This document shows, piece after piece, positions 1 through 64,000 of a stretch of DNA of 64,000 nucleotides. The DNA lies in assembly GCF_004300825.1 (NCBI RefSeq), contig NZ_CP036250.1, forward strand, positions 806,001 through 870,000, read 5' to 3'. The translations under genes were made by a program, and so were the position numbers. Every line of letters starts with the position of its first letter. The first letter of the stretch is position 1. A model generated the notes under the pieces. The model was not told the origin of the DNA and did no database searches. It worked only from the letters and a program-made list of their open reading frames with translations. This DNA is from Egicoccus halophilus. GTDB lineage: Bacteria; Actinomycetota; Nitriliruptoria; Nitriliruptorales; Nitriliruptoraceae.

Positions 1-181
1 CCGGGGTCGGGGCCAGGCCGAGCAGGAGGCCGGTCAGCACGCCGGCGGCGCAGCGGCGGCGCCGGGCCGGACACCGGTGGGCCGCGGTGGTGGAGCGGAC
101 CACGCGCGCCTCCTCCTCGGTGGACGTCGCCACCACCGGGTCGGCAGAGGCTGGCACGTCGCCCGTCGGCTGGAAGCTCAC
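1..181 (-). CDS. Possible N-terminal part of a membrane or exported protein, cut by the left edge
   Basis: Reading leftward from a GTG at 181 there is an open frame of 60 codons to the window edge. It has a charged, Thr/Glu-rich start, an Arg-rich stretch (ARRRRC) near residue 42, and then a hydrophobic run (AAGVLTGLLLGLAP) that could be a membrane segment or signal anchor. Base composition by codon position looks coding-like, but the piece is short and no Shine-Dalgarno is clear. An ATG at 194 opens a different frame without the hydrophobic run. I do not recognise the family. It could also be non-coding. Confidence 0.35.
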   Translation of the reverse strand, partial: MSFQPTGDVPASADPVVATSTEEEARVVRSTTAAHRCPARRRRCAAGVLTGLLLGLAPTP

Positions 182-291
182 GATCCTGAAGCATCCGTGC
201 GGCGATCGCTCACCAGGTCCACGGCAGGCGTCCGCATCCGCAGGTCGCGTGCGCGCGACGACGTCCGAGCAGCCGTGTGGCGAGAAAGAAA

Positions 292-321
292 CGGACCCCC
301 GGCGGGGGAGCCGGGGGTCCG
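292..321. terminator. Strong hairpin, probable terminator for leftward transcription
   Basis: An 11-bp perfect stem (292-302 pairing with 311-321) closes an 8-nt loop. On the minus strand the stem is followed by a T-rich tail (GTTTCTTTCTC), the usual sign of an intrinsic terminator. On the plus strand it is preceded by an A-rich stretch. Leftward transcription would have to come from the hairpin-rich region at 360-516, because no minus-strand gene is evident there. Confidence 0.55.
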
Positions 322-359
322 TCCAAGCCGGGACGCGCGGGGCACGGCGTCGACCGGCG

Positions 360-516
360 GGTGAGCGACCCTTGGGGGAAGGGTGTGTGCTCACCGGCGC
401 GCCTCCCGATGGGGCGTCGGGGTAGTTGGCGCGCGATGGCGGTCAGGGGCGGACCGCCACACCTGAGTCAACGCGGAAACGCGTGTCGGTGTGCCCGTCC
501 GTGCGTCTTTCGCACG
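360..516. other. Cluster of five hairpins with no gene; candidate structured RNA or leader
   Basis: No convincing reading frame is present. Five inverted repeats follow one another. 360-366 pairs with 389-395, with an inner stem 368-373/379-384. 397-403 pairs with 428-434, with an inner stem 405-409/417-421. 437-443 pairs with 453-459. 471-475 pairs with 480-484 around a GAAA tetraloop. 500-505 pairs with 511-516. The GNRA loop reads as such on the plus strand, favouring a plus-strand RNA, possibly a leader of the FIST gene 118 nt downstream. The T-tailed hairpin at 292-321 would instead suit a minus-strand RNA. I looked for SRP RNA, tmRNA and RNase P hallmarks and did not see them. Confidence 0.4.
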
Positions 517-633
517 TCTCGGCGCGGTGGGGCGGTGCTCCTGCCGTCGTTGGCCGGCGGCGACGGCCACGTGACCGCTGACGTGCGCCATAGGCTCGCC
601 GCTGAGAAGCGCCCCCGGCTCGAAGGATGCCCG

Positions 634-4944
<4,311 letters not shown>

Positions 4945-4992
4945 CCGGTTCGGATTGCCTACGCTCCCCGCGGGCCACGGGGGAGTGCCGGC

Positions 4993-5160
4993 ATGCAGGC
5001 AAGCGCAGCCGTCCCGCCGATGTCGACGCTGCTCGCGGGCGTCGACCCCTCGGCGCAGCCGGTGCAGATCGTCCGCTTGGTGCCCACCGCCGTGCAGGAG
5101 CTCGGGGTCCACGCCGGGCAGGGCAACCACCTGGCGGTACCCGGGCCGCTGCCACCCTGA
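4993..5160 (+). CDS. Small hypothetical protein
   Basis: A 55-codon frame starting at ATG 4993, preceded seven bases upstream by a good Shine-Dalgarno (GGGGGAG). The product is MQASAAVPPMSTLLAGVDPS followed by VQIVRLVPTAVQELGVHAGQ and a Pro-rich end. It sits alone in the 384-base gap between glnD and ino1. No family is recognised and there is no signal peptide or membrane segment. The ribosome site and codon pattern support it, its shortness does not. The rest of the gap holds a promoter-sized stretch before ino1 and nothing else I can name. Confidence 0.4.
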   Translation: MQASAAVPPMSTLLAGVDPSAQPVQIVRLVPTAVQELGVHAGQGNHLAVPGPLPP

Positions 5161-5328
5161 GCCGGGTCGGCGGAGGACGTGGGAGGAGGGGCCGGCAGCG
5201 ATCCGCCCGCCGACCGGCCGGGTGGCACGCCGGGTGGCGCGTGGTCGCCGTCGCGCCGCCTACCCTGTCAGGTCCGGGCGCCAGCGAGTCGAGGTGGCGC
5301 CGACCTCCCTGCGTGAGCGGAGCAACCC

Positions 5329-6690
5329 GTGACCGATGCCGCGACCGAGCCGCGTCTCCCCGCCCCCGACATCGCCGCTGCCGAGGGCAAGCTCGGCGTC
5401 GTCTGCGTCGGCCTCGGCGCCGTCGCGACCACGTTCATCGCCGGCGTGGAGCTCATCCGCCGTGGCATGGCCGAGCCGGTCGGGTCGCTGTCGCAGATGG
5501 GCACCATCCGGCTCGGCAAGCGCACCGAGGAGCGTGCGCCGGTGATCCGGGACTTCGTGCCGCTCGCCGCCCTCGACGACATCGTCTTCGGTGCGTGGGA
5601 CCCGTTCCCCGACGACGCCTACGTCTCGGCCGCCAACGCCGGCGTGCTCGACACCGCGCGGCACCTCGAGCCGATCGCGGACGCGCTGCGCGAGATCCGA
5701 CCGATGCCGGCCGCCTTCGACCCGGCCTACGTCAAGAAGCTCGACGGTCCCAACGTCAAGAGCGACCGGTCCAAGCGGGCGCTGCTCGAGGGCATCCGTG
5801 CCGATCTGCGCGACTTCCGCGAGGAGCACGGCTGCGACCGCATGGTGATGATCTGGTGTGGCTCGACCGAGGTCTACATCGAGCCCTCGGCCGTCCACCA
5901 GGACCTCGATGCCTTCGAGGCCGCCATCGACGCCGACGACCCCGCGATCAGCCCGTCGATGCTCTACGCCTACGCCGCCCTGCTCGAGGGGGTGCCCGTC
6001 GCCAACGGCGCACCGAACCTGACCCTGGACACGCCGGTGTTGCGCCAGTTCGCCTCCGACCACGGCGTGCCCATCTGCGGCAAGGACTTCAAGACCGGGC
6101 AGACCCTGGTCAAGACCGTCCTCGCACCCATGTTCAAGGCGCGCATGCTCGGGATGGCGGGCTGGTACTCGACCAACATCCTGGGCAACCGTGACGGTGA
6201 GGTCCTCGACGACCCGGAGTCGTTCAAGACCAAGGAGACCTCGAAGCTCGGGGTGCTGGACACGATCCTGCAGCCGGAGACCTACCCCGAGCTCTACGGC
6301 GACCTCCACCACGTCGTGCGCATCAACTACTACCCGCCCCGCGGCGACAACAAGGAGGGCTGGGACAACATCGACTTCTTCGGGTGGCTCGGCTACCCGA
6401 TGCAGTTGAAGGTCGACTTCCTCTGCCGCGACTCGATCCTGGCCGCGCCGCTGTGCCTCGACCTGGCGCTGTTCCTCGACCTGGCCGCCCGCGCGGGGAT
6501 GTCCGGCATCCAGGAGTGGCTGAGCTTCTACTTCAAGGCGCCACAGGTCGCGCCGGGCCTGTACCCGGAGCACGACCTGTTCATCCAGCAGACCAAGCTC
6601 AAGAACACCTTGCGTTGGCTGATGGGCGAGGAGCAGATCACGCACCTCGGGGTCGAGTACTACGCCGACGACTACCTCCCCGAGGACTGA
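5329..6690 (+). CDS. ino1: Inositol-3-phosphate synthase
   Basis: A 453-residue NAD-dependent myo-inositol-1-phosphate synthase, converting glucose 6-phosphate to inositol phosphate for phosphatidylinositol, mycothiol-type thiols or compatible solutes. The Rossmann start GKLGVVCVGLGAVATTFIAG, the stretch NGAPNLTLDTPVL, the catalytic-lysine region (GKDFKTGQTLVKTVLAPMFK), the NILGNRDG motif and the C-terminal KAPQ..PGLYPEHDLF are all present. The start is GTG 5329 behind GGAGCAA. It is followed by a terminator and a convergent dehydrogenase gene, so it is probably monocistronic. Confidence 0.95.
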   Translation: MTDAATEPRLPAPDIAAAEGKLGVVCVGLGAVATTFIAGVELIRRGMAEPVGSLSQMGTIRLGKRTEERAPVIRDFVPLAALDDIVFGAWDPFPDDAYVSAANAGVLDTARHLEPIADALREIRPMPAAFDPAYVKKLDGPNVKSDRSKRALLEGIRADLRDFREEHGCDRMVMIWCGSTEVYIEPSAVHQDLDAFEAAIDADDPAISPSMLYAYAALLEGVPVANGAPNLTLDTPVLRQFASDHGVPICGKDFKTGQTLVKTVLAPMFKARMLGMAGWYSTNILGNRDGEVLDDPESFKTKETSKLGVLDTILQPETYPELYGDLHHVVRINYYPPRGDNKEGWDNIDFFGWLGYPMQLKVDFLCRDSILAAPLCLDLALFLDLAARAGMSGIQEWLSFYFKAPQVAPGLYPEHDLFIQQTKLKNTLRWLMGEEQITHLGVEYYADDYLPED

Positions 6691-6701
6691 CGCGACGAAA
6701 T

Positions 6702-6728
6702 CGCCCGCCTCGGGGATCGGGGCGGGCG
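6702..6728. terminator. Hairpin between convergent genes
   Basis: An 8-bp GC stem (6702-6709 with 6721-6728, CGCCCGCC/GGCGGGCG) lies between the ends of ino1 and the convergent dehydrogenase. It is placed to terminate both. Confidence 0.6.
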
Positions 6729-6747
6729 GAGTCGCGGTTCGGCCGGC

Positions 6748-7785
6748 TCAGGCGCTGGCGGCGCGCAGGACGTCGGGTTCGGCGGCCACGAGCGGGCCGT
6801 CGACGCTCAGCGGGACGGCGACGTTGGTCGGCTCGCCGGTCAGCATCGCCACGATCGCGTCGGCCCACATCGTCGCGCCGCGCTCGAGCACCTCGTCGGT
6901 CCACCATGCCGAGTGGCCGGTCTGCAGGATGCGGCCCTCCCGCAGCAGGTCGTCGACCCGGGGGCCACCGAGCGTCTCGTCGTCGACGGCGTAGCCGCGC
7001 AGGTGGCCCCGGCGGATGGCGTCGATCATGGCGTCGTCGTCGACCAGCGCGCTGCGGCTCGAGTTGACCAGTACGGAACCCTCGGGCATCCGCGCGAACT
7101 CGGCCGCCCCGAGCATGGGGGGAGCTCCCCAGGCCAGGGGGGTGTGCAACGACACGACGTGGCTGCGGTCGAGCAGTTCGTCGCGCTCGACGTAGGTCAC
7201 GCCGGTGACCGGCTTGGGGGCGATGTCGTGCGCGATGGTCGTCATGCCCAGACCCTGCGCCAACGCGGCCACGGTGCTGCCGATCCGACCGCAGCCGATG
7301 ATGCCGAGTGTGCGGCCGGCCAGCTCGAAACCGCGCAGGGACGTGGTCGGCGCCACCAGGCCGCGGGAGCGGTCGTTGCCCAGGTGCAGTCGCGAGGAGA
7401 GCGCGAGCAGCATGCCGATGGTCTGCTCGGCCACCGAGCGGGTGCTGTAGGAGGGCAGCGTGCTGACCACCACCCCCTGCCGTTGCAGCGCGGCGACGTC
7501 GACGAAGTCGTAGCCGGTCGCGTGCAGCACGATCCCGCGCAGACGGGGCAGCCGGGCGACGAGGTCGCCGGTCAGCGGCGGCGAGACCTTGGGGGTGACG
7601 GCCACGACGTCCGCGTCGGCGAAGGCGGCGATCGCCTCGTCCGGGCTCATCGCGTCCTCGCGGGCGAGGTAGTCGACCGTGGCGAGCCGTTCGAGGTCGG
7701 CCAGTCGCTCCGCCGGCAGGCTCTTGTTGCCCTGCACGGAGACGACGACCAGGCGCGGCAGCCCGGTGATGCCCTGCGACGTCAC
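6748..7785 (-). CDS. D-isomer-specific 2-hydroxyacid dehydrogenase
   Basis: A 345-residue NAD(P)-dependent dehydrogenase acting on 2-keto/2-hydroxy acids. The cofactor-binding domain contains LGIIGCGRIGSTVAALAQGLG with the GxGxxG signature. The catalytic Arg lies in VNSSRSALVDDDAMIDAI (family usually NxARG) and the catalytic His in TGHSAWWTDEV. The AW(W/Y)T ending recalls hydroxypyruvate/glyoxylate reductases, but the substrate cannot be fixed. It is convergent with ino1 and divergent, by about 145 bases, from the membrane glycosyltransferase gene. Confidence 0.85.
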   Translation of the reverse strand: MTSQGITGLPRLVVVSVQGNKSLPAERLADLERLATVDYLAREDAMSPDEAIAAFADADVVAVTPKVSPPLTGDLVARLPRLRGIVLHATGYDFVDVAALQRQGVVVSTLPSYSTRSVAEQTIGMLLALSSRLHLGNDRSRGLVAPTTSLRGFELAGRTLGIIGCGRIGSTVAALAQGLGMTTIAHDIAPKPVTGVTYVERDELLDRSHVVSLHTPLAWGAPPMLGAAEFARMPEGSVLVNSSRSALVDDDAMIDAIRRGHLRGYAVDDETLGGPRVDDLLREGRILQTGHSAWWTDEVLERGATMWADAIVAMLTGEPTNVAVPLSVDGPLVAAEPDVLRAASA

Positions 7786-7929
7786 GGACGACCCTTCCTC
7801 GGTGGCGCGGTGGCGGCGGGAAGCCTACAGCGCTCCGGATCGTCCGACCGGGAGGCCGGTGGTCCGCGGGCCCGGTCCTATGCTGCCGGTCGCAGACGCC
7901 GGGACACGGACGAGGCCGTCGGAGGACAC

Positions 7930-9555
7930 GTGGGCGAGGGCACATCGACGGTGACCCGCCCGGCCGTTGCGTCGGCGGGCGCCGCGACCCTGCGGCGCTG
8001 GGCACCGTTCGCCCTGGTGGTGCTGGGTTGGGCCGCCCTGTTGCCGTTCGTCGGGCACTACGGCAACCCCGACGGACCGTCCTACGCCGTCGTCGCCGAG
8101 CGGTGGCTGGCCGGGGACCTGCCGGCCGCGGTCAACGGCTACTGGGGACCGCTGCTGTCGTGGCTGGCGGTCCCACTGCTCGCCGTCGGGGTGCCGGCGC
8201 TGACCGCGCTGCGGGTGGTGCTGCTCGTCGGTGCGGTGCTGCTGCTGTTCCCGCTCGGTGCCCTGTGCCGCCGGGCGGGCGCGAGTGCCTGGGCCACCGA
8301 CGTGCTCCTGCTCGCGACGGCCCCGTTCCTGGTCTACAACGCCCTGTTCGGCCTGTACGCCGACGTGCTGATGTCCGCCGCCCTGCTGCGCTCGCTCGAG
8401 GTACTGCTGCGTCCGTCCGAGGTCCGTGTCCGTGCGGCGGTCTCCGCCGGCGTGTGGGCCGGGCTGGCGGTGCTCGCGCGCTCGTACGCCGCGCCGGTGG
8501 CCCTGGTCGCCCTGCCACTGGCGGTGCTCTGCCAGGCACTGCTCGGCCCGCCGGGGCGGGTGCCGACGCGGCGCGTACCGGTCCTGCTGCGCCGGGCCCT
8601 CCCCGCGGTCGCAGCGGCTCTCGCCGGGCTGCTCGTGGTGGTCGGTGCCTGGGCGGCCGCGCTCACCGCCGTCTACGGCACCCCGACCTGGAGCACCGCG
8701 GCCGGCTTCAACTCGGCACTGGTGGCGCCGGGCTCGGCCGGCAACCCCTTCAACGTGCCGGGTCTGTACGAGCCGGTCCGGCCCGAGGGCTTCAGCGCCT
8801 GGGAGGAGCCCGCCGAACTCCCGGTGCCGGTGCGCGACGAGTACGAGGGCGAGGGGCTCGGGGAGCGCGACGCCACCGGTCGACTGGCGCTGGCCGTCGC
8901 CAACGGTCGGATCGCGCTCGGATCGGTCCTGCGGCGCGGCGCACCGTTCGTCCTGCTCGCGCTGGTCGCGCTGGCCGCGGCGGCGCGTCGGCGCGAACCA
9001 CCGGCCGCCGCGCTGGTCGCGCCGCTGCTGACCGGTGCCGTGGCCGCCGGTGGCCTGTTGCTGATCATCGCGATCGAGCGCTATCTGTGGTTCCCGATCC
9101 TCACCCTGGTGCCGGCCGCGGCCGTCGGACTGGACGCCTTCGCCGTCCGTCCCCGGTGGCGACTGGTGGTCGGCGTCGCCACGGTGGTCACGGTGACGCT
9201 CACGTCCCTGCACGGCCTGCTGCCGCGCGTGGGCGCGCACGAGCGGGTCAGCGTCGTCGCCGCCGCGCTCGACGAGGGTCTCGAGGGGCGGGCCGCCACC
9301 GTGGACGACTGGCAGGCCACCCACCTGTTGTGCTTCCGCGTCGGCTGCGACTACCTCGGACGTCCCGAGGCCCGGGACGCGGCCGGCATCGCCGAGGAAC
9401 TGCACGCGGCGGAGGTGGACCTGCTGCTGGTCTGGGCCGGCGACGAGGACGAGGTCGCAGGGCTCGAGACCCCCGACGACGGGCGGTTGCTGACGGTGTA
9501 CGACGTGGGCGCCGAGGGGCTGCGACCACGGCTGGCCGTCGGTGCCGGCAGCTGA
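7930..9555 (+). CDS. Multi-membrane-span glycosyltransferase (GT-C / GT39-like)
   Basis: A 541-residue polytopic membrane protein with roughly ten hydrophobic segments. The first extracytoplasmic loop after the first helix carries an Asp (HYGNPDGPSYAVVAERWLAG), the hallmark of GT-C enzymes that use polyprenyl-phosphate sugars. The C-terminal soluble part (after about residue 435) contains a Cys pair (LLCFRVGCDYLG). The frame is open far upstream over another gene, but GTG 7930 is five bases after a perfect GGAGGA and begins the first membrane segment region. It opens the glycan island; the next gene is 104 bases away. The sugar and acceptor are unknown. Confidence 0.75.
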   Translation: MGEGTSTVTRPAVASAGAATLRRWAPFALVVLGWAALLPFVGHYGNPDGPSYAVVAERWLAGDLPAAVNGYWGPLLSWLAVPLLAVGVPALTALRVVLLVGAVLLLFPLGALCRRAGASAWATDVLLLATAPFLVYNALFGLYADVLMSAALLRSLEVLLRPSEVRVRAAVSAGVWAGLAVLARSYAAPVALVALPLAVLCQALLGPPGRVPTRRVPVLLRRALPAVAAALAGLLVVVGAWAAALTAVYGTPTWSTAAGFNSALVAPGSAGNPFNVPGLYEPVRPEGFSAWEEPAELPVPVRDEYEGEGLGERDATGRLALAVANGRIALGSVLRRGAPFVLLALVALAAAARRREPPAAALVAPLLTGAVAAGGLLLIIAIERYLWFPILTLVPAAAVGLDAFAVRPRWRLVVGVATVVTVTLTSLHGLLPRVGAHERVSVVAAALDEGLEGRAATVDDWQATHLLCFRVGCDYLGRPEARDAAGIAEELHAAEVDLLLVWAGDEDEVAGLETPDDGRLLTVYDVGAEGLRPRLAVGAGS

Positions 9556-9659
9556 ACGACCGTCGGTCGCGGACGGGCGGCCGGGCTCCGCGCCGACCAC
9601 CGCCCGCGCGTCGGCCACTAGTCTCACCCGGCACACGTCGACGAGGAACGGGCACGCAG

Positions 9660-10742
9660 GTGACAGGCGCCGAGACGGCGGCCAGGCCCCCGGTCGGGGT
9701 CGGCCTGGTCGGATGCGGACGCATCGCGCGGATGTTCCATCTCCCGGCCCTGCGGGACCATCCGGGCGTGGAGCTGGTCGGCATCGCCGACCCGGATCCC
9801 ACGTCGCGGTCCGCGGCGGTCGCCGCAGCTCCAGGGGTGCCCGTCGTGGCCGACGTCGGGACCCTGCTGAGGGCCCCCGGCCTGGAGGCCGTGGTGGTGT
9901 GCGTCCCGACGCACCGGCACGAAGCGGTCGCCGTGGCCGCCTTCGAGGCCGGGGTGCACGTCTACGTGGAGAAGCCCCTCGCGCCCGACCTGCCGGCCGC
10001 CGACCGGATCGCCGCGGCGTGGCGGGCCAGCGGGCGGCACGGAGTGGTCGGCTTCAACTTCCGGTTCCACCCCCTGTACGGCCAGGCCCGTGACGCCCTC
10101 GCCGAGGGATCGCTCGGTCGGCTCGTAGGGGCCCGCACGGTGTTCGCCTCCTCGCCGCGCCAGCTGCCGGACTGGAAGCGCTCCCGCGCGACGGGTGGTG
10201 GGGCGCTGCTCGACCTCGCGACCCACCACCTCGACCTGCTCGTGCACCTGTTCGACGCCGAGGTCGCGACCGTCGCGGCGGTGACCTCCTCACGACGCAC
10301 CGAGGACGACACGGTGCAGCTCACGCTCACCTTCGCCGACGGTGTCAGTGCCCAGGTCCTCGCCACGCTGGCCGCCGCCCAGACCGACCGGGTGGAGCTG
10401 TTCGGCGAACGGGCGACCCTCGAGCTCGACCGCATGGCCCGTCGACGCCCCCGGCTGCTGCCGGCCGCCGGCCCCACCACGCCCCGGGAACGGCTGCAGG
10501 CCGCGGCGCGGGTGGTCGTCGAAGGCGCCTCGGCGACGCTCGACGGGTTGCGACCGCCCGGGGAGCCGTCGTTCGCGCAGGCCGTCGACGCGTTCGTGCG
10601 CACGGTCGCGGGCGGGACCCCGCCGGTGGCGCCGGCCACGATCGGGGACGGCCAGCACGTGGCCCTCCTGGTCGACGCGGCCGAGCGTGCCGCGGCGCAA
10701 CGCACCGTCGTCGAGTTGGCGCCGGCGGACCGGTCGCGGTGA
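9660..10742 (+). CDS. Gfo/Idh/MocA family sugar oxidoreductase
   Basis: A 360-residue NAD(P)-dependent oxidoreductase of the glucose-fructose oxidoreductase / inositol dehydrogenase type. The N-terminal Rossmann domain has VGVGLVGCGRIARMFHLPAL, the EKPLAPD motif with the family's conserved Lys is near residue 105, and the C-terminal alpha/beta domain contains GGGALLDLATHHLDLL. The start is GTG 9660. The stop overlaps the GTG of the following glycosyltransferase by four bases, so the two are translated together. In this setting it probably oxidises or epimerises a nucleotide sugar for the glycan, as WbpB-like enzymes do; that role is inference. Confidence 0.85.
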   Translation: MTGAETAARPPVGVGLVGCGRIARMFHLPALRDHPGVELVGIADPDPTSRSAAVAAAPGVPVVADVGTLLRAPGLEAVVVCVPTHRHEAVAVAAFEAGVHVYVEKPLAPDLPAADRIAAAWRASGRHGVVGFNFRFHPLYGQARDALAEGSLGRLVGARTVFASSPRQLPDWKRSRATGGGALLDLATHHLDLLVHLFDAEVATVAAVTSSRRTEDDTVQLTLTFADGVSAQVLATLAAAQTDRVELFGERATLELDRMARRRPRLLPAAGPTTPRERLQAAARVVVEGASATLDGLRPPGEPSFAQAVDAFVRTVAGGTPPVAPATIGDGQHVALLVDAAERAAAQRTVVELAPADRSR

Positions 10743-11929
10743 GGATCCTGCTCGTCAACGACGGGGCGAGTCCCGTCGGGGGTGCGGAGCTGCAGATGCT
10801 GCGGCTGCGCGAGCTGCTGCGCGAGGCGGGGCACGAGGTGCGTCTGTTCGCTTCCAGCGCCTCGGATCTCGGTGGTGCGTCACAGGCCGACACCACCACC
10901 TTCGGCACCACCCGCCCCAAGCTGCGGGTGCTCAACCAGACCGCGAACCCGGTCGCGGCCGCGGCCCTGCGGCGCGAACTCGACCGGTTCGCGCCCGACG
11001 TGGTGCACCTGCGCATGTTCCTGACGCAGCTCTCGCCGCTGATCCTGCCGGTGCTGCGCGACACGCCGACGCTGTGGCAGATCGTGTACTACAAGGCCAT
11101 CTGTCCGCGGGGCACCAAGCTGTTGCCCGACGGGAGCCGGTGCACGGTGCCGGCCGGCACGGTGTGCCTGCGCAACCGGTGCGTGACGCCGCAGTCGTGG
11201 GCGCTCGACCTGTCCCAGCAGCGGCTGTGGCGCGCGCTGGCGGGCGCGGTCGACGTGGCGGTCACCCTGAGCGAGACGATGCGCCGTCGGCTGGCGGAGA
11301 ACGGCGTCCGCGGCGTGGGAGTGCTGGGCAACGGCGTGCGCGAGCGCGCGCCGCGGCCGCCACTGACCTCGCCCCCCACCGTCGTCTTCGCCGGTCGGCT
11401 CGTGCCCGAGAAGGGCGCCGACCTGCTGGTGCGTGCCGTCGCCGAGGTCCGCGGCGTCGTCGGGGGCGTCCGGCTGGTGATCGCGGGCGACGGGCCCCAG
11501 CGCGCCGAGCTCGAGGCACTGGTGGACGAGCTCGACCTGCGCGACGTCGTGCAGCTGCTGGGCCATCGACCCCGCGCCGAGGTCGAGGACGCGTTCGATC
11601 CGGCGTGGGTGCAGGTGATCCCCGGGCGTTGGGAGGAACCGCTCGGCAACGTCGCCCTCGAGGCCATGATGCGGGGCACCGCCGCGGTGGTCAGCGGTCA
11701 CGGGGGACCGGCCGAGGTCGTCGAGGACGGCCGGACCGGCCGGCACGTCGTACCGGGATCGGTAGGGTCGCTGACGTCGGCGCTGGCCGAGCTGCTCGTC
11801 GACCGCGACCGTTGCGAGGCGCTGGGAACGGCCGCCCGCGCCACCGCCCTGGCACGTCACGCCGAACCGGTCGTGCTGCGACGACTGCTGGCCCTCTACG
11901 ACGAGGCCCGCACCCGCGCGACCACCTGA
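10739..11929 (+). CDS. Glycosyltransferase family 4
   Basis: A 396-residue GT-B fold retaining glycosyltransferase. The N-terminal domain starts MRILLVNDGASPVGGAELQM, typical of GT4 enzymes. The C-terminal donor-binding domain contains VFAGRLVPEKGADLLVRAV and the E-x7-E type motif in EEPLGNVALEAMMRG. A Cys cluster in the middle (AICPRG, TVCLRNRCVT) is seen in some actinobacterial GT4 members. The start overlaps the preceding oxidoreductase. It likely adds a sugar from a nucleotide donor on the cytoplasmic face. Confidence 0.9.
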   Translation: MRILLVNDGASPVGGAELQMLRLRELLREAGHEVRLFASSASDLGGASQADTTTFGTTRPKLRVLNQTANPVAAAALRRELDRFAPDVVHLRMFLTQLSPLILPVLRDTPTLWQIVYYKAICPRGTKLLPDGSRCTVPAGTVCLRNRCVTPQSWALDLSQQRLWRALAGAVDVAVTLSETMRRRLAENGVRGVGVLGNGVRERAPRPPLTSPPTVVFAGRLVPEKGADLLVRAVAEVRGVVGGVRLVIAGDGPQRAELEALVDELDLRDVVQLLGHRPRAEVEDAFDPAWVQVIPGRWEEPLGNVALEAMMRGTAAVVSGHGGPAEVVEDGRTGRHVVPGSVGSLTSALAELLVDRDRCEALGTAARATALARHAEPVVLRRLLALYDEARTRATT

Positions 11930-11932
11930 GAC

Positions 11933-11974
11933 GACGCCTGCTCCCCGAGACGCCTGCTCCCGACGCCTGCTCCC
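11933..11974 (+). repeat. Three copies of a 13-bp repeat
   Basis: GACGCCTGCTCCC occurs at 11933-11945, 11949-11961 and 11962-11974, filling the short gap between two glycosyltransferase genes. It probably arose by slippage. It pushes the Shine-Dalgarno AAGGA of the next gene away from the previous stop. Confidence 0.8.
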
Positions 11975-11990
11975 GAACAAGGACGCTTCC

Positions 11991-13037
11991 GTGCCGACGC
12001 CCGCCCTCTCCGTGATCGTGGTCACCCCCCACGACTTCGCCCAACTGCGGCGCACCGTCGCGCACCTGCGGGTGCAGGATGGCGTCGAGGACACCGAACT
12101 GGTGCTGGTGGCGCCCGACGAGGCGGCGGTCGCCGACGCCGAGCCGGCGGAACTCGCCGCCTTCGGGCAGCTCACCGTCGTGCCCGTCGGCCCGATCGAC
12201 AACGTCGACCGGGCCGCTGCCCGGGGCATGCTGGCGGCCAGCGCGCCGGTCGTCGCCACGATCGAGGACCACGCCTACGTCCAGGCGGGGTGGATCCGGG
12301 CCGTCCTCGCCGCCTACGAGCAGGGCGACTGGGTCTCGGTCGGCTCGGTCATGGGCAACGCCAACCCCGACTCGAGCTTCAGCTGGGCGAACCTGATGCT
12401 CGGCTACGGCTGGTGGATCGACCGCGACCACGCCGGCGAGATGGACGACGTGCCCAGTCACAACGCGACCTACCGCCGCGAGGCCGTCGCGGCGTTCGGT
12501 GACGAGTTGCCCCGGCACGTCGGTCGTGACGGTGACCTGCACGAGCGTCTGCGCCAGGCCGGCGGACGGATGTACCTCGCACCCGACGCCTCGATCACCC
12601 ACGCCAACCCGTCGACGTTGGCCGCCACCGCCGACCTGCGCTTCAACGCCGGCCGTCTCTACGGCGCCGAGCGGGCCGAGGACGCCGGCTGGTCGTTCGC
12701 CCGTCGCCTGTTCTACGCGTTGGCCTCGCCGCTGATCCCGCTGGTCCGGCTCAAGCGGTTCTTCGACGAGCGCCTGGCACCGGGGCGCTCGCACGCGGAG
12801 TTGTTCCCGGCCGTGCTGCCGGGTCTGATCGCCGCGCTCGTCCTCGACGCCGCCGGGCAGGCCGTCGGGTATCTGCGCGGCCCCGGCGCGGCCCCCGACG
12901 TGCTGGCGACCTTCGAGATGGACCGTCTGCAGCACCTCGACCGGCGCGACCGTCGCCTGCTGTCGGCCCCGCCGGCACCACCGGCGCTGCCCGCGTCCTC
13001 GCCCCCGTCCTCGCCCCCGTCCGGTGAGCGGCCGTGA
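11991..13037 (+). CDS. Glycosyltransferase family 2-like protein
   Basis: A 348-residue GT-A fold protein beginning TPALSVIVVTPHDFAQLRRT. A D-x-D-like acidic site (TIEDHAYVQAGWI) and the later motif VPSHNATYRREAVAAFG fit family 2 enzymes acting as galactosyl/rhamnosyl-type transferases. The C-terminus (from about residue 235) has amphipathic and hydrophobic segments that may hold it at the membrane, then a Pro-rich tail. GTG 11991 follows AAGGA by seven bases. Its stop overlaps the GTG of the next glycosyltransferase by four bases. Confidence 0.8.
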   Translation: MPTPALSVIVVTPHDFAQLRRTVAHLRVQDGVEDTELVLVAPDEAAVADAEPAELAAFGQLTVVPVGPIDNVDRAAARGMLAASAPVVATIEDHAYVQAGWIRAVLAAYEQGDWVSVGSVMGNANPDSSFSWANLMLGYGWWIDRDHAGEMDDVPSHNATYRREAVAAFGDELPRHVGRDGDLHERLRQAGGRMYLAPDASITHANPSTLAATADLRFNAGRLYGAERAEDAGWSFARRLFYALASPLIPLVRLKRFFDERLAPGRSHAELFPAVLPGLIAALVLDAAGQAVGYLRGPGAAPDVLATFEMDRLQHLDRRDRRLLSAPPAPPALPASSPPSSPPSGERP

Positions 13038-13945
13038 CCGCCGTCCCGCGCATCAGCGTGGTCGTGCCGGCGTTCCGTCGACCCGACCGGCTCGCCGCGC
13101 TGCTCGAGGCCCTCGCCGCCCAGGACCTGGCGCGCGAGGCCTTCGAGGTGGTCGTCGTCGACGACGGCAGTCCCGAGCCGCTGGCACCCACCGGCGAGGC
13201 GTTCTCCTCGCGCCTGCAGGTACGGGTCCACCGGCAGACGAACGCAGGACCGGCCGCGGCCCGCAACACCGGTGCCGAGGTGGCCCGCGCACCGCTGCTG
13301 GCCTTCACCGACGACGACTGCCGACCGGCACCCGACTGGCTGCGACACCTGCTCGCGGCCGCCGAGGCCGACCCCACGGCGATGCTCGGGGGACGGGTCG
13401 TCAACGCGGTCGAGGGTGACGCCGCGGCCGAGGCCAGCCAGCAGTTGGTCGCGTTCCTCTACCAGTGGTGGGACGACGACCACCCGAGCCGCTTCTTCGC
13501 CAGCAACAACCTGGCCGTGCCGACCGCGGCCTTCCGGCAGCTCGGCGGCTTCGACACCGGCTTCCCGCGGCCGGGCGGTGAGGACCGGGAACTGTGCGAA
13601 CGGTGGCACGCCACCGGGTGCCCGCTGCGCGAGGCGCCGCTCGCCGTCGTCCACCACCACCATGCCATGGGCGTGCGCGGGCTCGTCCGCCAGCACCTCA
13701 ACTACGGCCGCGGAGCCCACGACCTGCACCGGCGTCGCGCCGCCACCGGGGAACGCGGTCTGCGGGTCGAGGGACCGCAGTTCTATCTCCGGCTCGTCAC
13801 CTACCCGTTCGGTCGCGTCCCGGCGCCCCGGGCGGTGCTGCTCAGCGCCCTGCTGGTGGTGACGCAGCTCGCCAACGCGGTCGGGTTCTTCGACGAGCGG
13901 CGCCGTTGGCGGCGCGCTCAGGGGGCGCCGAGCAGTTCGCCGTGA
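13034..13945 (+). CDS. Glycosyltransferase family 2
   Basis: A 303-residue GT2 enzyme with a clear N-terminal catalytic domain: ISVVVPAFRRPDRLAALLEA, then VVVVDDGS, then the donor-site FTDDDCRPAPDWL (DDD). The acceptor part has the ED-like GGEDRELCERW. A hydrophobic segment near residue 260 suggests membrane association. It overlaps the previous gene by four bases and its last 28 bases overlap the end of the convergent ABC exporter gene. Confidence 0.9.
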   Translation: MTAVPRISVVVPAFRRPDRLAALLEALAAQDLAREAFEVVVVDDGSPEPLAPTGEAFSSRLQVRVHRQTNAGPAAARNTGAEVARAPLLAFTDDDCRPAPDWLRHLLAAAEADPTAMLGGRVVNAVEGDAAAEASQQLVAFLYQWWDDDHPSRFFASNNLAVPTAAFRQLGGFDTGFPRPGGEDRELCERWHATGCPLREAPLAVVHHHHAMGVRGLVRQHLNYGRGAHDLHRRRAATGERGLRVEGPQFYLRLVTYPFGRVPAPRAVLLSALLVVTQLANAVGFFDERRRWRRAQGAPSSSP

Positions 13946-15693
13946 CGTGCGGCCAGGACGTCGAGCGGGGCGACGTCCACCACCCGGCCGGCGTCGACCA
14001 GGATGACCTTGTCGCAGTGCTGCACCGTGCTCAGCCGGTGGGCCACGGCGATGATCGTGCGTTGGCCCCGCAGCTGTTCGAGTGCCTGCATGAGCTGCGA
14101 CTCGGTCCCGCGGTCGAGCGCCGAGGTGCCCTCGTCGAACACGATCGTGGAGGGCCGGCGGTACAGGGCCCGCGCGACGGCCAGGCGTTGGCGCTGGCCT
14201 CCGGAGACGCGCACGCCGTCCTCGCCGATGACGGTGTCCAGACCCTCGGGCAGGGACGCGACGAAGCGGTCGAGCTGCGCCAGGCGGACGGCCTCGAGGA
14301 CCCGCTCCTCGTCGATCTCGGCCACGGGCACGCCGAGGGCGATGTTGCGGCGCAGCGAGGCGTCGACGAGGAACACGTTCTGGTGCACGGCGCCGACGGT
14401 GGCCTGCCACCCGGCGACGTCCGCCGACAACGGGCGACCGTCGAGCAGGATCTGCCCCGCGCTGGGCTCCAGCAGACCGAGCAGGAGATCCACCAGCGTG
14501 GACTTTCCGCTGCCGGTCGGCCCGACGATGCCGACGTACTCGCCGGCGCGGATCGTGACGTCGACGTCGCTCAGGACGTCCTCGTGCGTGTCGGGGTAGC
14601 GCGCCGCGACGCCGACCAGCCGGAGTTCGTCGGTCAGCGGACGCGTTGCCGCGGCCGGCTCGGGCAGCGAGCGGTCGGGGTCGAAGGAGGCGAGGTCGGC
14701 GTGCAGGTGCTCGATCCCGGCGGCCGCGAACTTCAGCGAGTTCGCGGCGTGCAGGACCTCGTTGAGCGAGGGTTGCAGCCGCAACGCCACGTAGCCGAAC
14801 AGCCCGAGCACCGGCAGGGCCTCGAGGGCGCCGTCACCGACGATCACCGCCACGCCCAGGAAGGCGAAGATGAACAGGATCAGGCCGGTCTCGATGGCGA
14901 CCCGCGGGATCTCCTTGGCGGTCGAGCGCAGGTAGCGCACCCGTGACAGCTCACGGCGGTCGACCCGGAAGCGTTCGACGAAGGCGCGCTGCCGGCCCAG
15001 CACGGTGATGTCGCGCCAGCCCGCCAGCCCCTCCTGCAGGGTCTGCAGCGTGCGACGCGACATCGCCTGCGAGACGTTGCCCATCCGCTTGACGCGTGGG
15101 TGCACGATCCGCAGCAGCAGCCACGTCAGCGGCCCGAGCACCGCGACGGCGAAGAACGTGGCCGCGGGTGCGGTGAGCAGCAGCACGGCGAGCAGCCCGA
15201 CGATCAGGATCGCGTGGGAGACCAGCTTCACCAGCGGCAGGAGGGCCTCGCGGACGAACTGCTGGACGGTGTCGAAGGCGTTGCGGATCAGCTCCGAGGA
15301 GTTGCGGGCGAGATGGAAGGTGGCGGGCATGGCCAGGTAGCCGGCCAGCAGGCGGGTCGCGAGCCGGGCACCGGCGTTCTCGGCCACCCGGTACTGCACG
15401 TAGGCCTGCAGGAGGATGACGGCGCCGCGCAGGACGAAGAACCCGGCCACGATCCCGCCGACGACCAGCAGCAGCGTCATCTCGTCGACCGGCAGCAGCT
15501 CGCGCAGGTCCCCGATCACCGGGAACTCGAACCCCGACACCTCGGAGGTGATGCGGGCCAGCAGGGCGAACACGAGCATCGCGCTGAGGACCTCGAGCCC
15601 GGAGGCCGCCAGCGCCAGCAACAGCACCGCGAGCCACCGGCCGCGGTGTTCGCGACCGACGAGGGCGACGAGGTGGCGGACGGAGGTGAACAC
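13918..15693 (-). CDS. ABC exporter (MsbA/PglK-like half transporter)
   Basis: A fused permease-ATPase of about 591 residues. Six membrane helices occupy the first 310 residues. The ATPase domain has Walker A GPTGSGKST, Q-loop HQNVFLVD, signature VSGGQRQRLAVARAL, Walker B STIVFDEGTSALD and the switch His in AVAHRLSTV. Within a glycan locus such half transporters often flip lipid-linked oligosaccharides, so a flippase role is a reasonable inference. I place the start at GTG 15693, one base after the upstream stop; GTG 15717 is in frame and would overlap that gene by 23 bases. It forms a leftward operon with the flavoprotein gene. Confidence 0.9.
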   Translation of the reverse strand: MFTSVRHLVALVGREHRGRWLAVLLLALAASGLEVLSAMLVFALLARITSEVSGFEFPVIGDLRELLPVDEMTLLLVVGGIVAGFFVLRGAVILLQAYVQYRVAENAGARLATRLLAGYLAMPATFHLARNSSELIRNAFDTVQQFVREALLPLVKLVSHAILIVGLLAVLLLTAPAATFFAVAVLGPLTWLLLRIVHPRVKRMGNVSQAMSRRTLQTLQEGLAGWRDITVLGRQRAFVERFRVDRRELSRVRYLRSTAKEIPRVAIETGLILFIFAFLGVAVIVGDGALEALPVLGLFGYVALRLQPSLNEVLHAANSLKFAAAGIEHLHADLASFDPDRSLPEPAAATRPLTDELRLVGVAARYPDTHEDVLSDVDVTIRAGEYVGIVGPTGSGKSTLVDLLLGLLEPSAGQILLDGRPLSADVAGWQATVGAVHQNVFLVDASLRRNIALGVPVAEIDEERVLEAVRLAQLDRFVASLPEGLDTVIGEDGVRVSGGQRQRLAVARALYRRPSTIVFDEGTSALDRGTESQLMQALEQLRGQRTIIAVAHRLSTVQHCDKVILVDAGRVVDVAPLDVLAARHGELLGAP

Positions 15694-15694
15694 G

Positions 15695-17215
15695 TCAGTT
15701 CGCCGGCGGTGCGACACGCCCGGGGATCAGCCGGCCGGCCTGGTCGGGGTCCTCGCGCTGCTCCTCGTGGTACTCGGCGTCGGTGTTGACCTTCCAGGGG
15801 TCGAAGTCCTCACCGAGCAGGTTCCGGGCCGCGAGCAGGGCGGCCATCATGGAGTGGTCCTGGTTGTTGTACTTGTGCATGCCGTTGCGGCCGACCGTCT
15901 GCAGGTTCTTGACCGCCTCGTCGAGCCACGTACGGATCGTGGCGGTGTGCTCCTTGTAGTGCTCGTCGTAGACCGGGTAGGCCTTGGCCATGCGCACCAC
16001 GGTGCCGTCGACGACCCGCTGCGGATCGACCAGACCGATCTGCGCGGCCTCGCGGATGCCGAGGGCGAACAGCTGCTCGTCGTCCATCTCCCACAGGTCC
16101 AGGTCGCCGCGGTTGGTGAAGTACTCCAGGCCCAGGGCGGTGCGCGCCGGGTCGTCGACCATCTCGATCGACCAGTTCTTGTAGTTCTGGATGCGTCCGA
16201 GCTGGACCTCGGGCTCGTGGATGTAGATCCAGTTGTCCGGGAACACCTCGGGCTGGTCCACGATCAGCACGACCGTGAGGTAGTCGCGGTAGTGCAGCGA
16301 CTCGGCGGCCTCGCGCACGTGTGCCGGCGCGGGCGGGTGCATCGCGCGGACCAGCGAGCGCAGGGGCATGGTGGCGATGTAGTCGCTGCCGCGGACCTCG
16401 CGTCGCTGCCCGCCCTGCTCGACCACGAGGTGGTCCACCGACCCGCCGGCGTGGTGCACCTCGACCACGCGCGCGTCGAGGTGGACCTGCTGCCCCTCGG
16501 CCCGCAGGCGCTCGGTGGCGTGCTCCCACAGCTGGCCGGGTCCGAAGCGGGGGTACTCGAACTCCTCGATGAGCGTCTTGATGCTGCCGTTGCCGCGGCG
16601 GCGGCCGCGCCAGGGCAGCGCGTTGACCACCGCGGACAGCAGCGACAGGCCCTTGATGCGTTGGGACGCCCAGTCCGCCGAGATGGCGGTGCAGGGGCGG
16701 CCCCAGACCTTCTCGGTGTCGGTCTTGAAGAAGATCCGGTAGAGCCGCTCCCCGAAGTTGTTGACGATCCAGTCCTCGAAGCTGGTCACCGTCCGGCGCG
16801 GGAACGCTTTCGCGCGCAGGTACGACAGCACGCACAGCACCGAGTTGACCAGCCCGAGCTTGCGCAGCGCGTCACCGGCCCGCAGCGGGTAGTCGAAGAA
16901 CTTGCCGTCGTAGAAGATGCGGGACATGCGCTGCACTCGCAACCACTGGTCGTCGGGCAGCATCTGGTGCCACAGGTCGACGACGTCGTCGGCCTTGGTG
17001 AAGAAGCGGTGGCCGCCGATGTCGAAGCGGAACCCCTCGTAGGTCTCGGTCCGGGAGATGCCGCCGACCTTGCGGGGGTCGGCCTCGAGGACCTCGACGT
17101 CGGTGCCGCCCTGGTGCAGGACCCAGGCGGCGGTCAGGCCGGCGGGTCCGGCGCCGACGACGACCACCCGGTCGTCGCTGCCGGCAGCGCTGGTTGTCAC
17201 GGACGTCTCCGACAT
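15695..17215 (-). CDS. FAD-dependent UDP-galactopyranose mutase-like oxidoreductase
   Basis: A 506-residue flavoprotein. The FAD-binding start reads VVVVGAGPAGLTAAWVLHQG, followed by the GG-type motif GGISRTETYEGFRFDIGGHR, a signature of the amine oxidase / UDP-galactopyranose mutase-like group. The YNNQDHSMMAALLAARNLLG segment near residue 445 carries the C-terminal flavin-contact region. It is longer than classical Glf (about 370-390 residues) and belongs to the larger homologues often found in actinobacterial polysaccharide loci. Start at ATG 17215 after GGGGAA. The exact reaction is unknown; sugar ring contraction or another nucleotide-sugar rearrangement is inferred. Confidence 0.8.
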   Translation of the reverse strand: MSETSVTTSAAGSDDRVVVVGAGPAGLTAAWVLHQGGTDVEVLEADPRKVGGISRTETYEGFRFDIGGHRFFTKADDVVDLWHQMLPDDQWLRVQRMSRIFYDGKFFDYPLRAGDALRKLGLVNSVLCVLSYLRAKAFPRRTVTSFEDWIVNNFGERLYRIFFKTDTEKVWGRPCTAISADWASQRIKGLSLLSAVVNALPWRGRRRGNGSIKTLIEEFEYPRFGPGQLWEHATERLRAEGQQVHLDARVVEVHHAGGSVDHLVVEQGGQRREVRGSDYIATMPLRSLVRAMHPPAPAHVREAAESLHYRDYLTVVLIVDQPEVFPDNWIYIHEPEVQLGRIQNYKNWSIEMVDDPARTALGLEYFTNRGDLDLWEMDDEQLFALGIREAAQIGLVDPQRVVDGTVVRMAKAYPVYDEHYKEHTATIRTWLDEAVKNLQTVGRNGMHKYNNQDHSMMAALLAARNLLGEDFDPWKVNTDAEYHEEQREDPDQAGRLIPGRVAPPAN

Positions 17216-17360
17216 CACGGTTCCCCGTCGACGGTGGTGGGTGGCACTGGGGCCGCCCCCGGTGGTGCGACCGGGGAGGCTGCGAGCGTAGGAGGCCGCG
17301 GGTGGGGGCGGCGAACACCCGCCCCGCCCGCCGGGTCGGGCACGGTCGCCGACGACGCCG

Positions 17361-18395
17361 TCAGTGGCTCGTCGGCGGCGTCGTGGTCGGCGCCGGGACA
17401 CCCGCTCGGTGGTCGAGGAACCACGCGGCGAAACGGTCGAGACCGGCGGCCAGTGGGGTGGCGGGGGACCGGCCCAGGCGCTCGCGCAGCGGCGTGGTGT
17501 CGGCGTGGGTGCGTCGCACGTCCCCGGTGTGCGCGGGCAGGTGGACCCGCCGGGCGGACCGGCCGAGTCGCTGCTCGAGCGCCTCGATCAGTTCGGCGAC
17601 CGTGGCCTGCCCGCCGTGGCCGACGTTGTAGACCCGCCACGGGGCGTCGGCGCCGCCGACGTCCGCGCCGCCGGGGCCGGTCGGGGGCTGGTCGGCGAGC
17701 CCCAGGATCGCGTCGACGACGTCGTCGACGTAGGTGAAGTCGCGCAGGGCCGAACCGTCGCCGAAGACCTGCAGCGGGCGGCCGGCGTGGATGGCGTCGG
17801 CGAAGGCGAAGTACGCCATGTCCGGCCGTCCCCACGGGCCGTAGACGGTGAACAGCCGCAGGCCCGTGCAGGGCAGCCCGAAGGCGTGGGCGTAGCTGTG
17901 GGCGAGCAGTTCGTCGGCCCGTTTCGTCGCGGCGTACACGCTCACGGGGTGGTCCGCGGGATGCTCGACGCGGAAGGGGACCGGGGCGTCGTCGCCGTAG
18001 ACGGAACTCGACGAGGCGTACACGACGTGACCGACCCCGGTGGCGCGCGCCTGCTCGAGGACGTTGGCGAAGCCGAGCACGTTGCTGCGCAGGTACGCCA
18101 TCGGTTCGAGGTGCGAACCACGGACGCCGGCGCGGGCGGCGAGGTGGATCACCACGGGTGGGCGGACCCGCGCGAGCAGTGCGGCGGTGCCGGCCTCGTC
18201 GGTGACGTCGAGCGGCACGGCCTCGACCGCGTCGAGCTGCTGCACCCGCCGCCATCGGGCCGCGGTCAGGGCCGGTTCGTAGGTCGCCTGGAGGTCGTCG
18301 ACGGCGACGACCCGCTGCCCGACGGCGGCGAGCCGCTCGGTCAGGTGCATCCCGATGAAGCCGGCGGCGCCGGTGACGAGCCAGGGGGTGGACAA
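17361..18395 (-). CDS. NAD-dependent sugar epimerase/dehydratase
   Basis: A 344-residue short-chain extended reductase. It begins STPWLVTGAAGFIGMHLTER with the GxxGxxG cofactor motif and has the catalytic S-Y-x3-K (SSSSVYGDD, then YAATKRADE) and the FTVYGPWGRPDMAYFAFADA block typical of UDP-glucuronate 4-epimerase / capsular CapI-like enzymes. TTG 18395 with GAGGTG upstream fits the family start; GTG 18425 would add ten residues of poor fit. A gap of 145 bases separates it from the flavoprotein gene downstream. Confidence 0.85.
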   Translation of the reverse strand: MSTPWLVTGAAGFIGMHLTERLAAVGQRVVAVDDLQATYEPALTAARWRRVQQLDAVEAVPLDVTDEAGTAALLARVRPPVVIHLAARAGVRGSHLEPMAYLRSNVLGFANVLEQARATGVGHVVYASSSSVYGDDAPVPFRVEHPADHPVSVYAATKRADELLAHSYAHAFGLPCTGLRLFTVYGPWGRPDMAYFAFADAIHAGRPLQVFGDGSALRDFTYVDDVVDAILGLADQPPTGPGGADVGGADAPWRVYNVGHGGQATVAELIEALEQRLGRSARRVHLPAHTGDVRRTHADTTPLRERLGRSPATPLAAGLDRFAAWFLDHRAGVPAPTTTPPTSH

Positions 18396-18525
18396 CGGAG
18401 CACCTCGGGTTCGGCGGTCTCGCACGGTGGGCGGATGCGCGTGCTCGCGCGGTCCGGCGACGCGGAGCGGGGGGACCGTAGAGGAGCGCAGCGTCGTCGT
18501 GCGGATCCGGGGGCGGTCGAGGCGG

Positions 18526-19416
18526 TCAGCGCTGGGCGACGCGCTCCCGCAACCGGTGCCGGGCCCGTCCGCCGAGCTCCCAGGCCGCGAATCCCGGGGC
18601 GCGGCGCAGGGCCTGGGTCACGGCGCGTGCGGCGGCCGTGCGCTGTCCGTCTCGCCACGACTGTTCGGCGTGGTCGAGCAGGAAGCGCGCCGCGCCGCGG
18701 GGACGGGCCGCGAACGCCTCGGCATGGACGTCGAACAGCTGCGTGAAGCTGCGCTGTCGCAGCTCCGGGTCGCTCGACACCCGCGGCCCGGGGTGGACCA
18801 GCAGCCGGTAGGTCGGTTCGTCGATCGCGTCCAGGGAGCACACCCGGTTCAGGCGCAGGAACAGCTCGGTGTGCACGCGCGAGCGGAACCGTTCGTCCCA
18901 GCCACCGAGGTCGAGCAGCACGCGCCGTTCGACCACCAGGGTCTGCTTGGCGTGGAAGCTGCGTCCGGCAAGGCGGTCCTCGAGGCCGTACCAGCTCCCG
19001 CGCGGCGAGGCCTGGGGCCGTTTGCGCTCCAGGAGGCGGCCCTGCGGGTCCACCGCCTCGAGGGTGCTCAACACCCCGACCGGTGGCGGCAGCCGGCTGG
19101 CCTCGAGTCCGGCGAGCGACACCTCGGCGAAGTGCGGGACGAGCTCGTCGTCGTCGTCGAGGTAGGCGACCAGCCGGCCGGTGGCGGCCGTGGTGCCGGC
19201 GTTGCGGGCCGCCGCGCCGCCCGTCGAACGCTCGTGCCGAACGATCCGCAGCCGGGGGTCGTGCGGAAGGTCGACCGGCGTGCGCGAGCCGTCGTCGACC
19301 ACCACGACCTCCACCTCGTCGCGCAGGGTCTGCGCGAGGGCGCTGTCGACGGCGGCCCGCAGCAGTTCGTGGCGGTCCCGGGTCGGGACGACGATGCTCA
19401 GCAGCGGCGTGGACAT
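18526..19416 (-). CDS. Glycosyltransferase family 2
   Basis: A 296-residue GT-A protein. The N-terminus reads PLLSIVVPTRDRHELLRAAV, then VVVVDDGS, GGAAARNAG and the metal/donor site AYLDDDDELVPHF. Later ELFLRLNRV occupies the usual acceptor-loop position. The ATG at 19416 follows CGGAGC by six bases; the frame is open upstream but that part is antisense to the methyltransferase gene. It heads a leftward unit with the epimerase, flavoprotein and ABC exporter genes. Confidence 0.85.
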   Translation of the reverse strand: MSTPLLSIVVPTRDRHELLRAAVDSALAQTLRDEVEVVVVDDGSRTPVDLPHDPRLRIVRHERSTGGAAARNAGTTAATGRLVAYLDDDDELVPHFAEVSLAGLEASRLPPPVGVLSTLEAVDPQGRLLERKRPQASPRGSWYGLEDRLAGRSFHAKQTLVVERRVLLDLGGWDERFRSRVHTELFLRLNRVCSLDAIDEPTYRLLVHPGPRVSSDPELRQRSFTQLFDVHAEAFAARPRGAARFLLDHAEQSWRDGQRTAAARAVTQALRRAPGFAAWELGGRARHRLRERVAQR

Positions 19417-19587
19417 GGTGCTCCGGTCGCGGGGTCGGCGCCGTTCTAGCAGCGGGCACGGCGAGACGGCACGCTCCCGCCCCTGCCGCCGGCGCACGGA
19501 GGACGGGCGGGCGACTGTGGCATGCTCCGCGGTGTCCTGGCCGTGTCCGTGTCCGGGGCCCCATCGCCGTCGACCGCCGGAGGACCC

Positions 19588-20301
19588 ATGCCCGACCCGG
19601 GTCGACCCGGGCCGCTGGGCCGGTTGTGGCTGCGCGCCTGCCGGTTCTCGTTCAGCCGCCGCCGGTTGTCGCGTGTCAGCCTCGAGCGCTTCGTCGCCGC
19701 ACAGGCCACCGACGAGCCGGCCCTGGTGGTGCACAGCCTCGACATCGACCGGGCGCGTCTGTTCCCGAACGCCCACACCATCACGGCCCGCCCCGGCGCC
19801 GACGCGGACGTGCACACCGACCCGGCCTACGGTGCCCTGGCCGAGGTCCCCGACGCCAGCTACGACGTGGCGGTGTGCACCGGCCTGCTCGAGCACGTCG
19901 CCGAACCGGCCGCCCTGATCGCGCAACTGCACCGGATCCTGCGGCCCGGTGGACGGTTGGTCGTCACCGCCAGTGCGGTGTTCCCCTTCCACGGCGCGCC
20001 GCACAACTACTTCCATCTGACGCCCTACGGGCTGCGTCACCTGTTCCGCGAGTGGTCGGGCTTCCGGACGTTGCAGGGGTCGAGCGGCCCCTACACGACG
20101 GTCGCGATCCTGCTCCAGCGGATCAACCAACAGTGCGACGTCTTCCCGCCCCTGCGGGTGTGCAACGAGGTCCTGATGAAGCTGCTGCCGAGACTCGACC
20201 GGTTCGTGCTGCGCCAGTACGACACGATGGCGCACCGCGGACCCGGCGCGGTGACCGAGCACGCCATGCCCGCGGCGCTGCACGCGGTGGTGATCCGATG
20301 A
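19588..20301 (+). CDS. Class I SAM-dependent methyltransferase
   Basis: A 237-residue protein with a compact Methyltransf_11-like core: the post-I region VVHSLDIDRARLFPNAHTIT, then ASYDVAVCTGLLEHVAEPAA (motif with EHV) and LRPGGRLVVTASAVFPFHGA. The glycine-rich motif I is degenerate. The FHLTPYGLRHLF segment is common in methyltransferases of glycan loci. ATG 19588 has GGAGGA three bases upstream; ATG 19522 is an in-frame alternative. The stop overlaps the ATG of the GMC oxidoreductase gene by four bases, so the products likely act in sequence on the same molecule. Confidence 0.8.
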   Translation: MPDPGRPGPLGRLWLRACRFSFSRRRLSRVSLERFVAAQATDEPALVVHSLDIDRARLFPNAHTITARPGADADVHTDPAYGALAEVPDASYDVAVCTGLLEHVAEPAALIAQLHRILRPGGRLVVTASAVFPFHGAPHNYFHLTPYGLRHLFREWSGFRTLQGSSGPYTTVAILLQRINQQCDVFPPLRVCNEVLMKLLPRLDRFVLRQYDTMAHRGPGAVTEHAMPAALHAVVIR

Positions 20302-21914
20302 TCCGGGACGTCGACGAACTGCCCGACGACGCCCGCCTGCACGCCGAGGTCGTCGTGGTCGGCGCCGGGTTCGCCGGTATCGACCTCGCCCTGCGCCTGG
20401 CGGGTGACGGCCACCGTGTCGTGCTGCTCGAGTCCGGTCGTCGGGAGTTCGACTCACGGATCCAGGAGCTCGCCCGCTTCGAAAGCGTCGGGCGCGAGGT
20501 CCGCACCCCGGCACCCGACAGCCCGTTCACGCCCTACCTGCCGCCGGTGTTCCGCGGCGAGTTCCGCGTGCGCCAGCTCGGCGGCACCTCGAACATCTGG
20601 ACCGGCAAGTGGCGGGCGTTCGACCCACTCGACCTCGCGCCGCGCCCGTGGGTCCCCCACAGCGGCTGGCCGATCGGCTTCGACGAGCTGCTGCCGTACT
20701 ACGCCGAGGTGGCCCGCGACTACGGGCTGGGCGACTTCGACGCCTTCGCGGCCCGACCGGACGTGCGCCGGGCCAGCGAGCGGCTCGACGCGGCCGGCCT
20801 CGAGCTGTCGTTCCACTACTGGCAGCAGCGTCCGAGCCGGCCGGGACGGGACCGGGTCGACGAGCTCGAACGCGCCGAGCAGGTCGAGGTGGTCCTCGGC
20901 GCCACGGCCACCGAGCTGGTGCTCGACGACGCCCACCGCCGGGTGCGGTCGGTCGCCTTCGCCGCACTCGACGGCCGCCGGTTCGCGGTCGAGGCCGACG
21001 CGGTCGTGCTCGCCACCGGCGGCCTGGAGTCGGCGCGGCTGCTGCTGGCCTCCGACCGCCAGGTGCCCGGTGGCATCGGCAACGCCACCGGCCTGGTGGG
21101 CCGCTTCCACATGGACCATCCCAAGAGCAAGCATGCCCGGCTGCACCCCGGCCCGGGCATGACGCTCATCGAGCCGTGGACCCGCACGGACCCCAAACCG
21201 CGCTTCCACGTCAGTCTGGCACTCGCCGACGAGGTGCAGCGCGACGAGCGGACCCTCGACCACGCCGTCTACCTCAGCCCGGTGCGCACCTACCAGGTGG
21301 ACTATCCCGAGCGCGAGGTGGCGGCGTTGCGCGAGGCCGTGCGCGCACGTCGGCCCGCCGCGGCCGTCTCGGCCGCGTGGGAGCTGCTGCGTCGGCCCGG
21401 TGCGGTCCGCAAGGTCCTGCAGCGCACGCGGTACCGCGAGGGCACCGGCCCGATCGCGCACTATCGGGCCAGCATGTACGTCGAGCAGGCCCCCAATCCC
21501 GACAGCCGCCTGCGGCTGGCCGAGGAGCGCGACGAGCTCGGCGTGCGCCGGCTGGTGATCGACTGGCAGCTCGACGAGCTCGACCATGCCTCGTTCCGCC
21601 AGGTGATCGCCTCGCTGTCGCGGCGGATGACGGCCGCCGGCATCGGAACCCTGGACCTCGGCACCGACGAGCCGTCGCTGGAGGAGTGGGTCGACGCCGC
21701 CCACCACATCGGTGCCACCCGCATGGCCGACGACCCCGCCGAAGGCGTCGTCGACCGCGACACGCGGGTGTTCGGGACCGACAACCTCTACGTCGCCAGC
21801 AGCTCGGTGTTCCCGACCGGACACAGTGCCGCACCCACGATGACCATCCTGGCACTCACCCGCCGGCTCGGCGACCACCTCGCCGCCCGGTTGGCCGACC
21901 GCGCCGGCGGCTGA
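20298..21914 (+). CDS. GMC-type FAD-dependent oxidoreductase
   Basis: A 538-residue flavin oxidoreductase of the glucose-methanol-choline superfamily. The FAD site is EVVVVGAGFAGIDLALRLAG, followed by RQLGGTSNIWTGKWRAF and ATGGLESARLLLAS. The C-terminal GMC_oxred_C region has HHIGATRMADDP, NLYVASSSVFPTGHSAAPTM and the final LTRRLGDHL. It is translationally coupled to the methyltransferase. Such enzymes in sugar clusters may oxidise a glycan hydroxyl to aldehyde or acid; the substrate is not deducible. Confidence 0.85.
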   Translation: MIRDVDELPDDARLHAEVVVVGAGFAGIDLALRLAGDGHRVVLLESGRREFDSRIQELARFESVGREVRTPAPDSPFTPYLPPVFRGEFRVRQLGGTSNIWTGKWRAFDPLDLAPRPWVPHSGWPIGFDELLPYYAEVARDYGLGDFDAFAARPDVRRASERLDAAGLELSFHYWQQRPSRPGRDRVDELERAEQVEVVLGATATELVLDDAHRRVRSVAFAALDGRRFAVEADAVVLATGGLESARLLLASDRQVPGGIGNATGLVGRFHMDHPKSKHARLHPGPGMTLIEPWTRTDPKPRFHVSLALADEVQRDERTLDHAVYLSPVRTYQVDYPEREVAALREAVRARRPAAAVSAAWELLRRPGAVRKVLQRTRYREGTGPIAHYRASMYVEQAPNPDSRLRLAEERDELGVRRLVIDWQLDELDHASFRQVIASLSRRMTAAGIGTLDLGTDEPSLEEWVDAAHHIGATRMADDPAEGVVDRDTRVFGTDNLYVASSSVFPTGHSAAPTMTILALTRRLGDHLAARLADRAGG

Positions 21915-21969
21915 CGTCGGTGTCCCGGCGCCGCCGGACGCCGAGGCGTCCGTGGACGCAGCGGGTCAG

Positions 21970-23013
21970 CTACCCACGGCGACGCAGCACCCGGCGCGCG
22001 AGCACGGTGCCGAAGGTGGCCGCGCTGTAGACGTAGGACCACCAGTGCCACGCGGTCGCCCCCACGGCGAACGCGGGACCACGCTGCCGGGCGAAGAAGC
22101 GCAGCAACGGCGCGTCCAGCACGGCCAGCGCCGTCACCGACCCGGCCAGGACTCCACGCGACGGGCGTCGCAACCGACGGGGGCCGACGAGCCCCACCGC
22201 GGCCCCGGCCAGGCCGGCGCTGGCCAGCACGGCCTTGCCCCGCTGGGCGCGGGAGATGTTGAGGTCGTCGGTGAAGCCGGCGCGCTCGACGATCAGTTCG
22301 CTCCACGGCAGGGCGCGGTCGAGCACGTCGGCCCGCAGCAGCGTGCGGGCCGTCCACCGCTTGAGGTGGGTGACCTGGACGTCCTTGGCGACCTCGATGC
22401 GGTGACCGGCGGCGTGCAGCCGGTGACCGAGCTCGATGTCCTCGATGCACGGGCGGGTGTAGGACTCGTCGAAGCCGCCGACGCGTTCGAACACCGACCG
22501 GCGGATGGCTCCGCAGGCCCCCCAGAAGGTCCACCCGTCGTTGCCGGCCCGCTGGTGGACGTAGTGGTTGAGCAGGTTCTTGTACTGCGAGAGCAGGTTC
22601 TCCTCCGGCGGCGTCGCGTCGTAGGAGCCGATCATCGCGTCCATCGTCGGCCGGGTCAGGAACCGGGCCTGGATGCGGCCGACGAAGTCGGGTCGGACCA
22701 CCACGTCGGAGTCGACGAAGAAGATCAGGTCCGACACGCTGGCGGCCACACCGGCGTTGCGGGCGCGGGCCGGACCGCCGGTGTCGGGCAGGGCGACGAC
22801 GCGGTCGGCGTGGCGCTCGGCCAGTGCGATCGTGTCGGGATCGGCGCCGTCGACCACCACCACCAGCTCGGTGGCCGGCGGGTCGCAGGCCCGCAGCGCC
22901 TCGAGGCAGCGGCGCAGCGCGTCCGAGGCGGCGTGGGCGGGCACGACGACGGCCACGTCCGGCGCCCCGGTGGCGGCGGACGTGGCGGTCGTGGTCGCGG
23001 ACGTGTCCGGCAT
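21970..23013 (-). CDS. Glycosyltransferase family 2 with membrane C-terminus
   Basis: A 347-residue GT2 protein: DVAVVVPAHAASDALRRCLE, VVVVDGAD, RARNAGV, the donor site FFVDSDVVVRPDFV, and the acceptor block ARGGFDESY-like sequence (VGGFDESYTRPCIEDIELGHR). The last 90 residues contain two hydrophobic stretches that anchor it. ATG 23013 lies two bases after the fumC stop (TGAGGATG), so translation is coupled to fumC, an odd partnership of a central metabolic enzyme with a glycan enzyme. It ends next to the convergent GMC gene. Confidence 0.88.
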   Translation of the reverse strand: MPDTSATTTATSAATGAPDVAVVVPAHAASDALRRCLEALRACDPPATELVVVVDGADPDTIALAERHADRVVALPDTGGPARARNAGVAASVSDLIFFVDSDVVVRPDFVGRIQARFLTRPTMDAMIGSYDATPPEENLLSQYKNLLNHYVHQRAGNDGWTFWGACGAIRRSVFERVGGFDESYTRPCIEDIELGHRLHAAGHRIEVAKDVQVTHLKRWTARTLLRADVLDRALPWSELIVERAGFTDDLNISRAQRGKAVLASAGLAGAAVGLVGPRRLRRPSRGVLAGSVTALAVLDAPLLRFFARQRGPAFAVGATAWHWWSYVYSAATFGTVLARRVLRRRG

Positions 23014-23015
23014 CC

Positions 23016-24410
23016 TCAGAGGATGCCGCCTTCGGTCATGCGCTGGTAGTCGAGCACCCGGTCGAGGGTGTCCTCGGCGACGCCGTCCTCGAGCGCCACC
23101 TCGCGCAGGGTCTTGCCCTGCTTGTGGGCCTGCTTGGCCAACGCCGCCGAGCGCTCGTAGCCGATCTCGGGCACCAGGGCGGTCACCTGCATCAGCGAGC
23201 GCTCCACCAGCTGCGGGCCCTGGTCGGTGGGTTCGGTGTCCGCGAGGCACTTGTCGACGAAGACACGGCTGACGGCGGCGAGCAGACGCTCGGACTCGAT
23301 GACGTTGCGGGCCATCAGCGGGATCATGACGTTGAGCTCGAGCTCGCCGGACAGGCCGCCGACGGTCACGGCCGCGTCGTTGCCGATCACCTGCGCGGCC
23401 ACCTGCCGCACCGACTCGGGGATGACCGGGTTGACCTTGCCCGGCATGATCGAGGAGCCCGGCTGGATCTCCGGCAGCTGCAGTTCGTACAGGCCGGTGC
23501 GCGGGCCGGAGGCCATCCAGCGCACGTCGTTGGCGATTTTGATCAGGCTGATCGCGATCGTCTTGAGCGCGCCGGAGACGTCGACGAGCGCGTCGCGGGA
23601 ACCCTGGGCCTCGAAGTGGTCCTCGGCCTCGCGGAAGGGCAGGCCGGTGCGGTCGGCGAGCAGGCCGATCACCCGGTCGACGAACCCGGGCGGGCAGTTG
23701 AGGCCGGTCCCCACGGCGGTGCCGCCGAGTGCGAGCTCGTACACCGACTCCAGCGAGCGTTCGAGCCGGGTGACGCCGAGCTCGATCTGCCGTGCGTACC
23801 CGCCGAACTCCTGCCCGAGGGTCACCGGGGTGGCATCCATCAGGTGCGTGCGGCCGGACTTCACCACGCCCGCCCACGCCGCGGACTTCTCGCGCAGGGT
23901 CGCGGCGAGGTGCTGCAGCGCCGGCACGGTCTCGTCCTTGGCCACCCGGGCGACGGCGACGTGGACGGAGGTCGGGAAGGTGTCGTTGGAGGACTGCGAG
24001 GCGTTGACGTGGTCGTTGGGATGCACCTTCGACGACGACAGCTCCTCGCCGAGCAGCTGCTTGGCGCGGTTGGCGACGACCTCGTTGACGTTCATGTTGG
24101 TCGAGGTGCCCGAGCCGGTCTGGAACACGTCGACGGGGAAGTGCTCGTCGAGTCGGCCGTCGATGACCTCGTCCGCGGCACGGCGGATCGCGTCGGCGAC
24201 CTCGCTGTCGACCACGCCGGTGTCCTCGTTGGCGGTCGCGGCCGCCCACTTGAGCATCGCGTGCGCGTGCACGACCTCGAGCGGCACGGGCTGACCGGAG
24301 ACCGGGAAGTTCTCCACGGCGCGCTGGGTGCTGGCGCCCCACAGCGCCTCCACCGGGATCTGCATCTCGCCCATCGTGTCGTGGGCCGTACGGAACTGCG
24401 CTTCGGACAT
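23016..24410 (-). CDS. fumC: Class II fumarate hydratase
   Basis: A 464-residue class II fumarase, interconverting fumarate and malate in the TCA cycle. Characteristic blocks are FQTGSGTSTNMNVNEVVANR, the active-site region KVHPNDHVNASQSSNDTFPT, KSGRTHLMDATPVTLGQE, and the signature loop GSSIMPGKVNPVIPE with the catalytic Ser. Length is normal. ATG 24410 is preceded by GCGAGGTCG. The upstream leftward gene is the broken chemoreceptor-like gene, 94 bases away, and a glycosyltransferase follows directly. Confidence 0.97.
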   Translation of the reverse strand: MSEAQFRTAHDTMGEMQIPVEALWGASTQRAVENFPVSGQPVPLEVVHAHAMLKWAAATANEDTGVVDSEVADAIRRAADEVIDGRLDEHFPVDVFQTGSGTSTNMNVNEVVANRAKQLLGEELSSSKVHPNDHVNASQSSNDTFPTSVHVAVARVAKDETVPALQHLAATLREKSAAWAGVVKSGRTHLMDATPVTLGQEFGGYARQIELGVTRLERSLESVYELALGGTAVGTGLNCPPGFVDRVIGLLADRTGLPFREAEDHFEAQGSRDALVDVSGALKTIAISLIKIANDVRWMASGPRTGLYELQLPEIQPGSSIMPGKVNPVIPESVRQVAAQVIGNDAAVTVGGLSGELELNVMIPLMARNVIESERLLAAVSRVFVDKCLADTEPTDQGPQLVERSLMQVTALVPEIGYERSAALAKQAHKQGKTLREVALEDGVAEDTLDRVLDYQRMTEGGIL

Positions 24411-24504
24411 CGGGTGCGACCTCGCAAGTCGGCGCCGGGCGCGGACGGCGACCGGCTCGCCGTCGGAGTCGCGCGCAGGGCACGGCGACAGGCTAAGCCC
24501 TCGG

Positions 24505-25560
24505 TCAGCGGGGCACGAACCGACGGCCCTGGAGGATGGCACCGAGCTGCTGGCCGATGTGGTCGGTCGCCTCGGCGGTCTGGACCGCCAGTTCCTTGAC
24601 CTGCTGGGCGACCACGGCGAACCCGCGCCCCGCCTCGCCGGCCCGGGCGGCCTCGATGGTCGCGTTGAGCGCCAGCAGGTTGGTCCGGTCCGCGACCGAG
24701 GTGATGAACCGCACGACGTCCTCGACCTCCGCCGTGGAAGCGCTGAGCCGTTCGACGAGCGCTCGGGCCGACGCGGTCCCGGCGGCCGCCTGGTCGGCGA
24801 CGGCCGTCGAGGCGGTGGCCTCCTGCTCGATGGTGGCCGCGGTGGACGACAGCTCGCGCAACACCTCGGAGACGTCCGAGGCAGCCGTGCGCACCTGGGT
24901 GGCGGAGTCGGACAGCTCCGCGACGCGGGTCTGGGTCGTCGCCTGGGTGGCGGCGCGGCAGGCGAGGTCGCGCTGCTGCTGGGCGACGGTGCGCTCCTGG
25001 GCGGCGGTGGCCTGCGTGCGGGCGTCCTCGGCGAACTTCCAGAACGCGACCAGGACGGCTTCGGCCGCGAGCACGAACGCGGCGTGCACGAGCACGTAGA
25101 CCAGCGGCAGGGCCCGGGCCTCGTCGGTGCTGAACAGTAGCTGCGGTGCGGTGACCGCCATGGACACGTGGTGCACGACGACGAAGCCGATGGCGGCCAG
25201 CAGCGGCTACCAGCGCTCGTAGAGGACCAGCAGCGGGAGCACGACGAAGAAGTGGAAGTGGGCCTCGGTGGCGCCATCCATGAGATGGATCAGCACCGCC
25301 GAGCAGCCGAGCAGGGCGAGGGCGACGACGACCTCCCGTACCTGACGGCGCAGGCCGGTCCGGGTCACGATCACCAGTGCCGCCGGCAGCCACAGCAGCT
25401 CGACGCCGAGGTGGAGCAGCGACTGGCCGCGCAGGGCCCCGACGACCAGCAGCACCGGGAGGTGCAGCGCCAGGGCGACCGTCATGAGGCGGTGACGTGC
25501 GTCGCTCTGCTCGGGCGGCAACTGACCACCGCGGGGGAGGAAGCGGGCGAGGCCATCCAT
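24505..25560 (-). pseudogene. Methyl-accepting chemotaxis-type protein interrupted by one in-frame TAG
   Basis: The frame from ATG 25560 to 24505 would encode about 351 residues but has a single TAG at 25207-25209, after LLVLYERW. Both sides are in the same frame and clearly belong together. Before the stop are membrane helices ending HFHFFVVLPLLVLYERW. After it come [13 protein letters not shown], one more helix, a coiled coil, and the chemoreceptor signalling tip ([20 protein letters not shown] and the following [11 protein letters not shown]). The stop replaces a residue, often aromatic, inside the membrane domain; a TGG-to-TAG change would explain it. The cytoplasmic half could still be made from GTG/ATG codons near 25176, but without its sensor. 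A sequencing error or readthrough cannot be excluded. Confidence 0.75.
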
Positions 25561-25777
25561 GGGCAGGTTCCGTCGTCCTGGCACGACGAGGGTGTCGTGC
25601 GGTCGTCGCCCTCGTCGGTCCCGCGATGGGCGGGGAGAGCGGACCGCGGTGCGGTGACCGGACCATGAAGCGCCTACCGCGCGGTACGGCGTCGCTGCCG
25701 TCCGGGTGGCCCGCCGCTCCGAAGAGGGGGTCCCTCGGGCTTCACTACGCTGCCGGGAGCCGGAGAAGGAACCCGAG

Positions 25778-26995
25778 GTGGAGCAGCTCGTCGGTGTCGA
25801 GGCGGTGCGCGCGGCGCAGGCGTCGTTGCGGGGCGTGATCGAGACCACACCGGTGGAGCATTCGCGGGCGATCGGGGACCTCGTCGGCGGGGACGTGCGG
25901 CTCAAGTGCGAGAACCTGCAACGCACCGGCTCGTTCAAACTGCGAGGGGCCCACCACCGCATCGCACGGCTCTCCGACGACGAGCGTCGCCGCGGCGTCG
26001 TGTGCGCGTCGGCCGGCAACCACGCGCAGGGCGTCGCGCTGGCGGCAAAGCTGCAGGGGGTGCGGGCGACGGTGTTCATGCCGCGGGAGGCGCCGCTGCC
26101 CAAGGTCGACGCGACCCAGGGCTACGGCGCCGAGGTCCGGCTCGAGGGCGACACCTTCGACGAGGCCCTGGCCACGGCGCTCGAGCACGCCCAGGAGACC
26201 GGCAGCGTCTTCGTCCACCCCTTCGACCATCCCGACATCATCGCCGGACAGGGCACGCTCGGGCTCGAGCTGCTCGAGCAGGTCCCCGACCTCGGCACCG
26301 TGGTGGTCTGTGTCGGGGGCGGCGGACTGCTGGCCGGGGTCGCGGTCGCGCTGCGGGCGCTGCGACCCGACGTGCGCATCATCGGTGTGCAGGCCGCGGG
26401 TTCGGCGAGCTTCCCGGCGTCGATGGCGGCCGGCGAGGCGATCGCGTCGCCGACCTGCGACACCATCGCCGACGGCATCGCGGTCAAACGCCCCGGCGAG
26501 CTGACGCTGGCGCACGCGCGCCAGCTGGTGGACGAGGTCGTCGCGGTCGACGACGAGGAGATCGCCCGGGCGGTCGTGCTGCTGCTCGAGCGGGCCAAGC
26601 TGGTGGTCGAACCGGCGGGCGCGGCAGGGGTCGCCGCCCTGCTGTCGGGGCGCGTCGAGGTCGACGCCTCCTCGCCGACGGTCGTCACGCTCAGTGGCGG
26701 CAACATCGATCCGCTGATGCTCCAGCACCTGGTGACCGGCGGGCTGACCACCGAGGGGCGCTACGTGACCCTGCGGACCCAGGTTCCCGACACCCCCGGG
26801 CAGCTGTCCCGGCTGCTGCGTCTGCTCGGTGATCAGCGCGCCAACGTCGTCGGCGTGTCCCACCACCGACTCGAGCACCGCCTGCGGCTCGGACAGGTCG
26901 AGGTCGTGCTCGAGCTCGAGACCCGCGGGCACGACCACGTGGCGGCCCTGCGCTCGGCGCTCGAGGGCGAGGGCTATCCGCTGCACCGCGCCTGA
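25778..26995 (+). CDS. ilvA: Threonine ammonia-lyase (threonine dehydratase)
   Basis: A 405-residue PLP enzyme converting threonine to 2-oxobutanoate. The PLP lysine is in RTGSFKLRGAHHRI, the SAGNHAQGVALAA loop follows, and the phosphate-binding Gly loop is CVGGGGLLAGVAVAL. A short ACT-like regulatory domain occupies residues 325-405 (TLRTQVPDTPGQLSRLLRLL). With this single short domain it resembles the catabolic/TdcB-like or short biosynthetic forms rather than the two-ACT IlvA. GTG 25778 follows GAGAAGGA by seven bases. It is divergent from the chemoreceptor-like gene across 217 bases. Confidence 0.93.
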   Translation: MEQLVGVEAVRAAQASLRGVIETTPVEHSRAIGDLVGGDVRLKCENLQRTGSFKLRGAHHRIARLSDDERRRGVVCASAGNHAQGVALAAKLQGVRATVFMPREAPLPKVDATQGYGAEVRLEGDTFDEALATALEHAQETGSVFVHPFDHPDIIAGQGTLGLELLEQVPDLGTVVVCVGGGGLLAGVAVALRALRPDVRIIGVQAAGSASFPASMAAGEAIASPTCDTIADGIAVKRPGELTLAHARQLVDEVVAVDDEEIARAVVLLLERAKLVVEPAGAAGVAALLSGRVEVDASSPTVVTLSGGNIDPLMLQHLVTGGLTTEGRYVTLRTQVPDTPGQLSRLLRLLGDQRANVVGVSHHRLEHRLRLGQVEVVLELETRGHDHVAALRSALEGEGYPLHRA

Positions 26996-27084
26996 CCCGC
27001 GCACGACGCGCGTCGGCGGACCATGGCCGTCACGCGCTCGCTACCGTGCTGCGGTCGATTCGCCGGGGAAGGTCGAGGTCGGTC

Positions 27085-27882
27085 GTGGACGAGTCGCCGC
27101 GCGAACGGCATGCCTGGCCGGCCGCGCCCCCCGACGCGGGGGCGTGGACAGGAGGACCGACGACGGACGACGGCCCGCCGGTCCCTCCGCCCGTGCGTCG
27201 CCGGCGACGTCGCCGCCGGTTGGCGGGAGGCGCGGCGATCGTGGTCGTGCTGGTGCTCGTGGCGTCCGGCCTGTTCCTGGCCGGCGCCTTCGAGCGTCCG
27301 ACCGTCGACGCCGCCGCGCCGTCGGGACCGGCGGACCCGACGCCCGGGCCACCGCAGGCGCCGACGGTTCCCGGTGACCTCGACCCCCCGGAGCCGGACG
27401 CCCACACGGGCAGCGACGCCGACTTCGCGCAGCTGCTGCAGGGCATCGAGGCGTCCGAGCGGACCATGCTGCGCTATCAGCAGGAGCTCGGTCAGGTGTT
27501 CGCCGCGGCGGACCCGGCCGACCTCGACGCCTTCCTCGCCGCCGTGCGCACCGTCTCCCAGGACGGCGCGGCAGCCATCACGGCCGCACGCCAGGACCTC
27601 GACGAGCCACTGGGGACGGCGGCGGCCGAGTCGGTGCGCACCGTGTACCTCGGACACCTCGACGCCTGGCGGTCGCTGATGGAGGCGGCCGCGCAGGAGC
27701 CGTCGCTGTACGGACCCACCGGGGACACCTCCGCGTTCGACCGCGAGATCAACGCGACCGCCCGCGACTTCGCGCAGGCCCTCGCGTCGTCGCTGCCGAC
27801 GGACGCCGACCCCGAGATCGCCGCCTTCGTCGAGGACCTGCTCGACCGGGGCTTCCGCTTCGACGTCGACGCGCAGGTCTGA
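27085..27882 (+). CDS. Single-pass membrane protein of unknown function
   Basis: A 265-residue protein. A Pro-rich cytoplasmic start and an RRRRRRRR-like basic cluster precede one membrane helix (GGAAIVVVLVLVASGLFLAG, about residues 50-69). An extracytoplasmic Pro/Asp-rich linker and a helical domain rich in Ala, Asp and Gln follow (residues 110-265). The basic side inside, helix, then long outside domain indicates type II topology. GTG 27085 with GGTCGAGGT upstream is preferred; GTG 27046 is in frame. No family recognised. Confidence 0.65.
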   Translation: MDESPRERHAWPAAPPDAGAWTGGPTTDDGPPVPPPVRRRRRRRRLAGGAAIVVVLVLVASGLFLAGAFERPTVDAAAPSGPADPTPGPPQAPTVPGDLDPPEPDAHTGSDADFAQLLQGIEASERTMLRYQQELGQVFAAADPADLDAFLAAVRTVSQDGAAAITAARQDLDEPLGTAAAESVRTVYLGHLDAWRSLMEAAAQEPSLYGPTGDTSAFDREINATARDFAQALASSLPTDADPEIAAFVEDLLDRGFRFDVDAQV

Positions 27883-27905
27883 CGGCGTACCGGGCACGAC
27901 GCCGT
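27882..27905 (+). terminator. Hairpin after the membrane protein gene
   Basis: ACGGCGT (27882-27888) pairs with ACGCCGT (27899-27905) across ten bases, directly at the stop codon. The T tail is absent, as is common in this genome. The remaining 167 bases to the leader element at 28073 carry no gene; they include a hairpin (GGAGCC/GGCTCC near 28042-28059). Confidence 0.4.
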
Positions 27906-28072
27906 GGGGCTACCACGTCGTCGCGACCCGTGCGCGCGCCGGCCAGGAAGTACCTCAATCGTGGGGAGAGGGCCGGCGCGCCCCGCATGCCGGAACCGGT
28001 GCACGTGACGGGGTGGCCGCCGGCTGGTCCACTCGCGGCCAGGAGCCAGGGGCGGCTCCGGAACTCCGATCG

Positions 28073-28150
28073 AGGTGTGGGGCGAGGATCCGGCTGGCGG
28101 TAGATGGTCGCCGAGCCAACCGGGGAGTCAGGGGCGAAACCGACACACCT
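28073..28150 (+). promoter_or_regulatory. Leader element copy A: candidate structured RNA switch
   Basis: First of three related elements. P1 pairs 28073-28079 (AGGTGTG) with 28144-28150 (CACACCT). P2 pairs 28089-28095 (TCCGGCT) with 28118-28124 (AACCGGG), with one mismatch. P3 pairs 28096-28099 (GGCG) with 28109-28112 (CGCC) around the conserved nine-base loop GTAGATGGT. The joining block GAGTCAGGGGCGAAACCGA is conserved in all copies apart from one or two bases. The sequence CCTTCCC (28148-28154), which overlaps the 3' side of P1, is the exact complement of the Shine-Dalgarno GGGAAGG (28179-28185). A small hairpin (28162-28166/28172-28176) lies between. The element ends 43 bases before the ATG at 28194. 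Confidence 0.75.
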
Positions 28151-28193
28151 TCCCGATGTCGCAGCGTCACCCGCTGCTGGGAAGGCACACACC

Positions 28194-28694
28194 ATGCGCA
28201 AGATCCTCGCGTCCACCGTGGCGGCCGCCGCCGCGCTCACGTTCTCCGCGACGGCCGCGTCGGCCGCCGTCGAGCTCGACCCGGCCACCGGCGCGGGCTT
28301 CGTCGGCAAGGGCGACGTCCAGACCGTGCTCGGCTGGAACAACAAGCAGCTGCAGGACCGGGCCGACGCGCTCGTCTTCACCTTCGAGAGCGTCGCCGAG
28401 GTCTCCTGGTCGTGCACCAAGACCCACGAGGCCGGCAACAGCGGCAAGGAGGTCGTGACGGTGCAGGAGCGCTCCCGGGTCACCACGACCAGCGGCGTCG
28501 TGTCGCACACCGAGCGGGTCCGCAACCAGATCACCGGCTTCTGGCTGACCGGCTTCGCCGGCGAGGCCACGACCGTCGACGGTCCGGCGATCGGGACGTG
28601 CCCGGCGGAGCAGAGCGGCTTCGTCTTCGACGACAACCTCGAGACCGTCGTCGTCGGTGGCGGGTTGCAGGTCAACGGTGTCGCGTTGAGCTGA
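28194..28694 (+). CDS. Small exported protein of unknown function
   Basis: A 166-residue protein with a clear Sec signal peptide (MRKILASTVAAAAALTFSAT, cleavage after ASA near residue 24). The mature part starts with AVELDPATGAGFVGKGDVQT, then LGWNNKQLQ, a pattern I associate with secreted actinobacterial proteins of unknown function. Two Cys (in SWSCTK and GTCPAE) could form a disulfide. There is no anchor motif. ATG 28194 lies eight bases after GGGAAGG, the site that leader copy A can mask. A strong terminator follows, so it is monocistronic. Confidence 0.85.
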   Translation: MRKILASTVAAAAALTFSATAASAAVELDPATGAGFVGKGDVQTVLGWNNKQLQDRADALVFTFESVAEVSWSCTKTHEAGNSGKEVVTVQERSRVTTTSGVVSHTERVRNQITGFWLTGFAGEATTVDGPAIGTCPAEQSGFVFDDNLETVVVGGGLQVNGVALS

Positions 28695-28718
28695 CGGCCA
28701 CACGCACGGACCGGAACG

Positions 28719-28745
28719 CGATGGGCGCCCATGGGGCGCCCATCG
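28719..28745 (+). terminator. Intrinsic terminator
   Basis: A 12-bp perfect stem (28719-28730 with 28734-28745) with a three-base loop follows the small exported protein gene; the 3' side is CCCGTTCTCC. Confidence 0.75.
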
Positions 28746-28859
28746 CCCGTTCTCCCCACGCGTCACGGGCGGTTCAGGCTCACTTCAGTCCTGCGGGGAA
28801 GGGTGGGAGCAGGCCCGCTGGACGCCGGCTCGTCCAGGTTCGGGCCGAGAGGAACACCC

Positions 28860-29270
28860 ATGGACCGCGTGCACCGACCGGCGTCGCTCGCGGCCGTGTT
28901 GTGCCCCACCACGGCGGACCTGCGGCCGGCGGTCCGGGCAGCGGTGGAACGGGCCGGCTGGGAGGTCGCCTGGGAGGTCGGTCGCTGGCACGAACTGCTC
29001 GAGATCGCCCTGCTCGAACCGGTCGGGGTCCTCGTCGTCGACCTCACGCTCAGCGGTGCCCTCGGTGCCCGGCTCGTGGCGCTGCTGCGCGACGCCGCGC
29101 CTGACGCGCTCGTGGTCGTCCTGGCGCCGGACGCCCTGCAGGTCGCGGAGTTCGGCGTGGACGCGGCCGACGTGGTCCCCGTTCGGGACCTGCGTCAGCT
29201 GACGAGGCGGCTTCAGGTCGGGGCGGGCGCCGCGACCGGCAGCCGCAGCTCGAAGCCCCTGCCCGCGTAG
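28860..29270 (+). CDS. Single-domain response-regulator-like protein
   Basis: A 136-residue protein with the outline of a receiver domain: strand AAVLCPTT, then VGVLVVDLTLSGALGARLVA with Asp at the phospho-acceptor position, and APDALVVVLAPDA where the conserved Thr/Ser strand would be. The usual acidic pair at the end of the first strand is missing (CPTTAD), so phosphorylation is doubtful. ATG 28860 has GAGAGGA seven bases upstream. The gene runs head-on into the histidine kinase gene and overlaps its 3' end by 58 bases. Confidence 0.6.
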   Translation: MDRVHRPASLAAVLCPTTADLRPAVRAAVERAGWEVAWEVGRWHELLEIALLEPVGVLVVDLTLSGALGARLVALLRDAAPDALVVVLAPDALQVAEFGVDAADVVPVRDLRQLTRRLQVGAGAATGSRSSKPLPA

Positions 29271-30535
29271 GTCAGGGTGCCACCGTGCCGGTTCGCGATG
29301 GCCCGGGCGATCGGCAGCCCGAGACCGGTGCCACCGAGGCCGTCCAGCGTCTGGAAGCGTTCGAAGGCGGCCTCGGCGTCGGCCGGCGCGAGTCCGGGCC
29401 CGTCGTCCTCGACGCGGAGCACCGCCGTGTCGTCGTGCACGGCCACGGTGACGACGACCTGCGAGGCCGCGTGCCGGCGGGCGTTGTCGAGCAGGTTGCC
29501 CAGTGCCTCGACGAGTTCCTCGGGGTCGACCGCGGCCTCGAGCCCGGCGTCGGAGGGCAGGCCCACGCCGGCACCGGTGCGCACCTCGAACGCCAGGTGG
29601 GGTGCCAGGCTGGCCATGCGCTCGAGTTCCTCGCGGCAGGCGCGCACGAGGTCGATCCCGACGCGCCGGGGCGGTCGCTCCTGGTCGAGGCGCGCGAGGG
29701 TCAGCAGCGCGTTGAGCAGTCGGGTGGCCCGGGCGGTCTCCGTGACGAGGTGCCCGAAGAGTGCCTCGCGGGTGTCGCCGTCCACGCCGACGAGCAGCGT
29801 CTCGACCGCCAGCCGCACCGAGGTCAACGGCGTACGGAGCTGGTGGGCGGCGTCGTCGACGAAGCGGCGGGTGCGCTGCTGCGCCGAGCGGGTCTCCTCG
29901 AGCGCCTCCTCGAGCCGGTCGAGCATGTCGTCGTAGGCGGTGGCCAGCCGCCCGAGCTCGGTGTCCGGGTCGTCGGGGCGCAGGCGCAGGTCCAGCGTGC
30001 CGGCGCCGGTGCGGTCGGCGGCCGCGACGACGTGGTCGAGCGGGGCCAGGGCCGCACCCGCCGCCCGTCGGAACAGCAGCAGGGCCACGACGACGGCGAC
30101 GACGGCGCCGGAGCTGGCGAGCAGGAGGAAGTCGCGCAGCGTCGCCTCGACCCCGGCCCGGGTCGCGAACACCTCGGCGGTCGCCCCCGCGGGCAGGAGG
30201 AGCGTCCGCGTCACGGCGTCCTCGGTGCCGTCGGTGAGGGCCGGCGCGCTGCCGTGGAAGCGCGGGACCGGGGCCGAGCGGCGCACCGTGCCGTCGGCGG
30301 TCGTGATCCGGGCCGGGACACCGCTGGCCTGCAGCGCGGTGGCGAGCGCGTCGGGTTCCAGGCGGCCGGCCAGTTCGCGGGTCAGCTCGACACGGGCGTC
30401 GAGCACCTCTTCGAGGTTGCGTTCCAACGCCTGCTCGAGCGTGACGTAGACGGAGACGAGCAGCAGGACCACCACGAGCGCGACGACGGCGACACCGCCG
30501 CCGGTGACCCGCGAGCGCAGGGAGGGGGTGTGCAT
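29213..30535 (-). CDS. Sensor histidine kinase
   Basis: A 440-residue membrane kinase. Helix 1 (VAVVALVVVLLLVSVYVTL) and helix 2 near residues 145-165 flank an extracytoplasmic sensor domain of about 110 residues. A HAMP domain (LFRRAAGAALAPLDHV onward) leads to the HisKA box FVDDAAHQLRTPLTSV, with the phospho-accepting His, and the ATPase domain has N-box LGNLLDNARRH, G1 VEDDGPGL and G2 GGTGLGLPIARAIA. The ATG shares one base with the stop of the response regulator gene (TGATG), so the pair is an operon. The signal sensed is unknown. Confidence 0.95.
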   Translation of the reverse strand: MHTPSLRSRVTGGGVAVVALVVVLLLVSVYVTLEQALERNLEEVLDARVELTRELAGRLEPDALATALQASGVPARITTADGTVRRSAPVPRFHGSAPALTDGTEDAVTRTLLLPAGATAEVFATRAGVEATLRDFLLLASSGAVVAVVVALLLFRRAAGAALAPLDHVVAAADRTGAGTLDLRLRPDDPDTELGRLATAYDDMLDRLEEALEETRSAQQRTRRFVDDAAHQLRTPLTSVRLAVETLLVGVDGDTREALFGHLVTETARATRLLNALLTLARLDQERPPRRVGIDLVRACREELERMASLAPHLAFEVRTGAGVGLPSDAGLEAAVDPEELVEALGNLLDNARRHAASQVVVTVAVHDDTAVLRVEDDGPGLAPADAEAAFERFQTLDGLGGTGLGLPIARAIANRHGGTLTYAGRGFELRLPVAAPAPT

Positions 30536-31218
30536 CACTCGGGGACGCGGAGGCGGTACCCGGCGCCACGCACCGTCTGGATGACGCGCGGGCCGTGCTG
30601 TTCGAGCTTGCGCCGCAACGAGGAGACGTGGACCTCGACGAGGTTGCCGTCGACGGCGTCGAACCCCCACAGGCTCGCCAGCAGCTGCACCTTGGACAGC
30701 ACCCGGTCCGGGTGACGGGCGAGGGCGACGAGCAGGTCGAACTCCTTGGTGGTCAGCGCCACCGCTGCGCCGGCGCGGTGGACGCTGCGGCGTTCCTCGT
30801 CGACGACGAGGTCGCCGACCTGCCAGGTCTGGGACACGAGCCGGCCGGAACGGCGCAGCAGCGCGTTGACGCGGGCCAGGAGCTCGGCCATCACGAACGG
30901 CTTGACGAGGTAGTCGTCGCCGCCGGCGTCGAAGCCGGCGAGCCGGTCGTCGACCGAGTCGGCCGCCGTGAGGAACAGGATCGGCAGGTCGCTGCCCTCG
31001 CGCAGCAACCGGGCGACGCTCAGTCCGCTCGGCCCGTTGGGCAGCCGGACGTCGAGGATGGCGAGGTCCGGCCGGAACGCCCGGGCGGCCTGGTGCGCGG
31101 TCAGACCGTCGGCGAGGGCCTCGACGGCATAGCCCTCGAGGCGCAAGGTCGTGGACACGACCTCACGAATGGCGTCGTCGTCCTCGACGACCAGCAGGCG
31201 TGGCGTACTGGTTGGCAT
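30535..31218 (-). CDS. OmpR/PhoB-family response regulator
   Basis: A 227-residue regulator. The receiver domain (residues 8-120) has the acidic pair VVEDDDAIREV, phospho-acceptor Asp in LAILDVRLPNG, conserved Thr in LFLTAADSVDD and Lys in YLVKPFVMAEL. The winged-helix DNA-binding domain (135-225) carries LTTKEFDLLVALARHPDRVL and the VHVSSLRRKLEQHGPRVIQT recognition region. It lies just downstream of the terminator of the giant YDG-repeat gene and is followed by the kinase gene. Confidence 0.95.
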   Translation of the reverse strand: MPTSTPRLLVVEDDDAIREVVSTTLRLEGYAVEALADGLTAHQAARAFRPDLAILDVRLPNGPSGLSVARLLREGSDLPILFLTAADSVDDRLAGFDAGGDDYLVKPFVMAELLARVNALLRRSGRLVSQTWQVGDLVVDEERRSVHRAGAAVALTTKEFDLLVALARHPDRVLSKVQLLASLWGFDAVDGNLVEVHVSSLRRKLEQHGPRVIQTVRGAGYRLRVPE

Positions 31219-31327
31219 GCGCGGATGCTAGGGAGCGCCCGTCCGGCGCGGGGCCGGCCGGGCGGCGTTGTGCGGTGGGTCGACCGTCCGGCCTCCGTGC
31301 GACGCCGAACGTCGGCGTGCAAACGCC

Positions 31328-31358
31328 GACGGGGCAGCCCTGGAAGGGCCGCCCCGTC
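31328..31358 (-). terminator. Terminator of the YDG-repeat protein gene
   Basis: GACGGGGC (31328-31335) pairs with GCCCCGTC (31351-31358), and the inner AGCCCT/AGGGC part can extend the stem. It lies 29 bases past the stop of the leftward gene. Confidence 0.6.
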
Positions 31359-31386
31359 GTCCAGTCGGGCCGTGCGTGCGGTCGTG

Positions 31387-34300
31387 TTACTTGCGCAGGC
31401 GGAAGAAGGCCGAGAGGGAGGAGCCGTCCGCGAACGTCACCGTCGCGCGGTAGCAACCGTCCGCCGTCACCTTCGGCGTCTGCCAGTTCTGGATGAACTG
31501 CTTGTCCGCCGCGTCGTACCGGAGCGTGGTGCTGCCGGTGGTGACGAAGTCGACCTCGTCACTGGTGGCCCCGGTGTTGCAGGTCAACTTGGTGGCCGTG
31601 AAGCCCGTCACCGCTGCGGTGGTGGTCTGCTCGACCCCACCGGCGAGGACGTTGAACTTCAGCGGGATCGTCGAGCCGCCCTTGGCGCTGTTCCAGACGG
31701 TGCTGGCGGTCGCCGCGGGCGCCGTCGCCGGGGCGGCGACGAAGACCGAGTTGGCCGCGCCGACCGGCTGGTGGAAGCCGTGACCCTGGGCGTTCCAGGC
31801 GGTGATCGACGCCTTGGCGGTGACGGGTACGACGAGGGTGTAGTTGCCCGCGTCCGTGCCCGACAACGACGCCCCGTTCAGCGTCACCGTCTTGCCCGAT
31901 CCGACCGCTGCGGTGTCGAACGTCGCCGTCCCACCCGTCAGTCGGACAGCGTCGCCGACGACCACGTCGGCCAGGCTGCGGTCGCTGGCCGACGCCGCGG
32001 TGGTGCCGTCGAAGACCTTGTTGGCGGCGGCGAACGAGCCGGTCACGGACCGCTTGGTGATGTCCGCGCTGGACGTCGCCGTCGTGTTGCTCAGGGTGTA
32101 GTTGCGGGCGTCCGCACCAGCGATCGTGATGCCGGTCACGGTCACGGTCTTGCCCGTGCCCACCAGCTTGTCGTCGAACGCGGCGGCCGCGTGCGCGGCG
32201 GTGACCACGTCACCCGACAGCTTGTCGGTGGACAGCGAAACCGACGCGGCGGTGGTGCCGTCGTAGGTCCTGCTGGTGGCGTTGGCGGTCACGGTCAGCG
32301 ACCGGGCGGTGATGTCGGCCGTGGTGGTCGACACACCGTTCCAGGTGTAGTTGGCGGCGTCCTCGCCCTCGAGCTTGGCGCCGGTGAGGGTGACGGTCTT
32401 GGCGGTGCCAACGTTCTTGTCGTCGAAGGTGGCGGTGCCGCCGGTCAGCTGCACCTTGTCACCGTCGACCGTGCCGACCAGGCTGGTGGCCTTGACCTCG
32501 GCGGTGGTGGTGCCGTCGTAGGTCTTGTTGGCGGCGGCGAAGGTGCCGGTGATGCCCTTCGGGGTGATGTCGGCCGTGGTGTCGGCGACGGTCAGGGCGT
32601 AGTTGCCAGCGTCGGGGCCGTGCAGCGCAGGGTCCACCGCCGTGACGGTCTTGCCCCTCCCGGCGTCCTTGGTGTCGAAGGTCGCGCCCTGCAGTTGCAG
32701 GCTGACCTCGTCACCCTTCTTGACACCGGTGAGTTCGACGCTGCGAACGTCGGCGGCGGTGGTGCCGTCGTAGACCTTGTCCGCGACGGTGAAGGACCCG
32801 GTGACGGCCATCGTCGTGATCGACGCCGTCGCGGTCACCTCCGTGAGCTTCGGCGCGTAGTTGCTGGCGTCGTCGCCCACGAGCGAGATGCCGCTGACGG
32901 TGACCGTCTTGTCCGTGCCGACGTGCCGGTCCGCGAACTGCGCGTCGCCCTTGGCCGAGACCGTCTCGCCCTCGAGGACGTCCTCGACCGACAGCGTGAC
33001 CTCGGCGGCGGTGGTGCCGTCGTAGACCTTGTCCTCGGCCGTCGCGACGACCTCCACCACACGGTGGCCGATGTTGGCGCTGGTGTTACCGACGGAGGCC
33101 AGGGTGTAGTTGCGGGCATCGGCGCCTTCGATCGAGGCCTTGCCCGCGGTCACCTTGATGCCGGTCGCCGCGTTCTTGCTGGCGAAGGTGACGTCCCGGA
33201 GTACGAGGGTGACCACGTCGTCACCGAGCGCGCCGTCGAGCGTCTTGGCCATCGCCACGGCGGTGGTGGTGCCGTCGTAGACCTTGTTCGCGGCGGTGAA
33301 GCTGCCGGTCAGGGTCTTGGGGGTGATGTTCGCCTTCGCGGCGGCCACGGGAGCCAGCGTGTAGTTGGCCGCGTGGTCGCCGGTGAGGCTGGCGCTGGCG
33401 GTCACGTCGATGTCGTCGGCGACGTCCTTGCTGGCGAAGCCGGCGTTGGCGAGGTCGAGGGTGACCTGGTCGCCGTCGATGACGCCGGTGAGCGTGCGGC
33501 CGGAGACGGTGGCGGTGGTGGTGCGGTCGTAGACCTTGTCGGCGGCGGTGAAGCTGCCGGTCAGGGTCTTGGGGGTGATGTCCGCCTTCGCGGCGGCGAC
33601 GGGAGCCAGCGTGTAGTTGGCCGCGTGGTCGCCGGTGAGGCTGGCGGTGGCGGTCACGTCGATGTCGTCGGCGACGTCCTTGCTGGCGAAGCCGGCGTTG
33701 GCGAGGTCGAGGGTGACCTGGTCGCCGTCGATGACGCCGGTGAGCGTGCGGCCGGAGACGGTGGCGGTGGTGGTGCGGTCGTAGACCTTGTCGGCGGCGG
33801 TGAAGCTGCCCGTCAGGGTCTTCGGGGTGATGTCCGCCTTCGCCGTGGCGACGGCGGGAACCGTGTAGTTGGCCGCGTGCTTGCCGGCGAGGGTGGCCTC
33901 GGCGGTGACGACGACTCCGGTGCCGGCGCTGCTGGTTGTGAAGGCCGCGGAGCGGAGCTCGAGGCGGACCTCGTCACCCTCGACGACGCCGTCCAGTGCG
34001 GGGTCGGAGACCGTGGCGTCGCGGCTGCCGTCGTAGACCTTGTCGGCGACGACGAAGCTGCCGCTCAGTGGCTTCGGGGTGACGACGAGCGTGTCGACGA
34101 CCGTCTCGGCCCGGTAGTCGGGGTGGTCCAGCGAGGCCTGCACGCGGTAGCTGCCGGCGTTCCGCGGGCTCGCCGACTCGCCATCGCGCGAGTAGCTCAC
34201 CGAGATGCCGGTGAGGTCACCGACCGAGGTCGTCACCGTCGCCGCGAAAGTCGAGCCGTTGTAGACCCGGCTCAGCCCGCTCAGGGTCAGCTCGGTGGTC

Positions 34301-36036
34301 GCCTTCGCGACGGCGACCGTCTTGGTGGCGGTGCTCGCCTCGTGGTTGTCGTCGCCGGCGCGGGTGGCCACGACCTCGCAGGTCCCGGTGCCGCGGGTGA
34401 TCTCCAGCTTCCCGGCGTTCGCGCCGGTGCCGATGCGGCAGGCGTCGCTGCCGCTGCTCACCGCGAAGCCGATGGCGCCGGTGCCGCTGCCGCCGGTGGC
34501 TCCCAGCTCCAGGGTGTCACCGAAGGTGCCGCGGTCGGGGGTGGTGATGGTCAGCGTGCTTTGGGCGACCCGGTCGATGGCGAACTGGGCGGTCCCGCGG
34601 CTGCTCCGGTGGTTCGTGGTGCCGGCGAAGTCGGCGGTCGCCGTGGCCGTGCCCGCGTTGGTGTTCGCGGAGTAGACGACCTCGACCGGCTGCTTGAAGC
34701 CGGCGACACCGGTGACCTCCGCCGAGCAGGGCGTGAGGGGCGAACCGGTGTACGGCCGGCTCGACGGACAGGTCACCGTCGTGGTGGTGGCGGCCTTGTC
34801 GATGGTGAAGGTCGTGCTGTCGGTGCTGGCGAGGTGGTTGGTGGTCGCGGCGAAGCTGGCCGCCGCCGTCGCCGTGCCGGCGTTCACGTTGTCGGTGTGG
34901 GTGACCGGGACGGTCTGGTCCAGGCCGCCGGCGCCGGTGGCCTTCGCCGTGCACGGGGTCTGCGCCGAGCCGTCGTAGGTCGTGTCGGCCGGGCAGCTGA
35001 CGACGGTGCTCGAAGGCGCCTTGGCGACGGTCAGCGTGCCGTTGCCGGTGCTGCCGAGGTGCGTGCCGTCCTCGGTGAAGGTCGCGGTCACCGGGTGGGA
35101 GCCGGCGTTCCGGCCGCCGAGGTCCGCGGTCAGGGAGGTGACGCCCGACGCGTTGGTCGTGGCCGAGCCGATGGTGGTGTCACCGACGGAGAAGGCGACG
35201 GTCTTGCCGCCGACGCCCGTGGAGCCGGCGCTCAGCGTCGCGGTGTAGGTGGCGGACCCGCCGAAGGTGCCGGCTCCGCTGACCGCGTTGATCGACGTGG
35301 TCGTCTTCACCGGAGCCGCGGGAGCCTGCACGTAGTTGGCGGTGTAGTCGTTCGTGCCGTTGTCCCCGAAGCCGGGGGCGCACAGCGTCGCGTCGGTGGT
35401 CGAGAAGTTGCTCGGTCCGGTCCAACTCGAGAAGACCATCGAGCCGATCGTTGCCGGTGCCGTGACGCGGATCCACTCGCCATTGCTGGCGCCGGCGGCC
35501 AGCGTGTTGCCCGGTGAGTGGCGCACGGTGCCCGAGGCGCTGGTCGGCCTCGAACCACTGACGTTCCCGGCGGGGCAAGCGCTGCTGGTGTGCTTGGTCC
35601 AGGTCGCCTCGAAGTTGGTGGCGTTGTTCGTGGTAAGGAAGCGGAGGTTGCCGTCCGTGAAGCCGTGGGTCACCGTCCCGGACACCGCGCCGGTGGCGAC
35701 GACCTCGTAGGTCGCCACGAACCAGTTCGGCAGGTTGAACGCGTCGACGATCCTGCCGTCCGCGTCGGCGACCACGTCGACGTTGCGACGCCAGGTCTTG
35801 GTCTGGTCGTCGTCGACGTCGATGTTGACGGTCTCGCCCGGCTGCCAGTTGCCGCCGGTCAGCGTGACGAGCTCGCCGGGGGCGTAGTCGTCCTTGTCGC
35901 TGGTGATCCACGGCGACGTGTCGGTCTGTGCCAGTGCCACGTTGGGCAGCAACATCAGCACCGCCAGCGTGAAGGCGATGACGGAACGCAGGTGGCCGCG
36001 TCGCGGCGACGGTGTCACGGAAGTTCGAGGCGCCAC
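31387..36036 (-). CDS. Giant exported YDG/Ig-like repeat protein with PxKF C-terminus
   Basis: A 1,549-residue exported protein. GTG 36036 has GGGGAGGG upstream and starts the signal peptide (MAPRTSVTPSPRRGHLRSVI, cleaved near ALA-Q36). Then come an Ig-like domain with DDYAPGELVTLTGGNWQPGE, a Cys-containing domain, Ig-like Big_3 repeats, an MBG-like domain, and nine YDG domains of about 84 residues each, each marked by (D/N)KVYDGTT and ending D-A-x-NY(T/A). The C-terminal domain has STIPLKFNV (PxKF type). There is no LPXTG or anchor helix. Such proteins act in adhesion or as surface fibres; that role is inference. Leader copy C lies 56 bases upstream. A very long antisense frame exists but is a GC-phase shadow. 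Confidence 0.88.
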   Translation of the reverse strand: MAPRTSVTPSPRRGHLRSVIAFTLAVLMLLPNVALAQTDTSPWITSDKDDYAPGELVTLTGGNWQPGETVNIDVDDDQTKTWRRNVDVVADADGRIVDAFNLPNWFVATYEVVATGAVSGTVTHGFTDGNLRFLTTNNATNFEATWTKHTSSACPAGNVSGSRPTSASGTVRHSPGNTLAAGASNGEWIRVTAPATIGSMVFSSWTGPSNFSTTDATLCAPGFGDNGTNDYTANYVQAPAAPVKTTTSINAVSGAGTFGGSATYTATLSAGSTGVGGKTVAFSVGDTTIGSATTNASGVTSLTADLGGRNAGSHPVTATFTEDGTHLGSTGNGTLTVAKAPSSTVVSCPADTTYDGSAQTPCTAKATGAGGLDQTVPVTHTDNVNAGTATAAASFAATTNHLASTDSTTFTIDKAATTTTVTCPSSRPYTGSPLTPCSAEVTGVAGFKQPVEVVYSANTNAGTATATADFAGTTNHRSSRGTAQFAIDRVAQSTLTITTPDRGTFGDTLELGATGGSGTGAIGFAVSSGSDACRIGTGANAGKLEITRGTGTCEVVATRAGDDNHEASTATKTVAVAKATTELTLSGLSRVYNGSTFAATVTTSVGDLTGISVSYSRDGESASPRNAGSYRVQASLDHPDYRAETVVDTLVVTPKPLSGSFVVADKVYDGSRDATVSDPALDGVVEGDEVRLELRSAAFTTSSAGTGVVVTAEATLAGKHAANYTVPAVATAKADITPKTLTGSFTAADKVYDRTTTATVSGRTLTGVIDGDQVTLDLANAGFASKDVADDIDVTATASLTGDHAANYTLAPVAAAKADITPKTLTGSFTAADKVYDRTTTATVSGRTLTGVIDGDQVTLDLANAGFASKDVADDIDVTASASLTGDHAANYTLAPVAAAKANITPKTLTGSFTAANKVYDGTTTAVAMAKTLDGALGDDVVTLVLRDVTFASKNAATGIKVTAGKASIEGADARNYTLASVGNTSANIGHRVVEVVATAEDKVYDGTTAAEVTLSVEDVLEGETVSAKGDAQFADRHVGTDKTVTVSGISLVGDDASNYAPKLTEVTATASITTMAVTGSFTVADKVYDGTTAADVRSVELTGVKKGDEVSLQLQGATFDTKDAGRGKTVTAVDPALHGPDAGNYALTVADTTADITPKGITGTFAAANKTYDGTTTAEVKATSLVGTVDGDKVQLTGGTATFDDKNVGTAKTVTLTGAKLEGEDAANYTWNGVSTTTADITARSLTVTANATSRTYDGTTAASVSLSTDKLSGDVVTAAHAAAAFDDKLVGTGKTVTVTGITIAGADARNYTLSNTTATSSADITKRSVTGSFAAANKVFDGTTAASASDRSLADVVVGDAVRLTGGTATFDTAAVGSGKTVTLNGASLSGTDAGNYTLVVPVTAKASITAWNAQGHGFHQPVGAANSVFVAAPATAPAATASTVWNSAKGGSTIPLKFNVLAGGVEQTTTAAVTGFTATKLTCNTGATSDEVDFVTTGSTTLRYDAADKQFIQNWQTPKVTADGCYRATVTFADGSSLSAFFRLRK
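33277..33780 (-). repeat. Nearly identical 252-bp tandem duplication in the YDG gene
   Basis: Units 33277-33528 and 33529-33780 are each exactly 252 bases (84 codons, one YDG domain) and differ at only a handful of bases; most of their length is identical. The other seven YDG domains are clearly diverged. This marks a recent unit duplication and a likely hotspot for repeat-number variation. Confidence 0.9.
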
Positions 36037-36092
36037 GAGGCACCCTCCCCTGTACTCGGGACGCCGACCTGATGCGGCGTCCAAACCTTGGG

Positions 36093-36167
36093 GGTGCGTC
36101 GGGTTCGCCCTGGCTCCCCACCGGACTCGGCGACCAACTACCGCCCAGTGGATCGTTGCCTCACACC
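36093..36167 (-). promoter_or_regulatory. Leader element copy C: candidate structured RNA switch
   Basis: Read on the minus strand. P1 pairs 36167-36162 (GGTGTG) with 36098-36093 (CGCACC), where an A-to-G change keeps a G-U pair. P2 pairs 36152-36146 (TCCACTG) with 36123-36117 (CGGTGGG). P3 pairs 36145-36142 (GGCG) with 36132-36129 (CGCC) around the loop GTAGTTGGT. GCACCC at the P1 3' strand can alternatively pair with GGGTGC (36045-36040), which overlaps the Shine-Dalgarno GGGGAGGG. A GACGCC/GGCGTC hairpin lies between. The element ends 56 bases before the GTG at 36036. Confidence 0.72.
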
Positions 36168-36241
36168 ATTGCGAAGCCCTTCGCTCGCAACAGGAACTCT
36201 CGGGCTCGAACCTGAGCCGAATCTGAAACCGGCGGAGAGTT

Positions 36242-36255
36242 CATCAATATTGATG
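36242..36255. promoter_or_regulatory. Perfect 14-bp palindrome in the divergent promoter region
   Basis: CATCAATATTGATG is a perfect palindrome, AT-rich in a GC-rich genome. It lies near the middle of the 257 bases between leader copies B and C, where both transcripts must start. It is a good candidate operator for a dimeric regulator of the two surface-protein genes. The rest of the 514-base divergent gap holds the two leader elements and presumably both promoters; I could not assign -35/-10 boxes with confidence. Confidence 0.5.
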
Positions 36256-36424
36256 GTCGGCGGCACGAACCGGTGGGTCTAGCGAGGGCAGCGGCACCTC
36301 GCTTCCGGTAACGGAATGTGTGTCATTGAACGCACAAAGTTATTGGTCGGGCGACGGTAACACTGCGCGTTCGCTTCACTGCTTTCCGCAAGGAGCTGGA
36401 GAACTGCAAGGGGCACTCTCCGGT

Positions 36425-36502
36425 AGGTGTGGGGCACTGATCCAACCGGCGGTAGTTGGTCGCCGAGCCGGTTGGGGAGCCAGGGGCGAAACCGACACAC
36501 CT
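36425..36502 (+). promoter_or_regulatory. Leader element copy B: candidate structured RNA switch
   Basis: P1 pairs 36425-36431 (AGGTGTG) with 36496-36502 (CACACCT). P2 pairs 36441-36447 (TCCAACC) with 36470-36476 (GGTTGGG), fully paired. P3 pairs 36448-36451 (GGCG) with 36461-36464 (CGCC) around the loop GTAGTTGGT. The joining block GAGCCAGGGGCGAAACCGA matches copy A at all but one base. CCTTCCCG (36500-36507), overlapping the P1 3' strand, complements the Shine-Dalgarno region CGGGAAGG (36534-36541) over eight bases. A GACGCC/GGCGTC hairpin (36516-36521/36527-36532) lies between. The element ends 48 bases before the ATG at 36551. Confidence 0.75.
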
Positions 36503-36550
36503 TCCCGCTGGATCCGACGCCATACCGGCGTCCCGGGAAGGACCACACAC

Positions 36551-38365
36551 ATGCGCAAGTTCTTGGCGCTCTGCGCCATCACGACGTCGTTGACGGCGTT
36601 CGCGGGGCCCGCGCTCGCCGCTTCGACCGACACGGTTTCCGCCGAGCAGTCGTCGCTCGAGGAGTTGGAGGACGCACTCGCCACCGCGACCGCAGAGGTT
36701 GAGGCACTCGAGGCGGACGTCGAGGACGCCGCCGGTGACCTCGCCGCTGCCGAGCAGCGGCTCGCTTCCGCGGAGGCCGCCCAGGCGGCGGCCCAGCGGG
36801 CATACGACGCGGCCGTCGAGGCCCACGCTTCCGCGGTCGCCGCGGTCGCCGCTGCCCAGGTGGCCGTCGAAGGGGCGTCCGACGCCGACAACGCGGCACA
36901 GTCCGCGCTCGTCGAGGCGACTGCCGAGGCAGAAGCGGCCGCCCAGGCGGCCGCCAAGGCCGCGACCGCGGTCGCGGCGGCGCAGACCGAGTTCGACGCC
37001 GCCGTCGCGGACGTCGCCGATGCGACGCAACAGCGTGACGACGCCGCGAGCGCGGTGACCAGCGCCGAGCAGGCCGCCGTGGCCGCCCAGGCGAAGGTCA
37101 CCACCGCAACGACGGACCACGAGCTGGCGCTCGAGGCTCGGACGGTCGCCGCCGGTGCGGTCGACATCGCCGACGGGGCCCACGAGGCCGCCACGACGGC
37201 TCACCAGGACGCCCTCGGCGACCAGGAGGACGCCGCCGGACTCGTCGTCGCTGCCGAGCAGCTCGCCAAGCAGGCGGCCGACGCGGTCGCCGACGCCCAG
37301 GCCGCGGTGGACCTCGAGACGTCGAAGCTCGCGGGCACCCGCGCCGCCCTGTCCGCAGCCATCTCGGAGCGCGACGCGCTGCAGGCGGCGTACGACGCGT
37401 TCGCGTGCAACGAGAACGCGCAGAGCGCCGCGCAGGTCACGTGCCGTGCCGATCGCGCCGCGGCTCTCACCAAGCTGAACACCCAGAAGGGCGTGGTCGC
37501 CAACGCGGAGGCGGGTGTCGCTGCCGCACAGCAGCAGCTCACCGACGCCCAGGCCGCGCTGACCACGACCCAGTCGACGCAGGCGGTGGCGGACGCGGAG
37601 CTGAGCGCTGCGCGTGCCGAGCTGGCCGACGCCGACGCCGAGGTCGAGCGCACCTCCGCCGTCCTCGACGCTGCCACGACGCAGCTCGAGAACGCCACCA
37701 AGGAGTACGCGGTCGCGGACCAGCGCGTCACGACCACCGGCACGGCCCTGCAGGACGCGGCGGACGCCTTCGCCGGCGCGACCGACGCCCTGGACACGGC
37801 GCGTACCGGGCTGGTCGAGGCGGACACGGCGTTGACCGACGCCGAAGCACGGCTGGCCGCTGCCGAAGGCCAGCTCGCTGACGCCACCATCTCGCAGCGC
37901 CAGGCCGACGACGACTCGGCGGACGCCAACGCCGTCCTCGTCTCGAAGCGGGCGGCGGCGGACACCACCGCGGACGCGCTGGTCGTGGCGGAGGAGAAGC
38001 TCGACGACGCCAAGGCGGCCGAGCTCTCGGCCGCCGGTGACCTGGCCGACGAGAAGGCGGACCTGGCCGACGCCATGACCGAGGTCGACGGCGCGACCGC
38101 TGCCGTCACCGACGCGGCGGCGGCGCTGGCAGCGCTCGAGGGACGGCTGGCGATCGCCCAGGCCAACCAGGCGGCCGCGCAGCTCGCGGTCGACACCTGG
38201 GTCGCGCCGGCCCCGCCGGTGGTCGTCGCTCCGACGACGCCGGCGCAGCACCCGGGCTGCAACGGCATCGCCAACGCGCAGGCGCAGGTCGCCAAGGGCG
38301 GCAACGGCAAGGGCAACGCGGCGAACGCGCTGAGCAACGTCGCCAGCAAGCTCGCCTGCAGCTGA
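36551..38365 (+). CDS. Exported coiled-coil protein
   Basis: A 604-residue exported protein. The signal peptide MRKFLALCAITTSLTAFAGP is cleaved after ALA near residue 23. Residues 28-555 are almost entirely Ala/Asp/Glu/Gln-rich heptads, a very long coiled coil with many repeated AEA, ADA and AAQ steps. It is interrupted once near residues 285-300 by a Cys-containing turn (FACNENAQ and QVTCRAD), which looks like a hairpin bend closed by a disulfide. A Pro-rich linker (VAPAPPVVVAPTTPAQ) leads to a small tail with two Cys (HPGCNGI and SKLACS). There is no sortase motif or anchor. ATG 36551 follows GGGAAGG, which leader copy B can mask. Function unknown; a spacer or matrix protein at the surface is possible. 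Confidence 0.85.
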   Translation: MRKFLALCAITTSLTAFAGPALAASTDTVSAEQSSLEELEDALATATAEVEALEADVEDAAGDLAAAEQRLASAEAAQAAAQRAYDAAVEAHASAVAAVAAAQVAVEGASDADNAAQSALVEATAEAEAAAQAAAKAATAVAAAQTEFDAAVADVADATQQRDDAASAVTSAEQAAVAAQAKVTTATTDHELALEARTVAAGAVDIADGAHEAATTAHQDALGDQEDAAGLVVAAEQLAKQAADAVADAQAAVDLETSKLAGTRAALSAAISERDALQAAYDAFACNENAQSAAQVTCRADRAAALTKLNTQKGVVANAEAGVAAAQQQLTDAQAALTTTQSTQAVADAELSAARAELADADAEVERTSAVLDAATTQLENATKEYAVADQRVTTTGTALQDAADAFAGATDALDTARTGLVEADTALTDAEARLAAAEGQLADATISQRQADDDSADANAVLVSKRAAADTTADALVVAEEKLDDAKAAELSAAGDLADEKADLADAMTEVDGATAAVTDAAAALAALEGRLAIAQANQAAAQLAVDTWVAPAPPVVVAPTTPAQHPGCNGIANAQAQVAKGGNGKGNAANALSNVASKLACS

Positions 38366-38379
38366 CCGCACCGGAACAC

Positions 38380-38411
38380 GGAACGCCCCCGGCCTCGGCC
38401 GGGGGCGTTCC
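38380..38411. terminator. Strong bidirectional terminator
   Basis: A 15-bp perfect stem (38380-38394 with 38397-38411, GGAACGCCCCCGGCC) with a minimal loop sits between the convergent coiled-coil gene and the exported-protein gene at 38430. Confidence 0.85.
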
Positions 38412-38429
38412 ATGTCTCCTCGCGGACCG

Positions 38430-39137
38430 TTACTTCGTCGAGGACTTCGAGCTCACCGTGCGGGAGCCGAACTGGCCGCCCGAGAGCGCCGGGTCGAAGC
38501 CCATCGGCCCGAAGCGGCCGCTCATCGTGGCCTCGCGGCTGGTGCTCGAGTAGCTGTAGGTGTAGGTCGTCCTGCCGACCTTCTCGGTCTCCCGCCAGCT
38601 GCTCCTGCGCACGTCGCCGACGCCGTTCCAGACCATGTCGACCGGCGGCTGGGCGAAGAAGTCGCCGTCACCGTGCCCGCCGGCCACCGTGATCACGCCG
38701 GCCGGCGCGCTCAGGCGGGCGCTCGAGAGCTTCTTGTCCATCGTGAACGACACGTCGTAGCCGTCGATCCACCGCTCACCGACGTGGACGCAGCCCGACG
38801 GCTCCTCCTCCTCGAAGCCGTGACCGCCGTGGCCGGGGAGTTCGCCGGGCTCGCAGTCGAAGTCCTCGATCCAACCCCAGACGTCGGCGCGGTCCTTGCC
38901 GCTGGGCTCGACGTCGAGCCACCCGCGGTGGACGTTGCCGACGGTGGGGTTCTGTCCGACGGGCACGTCGTCGACCTGGATCCACTGCGCCGAGGCGAAG
39001 TTGCCGCTGGAGCGGTAGCTGGACCGCTCGCGCGCCTCGGCGGCGTCGGTCCCGACGGCGGTGAGGGCCATCGTCGCGGCGAGGGTGGCGGCGAGCGCCG
39101 CCGCGCGCCGGGAGGCGCGCATGGTCAGTGCCTGCAT
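38430..39137 (-). CDS. Exported protein of unknown function
   Basis: A 235-residue protein with a signal peptide (RRAAALAATLAATMALTAVG, cleavage near residue 33-36). The mature part has Trp-rich stretches (SAQWIQVDDVP, HRGWLDVEP, DVWGWIEDF), a His/Glu-rich loop (GHGGHGFEEEE) that could bind metal, two Cys and a Ser/Thr-rich C-terminus ending SSKSSTK. ATG 39137 is preceded by AAGGAA. Its 5' region has no copy of the leader element found before the other exported genes. It lies 89 bases downstream of the haloperoxidase-like gene and may share its transcript. Family not recognised. Confidence 0.75.
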   Translation of the reverse strand: MQALTMRASRRAAALAATLAATMALTAVGTDAAEARERSSYRSSGNFASAQWIQVDDVPVGQNPTVGNVHRGWLDVEPSGKDRADVWGWIEDFDCEPGELPGHGGHGFEEEEPSGCVHVGERWIDGYDVSFTMDKKLSSARLSAPAGVITVAGGHGDGDFFAQPPVDMVWNGVGDVRRSSWRETEKVGRTTYTYSYSSTSREATMSGRFGPMGFDPALSGGQFGSRTVSSKSSTK

Positions 39138-39226
39138 GGTGGTTCCTTGCTCGTAGGTCGTCCCGAGGGACGGTGGTCGCCGCCCCGACGGGGCAGGACA
39201 TCGGTGGGCGGCGCGGCCGCCCGTGG

Positions 39227-40672
39227 TCAACGACGGGTCGTGACGCGCTGCAGGACGGTCTGGCCGACGCGGTCGCCCTGGGTCTTGCCGACGTCGATGC
39301 CCATCGGGTAGTGGATGCCGCCGAGCAGTCGCGAGTGCGCTGCCTCGTCGGCCGCCGCGTCGAACGACGCGAACGAGCGGTGCCCGAGGTGCGGGTTGCG
39401 CAGGTCGTGGACGCGATCGGTGTAGGGGAAGGTGCCCATCGTGGCCGTCAGCACGGTCGCGACCGCCCGGGACGCGACCGAGTGCCCGGAGGTGTACTCG
39501 GGGAACTGCGGCGTGTTGACGTAGGAGAGCCACTGCTCGCGGCCCGGCACGTGCTCGCGGATGTACGACACCGGCCGGAGCAGGTTGTGGACGTACTTGT
39601 GGTACCAGCAGGAGGTGAAGGCGTCGGCCAACGCGATGCCGGCCATGGCGTGGGCCTCGACCGTGCGGTCGAGCGTCAGTCCGCGCTCGGTGCACAGTTG
39701 CCCGACCAACAGCATCCAGTGGCCCGACGGCAGCCCGCTGGTGATCGGGTTGTCGCGCCAGAACATCGCGATCGAACGGTGCTCGTCGGTCAGTGCGTCG
39801 AAGGCCGCCAGCACCGCGTCGGCCTGGGCCCGGAACGCCGAGTTCGCATCGGTGCTGAACGCGGCCGGCGGCGGCGGCGGTGCGCAGGCGTCGGGCGAAG
39901 GCAGCGCCATCGGCCGCACGCTCGCCCCCCAGTGGGGGTCGATGGCCGGCCCGAAGTTCGGTGGGGTCGAGCGCCACAGGTCCGGGCCGACGGGCGGGGC
40001 GTAGACGCGTCCGACCGTGGTGTCGGCGCCGTCACCGGCGGCCCAGGCGGCGACGTGGGTCCCGACGCGCTGGCCGTGTGCCACCGACAGGCGCAGGACG
40101 TCGGCGGCCACGCCGGCGCGGCGCTCCTGTTCGAGGTGGGTCGCGAAGTGGCCCACCAGTTGCTGGCGCAGCGAGGCCGACGCGGCGTGCAGGACCCCGT
40201 CCGCACAGGCGGCGATCGCCGCCGAGGCCACCGTCGGCCAGTGCAGCGCGGAGCGGTCCGGGCGGGGTGTCGCGGTCAAGCCGTTGAGCTGGCCCGCCAG
40301 CGACCGCAGACGCGGTGCCCCGTCCACCACGGCCTCGTAGGCGGCGATGGCGAGGCAAGCGTAGATGCGGGCCGCCGGCGGGGGCGTCGTGCCCTCGTCC
40401 ATGATGGCCTGGTAGACGGTGCGGTACCAGTCCGCGACGACCTGACCGCTGTAGCGGTCGGCGCGGTGGCCGCGGTGCTGGCCCTCGGAAGCGGCCGCCG
40501 GCGTGACCGACAGCAGGCTGGCCAGCCCGCCGGCTCCGGCGGCGCCGAGCACGCGCAGGCCGACGGCGCCGGCGGCTCCTCGGCCCGCGCCGGCGAGGAA
40601 CTGCCGGCGATCGAGTTGCGCTGCTCCGTCCGACGCGGTTGCGCGCGCACGCGACGACGAGATCCCCGACAT
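39227..40672 (-). CDS. Exported PAP2-superfamily, vanadium-dependent haloperoxidase-like enzyme
   Basis: A 481-residue protein with a twin-arginine signal (LDRRQFLAGAGRGAAGAVGL), so it is folded before export. The C-terminal half has the three oxyanion-binding motifs of vanadium haloperoxidases and acid phosphatases: KYVHNLLRPVSYI (K-x6-RP), PEYTSGHS (SGH), and SRLLGGIHYPMGIDVG (SR-x5-H-x3-D). Upstream helices carry ARIYACLAIAAYEAVVDG, common in this group. It may use vanadate for halide oxidation or act as a phosphatase; sequence alone does not decide. ATG 40672. The 285-base gap upstream carries no gene I can support. Confidence 0.88.
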   Translation of the reverse strand: MSGISSSRARATASDGAAQLDRRQFLAGAGRGAAGAVGLRVLGAAGAGGLASLLSVTPAAASEGQHRGHRADRYSGQVVADWYRTVYQAIMDEGTTPPPAARIYACLAIAAYEAVVDGAPRLRSLAGQLNGLTATPRPDRSALHWPTVASAAIAACADGVLHAASASLRQQLVGHFATHLEQERRAGVAADVLRLSVAHGQRVGTHVAAWAAGDGADTTVGRVYAPPVGPDLWRSTPPNFGPAIDPHWGASVRPMALPSPDACAPPPPPAAFSTDANSAFRAQADAVLAAFDALTDEHRSIAMFWRDNPITSGLPSGHWMLLVGQLCTERGLTLDRTVEAHAMAGIALADAFTSCWYHKYVHNLLRPVSYIREHVPGREQWLSYVNTPQFPEYTSGHSVASRAVATVLTATMGTFPYTDRVHDLRNPHLGHRSFASFDAAADEAAHSRLLGGIHYPMGIDVGKTQGDRVGQTVLQRVTTRR

Positions 40673-40957
40673 GATGTGCCCTTCCGCGGACCACCCCTGG
40701 TCCGCCCCCGCCAGTCACCCTGATAGCGACTGAAGTGCCCCTGAAGACGTGGACCGTGCCAGTCCGGTTGCGTCGGAGGTGGGATTCGGCCGCGTTCGCC
40801 GTTGCTCCGGGCGCTTCCCGCGCACGACGGGCGCGGGGCGGCGCGACGGCGCAGGCTGCGCGCCTCCATGCGGTGGCACTCGTTGCGTGACGCACGGTTG
40901 TGTGGGCACGAAAGCGGCCGGCGACCGCGCCTCGACCGCGCCGGTGCCGGCTCCGGT

Positions 40958-42976
40958 TCAGACGGCGGCGCGCGCCGCGGCCAGCTCCGCGACCTCGACC
41001 AGCAGGTCGGTGAGCTCGAAGTCCTTGGGGGTGAACACCGCGGCCACGCCCGACTCGCGCAGCCGGCGGGCGTCGGCCGGCGGGATGATCCCCCCGGCGA
41101 CGACCGGGACGTCGTGCCCCTCGCGCCGCAGGCCCGCCACCACCTGCGGGACCAGCGAGAGGTGCGAGCCCGACAGGATCGACAGACCGACGACGTGGAC
41201 GTCCTCGTCGACGGCAGCCCGCACGATCTGCTCCGGGGTCAGCCGGATGCCCTCGTAGACGACCTCCATCCCGAGGTCACGGGCCCGCAGCGCCACCTGC
41301 TCGGCGCCGTTGGAGTGTCCGTCGAGGCCGGGCTTGCCGACGAGGATGCGCAGCTTGCGCCCGAGGCGCGCCTCGACCTCGTGCACCCGCCGCCGCGCGG
41401 TCTCGAGCTGGGAGGCCAGCGCGCCGCCCGAGGTCAGCGCCTGTCCGCCGACCCCGGTCGGGCCGCGGTACTCGCCGAACACCTCGCGCAGCACGCCCGT
41501 CCACTCGCCGGTCGTGACCCCCGCCCGCGCGCACGCGATGGACGCGGGCATCAGGTTGTCGTCGGTCGCCGCCACGCGTCGGAGTTCGGCGAGGGCGGCG
41601 GCCACGGCGGCCTCGTCGCGGCGCGCACGCCAGGCTTCGAGCCGCGCCAGCTGTTCGGCCTCCGCCGCGTCGTCGACCACGAGGATGCCGCCCTCGTCGT
41701 CGAGCAGTGGGGAGGGCTCCCCGGTGGGGAAGACGTTGACGCCGACGACCTGCTGTTCGCCCGACTCGATGCGACGCAGGCGCTCGGCGTTCGAGCGCAC
41801 GAGTTCCGACTTCATGAAGTCGACCGCCTCGAGCGCGCCGCCGCGCGCGAGCACGTCGTCGAGCAGTGCCTGGGCCGCCTCGACCAGCCCGGCGACCTTG
41901 CGCTCCATCACCACGGAGCCGTCGAACAGGTCGTCGTGTTCGAGCAGGTCGGTCTCGAAGGCGAGCACCTGCTGCATCCGCAGGCTGAGCTGCTGGTCCC
42001 ACGGCCGCGGCAGGCCGAGCGCCTCGTTCCAGGCGGGCAGCTGCACCGCCCGGGCCCGGGCGCCCTTCGACAGCGTCACGCCCAGCATCTCGATCAGGAT
42101 GCGGGCGATGTTGTTCTCCGGCTGCTGCTCGGTCAGGCCGAGCGAGTTGACCTGCACGCCGTAGCGGAACCGGCGCAGCTTCGGATCGGTCACGCCGTAG
42201 CGCTCGCGGGTGATGCGGTCCCACAGCTCGACGAAGGCACGCAGCTTGGCGACCTCCTCGACGAACCGGATGCCGGCGTTGACGAAGAAGGAGATGCGAC
42301 CGACGACCTGCCCGAACTCCTCCTCGGGCACCTGGCCGCGCTCCCGGACGGCGTCGAGTACCGCGATGGCGTTGGCGAGCGCGAACGCGAGCTCCTGCAC
42401 CGGCGTCGCGCCGGCCTCCTGCAGGTGGTAGCTGCAGATGTTGAGCGGGTTCCAGCGCGGCAGGTGCCGCACCGTCCAGGCGACGACGTCGGTGGTCAGC
42501 CGCATCGACGGCGTGGGCGGGAACGCGTAGGTCCCGCGCGAGAGGTACTCCTTGACGATGTCGTTCTGCGTCGTGCCGGCGAGCGCGGCGACGTCGGCGC
42601 CCTGCTCCTCGGCGACCGCGACGTAGAGGGCCAGCAGCCACATCGCCGTGGCGTTGATCGTCATCGACGTGTTCATGCGGTCGAGCGGAATGCCGTCGAA
42701 CAAGGTCCGCAGGTCATCCAGCGAGGTGACCGGGACACCGACCTTGCCGACCTCGCCGCGGGCGAGCACGTGGTCGCTGTCGTAGCCGGTCTGCGTCGGC
42801 AGGTCGAAGGCGACCGACAGGCCGGTCTGGCCCTTGGCGAGGTTGGCGCGGTAGAGCGCGTTGGAGGCCGCGGCCGAGGAGTGCCCCGAGTAGGTGCGCA
42901 TCAGCCACGGCCGGTCCCGTTCGGGCCGGGCCGCACCGTCCGCCACGGTCGGTTCGGGACCACGTCGCTCACTCAC
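40958..42976 (-). CDS. meaA: Ethylmalonyl-CoA mutase-type (MeaA-like) B12-dependent mutase
   Basis: A 672-residue single-chain cobalamin mutase. It starts, after a short charged leader, with LMRTYSGHSSAAASNALYRA, NLAKGQTGLSVAFDLPTQTG and MNTSMTINATAMWLLALYVA, which match MeaA/Ecm more closely than the two-subunit methylmalonyl-CoA mutase. The C-terminal B12 domain has the DxHxxG motif in GKPGLDGHSNGAEQ, then GLSILSGSHLSLVPQV and VVAGGIIPPADA. It would convert ethylmalonyl-CoA to methylsuccinyl-CoA in acetate assimilation, or methylmalonyl-CoA to succinyl-CoA. GTG 42976 is preceded by GAGAGGTG. The other ethylmalonyl-CoA pathway genes (ccr, mcd, mcl) are not in the window. Confidence 0.88.
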   Translation of the reverse strand: MSERRGPEPTVADGAARPERDRPWLMRTYSGHSSAAASNALYRANLAKGQTGLSVAFDLPTQTGYDSDHVLARGEVGKVGVPVTSLDDLRTLFDGIPLDRMNTSMTINATAMWLLALYVAVAEEQGADVAALAGTTQNDIVKEYLSRGTYAFPPTPSMRLTTDVVAWTVRHLPRWNPLNICSYHLQEAGATPVQELAFALANAIAVLDAVRERGQVPEEEFGQVVGRISFFVNAGIRFVEEVAKLRAFVELWDRITRERYGVTDPKLRRFRYGVQVNSLGLTEQQPENNIARILIEMLGVTLSKGARARAVQLPAWNEALGLPRPWDQQLSLRMQQVLAFETDLLEHDDLFDGSVVMERKVAGLVEAAQALLDDVLARGGALEAVDFMKSELVRSNAERLRRIESGEQQVVGVNVFPTGEPSPLLDDEGGILVVDDAAEAEQLARLEAWRARRDEAAVAAALAELRRVAATDDNLMPASIACARAGVTTGEWTGVLREVFGEYRGPTGVGGQALTSGGALASQLETARRRVHEVEARLGRKLRILVGKPGLDGHSNGAEQVALRARDLGMEVVYEGIRLTPEQIVRAAVDEDVHVVGLSILSGSHLSLVPQVVAGLRREGHDVPVVAGGIIPPADARRLRESGVAAVFTPKDFELTDLLVEVAELAAARAAV

Positions 42977-43213
42977 GATCGCACCTCTCGGCCGTCTCGA
43001 CCCACGCGAGCGACGCATCGCGTCGGCGTCCCGCAGGGTCGTGCCCACTGCCTGTCGTGCTCCCGTCGGTGAGCGTAACCGGCCGCCCGCGCGCGCCCCC
43101 AACTCATGACGGGCCGCGACGGGCAGCGCCGTCCGAGGCGTTTCCGCGTCGCCGCTAGGCTCGGTCGGCTCGGCCTCGCGTCGCCGCCTGCAACCGCCCG
43201 CCAAGGACCCGTC

Positions 43214-43660
43214 GTGCCCATCGCCGTCCTCGCCGCCGTGCTCGCCGGCGCGCTCATCGCCATCCAGTCCGCGCTGATCGGCGCGTTCGGCGCGAACCTC
43301 AACCCCTTCGTGGCGGCCTTCTGGGTGCACCTGGCCGGCCTGGTGTTCGGCACGCTCGGTGTGCTGGTCGCCCCGCGACTGGGCTTCGAGGTGGCCGCCG
43401 TCCGCCAGGCACCGTGGGGGCTGCTCGCCGGCGTGGCCGGCATGTTGCTGGTCACCGGCATCGCGGTGGCGGTCAGCGGGCTCGGGCTCGCCTCGACGCT
43501 GGCGATCGTGACCGGCGTGCAGTTGGTCCTCGGCTTCGCCCTGGAGGCCAGCGGAGTGGTGGGCCGGGCCGTCGCCCTCGACCCGGTCCGCGTGCTCGGC
43601 GCGGTGATCATCGTCGTCGGTGTCTACGTCGTCGCCAGCCGGGGCCCCGTCGCCGGCTGA
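43214..43660 (+). CDS. Small DMT/DUF606-type membrane transporter
   Basis: A 148-residue membrane protein with five hydrophobic segments. It begins VPIAVLAAVLAGALIAIQSA and has LIGAFGANLNPFVAAFWVHL and GLLAGVAGMLLVTGIAVAVS, characteristic of the half-size DUF606 (YdcZ) branch of the drug/metabolite transporter superfamily, which work as dimers. GTG 43214 has AAGGA six bases upstream. The longer frame from 43106 adds a non-membrane Arg-rich leader without a ribosome site. Substrate unknown. Confidence 0.8.
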   Translation: MPIAVLAAVLAGALIAIQSALIGAFGANLNPFVAAFWVHLAGLVFGTLGVLVAPRLGFEVAAVRQAPWGLLAGVAGMLLVTGIAVAVSGLGLASTLAIVTGVQLVLGFALEASGVVGRAVALDPVRVLGAVIIVVGVYVVASRGPVAG

Positions 43661-43710
43661 GCGGGGCCGACCCGCGGGAACCGTCGCGGCACGTACGACG
43701 TCCCACCGGC

Positions 43711-44652
43711 ATGCGCACCCCACGACTCCTTCCCCTCGTCGCCCTGTCGGCCCTCGCGGTCGGCTGCGCGGACAACGTCCCACCCGTCGCCGCCCCTGTC
43801 GACGCGCCGAGCGATGCGGGGCCCGAGGCGCCGGCGACCGGAGACCCGGCGACCGGAGACCCGGCGACCGGAGACCCGGCGACCGAGGACCCGGCGACCG
43901 AGGACCCGGCGACGGAAGACCTCGAGTCCCGCGTCGGCGACGACACCTGGATGCTCGTCGACGGGCAGGTCGGCGACGGTGTGCTGGCCGTTCCCGACGA
44001 CGCCCACGTCACCCTGCGTCTCGACCCGGACGAGGGCACGCTGCACGGCACCGCCGCCTGCAACGCCTACGACGCCGCCTACGCGCTGGACGGCGGCGAG
44101 CTCGTCCTCGAGTGGCTGTCCTCCACCGGCATGGGCTGCGACGAGCCGTTGCTCGCGGTCGAGCGGCGCTACCTCGACGCCTGGCATCCGTCCGGAACGC
44201 TGGCCGTGGAATTGGCGGAGGGTGACGTCCTGACGCTGCGCGGACCCGACACGCGACTGGTGTACGAACGGCTCGCTCCCGCGGCGGACCGGACGATGCG
44301 CGGGCGCTGGCAGCTGGTCGCGATCCAGCACGGCGAGGGGCCCGACGCGAGCGTCGTCCGTGTCACCGACCGGGTCGCCCTGCACGTCGGCGAGGGCACG
44401 TACACGGTGACCGCCGACTGCTTCACCGTCGAGGCCGAGTGGGTCGTCGCCGGGGCCGAGGTGGCCGTCCCGGCCTGGAGCGCCGAGTACGCCGACCCCG
44501 ACGGCGTCTGCCTCGAGGACCAGCCCGCGCAGACGGCGGCCCTCGACGGGCTCGGCCGGGCGTTCACCACCGTGGTCGAGGGGGACGAGCTCGTCGTCGG
44601 CCAGCTCGGCAGCGAGACGTCCCTGCGCTTCCGCGCCGTCGACGCCGGTTGA
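43711..44652 (+). CDS. META-domain lipoprotein
   Basis: A 313-residue lipoprotein. The signal peptide ends in a lipobox LAVGC (Cys at about residue 19). Next comes a low-complexity linker of Ala-Thr-Gly/Glu-Asp-Pro pentapeptides, six in a row. Residues 72-195 form a META/HslJ-like domain (DDTWMLVDGQ, GTAACNAYDAAYALDGGEL and MGCDEPLL), and residues 200-313 look like a second, diverged META domain (MRGRWQLVAIQHGEGPDA, VTADCFTVEAEW). META domains occur in heat-shock and stress-related periplasmic proteins. It starts 50 bases after the transporter gene. Confidence 0.85.
   Translation: MRTPRLLPLVALSALAVGCADNVPPVAAPVDAPSDAGPEAPATGDPATGDPATGDPATEDPATEDPATEDLESRVGDDTWMLVDGQVGDGVLAVPDDAHVTLRLDPDEGTLHGTAACNAYDAAYALDGGELVLEWLSSTGMGCDEPLLAVERRYLDAWHPSGTLAVELAEGDVLTLRGPDTRLVYERLAPAADRTMRGRWQLVAIQHGEGPDASVVRVTDRVALHVGEGTYTVTADCFTVEAEWVVAGAEVAVPAWSAEYADPDGVCLEDQPAQTAALDGLGRAFTTVVEGDELVVGQLGSETSLRFRAVDAG
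43833..43920 (+). repeat. 15-bp tandem repeat coding a pentapeptide linker
   Basis: Six copies of a 15-base unit (GGCGACCGGAGACCC three times, then GGCGACCGAGGACCC twice, then a decayed copy). Because the unit is a multiple of three, copy changes alter linker length without breaking the lipoprotein frame. Confidence 0.9.
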
Positions 44653-44670
44653 ACCCTCGCCCGCCGGTGC

Positions 44671-45327
44671 TCAGGCGACGCGCAGGGCGACCAGCACGCC
44701 GTCGCGCAGCGGCACCAGCGAGCTCACGTAGCGCTCGTCCTCGGCGACCGCGCGGGTCATGGCGACGATGTCGGGCGTGACCCGGTCACGGAACTCGTCG
44801 GGTTCGGCGGGCACGCCGGCGACCCGACCGCCCCACAGCGTGTTGTCGCAGATCCACAGCCCGCCGACGCGGACCCGGTCACGGGCGGCCTCCCAGGCGT
44901 CGGGGTAGCCGTCCTTGTCGACGTCGCAGTACACGACGTCGAACTCGCCCTCGACCCCGGCGAAGCTCGTGAGTGCGTCACCGACGTGGTAGTCGACGCG
45001 GTCCCACAGCCCGGCCCGGCGCAGGTAGCCCTCGGCCCGGGCCGCGTTGTCCGGGTCACCGTCGGTGCACACCACCTCGCCGTCCTCGCCGACCGCCCGG
45101 GCGAAGAAGTACGCCGAGTAGCCGTACCCGCTGCCGAGCTCCATCACGCGCCGGGCACCGACGGCCCGCGCCTGCAGCTCGAGGTGGCGGCCGACGGCGC
45201 GGCCCACGATCGGGAAGCGGTGCTCGCGGGCGCGCGCCTCCATCTCCTCGAGCACGGGGTCGGTGAGGCCGATGCCGGCCAGGCCGGTCAGGTAGTCGTC
45301 GACCTCGTCGGGGAGCAGGCGTGCCAC
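44671..45327 (-). CDS. O-methyltransferase (class I, COMT-like)
   Basis: A 218-residue SAM-dependent methyltransferase of the Methyltransf_3 family. Motif I is VMELGSGYGYSAYFFARAVG, followed by CTDGDPDNAARAEGYLRRAG and the metal-site Asp region FDVVYCDVDKDGYPDAWEAA, then GGLWICDNTLWGGRVAG, all typical of catechol-type O-methyltransferases. GTG 45327 has GGAGGAA four bases upstream. It is convergent with the META lipoprotein gene and divergent from the NYN gene. Substrate unknown. Confidence 0.9.
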   Translation of the reverse strand: MARLLPDEVDDYLTGLAGIGLTDPVLEEMEARAREHRFPIVGRAVGRHLELQARAVGARRVMELGSGYGYSAYFFARAVGEDGEVVCTDGDPDNAARAEGYLRRAGLWDRVDYHVGDALTSFAGVEGEFDVVYCDVDKDGYPDAWEAARDRVRVGGLWICDNTLWGGRVAGVPAEPDEFRDRVTPDIVAMTRAVAEDERYVSSLVPLRDGVLVALRVA

Positions 45328-45441
45328 GTCTTCCTCCGTCGTGCTCGGGGCGCGGGTGTCCACGGGATCGTGCCACGTCGTGCGGTGGTCCCGGGTCCGC
45401 GGCCTAGGGTGCGGGTCGATCGCCGTGGACAGGAGCCGCTC

Positions 45442-46053
45442 GTGGGACGTCACGTGCTGGTGTGGGACGCACCCAACGTCGACATGACGTTGGCGAACAT
45501 CATCGAGGGCAAGCCGACGCCCAAGGAGCGGCCGGACCTGGCGGTGCTGGGCTCCTGGCTGGTCGATCACGCCGAGGGTGACGACGAGGTCGAGGCGGCC
45601 GTGTTCGTCAACGTCGCGCCGCACGTCGCGGGTCCGATGCGCGGGTGGGTCATGTGGCTGCTCGAGCAGGGCTACCGGGTGTTCGCCAAGCCCAAGCACG
45701 GCGACAGCGACGTCGACGACGACATGGTCGAGCACCTGTGGGAACGCTTCGACCAGGGCGACCTCGACGCGGTGTACGTGGGCTCCAACGACGCGCGGGC
45801 GTTCCTCGGCCCCCTCGAGGAGCTCGCCGACCGCGGCGTGGCGGTCAACGTGCTCGGCTTCGCGGAGTACGCCGGCGGGCTCTCGACGGCGCAGGGGGTG
45901 CGCTTCGTCGACCTCGAAACCATCGAGGGGCTGTTCGGCGAACCGCTGCCGCGCCTGACCCTGGAGCTGCTGCCGGTGGAGGGCCGTTGGTTCGAGCCTC
46001 GCGGCCGACTCGGTGCCCATCCCTCCTCGCCCGGGTGGGGTGAGGACCGATGA
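45442..46053 (+). CDS. NYN-domain (PIN-like) putative ribonuclease
   Basis: A 203-residue protein with an NYN/PIN-like nuclease fold. It starts GRHVLVWDAPNVDMTLANII, where WDAPNVD carries the first catalytic Asp, then has KPKHGDSDVDDDMVEHLWER, and GDLDAVYVGSNDARAFLGPL with the second acidic site (GSND). Such domains cut RNA. GTG 45442 follows AGGAG by seven bases. The stop overlaps the ATG of the arginine deiminase gene by four bases, an unexpected pairing of an RNase-like protein with arginine catabolism. Confidence 0.85.
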   Translation: MGRHVLVWDAPNVDMTLANIIEGKPTPKERPDLAVLGSWLVDHAEGDDEVEAAVFVNVAPHVAGPMRGWVMWLLEQGYRVFAKPKHGDSDVDDDMVEHLWERFDQGDLDAVYVGSNDARAFLGPLEELADRGVAVNVLGFAEYAGGLSTAQGVRFVDLETIEGLFGEPLPRLTLELLPVEGRWFEPRGRLGAHPSSPGWGEDR

Positions 46054-47300
46054 CCGGTGCCGCCCCGGTCGAGACCTCGACGCCGGTCACGGCACCCTCG
46101 GTCCGCTCCGAGGTCGGCCAGCTGCGCACCGTGCTGCTGCACCGGCCGGGCACGGAGGTCGAGCGCATCACGCCCAGCAACATGGACCAGCTGCTGTTCG
46201 ACGAGCTGCTGTGGGTCGAGCACGCCCAGGCCGAGCACGACGCGTTCGCCGACGTGCTGCGCGGGCTCGACGTCGAGGTGCTCTACGTCGAGGCGTTGCT
46301 CGCCGAGGTGGTCGCCGACGATGCCGTGGCACGCCGGGTCGTCGAGCGGCACGTCACCGAGCGCGACTGTGGCCCGCAGGCCGTCGGTCGCATCCGTGAC
46401 CTGCTGCTGGACAATCCACCGGCACAGTTGGTGGAGCACCTGATCGGCGGGGTGTCGGTCGAGGAGGTCGGCCCCGGCGACGGGTTGGTCACCACGGTCA
46501 GCGGGCAGACGCAGATGCTGCTGCAGCCGCTGCCCAACGCGGTCTTCACGCGTGACTCCTCGGCCTGGATCGGGGAGGGGGTCGTCCTCTCCCCGATGAA
46601 CCGTCTGGTGCGCCGCCGCGAGACCGACCTGCTGCGCACCGTGTACTCCCACCATCCCCGCTTCGCCGAGGCGCCGATCTGGTTCGGCGGGGAGGGAACC
46701 GAGTGGTTCCCGGCCACCTTCGAGGGCGGCGACCTGCTGGTGGTCGGCGAGCGTGGGCTCGCGGTCGGCATGTCCGAGCGCACCACGCCGGCCGGGGTCG
46801 AGGCGCTCGCGACCCGGCTGTTCGAGGCCGGCGTCGTCGACCGCGTCCTGGCCGTCGACCTGCCCAAGGTGCGCGCCGCGATGCACCTCGACACGATCGT
46901 GACCCAGGTCGACGTCGACGCGTTCATCACCTACCCGACGATGACGGCCAGCCTGCGGGCGTACGCCGTCACCCCGCGCCCGGGCGGGGGGTTGCACGTC
47001 GCCGAGCACGCCGGGTTCCTGCAGGGGCTGGCCTGGGCGGCCGGGCTCGACCATGCCCGGGCGATCGAGCCGGCACTCGGGTCGATCCGCGCCGAGCGCG
47101 AGCAGTGGAACGACGCCAACAACACGTTGGCCGTGCGGCCGGGGGTGGTGGTGGCCTACGAGCGCAACGTCGCCACCAACGAGATCCTCGACACCGCGGG
47201 GATCGAGGTCCACACGATCCCGTCCTACGAACTGCCGCGCGGACGCGGGGGGCCGCGCTGCATGTCCTGCCCGGTGGCGCGCGACCCCTTGGTGCGTTGA
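46050..47300 (+). CDS. arcA: Arginine deiminase
   Basis: A 416-residue enzyme hydrolysing arginine to citrulline and ammonia. Conserved sites: PNAVFTRDSSAWIGEGVVLS, FEGGDLLVVGE (substrate-binding Asp/Glu), MHLDTIVTQVD (catalytic His), NDANNTLAVRPGVVVAYERN, and the C-terminal GRGGPRCMSCPVARDPL, where the nucleophilic Cys sits. Length is normal. Translation is coupled to the NYN gene. The usual partners arcB, arcC and the arginine/ornithine antiporter are absent from the window, so it may serve nitrogen release or pH defence rather than a full ATP-yielding pathway. Confidence 0.95.
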   Translation: MTGAAPVETSTPVTAPSVRSEVGQLRTVLLHRPGTEVERITPSNMDQLLFDELLWVEHAQAEHDAFADVLRGLDVEVLYVEALLAEVVADDAVARRVVERHVTERDCGPQAVGRIRDLLLDNPPAQLVEHLIGGVSVEEVGPGDGLVTTVSGQTQMLLQPLPNAVFTRDSSAWIGEGVVLSPMNRLVRRRETDLLRTVYSHHPRFAEAPIWFGGEGTEWFPATFEGGDLLVVGERGLAVGMSERTTPAGVEALATRLFEAGVVDRVLAVDLPKVRAAMHLDTIVTQVDVDAFITYPTMTASLRAYAVTPRPGGGLHVAEHAGFLQGLAWAAGLDHARAIEPALGSIRAEREQWNDANNTLAVRPGVVVAYERNVATNEILDTAGIEVHTIPSYELPRGRGGPRCMSCPVARDPLVR

Positions 47301-47542
47301 CGGTCGACCGGCCCGGCGTCGACGCAAGAGTCGGTTTGGGAACGGTCGACGGCGCTGGATGTGCCCGTTCGCCCCTACCTCCGTCAATAACACAGGGCGG
47401 TTGCATGAGCACGTCGTGAAGCGCCCGGGAACATGGCGGAAGGTGGCGTGAAGGGAGCGTGAAGCGGTGACGGTCCCGGGCCGGGACTGGGGCATCGTCC
47501 GACTTGCCGCAGGGACGAACGCCACCGGGAGCCACGATCGCC

Positions 47543-48430
47543 ATGACCACCGCCACCGCCACCGCGACCGCCACGGGCGTGTCCACCGCCGTCGACGTCA
47601 ACGCGCTGGTCGAGGAGCACCTCTACCTGGTCGGCCACGTGGTCAACCAGCTCTCGGCCCGCTTCCCGCGCCACGTCGACCGCGACGAGCTGCGTGGCGC
47701 CGGCGCGGCCGGTCTGGTCGACGCCGCCCACCGCTACGACCCCTCCACCGGGGTGCCCTTCGGCCGCTACGCCGCGATCCGCATCCGTGGTGCGGTGCTC
47801 GACGCGACCCGCTCGCGTGACTGGGCGACCCGGCGGCTGCGTCGTGACCTGCGCACGATCGAGTCGACCCAGGCCGAGCTCGAGGAGAAGCTGCAGCGCC
47901 GTCCCGACGACGCCGAGATCGCCGAGGCGATGGGCACCGACGAGTCCGCGGTCCGCTCGCGACGGGCGGCCGCGGTGACCTCCACGCTGCTGACGCTGGA
48001 CCGTCCGGTGCGTGAGGACGAGTCGGGCGGGGTGCTCGGTGACCGGCTGGTCGAGCAGGACACCGCGTGGCTGCCCGAGGCCGCGCTGGAGCACAACGAG
48101 CTCGTCGGCACGCTGCGCACCGCGATCGCGCACCTGCCCGAGCTGCCCCGCAAGGTCCTGGTCGAGCACCACTTCGAGGGCCGGTTGCTGCGCGACATCG
48201 CCGACGACCTCGGGGTGACCGAGGCCCGCGCGTCGCAGCTGCGTCACGAGGCCCTGCACGCGCTGCAGGCCTACTTCGGGACCGCCTACGACAACGTGCC
48301 CACCGTGCCCGCCGACGCCCCGGGCAAGCGCCGCCGTGCCGCCTACGTCGCCCAGGTCTCGACCAACACCACCTGGCGCACCCGCCTCACCGCCGAGCCC
48401 GTCGCCACCGCCGACGTCGTCTCGGCCTGA
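47543..48430 (+). CDS. RNA polymerase sigma factor, FliA/WhiG-like
   Basis: A 295-residue sigma-70 family protein. Region 2 reads HVDRDELRGAGAAGLVDAAH and RYDPSTGVPFGRYAAIRIRG, followed by AVLDATRSRDW, the group 3 (FliA/WhiG) signature. Region 3 has LQRRPDDAEIAEAMGTDESA and region 4 has LPELPRKVLVEHHFEGRLLR and DIADDLGVTEARASQLRHEA. A Thr/Ala repeat starts the protein (MTTATATATATG) and a 45-residue tail follows region 4. The ATG at 47543 has only a distant GGGAG; TTG 47504 is in frame. No anti-sigma gene is adjacent. The 242 bases upstream contain no gene. Confidence 0.88.
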   Translation: MTTATATATATGVSTAVDVNALVEEHLYLVGHVVNQLSARFPRHVDRDELRGAGAAGLVDAAHRYDPSTGVPFGRYAAIRIRGAVLDATRSRDWATRRLRRDLRTIESTQAELEEKLQRRPDDAEIAEAMGTDESAVRSRRAAAVTSTLLTLDRPVREDESGGVLGDRLVEQDTAWLPEAALEHNELVGTLRTAIAHLPELPRKVLVEHHFEGRLLRDIADDLGVTEARASQLRHEALHALQAYFGTAYDNVPTVPADAPGKRRRAAYVAQVSTNTTWRTRLTAEPVATADVVSA

Positions 48431-48476
48431 GCGACGCCGTCCCGCCGGCGTCCCGGCCGGTGGACCGCAGCAGCAC

Positions 48477-48510
48477 GCAGGAGGGGCCCGCATGCGCGGG
48501 CCCCTCCTGC
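48477..48510. terminator. Strong bidirectional terminator
   Basis: A perfect 15-bp stem (48477-48491 with 48496-48510, GCAGGAGGGGCCCGC) with the loop ATGC lies between the convergent sigma factor and pckA genes. Confidence 0.85.
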
Positions 48511-48526
48511 GGTCGTCGCCCGCGTG

Positions 48527-50062
48527 TCAGCCGGCCTTCACGATCGACTGGTCCAGCGAGGTGAACTTCGCCAGGTACTCGGCCCGCTCGGTCGCGAGCC
48601 GCTCGACCAGCGCCCGGTACTCGTCCATCCGCCCCTGCCGCTCGTAGAGCTTGCGCGGCTGGAGCAGTTCGTCGTCGTCGATGCCGGGCAGTGACGAGGC
48701 GACGAGGTAGCCGAAGTCCGGGTCCTCCTCCCACTCGATCGTGCCGTCGACGATCGCCTCCTGGACGGCCGCCGAGTGGGGGATGCGCACCTTCTTCGAA
48801 CGCTCGTCGTCGTCGGGGCCGCCGACCCGGCCGGTGTTGAACAGGTAGACCTCGAGCTCACAGGTCTCGAGCAGTTCGAGGAACCGGTTGCCCATCGAGG
48901 ACTCCTCCTCGAACCAGAACGGGTTGGTTCCCGGGACCCGCAGGTTCTTGCCGGCCTCGTGGGCCCCGCCGGCCGAGGTGCCCTTCGTCTCGCCGAGCAT
49001 GAAGTAGTAGGCGGCCTGCTCCGGCTTGAGCTTGGCGACCGCCGGGATCAGGTTCTCGTTGCGGTTGAGGATGAACAGGTAGTGCGCCTTCGGCAGGTCC
49101 CGGGGGTCCCGGTGACGGATGTTCTCCAGCGGGAAGGTCACCCGGCCGTTGGCGGTGTAGCTGTCGTCGAAGAAGTCGACCTTGCCGGTCTCGGGGTCCA
49201 CGGCCACCGATTCGAGCCAGGCGTCGGGGCGGGTGGCGCCGCCGTAGATCGTCGGCTCGTCGTCGGGGTCGAGCCCGAACGACTTGGCGAAGCAGCCGTT
49301 CTCCGTGGTGTGGACGGTTCCGCCCGGCATCAAGGCGATGAAGTCGTCCTGCACCGGCAGCGATCCCTTGACGTTGCGGAACGTGGTGGTGGTCTTGCCG
49401 GTGCCCGACAGCCCGATGATCAGCGCGAGTCGCTCGGCGCCGTCGGCCGTCGACTCCGCGGGGAAGGTCTTCGCGCCGGAGTGCATCGCGAGCCCGCCAC
49501 GGTCGTAGACCAGCTTGTTCCACATCCGCAGACCGCCCATCTTGGACTCCCCGAAGTAGTCGGAGCCCATGACGCGCGTGACGTAGTTGTCGAGGTCGAC
49601 GAGGATCAGGCACTCCTCGTGGTGTTCGGGAACCCGCAGGCCGGGCGTGTAGATCACCGTGAACTCCGGCGTCCAGTCCTCGTCGCGCGGGAAGTACAGC
49701 TGCTGCTGCATGGCCGGCACGTTGCTGTTGGACTTCTCCATGAACAGCCGGGTGCCGGTGCGGAACGCCGGGTCCGGGCCGATGTAGCCCTCCATCAGGA
49801 CCATGTCCTGCTCGGCGACGTAGGCGTCCTGCTTGGCCGCCCACTGCTCGGCCTCGTCGCGCGCCATCACCTGCTTGCCGGTGGGGGCGTCGGAGACGAA
49901 GAAGGTCGAGGGCGTCAGTCGGGCCAGGATCCGAGCCTGGTAGTTCAGGTTGCCGAACTCGGTCTCGGTGACCCGTGGCATGAATTCGAGCACCCACTCC
50001 CGGAGCTCGGCCTGCGTGGGATTGGCGGTGACGGACGTGGCATTCGGCAACGCGAACGGCAT
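48527..50062 (-). CDS. pckA: Phosphoenolpyruvate carboxykinase (ATP)
   Basis: A 511-residue gluconeogenic enzyme, oxaloacetate + ATP to PEP. The kinase-1a P-loop is LIIGLSGTGKTTTTFRNVKG, preceded by GLAMHSGAKTF and followed by LPVQDDFIALMPGG with the metal-binding Asp. YFMLGETKGTSAGG is the ATP-type adenine region. Most actinobacteria carry the unrelated-length GTP form, so the ATP form is worth noting. ATG 50062; GGGAGGAA lies about ten bases upstream. It is divergent from the ABC ATPase gene across 242 bases with no other gene. Confidence 0.95.
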   Translation of the reverse strand: MPFALPNATSVTANPTQAELREWVLEFMPRVTETEFGNLNYQARILARLTPSTFFVSDAPTGKQVMARDEAEQWAAKQDAYVAEQDMVLMEGYIGPDPAFRTGTRLFMEKSNSNVPAMQQQLYFPRDEDWTPEFTVIYTPGLRVPEHHEECLILVDLDNYVTRVMGSDYFGESKMGGLRMWNKLVYDRGGLAMHSGAKTFPAESTADGAERLALIIGLSGTGKTTTTFRNVKGSLPVQDDFIALMPGGTVHTTENGCFAKSFGLDPDDEPTIYGGATRPDAWLESVAVDPETGKVDFFDDSYTANGRVTFPLENIRHRDPRDLPKAHYLFILNRNENLIPAVAKLKPEQAAYYFMLGETKGTSAGGAHEAGKNLRVPGTNPFWFEEESSMGNRFLELLETCELEVYLFNTGRVGGPDDDERSKKVRIPHSAAVQEAIVDGTIEWEEDPDFGYLVASSLPGIDDDELLQPRKLYERQGRMDEYRALVERLATERAEYLAKFTSLDQSIVKAG

Positions 50063-50304
50063 GGTTCGGTGTTCCTCCCGGGAAGGTGCCCGGCCCTCCA
50101 CCGGGCTGCGACCCTCGTGGACACGGTAGCGATCGTGCGGGGGTGCGCCCCAATCCGCGCAACGGCAGAGATCGGCCGATCCGTGCCGTTCTGGGCCGGT
50201 TCTCGACGTCCTCGGAACGATCGGGAACCGATCGTCCCACCGGCCGTCGGCGCTACGATCATGCCCGCCCGCCCGACGACGGGTGGTCCGCACGAGGAGC
50301 CCGA

Positions 50305-51111
50305 GTGCACGCCGAGGCATCGCCGGTCGTCGAGCTGTGCGGGGTCGGGGTACGGGTCGACGGGGCGAGGTTGCTGCACGGCGTGCAGTTGGCGCTGGCG
50401 GCCGGTGAGCACCTCGCGGTCCTCGGTCCCAACGGTTCGGGCAAGACCACGTTGCTGCGGGTGCTGTCGACCTATCGGTTCCCCTCGGACGGGGACGCGT
50501 CGGTCCTGGGTGTGCGTTTCGGCGCCGCGGACCTGCGTCCACTGCGGGCCAGCGTCGGCTTCGTCAGTACGGCCCTCGACGACCTGCTCCACGTGCGCGC
50601 CGACGCGCTGCCGTTGGTCGCGGCGGCGCGCCGTGGGAGCCTGTGGCCCGCGCCGGGGATCCTCGACGACCCGCAGGTGCGTGCCACGGCCCAGCGGGCG
50701 CTCGAGCGGGTCGGTGCGGGGCACCTCGCCGGTCGCCGCGTCGACACCCTGTCGCAGGGGGAGCGCCAGCGGGTGCGCATCGCCCGGGCGCTGGTCGCCG
50801 AACCGGCGCTGCTGCTGCTGGACGAGCCGTTCGCCGGTCTGGATCTCGGCGGTCGGGAGTCGCTGCTGCGTGATCTCGACGCGCTGCTGGACGAACCGGG
50901 AGGGCCGACGACCGTGCTGGTCACCCATCACCTCGAGGAGTTGCCGCGCGGCATCCGCCGCGCGCTGCTGCTGCGCGAGGGGACCGTCGTGGCTCAGGGG
51001 CCGGTGGGCGAGGTGCTGCGGAACGGACCGGTGTCGGCCTGCTTCGGCCTGCCCGTCGCGGTGGAGTCGGTGGGCGGCAGGTTCACCGCGCGTGCGGTCA
51101 CCGCCACCTGA
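50305..51111 (+). CDS. ABC transporter ATP-binding protein
   Basis: A 268-residue stand-alone ATPase. Walker A is VLGPNGSGKTTLLRVLSTYR, signature LSQGERQRVRIARAL, Walker B LLLLDEPFAGLDLGG, and switch His TVLVTHHLEELPRG. Sequence style and spacing recall the iron/molybdenum-associated YlmA/ModF group. GTG 50305 has GAGGAG upstream. No permease gene is next to it. It ends 19 bases before the iron box, so it is not under that box, but the neighbourhood is iron-related. Confidence 0.88.
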   Translation: MHAEASPVVELCGVGVRVDGARLLHGVQLALAAGEHLAVLGPNGSGKTTLLRVLSTYRFPSDGDASVLGVRFGAADLRPLRASVGFVSTALDDLLHVRADALPLVAAARRGSLWPAPGILDDPQVRATAQRALERVGAGHLAGRRVDTLSQGERQRVRIARALVAEPALLLLDEPFAGLDLGGRESLLRDLDALLDEPGGPTTVLVTHHLEELPRGIRRALLLREGTVVAQGPVGEVLRNGPVSACFGLPVAVESVGGRFTARAVTAT

Positions 51112-51130
51112 GGCACCCGGCACTGGCGCG

Positions 51131-51149
51131 CCAGGTGAGGCTCACCTAA
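51131..51149. promoter_or_regulatory. IdeR/DtxR-type iron box
   Basis: CCAGGTGAGGCTCACCTAA contains a perfect 7-1-7 inverted repeat (AGGTGAG-G-CTCACCT) and matches the 19-base IdeR/DtxR consensus TTAGGTTAGGCTAACCTAA at 15 positions. It sits 51 bases before the bfd start codon and overlaps a -10-like TAATCT (51147-51152). Iron-bound IdeR can repress or, for bacterioferritin genes in mycobacteria, activate; the direction is not certain here. Confidence 0.75.
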
Positions 51150-51199
51150 TCTACGGGCGTCGCCGACCCGGCCGTCGCGCCGGTTCCACGAGGTCCGCC

Positions 51200-51472
51200 G
51201 TGTACGTCTGCCACTGCAACGTCGTGAGTGACCGCCACATCCGGGCAGCGATCGCTGCGGGGGCGGTCGACGTCGACGGCGTGAGCGATGCCTGCGGGGC
51301 CGCAACGGTGTGCGGCGGCTGCGTCCCGACCATCGAGGACCTGCTCGCCGAGGCCGCCGCGGCGATCCGGCAGCCCGACCTCGTCGGTCTGCGGCAGGCG
51401 GCACGGCGCGGCGGCGGGCACCGTGCACCCGTCCTGCCGGCAGCCGCCGTGGCGCGCCCGGCGGCCGGGTGA
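51200..51472 (+). CDS. bfd: Bacterioferritin-associated ferredoxin-like [2Fe-2S] protein
   Basis: A 90-residue protein starting VYVCHCNVVSDRHIRAAIAA, with the Bfd cluster ligands Cys4-x-Cys6 and Cys38-x2-Cys41 (VCGGC), separated by 31 residues as expected. Bfd donates electrons to bacterioferritin to release stored iron. A 25-30 residue Ala/Arg-rich tail extends past the usual family length. GTG 51200 follows GAGGT by six bases, behind the iron box, and the bacterioferritin gene starts 70 bases downstream, so a joint iron-storage operon is likely. Confidence 0.9.
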   Translation: MYVCHCNVVSDRHIRAAIAAGAVDVDGVSDACGAATVCGGCVPTIEDLLAEAAAAIRQPDLVGLRQAARRGGGHRAPVLPAAAVARPAAG

Positions 51473-51542
51473 CCTAGGGTGCGAGGTCCGAGCGCCGCGG
51501 CGTGCGGTGGCCCCTCGACCCGACGACCCCAGGAGCATGTCC

Positions 51543-52025
51543 ATGCGTGGTGACGAGCGCGTTCTCGAGTTGCTCAACGACATCCTCACGTTCGAGCTGA
51601 CGCTCATCAACCAGTACTGGCTCAACTACCGCATGCTGAACAACTGGGGCCTGTACGGGCTCGGCGAGGTGTTCAAGAAGTACTCCCTGGAGGAGATGGA
51701 GGACGCGGACAAGTACATCGACCGCATCCTGTTCCTCGACGGGCACCCCAACCTGCAGCGCATGAACACCGTGCAGATCGGGGAGAGTGCCCAGGAGATG
51801 CTGCAGCTCGCCATGGCCCGCGAGGCAGAAGCCGTCGACAAGCTCAACGCCGGTATCGCCCTGTGCCAGGAGGTCGGGGACAACGGCACCCGCGAGCTGC
51901 TCGCCGAGGCGCTGCGCGAGGAAGAGGAGCACCTCGACTTCTACGAGACCCAGCTCGACGCCATCGAGCTGGTCGGTCTGCAGGGCTGGCTCGCCAACTT
52001 CACGCTCGGCGCGAGCGAGGGCTGA
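51543..52025 (+). CDS. bfr: Bacterioferritin with an altered ferroxidase centre
   Basis: A 160-residue haem-binding iron storage protein. With the start at ATG 51543 (AGGAG seven bases upstream; ATG 51537 is too close to it) numbering matches E. coli Bfr. Haem ligand Met52 and ferroxidase Glu18, Glu51, Glu94, Glu127 and His130 are present, but His54 is replaced by Asp (EEMEDADKY). This changes one iron ligand and may alter oxidation speed or metal preference. The rest (LLNDILTFELTLINQYWLNY, LREEEEHLDFYETQL) is typical. Probably co-transcribed with bfd. Confidence 0.93.
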   Translation: MRGDERVLELLNDILTFELTLINQYWLNYRMLNNWGLYGLGEVFKKYSLEEMEDADKYIDRILFLDGHPNLQRMNTVQIGESAQEMLQLAMAREAEAVDKLNAGIALCQEVGDNGTRELLAEALREEEEHLDFYETQLDAIELVGLQGWLANFTLGASEG

Positions 52026-52033
52026 GCGATCTC

Positions 52034-52077
52034 GACGACGGGTGCCCGCGGCGAGCTGCGCCGCGGGCACCGTCGTC
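52034..52077 (+). terminator. Terminator after bfr
   Basis: A long stem (52034-52053 with 52059-52077: seven pairs, one bulged G, then twelve pairs) with a five-base loop follows the bfr stop by eight bases. A T tail is lacking. Confidence 0.7.
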
Positions 52078-52165
52078 TCGGCGGCCGTCGATGTGAGCAA
52101 GCGTTAACATCGACGACGGGAGCGCGGTCCGACCGGTGGCCGTGCGCTGTGCCGGAGGACTGAAC

Positions 52166-53374
52166 ATGCCCGAAGCCGTGATCGTCGCCGCCGCTCGAAC
52201 GCCGATCGGCCGGGCCTTCAAGGGCTCGATGATCGAGCTGCGTCCCGACGACCTGACCGCGACCATCATCCAGGCGGCGATGGACCAGGTGCCGCAGCTG
52301 GCGCCGTCCGACGTCGTCGACGTGCACCTCGGTTGCGGCCTGCCCGGCGGGGAGCAGGGCTTCAACATGGCCCGCGTCGTGACGACCCTGCTCGGCTGGG
52401 AGGTTCCCGGCACGACCGTGACGCGTTACTGCTCGTCGTCGCTGCAGACCACCCGCATGGCGTTCCACGCCATCAAGGCCGGCGAGGGGGACGTGTTCGT
52501 CTCCGCCGGTGTCGAGCTGGTGTCCCGGTTCGTGAAGGGAAACTCCGACTCGTTGCCGGACACGCACAACCCCCGGTTCGCGGACGCCGAGGCACGCACC
52601 GAGCAGCGGGCGCAGCAGGGCGCCACGGGTTGGGAGGCGCCGGAGGGTCTGTCCGACATCTACATCCCCATGGGGCAGACGGCCGAGAACGTGGCCAGCA
52701 TCAGGGGCATCTCGCGCGAGGAACAGGACGACTTCGCCTACGAGTCGCAGATGCGCTACGCCAAGGCCGACGCCGAAGGCTTCTGGGAGCGGGAGATCAC
52801 CCCCATCGACCTCCCCAACGGGGAGACGATGACCCGGGACGACTCGCCGCGCCCGTCGACCGAACGCGACAAGCTCGCCGAGCTCCAACCGGTCTTCCGG
52901 CCCGACGGCACGGTCACCGCCGGCAATGCCTGCCCGCTCAACGACGGCGCGGCGGCGGTGGTCGTCATGAGCGACACCAAGGCGGCCGAGCTGGGCATCG
53001 AGCCGCTGGCCCGCATCGTGTCGACCGGGGTCTCGGCGCTCGACCCCGAGATCATGGGTCTCGGCCCGGTCGGCGCGATCCGTCAGGCGCTCGACCACGC
53101 CGGGATGAGCATCGGGGACATCGACATCGTCGAGATCAACGAGGCGTTCGCCGCGCAGGTGATCCCCTCGGCGCGTGAGCTGGGCATCGACATCGACCGG
53201 CTCAACCCGCACGGGGGGTCGATCGCCTGCGGGCACCCGTTCGGGATGACCGGGGCCCGCATCACCAACACGCTGCTCAACGGCCTGCGGCACCGCGACG
53301 CGACCTTCGGGATCGAGTCGATGTGCGTCGGCGGCGGCCAGGGCATGGCGATGGTCGTCGAGCGGTTGTCCTGA
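52166..53374 (+). CDS. Acetyl-CoA C-acyltransferase (thiolase)
   Basis: A 402-residue thiolase. The acylated Cys is in TVTRYCSSSLQTTRMAFHAI (about residue 89), the His in NPHGGSIACGHPFGMTGARI, and the second catalytic Cys in ESMCVGGGQGMAM. NEAFAAQVIPSA is also conserved. It acts in beta-oxidation or in condensation of acetyl-CoA units; the precise chain length is not readable. ATG 52166 has GGAGGA seven bases upstream. It stands alone, with the small gene at 53392 starting 17 bases after its stop. Confidence 0.93.
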   Translation: MPEAVIVAAARTPIGRAFKGSMIELRPDDLTATIIQAAMDQVPQLAPSDVVDVHLGCGLPGGEQGFNMARVVTTLLGWEVPGTTVTRYCSSSLQTTRMAFHAIKAGEGDVFVSAGVELVSRFVKGNSDSLPDTHNPRFADAEARTEQRAQQGATGWEAPEGLSDIYIPMGQTAENVASIRGISREEQDDFAYESQMRYAKADAEGFWEREITPIDLPNGETMTRDDSPRPSTERDKLAELQPVFRPDGTVTAGNACPLNDGAAAVVVMSDTKAAELGIEPLARIVSTGVSALDPEIMGLGPVGAIRQALDHAGMSIGDIDIVEINEAFAAQVIPSARELGIDIDRLNPHGGSIACGHPFGMTGARITNTLLNGLRHRDATFGIESMCVGGGQGMAMVVERLS

Positions 53375-53391
53375 ACCCGGACGGATCCGAG

Positions 53392-53763
53392 GTGGCCGCC
53401 GCCCCCGGGGCGCCGACCGTCCGGCTCGAGCGCTGGGACGGCCCGGCCGGCAGCGACGCGTTCGCCGGTCTGCGCGCGGACGTCGCCGCGTACGGTCACC
53501 TCGATCCGTTGGTCACCCTGCAGGGACTCAGCGCGGCCAGCGGTCTGCCCGTGGGGGCGCTGGTGCGTTACGTGCTCGCGCGATGGGCCAGCGGTGGCAG
53601 CGAGGGCGTCCTCGAGCTCGGGGTCTCCGGCGTCGACCACCTCGCCCGCCTGGTCGCCACGGCGGAGGAGGTCGGCGACGACGCGGCGCGGCTGGCGGCC
53701 TACGAAGGCATGCGCGAGGTCGTCGCGTGGTTGCGCGCGGGGCTCGATCCCGACGTGTCCTGA
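53392..53763 (+). CDS. Small conserved protein of unknown function
   Basis: A 123-residue soluble protein, mostly helical: GLRADVAAYGHLDPLVTLQG, LSAASGLPVGALVRYVLARW, then AAYEGMREVVAWLRAGLDPD. The middle has a helix-turn-helix-like pattern. I recall similar short actinobacterial proteins (perhaps DUF6027) but cannot confirm. GTG 53392 is 17 bases after the thiolase stop; the frame is open earlier but that part overlaps the thiolase. It is convergent with the LuxR-type gene. Confidence 0.6.
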   Translation: MAAAPGAPTVRLERWDGPAGSDAFAGLRADVAAYGHLDPLVTLQGLSAASGLPVGALVRYVLARWASGGSEGVLELGVSGVDHLARLVATAEEVGDDAARLAAYEGMREVVAWLRAGLDPDVS

Positions 53764-53778
53764 CGGCCCCGCCGCGAT

Positions 53779-54504
53779 TCAGCGGATGAGGCCGAGGCGG
53801 AAGGCGCGTGCGACGGCCCCGGTGCGGTCGGGAACGTCGAGCTTGACGAGCAGGTTCTGCACGTGGGTCTTGACCGTGCGCGCGGAGAGGCCGAGGCGCG
53901 TCCCCACCTGCTGGTTGGTGAGGCCCTCGGCCAGCAACTGCAGGACCTCGAGCTCACGCGGCGTCAGCGCCGACGCACCCGACTCGCGGGGTTCACTGCG
54001 CCAGCTCCCCGCCAGCTGCATCGCGATGGAGGGAGAGATCACCCGCTCGGCACGGGCGGTGCGCACCACGGCGTCGCGCAGTTCCTCTGCGGGGGCGCTC
54101 GTCAGCAGGAAGCTGTCGACCCCGGCGATGACGGCCTCGCGCAGATCGATCACCGTCGCACCGTCGGCGACCACGAGCACCCGCAGCGCGGGGTGCAGGG
54201 CCTTGGCGCTCGCGACCACCCGGAAGGTCTCCGGGTCGTCGTCGCGGAGTCCGGCGATCAGCACCGACGGTCGCAGCAACTGGATCCGGTCGACCGCGTC
54301 CTCGAGGCCGCACTCCCCGACGACCGACGACCCCGTGAGGATGGCGCGCAGGCCGGCACGGACCACCGGTCGCGCGTCACAGACCAGCAGCGTGGTCTCC
54401 GGCGAGGCCGGCACACCGACCGGCGGGAGGAGCTCTCCGGACACCGGGATGGTCGAGGCGACGGCGCTGCCCGAGTCGCCGGCAAGAGGGGCGCTGGGCT
54501 GCAC
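53779..54504 (-). CDS. LuxR/NarL-family regulator with a degenerate receiver domain
   Basis: A 241-residue protein. The receiver-like domain (residues 38-150) starts TTLLVCDARPVVRAGLRAIL, but at the phospho-acceptor position it has Gly (SVLIAGLRDDDPE instead of a Asp-containing strand), so normal phosphorylation looks impossible. The GerE helix-turn-helix (175-238) is intact: ALTPRELEVLQLLAEGLTNQ, QVGTRLGLSARTVKTHVQNL. GTG 54504 has GGAAGG seven bases upstream. No kinase gene is adjacent. It probably responds to a ligand or partner protein instead. Confidence 0.88.
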   Translation of the reverse strand: MQPSAPLAGDSGSAVASTIPVSGELLPPVGVPASPETTLLVCDARPVVRAGLRAILTGSSVVGECGLEDAVDRIQLLRPSVLIAGLRDDDPETFRVVASAKALHPALRVLVVADGATVIDLREAVIAGVDSFLLTSAPAEELRDAVVRTARAERVISPSIAMQLAGSWRSEPRESGASALTPRELEVLQLLAEGLTNQQVGTRLGLSARTVKTHVQNLLVKLDVPDRTGAVARAFRLGLIR

Positions 54505-54640
54505 GTGAGAACCTTCCGCGATCGGTCGGGGTATGGAACCTCCCGACCGCCCGTTCGGTGGCTCGCACGCGGGTGATCTTCTGCCGTAGTACCCCTCGCC
54601 CGGACGGACTAGGTCCTGCCTCGGTCGGCGCCCACCGGCG

Positions 54641-55105
54641 TCACGGCGTGCGGATGTCCTGCACCGTCACCGACAACGTCATGCCCGCCGGGGTTTCGAA
54701 GCTGACGGTGTCACCCGTCTTACGACCCAGGACCGCCCGGCCCATCGGCGAATCGGCCGACAGGATGTCGAACTCGTCGTGGTGGTCCTCGCGCGACCCG
54801 ACGAGGTAGGTCTCCTCGTCGCCGTCGACATCGAGCGCCACGACCAGTCCCGGCCGCACCTCGTCGGTGTCCTGGGGCTGGCCGATGCGGGCATCACGCA
54901 GCAGCGACTCCAGCTGCCGGATGCGGGCTTCCATCTTGCCCTGCTCTTCCTTGGCCGAGTGGTACTCGGCGTTCTCCTTGAGGTCACCGTGGGCGCGGGC
55001 GGTCTCGATCTCCGCGGAGATGTGCTCGCGACCCTCGGTCTTGAGCGTCTCGAGCTCCTCGCTCAGACGGTCGTACGCCTCTTGGCTCAGCCACGTCTCG
55101 GCCAC
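54641..55105 (-). CDS. greA: Transcription elongation factor GreA
   Basis: A 154-residue GreA that rescues backtracked RNA polymerase by stimulating transcript cleavage. The N-terminal coiled coil carries the acidic tip region ARAHGDLKENAEYHSAKEEQ with conserved Asp/Glu, and the C-terminal FKBP-like domain includes DILSADSPMGRAVLGRKTGD and the following VSFETPAG. GTG 55105 with GAGGTG upstream suits the family start. Divergent from the isoprenyl synthase gene. Confidence 0.95.
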   Translation of the reverse strand: MAETWLSQEAYDRLSEELETLKTEGREHISAEIETARAHGDLKENAEYHSAKEEQGKMEARIRQLESLLRDARIGQPQDTDEVRPGLVVALDVDGDEETYLVGSREDHHDEFDILSADSPMGRAVLGRKTGDTVSFETPAGMTLSVTVQDIRTP

Positions 55106-55288
55106 GGTTGGCACCTCGTGCTCGTCGACGGCAACGAAAGGGTCGTGCGGCGCATCGCCTGCGCGCCGCCACGACGAACGCCCGGACCGCGCGGCCCGGG
55201 CGTGAAGAGCCCTGACTCTAGCAGGCCGCACCCGTGGGCCGCCAATCGCGTGACCGGGCAGCCACGGGCGGCGAGTAGCATCCGCCAC

Positions 55289-56056
55289 ATGGGTGTCGCG
55301 GACGTGGCCTACCGGCTCTACGAACGACGGCTCGCCGACGAACTCGCCGGCGGGCCGTTGCCTCAGCACGTCGGGGTCATCCTCGACGGCAACCGTCGCT
55401 TCGCCCGGGAGCGTGGGCTCGACGACCCCAGCCACGGGCACGCGCTGGGGGCCGCCAAGATCGACCACTTCCTCGGCTGGTGCCTCGAGCTCGGCGTCCC
55501 CTACGTCACGCTGTGGCTGCTGTCGACCGACAACCTCGGTCGCGACCACCAGGAGGTCAGCCGGCTGCTCTCCATCATCGAGGAGACGGTCCACCGCCTC
55601 GCCGAGGACGGGCGCGGACTGCGCCTCACGGCCGTCGGCGCCCTGGACCTGCTGCCCGAGGACACCCGGACGGCGCTCACGGAGGTCGAGCGCGCCACGG
55701 CCGCGAACGACCGCCTGCGGGTGCAGGTCGCCGTCGGCTACGGCGGACGTCAGGAGATCGCCGACGCGCTGCGCAAGCTGCTGCTCGCCCGGGCCGACGA
55801 GGGCCGCACGCTCGAGGACGTCGCTGCGTCGCTGTGTCCCGAGGACATCGGTGACCACCTGTACACCACCGGACTGCCGGACCCCGACCTCATCATCCGG
55901 ACCTCGGGCGAGGTCCGTCTCTCCGGGTTCCTGCTGTGGCAGTCGGCCCACAGCGAGTACTACTTCTGCGACGCCTACTGGCCCGACTTCCGCCGCGTCG
56001 ACTTCCTCCGTGCCCTGCGTGACTATCAGCGTCGAACGCGCCGCTACGGCCGCTGA
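55289..56056 (+). CDS. uppS: Short-chain Z-isoprenyl diphosphate synthase (UppS family)
   Basis: A 255-residue cis-prenyltransferase. The diphosphate-binding motif is GVILDGNRRFARERG, followed by HALGAAKIDHFLGWC, YVTLWLLSTDNLGRD, the region IIRTSGEVRLSGFLLWQSAH and YWPDFRRVDFLRALRDYQRR. The start MGVADVAYRLYERRLADELA resembles mycobacterial Rv1086, which makes Z,E-farnesyl diphosphate, more than long-chain UppS. The product is therefore more likely a C15 primer for decaprenyl phosphate than C55. ATG 55289; no strong ribosome site. Confidence 0.88.
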   Translation: MGVADVAYRLYERRLADELAGGPLPQHVGVILDGNRRFARERGLDDPSHGHALGAAKIDHFLGWCLELGVPYVTLWLLSTDNLGRDHQEVSRLLSIIEETVHRLAEDGRGLRLTAVGALDLLPEDTRTALTEVERATAANDRLRVQVAVGYGGRQEIADALRKLLLARADEGRTLEDVAASLCPEDIGDHLYTTGLPDPDLIIRTSGEVRLSGFLLWQSAHSEYYFCDAYWPDFRRVDFLRALRDYQRRTRRYGR

Positions 56057-56124
56057 GCGGCCTCGCGGCGCGGCGGCCCGCGCACGCGCCGACGTCGAAC
56101 GCGCCGCTACGGCCGCTGAGCGGC
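56030..56124. repeat. 32-bp direct repeat duplicating the end of uppS
   Basis: The 32 bases at 56030-56061 (last codons and stop of uppS, with a GCCGCT/AGCGGC hairpin) recur exactly at 56093-56124, just before the end of the convergent LysR gene. Copies are spaced by 31 bases, so a 63-base segment was duplicated with loss of the rest. The hairpin may serve as a terminator for both convergent genes, now doubled. Confidence 0.85.
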
Positions 56125-56125
56125 G

Positions 56126-57013
56126 TCAGGTCGCGGACGGGTGGCCCAGCGCCCGGCGGCCAGCGGCGAGCACGACGTCCGAGAGACGGTCCAGCGACGC
56201 CGAGCGCAGCTTCCACCGCTGCCAGAACAGCGGGACCTCGACGACCACGTCCGGGTCGACGACCTCGACGTCGTCGGCGAGCTCGGTCAGCTGCCACTCG
56301 GTCAGCATGCCCCATCCGAGCCCGCAGCGGACCGCCCGCTCGAACCCGTCCGACGAGGGCACGTGGGACGCCGGCGGCGCGGCCGCGTCCCCGCAGCGGG
56401 CCCGCAGCCAGCCGCGCTGCAGGTCGTCGCTGCGGTCGAAGTGGACCACCGGGGACCGCTGCAGGGCCTCGACCGTCGGTCCCTGGGGAAACCAGGTGCG
56501 CACGAACGCCGGCGTCGCCGCCGGGCGGTAGCGCATCGTCCCGAGCGGCGACGCGCGGCAACCGGCGACCGTCGCGGCCGCCGAGGTGACGGCCGCGACG
56601 ACGGTCCCGTCGCGCAGCAGCGCGGCCGTCTCCTCCTCGTCGTGCCGATGCAGGTCGAAGGTCATCTCGTCGCGCAGCTCCGCCAGGGCAGGGACCAGCC
56701 AGGTCGCCAGCGAGTCGGCGTTGACCGCCAGGGCCAGCTCGACCGGGCCGCCGGCCTCGTCGGCGACCTCGGCGACGGCCTCGGCGGTCACCAGCTCGAT
56801 CTGCCGTGCGAGGCGCAGCAGCATCCGTCCCGCCTCGGTGACCCGCACGGGCTTCGATCGCACCAGCACCACCCGTCCTGCCGACAACTCGAGCGCCTTG
56901 AGACGCTGGCTGATCGCCGACGGCGTGACGTGCAGGACACGGGCGGCACCGTCGAGCGACCCCTCGTCCACGGCTGCTCGCAGCGCACGCAGGTGCGCCA
57001 GGTCGACGTCCAC
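56126..57013 (-). CDS. lysG: LysR-family regulator, LysG/ArgP-like
   Basis: A 295-residue LysR-type regulator. The winged helix-turn-helix is at residues 3-60 (LAHLRALRAAVDEGSLDGAA, HVTPSAISQRLKALE), with the effector domain from residue 90 (VELALAVNADSLATWLVPAL) that is typical for LysG/ArgP, which sense lysine and arginine. It is divergent from the exporter gene across 71 bases, the classic arrangement in which LysG with bound basic amino acid activates lysE. The AT-richer patch in the gap (57040-57060) is the likely promoter and binding region. Confidence 0.92.
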   Translation of the reverse strand: MDVDLAHLRALRAAVDEGSLDGAARVLHVTPSAISQRLKALELSAGRVVLVRSKPVRVTEAGRMLLRLARQIELVTAEAVAEVADEAGGPVELALAVNADSLATWLVPALAELRDEMTFDLHRHDEEETAALLRDGTVVAAVTSAAATVAGCRASPLGTMRYRPAATPAFVRTWFPQGPTVEALQRSPVVHFDRSDDLQRGWLRARCGDAAAPPASHVPSSDGFERAVRCGLGWGMLTEWQLTELADDVEVVDPDVVVEVPLFWQRWKLRSASLDRLSDVVLAAGRRALGHPSAT

Positions 57014-57084
57014 GACAGTTCCTCTGATGTCACCGAAGAATGTTGCACTGTACTTATTCGGCGCGGTCGGTGAGCCTGTCGGGC

Positions 57085-57699
57085 ATGGACATCTCCCTGT
57101 TGCTCCCCGTCGTCTCCGGTCTCGGCCTTGGGCTGGCGCTCATCGCCGCGATCGGTCCCCAGAACGCGTTCGTGCTCCGCCAGGGCCTGCTCGGCGAGCA
57201 CGTCGCGGTCGTCGTCGCCCTGTGCGTGGCGTCGGACCTGCTGCTGATCTCCGCGGTGGTCGCCGGTGCCGGCGCCCTGCTCGAGCACGCCCCCGTCGTC
57301 ACCCTGTTGCTGCGCTGGGCCGGCGGGCTCTACCTCGGCAGCTATGCCGTGCTCGCCGCCCGGCGGGCGCTGCGCTCCGCCGACCGGCTCGAGGTCACCC
57401 GGACCACCGGCGCGCCACGTCGGGCCATCGTGCTCACGACGCTGGCGCTGACCTGGCTGAACCCCCACTTCTACGTCGACACCGTGCTGGTGCTCGGGGC
57501 GGTCGCCGCCGCCCAGGGTGCCGATCGCTGGGCGTTCGGCGCCGGCGCGCTGCTGGCCAGCGTGCTGTGGTTCACGGGGCTGGGCGTGGCGGCCCGGCTG
57601 CTGCGCCCGCTGTTCGCCCATGCCGTCACCTGGCGGGTGCTGGACGCCTCGGTCGCCGTGGTCATGGGGATGCTGGCCGTCGGGGTGCTGCGCGGCTGA
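57085..57699 (+). CDS. lysE: LysE/ArgO-family basic amino acid exporter
   Basis: A 204-residue membrane protein with six hydrophobic segments. It has the family signature GLGLALIAAIGPQNAFVLRQ near the N-terminus and ALTWLNPHFYVDTVLVLGAV in the middle, matching lysine/arginine exporters. ATG 57085 starts just before the first helix; the frame from 57040 adds a polar leader that is unlikely. Paired with the divergent LysG/ArgP-like regulator. Confidence 0.93.
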   Translation: MDISLLLPVVSGLGLGLALIAAIGPQNAFVLRQGLLGEHVAVVVALCVASDLLLISAVVAGAGALLEHAPVVTLLLRWAGGLYLGSYAVLAARRALRSADRLEVTRTTGAPRRAIVLTTLALTWLNPHFYVDTVLVLGAVAAAQGADRWAFGAGALLASVLWFTGLGVAARLLRPLFAHAVTWRVLDASVAVVMGMLAVGVLRG

Positions 57700-57728
57700 A
57701 CGGCGGCGGCCGGGCAGGTCGGGGGCGG

Positions 57729-58976
57729 TCAGGTGCGGTGGCGGGACCGGGTGGCGACCCACACGAGGCTGCCGCTCGACAGCAGCACGAGGCCGCCGAC
57801 GACGGCCACGCCCGGCAGTGTGAACGCCAGCACGACGCACAGGGCGACGCCACCGGCGGCCAACCCCCGGGGCCAGCGGCGTTCGTCGTCGCGCAGCGTC
57901 CAGGCCGAGGCGTTGGCCAGCGCGTAGTAGGTCAGCACGGCGAAGGAGCTGAACCCGATCGCACCGCGCAGGTCCGCGACCAGCAGGATCGCGCAGACCA
58001 GTGCGGCCGCCGTCAGCTCGGCCCGGTGCGGCGTGCGGCGACGGGGGTGCACCGCGTCGAGGACACCCGGCAGCTCGCGGCGGCGGGCCATCGACAACGC
58101 CGTCCGGCTCACGCCGGCGAGCAGCGAGAGCAGCACGCCGGCCGCGGCGATGGCCGCGCCGCCCCGCACCACGCCGGCGAGTGCGCCCAGCGGGCCCGCC
58201 TCGACCGCCGCGACCAACGGCGCCGGCGACGCGGCCAGGACCTGGGGGCCGACCGCCAGCAGCGCCGCGCTGAGCACCACCGCGTACACCACCACCACGA
58301 TGCCGAGTGCGAGCGGGATCGCCTTCGGGATCGTGACGGTCGGGTCGCGGACCTCCTCGCCGAGCGTGGCGAGCCGCGCGTAGCCGGCGAAGGCGAAGAA
58401 CAGCAGCCCGCCCGCCTGCAGGACCCCGTACGGGCCGGTTGGCAGGGTCGCGTCGAGCCGGGTCGGCGACGGGTCCCCGGCGAGTGCCGCGACGACCGCG
58501 AACGCCAGGGCCGCGAGCGTCAACGAGACGATGACCCGGCTCAGTCGGGCGGTCTTCTCGACGCCGAGGACGTTGACCGTCGCCATGGCCACGACCGCCG
58601 CGACGGCCACCGGACGCGCGGCGTCCGGTGCGACATGGGCGCCGAGGGTGAGCGCCATGGCGGCCAGGCTCGCCGTCTTGCCGACCACGAACGACCAGCC
58701 CGCCAGGAAGCCCCAGTAGTCGCCGAGCCGCTCGCGGGCGTAGACGTGGGTCCCGCCGGCCTGCGGGTACAGGGACGCGAGCTGCGCCGAGGAGGTCGCA
58801 TTGGCGTAGGCGACCAGCGCGGCGAGTGCCAGCCCCACCAGCAGCCACGAGCCGGCCGCGGCCGCGGCCGGTCCCGGGGCGGCGAACACGCCGGCCCCGA
58901 TCATGGCGCCGAGACCGACGACGACCGCGTCGGTGGTCGTCAGGCGGCGGGCGAGCGACTCCGACGGGCGAGTCAT
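57729..58976 (-). CDS. APC-family amino acid permease
   Basis: A 415-residue permease with about twelve membrane segments. The first helix has the substrate-binding GAMIGAGVFAAPGPAAAAAG signature (GIGxGIF type), followed by LASLYPQAGGTHVYARERLG and LFFAFAGYARLATLGEEVRD. The substrate is probably an amino acid or polyamine. Its ATG overlaps the arsenate reductase stop by four bases, forming a two-gene leftward operon, an unusual partner for arsenate reductase. Confidence 0.9.
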   Translation of the reverse strand: MTRPSESLARRLTTTDAVVVGLGAMIGAGVFAAPGPAAAAAGSWLLVGLALAALVAYANATSSAQLASLYPQAGGTHVYARERLGDYWGFLAGWSFVVGKTASLAAMALTLGAHVAPDAARPVAVAAVVAMATVNVLGVEKTARLSRVIVSLTLAALAFAVVAALAGDPSPTRLDATLPTGPYGVLQAGGLLFFAFAGYARLATLGEEVRDPTVTIPKAIPLALGIVVVVYAVVLSAALLAVGPQVLAASPAPLVAAVEAGPLGALAGVVRGGAAIAAAGVLLSLLAGVSRTALSMARRRELPGVLDAVHPRRRTPHRAELTAAALVCAILLVADLRGAIGFSSFAVLTYYALANASAWTLRDDERRWPRGLAAGGVALCVVLAFTLPGVAVVGGLVLLSSGSLVWVATRSRHRT

Positions 58977-59386
58977 GCGGCGGGCGTCACCCCGAGCTCG
59001 TCGAGCAGGCCCCGGACCCGGCGTTCGATGTCGTCACGGATGGGGCGCACCGCCTCCACCCCCTGGCCGGCGGGGTCGGGCAGCTCCCAGTCCAGGTAGC
59101 GCGTGCCCGGCACGTAGGGGCACTCGTCGCCACAACCCATGGTGACGACCACATCCGTGCTCGCGAGCGCCTCGTCGGTCCAGCGCTGCGGCTGGGCGTC
59201 GGCGATGTCGATGCCGACCTCCTGCATGGCCTCCACGGCGGCGGGGTTGACCGCATCCGCGGGTCGGGAGCCGGCGGAGAGCACGCGGACGCCGTCGCCG
59301 GCGAGGGTGCGCAGCCACCCCGCGGCCATCTGGGAGCGCCCCGCGTTGTGGACGCACAGGAACAGCACGGTCGGGCGGTCGGCCAT
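58973..59386 (-). CDS. arsC: Arsenate reductase (low-molecular-weight phosphatase family)
   Basis: A 137-residue enzyme with the phosphatase loop FLCVHNAGRSQMAAGW (C-x5-R) and the partner Cys motif MGCGDECPYVPGTRYLDWEL and DPAGQ, as in thioredoxin/mycothiol-linked arsenate reductases of actinobacteria. ATG 59386 with GAGGC upstream is the natural start; an upstream in-frame codon at 59452 adds an Arg-rich leader. No arsenite efflux gene or ArsR gene is adjacent; the coupled permease is of the amino acid type. Confidence 0.9.
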   Translation of the reverse strand: MADRPTVLFLCVHNAGRSQMAAGWLRTLAGDGVRVLSAGSRPADAVNPAAVEAMQEVGIDIADAQPQRWTDEALASTDVVVTMGCGDECPYVPGTRYLDWELPDPAGQGVEAVRPIRDDIERRVRGLLDELGVTPAA

Positions 59387-59782
59387 GGGTGCCTCGGTTC
59401 GGTCGACGGTTGCCGGCGTGCGCCGGCGTTTCCTCAACGGTAGTCGAGGCATCCTGCCGTCGCGGTGACCGGCGGTTGGCCGTCCGGTGAACGTCGGGCC
59501 GAAACGGGGGAGGTTGCGAGGAGTCGGCCGGGCCCGGCGCTAGCGTCGCCGGCGCGCGCCGAACGGCGTGCACCCGACGCGCCGGACGTCGCTTCGAGGG
59601 GCGGTACGGCGACCGAGACGATCGGGACGAACACGGTGCCGCATCTGCCACCCGACCACCTCTCCCGGGATTTCTTGACGGGGCTGCCGCCGACCTCGGG
59701 CCCGCTGCCGTCGATGCCCGACCGGCTGCCGGACGCGCTCGCCGTCCGCCCGGCACCCGCCGCGACCATCACCGCACTGCTC
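59387..59782. other. Gene-poor stretch before phoH
   Basis: About 400 bases between the divergent arsC and phoH genes. Open frames exist on the plus strand from 59465 and on the minus strand, but their codon use and low-complexity Pro/Arg content look like GC-driven chance frames. No tRNA or known RNA was recognised. Promoters for arsC and phoH must lie here. Confidence 0.5.
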
Positions 59783-59839
59783 ACGCCACCCCGATGGGGT
59801 GGCGTTCGTCGTTCCGGAGCCGACGGCGGTGCGCCGTCG
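59783..59839 (+). promoter_or_regulatory. Two hairpins in the phoH leader, possible attenuator
   Basis: ACGCCACCCC (59783-59792) pairs perfectly with GGGGTGGCGT (59796-59805) around GAT, followed by TCGTCGTTCCG. A second stem CGACGGC/GCCGTCG spans 59821-59839. The second stem ends 29 bases before the phoH start codon. Either an upstream terminator or a transcription/translation control leader for phoH. Confidence 0.4.
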
Positions 59840-59868
59840 CCGCGTTGGCCCTGGCTGGAGAGCTGCTC

Positions 59869-61269
59869 ATGTCGACGATGACCCGTGCCACCACCCGGCC
59901 CCGCGCGCACCGGGGTGGGCGTACCTACGTGCTCGACACCTGCGTGCTGCTGGCGGACCCGAACGCGCTGTTCCGCTTCGACGAGCACGACGTCGTGCTC
60001 CCGTTGGTCGTGATCGAGGAACTCGACCGCAAGAAGACGCAGATGGACGACGTCGGACGCAACGCCCGGCTCGCCCTGCGTGCCATCGAGGATCTTCGGG
60101 TGCAGCAGCCCGGTGGGCTGCGCGACGCGCTGCCGCTGCCCTCGGGTGGGTCGGTGCGCATCGAGTCGAACCACGTCGACGTCCCGCTGCCCCCCTACCT
60201 CGACAAGGCGAAGGCGGACCACCGGATCCTGTGCGTCGCGATCGGTCTGCGCGGCACGCTGGTGACCAAGGACGCGGGGCTGCGGATCAAGGCGAGCCAG
60301 CTCGGGGTCGAGGTCGAGGACTACCGTGGCGACACCGCCCGCACCAGCGAGCACGACGTGGGCATCGTCGAGCTCGAGGTCGACCCCGCCTTCCTCGACG
60401 CCCTGCACCGCGACGGCAAGGCGGTCCTCGAGCGCGACGAGGTCGACCTGCGGCCCGCCGGCGGCGCCCTGTGGCCCAACGCGTGCCTGGTGCTCAAGGC
60501 GGGGCGCTCGTCGTCCGGGCTCGGTCGGGTCCTCGACGTCGACGACGAGGGCAGCGCGACCGTGCACCGGGTCGCCGGTCACCGGGCGGTGTTCGGCATG
60601 GCGCCACGCGACGTGCGGCAGACCTTCGCGATCGACCTGCTGCTCGACCCCGACGTGCCGTGTGTGTCGCTGATGGGCATGGCCGGGACCGGCAAGACGT
60701 TCCTGGCGCTGGCGGCCGGCCTCGAGCAGGTGCTCGAGGCGACCGCCTACCGGCGGTTGTCGGTGTACCGGCCGTTGATCGCCGTGGGGCGGCAGGAGAT
60801 CGGCTACCTGCCCGGCGACCTCGACGAGAAGCTGGCGCCGTGGATGGCCGCGGTGCACGACAACCTGTACGCGCTGCTGCGTCGCAACGAGCCGGCCACC
60901 GCCCCGCGTGGGGCTCGTGAGCACCGGCAGATCCAGTCGACCATCGACTCGCTGATCGACCGGGGTCAGCTCGAGCTCGCCGCGATCACCTACCTGCGTG
61001 GTCGCTCGATCACCGACGAGTTCGTGATCGTCGACGAGGCGCAGAACATCGAGCTCTCGGCGCTCAAGGTCGTGCTCACGAGGATGGCGACGGGGTCCAA
61101 GGTCGTGTTCTGCGGCGACCTGGGTCAGGTCGACAACCCCTACATCTCCCCGTACGGCGGCATGGCGGCGCTGATCGAGAAGATGAAGGGCAGCCCGCTG
61201 TTCGGGCACGTGACCCTGAGCAAGGGCGTGCGCAGTCCGTTGGCCGAGCACGCCGCCACGATCTTCTGA
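59869..61269 (+). CDS. PhoH-family protein with PIN domain (PIN-PhoH)
   Basis: A 466-residue fusion. The N-terminal PIN nuclease domain (residues 15-150) has YVLDTCVLLADPNALFRFDE, LPLVVIEELDRKK and HRILCVAIGL, followed by the acidic VTKDAGLRIKA. The C-terminal PhoH ATPase/helicase domain (from about 250) has Walker A MGMAGTGKTFLALAAGLEQV, ITYLRGRSITDEFVIVDEAQ with Walker B and VFCGDLGQVDNPY. Such PhoH2 proteins unwind and cut RNA. ATG 59869 has GGAGAG eight bases upstream. Confidence 0.93.
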   Translation: MSTMTRATTRPRAHRGGRTYVLDTCVLLADPNALFRFDEHDVVLPLVVIEELDRKKTQMDDVGRNARLALRAIEDLRVQQPGGLRDALPLPSGGSVRIESNHVDVPLPPYLDKAKADHRILCVAIGLRGTLVTKDAGLRIKASQLGVEVEDYRGDTARTSEHDVGIVELEVDPAFLDALHRDGKAVLERDEVDLRPAGGALWPNACLVLKAGRSSSGLGRVLDVDDEGSATVHRVAGHRAVFGMAPRDVRQTFAIDLLLDPDVPCVSLMGMAGTGKTFLALAAGLEQVLEATAYRRLSVYRPLIAVGRQEIGYLPGDLDEKLAPWMAAVHDNLYALLRRNEPATAPRGAREHRQIQSTIDSLIDRGQLELAAITYLRGRSITDEFVIVDEAQNIELSALKVVLTRMATGSKVVFCGDLGQVDNPYISPYGGMAALIEKMKGSPLFGHVTLSKGVRSPLAEHAATIF

Positions 61270-61301
61270 CGCGTCGCGCCGGGGGCGCGGTCGCGGGCGG
61301 G

Positions 61302-61691
61302 TCAGCGCTCGCCGGCGACCTCCGGCTCCCGGACCGCGACGTCGCCGTCGGCCGCCCGGTCGGCGGCGACGTCGTTCGCGTGGTCCGCCGGCATCGGGTC
61401 CGCCGCGAGCTCGGCCCTCAGGGCGTCGAAGCCGCTCGGTCGGACCCTGGGCGCGGTCACCGGCCCGCGGCCGCTGGGCACCAACGCCGCGGCGACGATC
61501 CCGAGCAACAGTCCGAGCGCCGCGCCACGGGCCAGGCCGACGTCGAAGGCCAGCGTGTCGCCGCGCGGCGTGAGGGCGAGCGCGATGGCGACGCCACCGG
61601 CGATGCCGACGACGACGAGCGCGATGCGCAGCCCCTGCCGCCAGGTGAACGGTTGGCGGATGCGTTCGACGTTGCTGGCGGTACGGGCCAT
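61302..61691 (-). CDS. Small membrane protein of unknown function
   Basis: A 129-residue protein with two membrane helices (LRIALVVVGIAGGVAIALAL and AALGLLLGIVAAALV) joined by a short loop, then an Asp/Ala-rich cytoplasmic tail of about 50 residues. ATG 61691 has GAGGACC upstream. Convergent with phoH across 32 bases. Family not recognised. Confidence 0.7.
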   Translation of the reverse strand: MARTASNVERIRQPFTWRQGLRIALVVVGIAGGVAIALALTPRGDTLAFDVGLARGAALGLLLGIVAAALVPSGRGPVTAPRVRPSGFDALRAELAADPMPADHANDVAADRAADGDVAVREPEVAGER

Positions 61692-61841
61692 GACCGGTCC
61701 TCGGGGTGCTGCGGGGATGGGCGCGCGCGGGTGTGCACCGGACGCGTCGGCCACTGTGCCGCAAGTAGTTCAGCATTGCTTCAGTTTGCCCGCCACGCGC
61801 ACAGTCGGGCGATGGCCCCCGGCCTGCCTTGACGTGGCGAG

Positions 61842-61859
61842 TGAGTGAGCGCACACTCA
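61842..61859. promoter_or_regulatory. Inverted repeat, likely TetR-family operator
   Basis: TGAGTG (61842-61847) and CACTCA (61854-61859) form a perfect 6-6-6 inverted repeat, 104 bases before the TetR gene and just after a -35-like TTGACG (61829-61834). A TetR-type repressor binding here would block its own promoter and that of the efflux genes downstream. Confidence 0.5.
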
Positions 61860-61963
61860 GTCGGTCGTTCCCGGCGGAGGGACCGTCATCCCGTGAACTC
61901 CGGCACGCTTCGGTCGATGACCGCGCATGGCCGGGGGTTCCCCTGAGGCCGCAGGAGTTGCGC

Positions 61964-62560
61964 ATGCCCCCACTCGAGGACCGGCTCCTCGATGCCGCGG
62001 CGCGCCTCATCGAGCGTGAGGGGCCGGCGTCGGTGACGACCAAGCGGATCGCCCGGGAGGCCGGCTGCTCGGAGGGCTCGATCTACAACCACTTCGGCAG
62101 CAAGGAGCACCTCGTCGGCGCGGCCGTGAAGGAACGGCTGATGCGCTTCCCCGCCCGGGCCGCGGAGCTGCGGCACACGCCCGGCGAGCAGGACGTCCGC
62201 GAGCGCCTGGCCGAGATCGCCGAGCTGGCGCTGGCGTTCTACCGCCGCGGCGCCGGCCACCTCGCGGCGATGCTCTCCACCCCCGACGCGATGCGCGAGC
62301 ACGTCCAGGAGGTGGCCGCGCGCGGCGGCGGTCCCTGGTCCACGCTCGACCATCTCGCCGCCTGGCTCGCGGCCGAGCAGCGGCTGGGCCGGGTCCATCC
62401 CGACGCCGACCCGCACGCGGTCGTGACCGCGCTGCTCGGCAGCGTCCTCTTCCACGCCGTCACCTCCCACGCCTGGGGCGTGGTCCCCGGCGCCCCCGAC
62501 GACGCCACCGCGCTCACCCGCGCGGTCGACGGCGTCTGGCGCGGTCTCGACCCCGCCTGA
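61964..62560 (+). CDS. TetR-family transcriptional regulator
   Basis: A 198-residue regulator. The N-terminal helix-turn-helix is canonical: EDRLLDAAARLIEREGPASV, TTKRIAREAGCSEGSIYNHF and GSKEHLVGAAVKERL. The ligand-binding C-terminal domain has LEALLGSVLFHAV-like sequence (VVTALLGSVLFHAVTSHAWG). ATG 61964 has AGGAG eight bases upstream. It is followed after 63 bases by the DrrA/DrrB-like genes, so it most likely controls that exporter through the inverted repeat upstream. Confidence 0.92.
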   Translation: MPPLEDRLLDAAARLIEREGPASVTTKRIAREAGCSEGSIYNHFGSKEHLVGAAVKERLMRFPARAAELRHTPGEQDVRERLAEIAELALAFYRRGAGHLAAMLSTPDAMREHVQEVAARGGGPWSTLDHLAAWLAAEQRLGRVHPDADPHAVVTALLGSVLFHAVTSHAWGVVPGAPDDATALTRAVDGVWRGLDPA

Positions 62561-62623
62561 GACGCCGACCGTCCCCGTTCGCCGCGGGCCTCGCCCGCGT
62601 CGCTCCGTACTGAGGAATCCGCC

Positions 62624-63643
62624 ATGTCCCTCGCGCCACCCACCGACCCGCTGGTGTCGGTGCGCGACCTGCACCACACCTTCGGCGACGACGTGCGTGC
62701 CCTGGCGGGGGTCGACCTCGCCTTCGAGGCCGGCATCGTCTACGGGTTGCTCGGCCCCAACGGGGCCGGCAAGACCACCCTGATCCGGGTGCTCGCGACC
62801 CTGCTGCGCCCGACGCGCGGCGCGGTCCGTGTCGCCGGCATCGACGTCCTCGCCGACCCGGTCCGCGCGCGGACGCGCATCGGGCTGGCCGGACAGTTCG
62901 CCGCCGTCGACGACTACCTCAGCGGCCGCGAGAACGTCGAGATGGTCGGCCGCCTCTACGGCCTCTCCGCCCGCGAGTCGCGACGCCGCGCCGACGGCGT
63001 GCTCGACGGCGTCGGCCTGCGCGACGAGGCCTCGCGGCTCGTGCGCACCTACTCGGGGGGGATGCGCCGCCGGCTCGACCTCGCCGCGTCGCTCGTCGGC
63101 CGCCCCGAGGTGCTGTTCCTCGACGAGCCGACGACCGGCATCGACCCGCGCAACCGCCTGCACCTGTGGGAGCTGATCGAGGGGCTCGTGCGCGACGGCA
63201 CCACCGTGCTGCTCACCACGCAGTACCTCGAGGAGGCCGACCAGCTCGCCCACCGCATCGGGGTCATCGACCGCGGGCGCATCGTCACCGAGGGCACGGC
63301 CGACGAACTCAAGGAGGCCCTCGAGACCGCCGTGCTGGAGATCGGCGCCGTCGAACCCGATCGCGGCACGGTGGCGACCGTGCTGGAGGAGCTGACCGGC
63401 GACGCCCCGACGGTCGACGCCGTGCGCGGCCACCTGCGGGCTCCGGCGCGCGCGGGCACCGCGACCTTGCTGGCGGTGGTCCGCCGGCTCGACGAGCTCG
63501 GGATCGAGCCGACCGACGTCGCCCTGCTCAAGCCCAGCCTGGACGACGTGTTCCTCGCGCTGACCGGCGAAGGGCCGGCCGGTGCGTCGACCGCCACCGA
63601 TCCGCGCGACGCCGCCGCTGCGCTCGAGGAGGTCCGCCGATGA
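62624..63643 (+). CDS. DrrA-like daunorubicin-type ABC transporter ATPase
   Basis: A 339-residue ATPase: Walker A GLLGPNGAGKTTLIRVLATL, Q-loop GLAGQFAAVDDYLSGRENVE, signature TYSGGMRRRLDLAASLVGRP, Walker B VLFLDEPTTGIDPRNR and switch region LLTTQYLEEADQLAHRI. The C-terminal extension (residues 225-339) is the DrrA type and includes SLDDVFLALTGE. Its stop overlaps the ATG of the permease gene by four bases. Likely exports a drug or lipid; substrate unknown. Confidence 0.93.
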   Translation: MSLAPPTDPLVSVRDLHHTFGDDVRALAGVDLAFEAGIVYGLLGPNGAGKTTLIRVLATLLRPTRGAVRVAGIDVLADPVRARTRIGLAGQFAAVDDYLSGRENVEMVGRLYGLSARESRRRADGVLDGVGLRDEASRLVRTYSGGMRRRLDLAASLVGRPEVLFLDEPTTGIDPRNRLHLWELIEGLVRDGTTVLLTTQYLEEADQLAHRIGVIDRGRIVTEGTADELKEALETAVLEIGAVEPDRGTVATVLEELTGDAPTVDAVRGHLRAPARAGTATLLAVVRRLDELGIEPTDVALLKPSLDDVFLALTGEGPAGASTATDPRDAAAALEEVRR

Positions 63644-64000
63644 CCGCCGTTCCCGCCGACGTCCGCCTCCCCGGCGGTGGTGCCGACGACGGGCGCATCG
63701 GTCTGCGCCGCACGCTGACCGACACGCTGGTGCTGACCCGCCGCAACCTGCTGCGAAACGTCCGGCTGCCGCAGTTGTTGTTGTTCTCCACCATCCAGCC
63801 GGTGATGTTCCTGCTGCTGTTCAACTACGTGTTCGGTGGTGCCATCGGCGGCTCGCTGCCGGAGGGTTACGCCTACATCCAGTGGCTGATGCCGGGGCTG
63901 CTGATCCAGATCGCCACCTTCGGGGCCGGCCAGACCGCGATGGGGTTGACCGAGGACCTCGACAAGGGCGTCATCGACCGGTTCCGTTCGCTGCCGATGT
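63640..64000 (+). CDS. DrrB-like ABC-2 permease, cut by the right edge
   Basis: The first 120 codons of an ABC-2 type permease. A cytoplasmic start with RRTLTDTLVLTRRNLLRNVR is followed by the first helix PQLLLFSTIQPVMFLLLFNY and VFGGAIGG. A second helix (LMPGLLIQIATFGAGQTAMG) precedes EDLDKGVIDRFRSLPM, the conserved cytoplasmic motif of DrrB-type permeases. The ATG is coupled to the DrrA-like stop. The remainder lies beyond the window. Confidence 0.92.
   Translation, partial: MTAVPADVRLPGGGADDGRIGLRRTLTDTLVLTRRNLLRNVRLPQLLLFSTIQPVMFLLLFNYVFGGAIGGSLPEGYAYIQWLMPGLLIQIATFGAGQTAMGLTEDLDKGVIDRFRSLPM

Follow-up and report, generated by a model that had tools for sequence, protein, structure and literature searches.

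Aptamers of the c-di-GMP-II-GAG type as probable translational ON riboswitches upstream of three genes for exported proteins in Egicoccus halophilus

Three aptamer leaders and their downstream genes

The window, by which we mean the whole 64,000-nucleotide stretch of Egicoccus halophilus DNA that was analyzed (contig NZ_CP036250.1, positions 806,001 to 870,000), carries three leaders, here called copies A, B, and C; each has an aptamer 5' of a co-directional gene, with the start codon some 40-52 bases downstream (Table 1). The covariance model RF03169, which describes the c-di-GMP-II-GAG riboswitch aptamer, matches copies A and B over the whole of its 86 positions and above the gathering threshold of 40 bits. 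Copy C falls 1.7 bits below this threshold in a full-length match (E 7.6e-6 in a search of 651 bases), and it was placed as family-like by that match together with the anatomy it has in common with the other two. When the 3.98 Mb genome was searched with the same model, copies A, B, and C were recovered along with one fourth match, which was dropped because its E value of 0.74 is at chance level. The family, which is said to have been described in a 2017 paper by Weinberg et al., is present in 35 of the 66 genomes from the host's class.

The riboswitches of copies B and C diverge from a single intergenic region (36088-36506), and a comparable divergent pair is found on contig 357 of genome G033 (5153-5263, minus strand; 5684-5792, plus strand). 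Stop-free reading frames cross aptamers A and B (28104-28193 and 36427-36550), and an ATG at 28104 is in frame with the copy A gene; these frames are probably a chance effect of the high G+C content.

All three downstream genes encode proteins that start with a signal-peptide-like segment, as judged by eye, and relatives of the same leader sub-type (defined below) likewise lie upstream of short or repetitive exported proteins. The genome holds 25 matches to GGDEF and about 22 to EAL domains of c-di-GMP metabolism; taken together with the exported products, this enzyme set makes c-di-GMP control of surface or matrix proteins plausible.

Table 1. Features of the three leaders and the genes that follow them (positions within the window; SD, Shine-Dalgarno).
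Feature	Position	Strand	Description	Evidence
Aptamer A	28069..28154	+	c-di-GMP-II-GAG	RF03169 covariance model, 47.4 bits
P1 5' strand A	28074..28079	+	GGUGUG, pairs with CACACC 28144-28149	alignment, fold
Anti-SD A	28148..28154	+	CCUUCCC; CC common with core P1, UU with A-U/G-U extension	sequence, fold, alignment
Hairpin A	28161..28177	+	GCAGCG-UCACC-CGCUGC, between anti-SD and SD	sequence, fold
SD A	28179..28185	+	GGGAAGG	complement of 28148-28154
Gene A	28194..28694	+	start ATG 28194; 166-aa protein, N-terminal signal-peptide-like segment, no Pfam match	
Aptamer B	36421..36506	+	c-di-GMP-II-GAG	RF03169 covariance model, 60.1 bits
Anti-SD B	36500..36507	+	CCUUCCCG, overlaps P1 3' strand (P1 core 36496-36501)	sequence, fold
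Hairpin B	36516..36532	+	GACGCC-AUACC-GGCGUC	sequence, fold
SD region B	36534..36541	+	CGGGAAGG, includes SD	sequence, fold
Gene B	36551..38365	+	start ATG 36551; 604-aa exported, coiled-coil-like Ala/Glu/Asp-rich protein, no Pfam match	
Aptamer C	36088..36172	-	c-di-GMP-II-GAG-like	RF03169 covariance model, 38.3 bits
Anti-SD C	36092..36097	-	GCACCC; 5/6 bases inside P1 3' strand CGCACC (36098-36093)	fold
Hairpin C	36059..36082	-	GGACGCC/GGCGUCC	sequence, fold
SD region C	36040..36050	-	GGGGAGGGUGC, SD and 3' flank; GGGUGC pairs with 36092-36097	fold
Gene C	31387..36036	-	start GTG 36036 (proposed); large exported repeat protein, nine YDG stretches and one MBG stretch	

Complementarity between the P1 strand and the ribosome site

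The first-pass annotation of this DNA had proposed that one strand of the outer stem of each leader, P1, overlaps an anti-SD sequence complementary to the ribosome site. Base-by-base examination confirmed the pairings and their coordinates: CCTTCCC is the exact complement of GGGAAGG in copy A, CCTTCCCG is complementary to CGGGAAGG in copy B (Table 1), and in copy C, on the minus strand, GCACCC (36097-36092) is complementary to GGGTGC (36045-36040), which overlaps GGGGAGGG (36050-36043). The small hairpin described between the two arms is likewise present in all three leaders.

Complementarity of this kind could be incidental, P1 3' strands being C-rich and ribosome sites G-rich, and copies A and B could be alike simply as paralogs. 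A background of 217 genes from the same genome, drawn from 20 stretches of 20 kb, was used for comparison; a complementary run of equal or greater length occurs at 4.1% of the background ribosome sites for copy A, 0.9% for copy B, and 7.4% for copy C. The complementarity of any single copy, taken alone, is weak and only moderately unusual. Within each whole leader, the ribosome site has its best complement where the P1 3' strand starts or directly after that point.

For a broader comparison, RF03169 sites were gathered from the family, order, class, and phylum of the host, with sites found by pattern in named genomes added, and a sub-type was defined as those host-class sites in which the P1 3' strand starts with CACACC or CGCACC. 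Among the 11 sub-type leaders that have a usable start codon, the P1 3' strand finds its best downstream partner at the ribosome site every time (11 of 11, 1.8 expected; window of -18 to +2, an SD-only window having overlooked several class relatives that pair between the SD and the start codon). The first-pass annotation had held that homologs without the complementarity would speak against its proposal. Every relative of the same sub-type proved to have it, whereas the other RF03169 sites of the class lean only weakly that way (13/47, 7.1 expected) and the terminator-type sites show no enrichment at the ribosome site (2/12, 2.0 expected); the outcome of this check is mixed, though informative. 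Among other sites of the phylum, the ribosome site is the best partner in 10 of 25 (3.9 expected), a count that covers a subset, as the fuzzy text search for the aptamer missed about 50 loci.

Over 91 sites, the P1 strand pairs better with its own SD than with that of another site (-9.4 versus -7.7 kcal/mol; none of 5000 permutations was as good), and inside the sub-type own pairing also exceeds that of swapped partners (10 of 5000 swaps as good); the sites compared are related, which inflates significance of the shuffle type, and these permutation figures are not to be read as probabilities. The pattern CACACCTTYCC-N8-38-GGRAAGG-N4-12-TG has nine matches in the 66 class genomes, all of them ending at an ATG, namely copies A and B and seven that coincide with RF03169 sites; the reversed pattern, used as a control, has none in the same 66 genomes.

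Covariation of the anti-SD/SD helix

Conservation of the helix was followed in an alignment of copies A and B with nine relatives (A3), for which compact segments of equal length were used, because MAFFT put the SD of L067 and L068 in the wrong place when entire leaders were aligned. Copy C, with its shifted register (GCACCC:GGGTGC), stands outside this count, and L077 is included though it has no start codon nearby. Every cell of the 7-bp anti-SD/SD helix (77 of 77) is paired in the alignment, which contains two double-sided changes (U-A to C-G in L028; C-G to U-A in L033) as well as two G-U variants, and displacing the partner by 1-3 positions lowers the pairing to 42-75%. The linker is divergent, while both of its flanks are kept.

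L077, on contig 81 of genome G006, is a sub-type leader with an intact anti-SD and GGGAAGG, possibly a decayed or orphan copy. L028 and L044 have identical leader sequences.

The case for an incidental complementarity thus has on its side the background frequencies above and the common descent of the sub-type members. It sits poorly with the preference for own over swapped partners, both across the 91 sites and inside the sub-type, with a helix kept through two double-sided changes, and with a linker that diverges between conserved flanks while terminator-type relatives show no excess; we consider it very unlikely.

Overlap of the anti-SD with P1

In the alignment of copies A and B with their relatives, the conserved P1 core is GGUGUG/CACACC, of six pairs. 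The UUCCC that lies beyond this core has a P1 partner in only 2-8 of 10 sequences, and, as these partners are not conserved, UUCCC is kept for pairing between the anti-SD and the ribosome site, not for P1. In the sub-type represented by A and B, only the CC is always common to core P1 and anti-SD; additional overlap comes from UU through A-U/G-U pairs in copy A, and from U, C, and C in copy B, whose stem runs longer. The earlier picture of an anti-SD overlapping the P1 3' strand is accordingly to be narrowed: in copies A and B the overlap always covers the CC, with UUCCC outside the core, and in copy C it is nearly complete, at five of six bases. Forming P1 and hiding the ribosome site are then only partly exclusive, the CC being the one part that both always use in A and B.

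With the CC as the only bases that P1 always takes from the anti-SD, a helix of five pairs, UUCCC:GGGAA, could survive ligand binding in A and B. We tentatively raise the possibility, while doubting it somewhat, that the A/B sub-type is a graded, ribosome-assisted "toehold" translational riboswitch, in which the ligand, with UUCCC lying outside P1, only shortens the hiding helix from seven pairs to five, and that this is specific to the class within a family that uses terminators elsewhere.

Folding and proposed mechanism

Comparison of alternative folds had been suggested in the first-pass annotation as a check on the proposal. The unconstrained minimum free energy structures predicted for all three leaders contain the anti-SD:SD pairing, with predicted pair probabilities of 0.59-0.94; when the aptamer pairs are imposed, B and C lose the exact anti-SD helix and A retains no more of it than CCC:GGG. 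With the six bases of core P1 blocked, opening the SD is predicted to cost 5.2 kcal/mol on average instead of 8.7 (4.3 if eight are blocked), and with other linker bases blocked the figure is 8.4 kcal/mol, in an energy model that leaves out the pseudoknot and the ligand. The predicted cost falls from 11.7 to 6.8 kcal/mol in copy A and from 11.0 to 5.6 in copy B; the modelled gain is small in copy C (13.4 to 11.2), and L028 shows no change.

These models also bear on the direction of the switch. Some SD bases are still paired in the aptamer-forced models, as might be expected if the ligand made the ribosome site less accessible and the leaders were OFF switches. Such a direction is nevertheless highly improbable, since the strand that hides the ribosome site is the one P1 needs, so that P1 formation lowers the opening cost; the terminator-type relatives, too, have an ON arrangement, the P1 3' strand forming the 5' half of the terminator in other families, which implies the same ON logic acting on transcription.

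The earlier reading of the leaders as translational ON riboswitches draws support, at the level of sequence comparison and modelling, from the catalogued family, a helix with compensatory changes, the competition of P1 in folding, and the specificity of the pairing to the sub-type. Copies A, B, and C are very likely c-di-GMP-II-GAG riboswitches that act on translation as ON switches; within this reading, the ligand, the ON direction, the size of the effect, and the roles of the proteins are inferred. In the proposed mechanism, the P1 3' strand and the pyrimidines that follow it (CCUUCCC in A and B, GCACCC in C) would pair with the ribosome site when ligand is absent, spanning the small hairpin and keeping translation low. 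The ligand, presumably c-di-GMP, would stabilize the aptamer, and P1, once formed, would withdraw the CC from the anti-SD of A and B, or five of six bases from that of C; with the anti-SD helix shortened or gone, the ribosome site would open and the exported, probably surface or matrix, protein would be made. A literature search for the ligand of the c-di-GMP-II-GAG variant returned nothing usable.

Other expression platforms among relatives

Most other RF03169 members of the class have a platform that differs from that of the A/B/C sub-type, and different platforms coexist in one class and even in one genome (e.g., G010, G011, and G015). Terminator-type sites (L087, L091, L092, L101, L116, L127, and similar) have a P1 3' strand beginning CCGATC, a hairpin, and a U-run. 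In most class sites that are not of the CACACC kind (L005-L032, L052-L066), a CCCGG-type P1 3' strand is followed by a hairpin of the GACG/CGTC type; in the non-CACACC class sites, P1 pairing is stronger with the mid-linker of the same site than with the mid-linkers of other sites (-11.2 versus -9.8 kcal/mol). The P1 strand of L009, L025, L026, L057, and L059 pairs directly upstream of the ATG. L021 and L069 (G012 contig 243, 3014-3205, minus strand) are two adjoining RF03169 aptamers on the same strand, possibly a tandem riboswitch. In Actinoplanes, the RF03169-like sites L038 and L051, with CCTTGG/CCAAGGAG, directly precede a gene for a product that resembles a nucleotide-sugar epimerase/dehydratase (GAGGSIGSE motif), so that a link to exopolysaccharide is possible.

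The frequent use of terminator platforms by other families with the aptamer, together with long GC-rich hairpins that could favor termination, lends some interest to a switch at the level of the transcript, in which the anti-SD hairpin would lead to Rho-dependent termination or to decay of untranslated mRNA, any effect on the ribosome being secondary. No U-run is found 3' of the hairpins in the leader sequences of A, B, or C, which are therefore not of the terminator type, and the partner kept by conservation is the ribosome site, suitably spaced from the start codon; on these grounds a transcript-level switch seems very improbable, and we retain the translational ON reading.

Relation to known systems and significance

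Anti-RBS control is a common riboswitch mechanism (PMC9481103), and RBS occlusion of a comparable kind has been mentioned for yjdF (PMC10987639). The E. halophilus leaders resemble translational ON riboswitches with an anti-RBS strand in that an aptamer stem strand competes with the anti-SD/SD hairpin; they differ in that A and B always share just two core P1 bases, and their response may be graded, not all-or-none. With the c-di-GMP-II-GAG family (RF03169, clan CL00127) they have in common the full-model matches of A and B, the aptamer core, and a host rich in c-di-GMP enzymes, with copy C departing from it by its sub-threshold score. The c-di-GMP-II riboswitches of Clostridia, a related aptamer class, include one coupled to a group I ribozyme (PMC9481103; PMC10043782), and tandem c-di-GMP-II examples are reported to control surface-protein genes (PMC9481103). 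Whereas the ribozyme-coupled system acts on splicing, the leaders described here would hide the ribosome site directly, and do so in a high-GC actinobacterium.

It is well supported that copies A, B, and C add examples of an established mechanism, in an aptamer family already catalogued, and do not represent a new one. For the specialist, interest may lie in how little P1 and anti-SD overlap in copies A and B, a feature that would give a graded switch, and in the variety of platforms attached to one aptamer family. The leaders offer a compact base-level model of how a single family of aptamers may be coupled, depending on the gene, to hiding of the ribosome site or to terminators. Signalling by c-di-GMP is usually tied to attachment and biofilm formation, and the proposed riboswitches would link it to three exported proteins of unassigned function in a little-studied group of actinobacteria.
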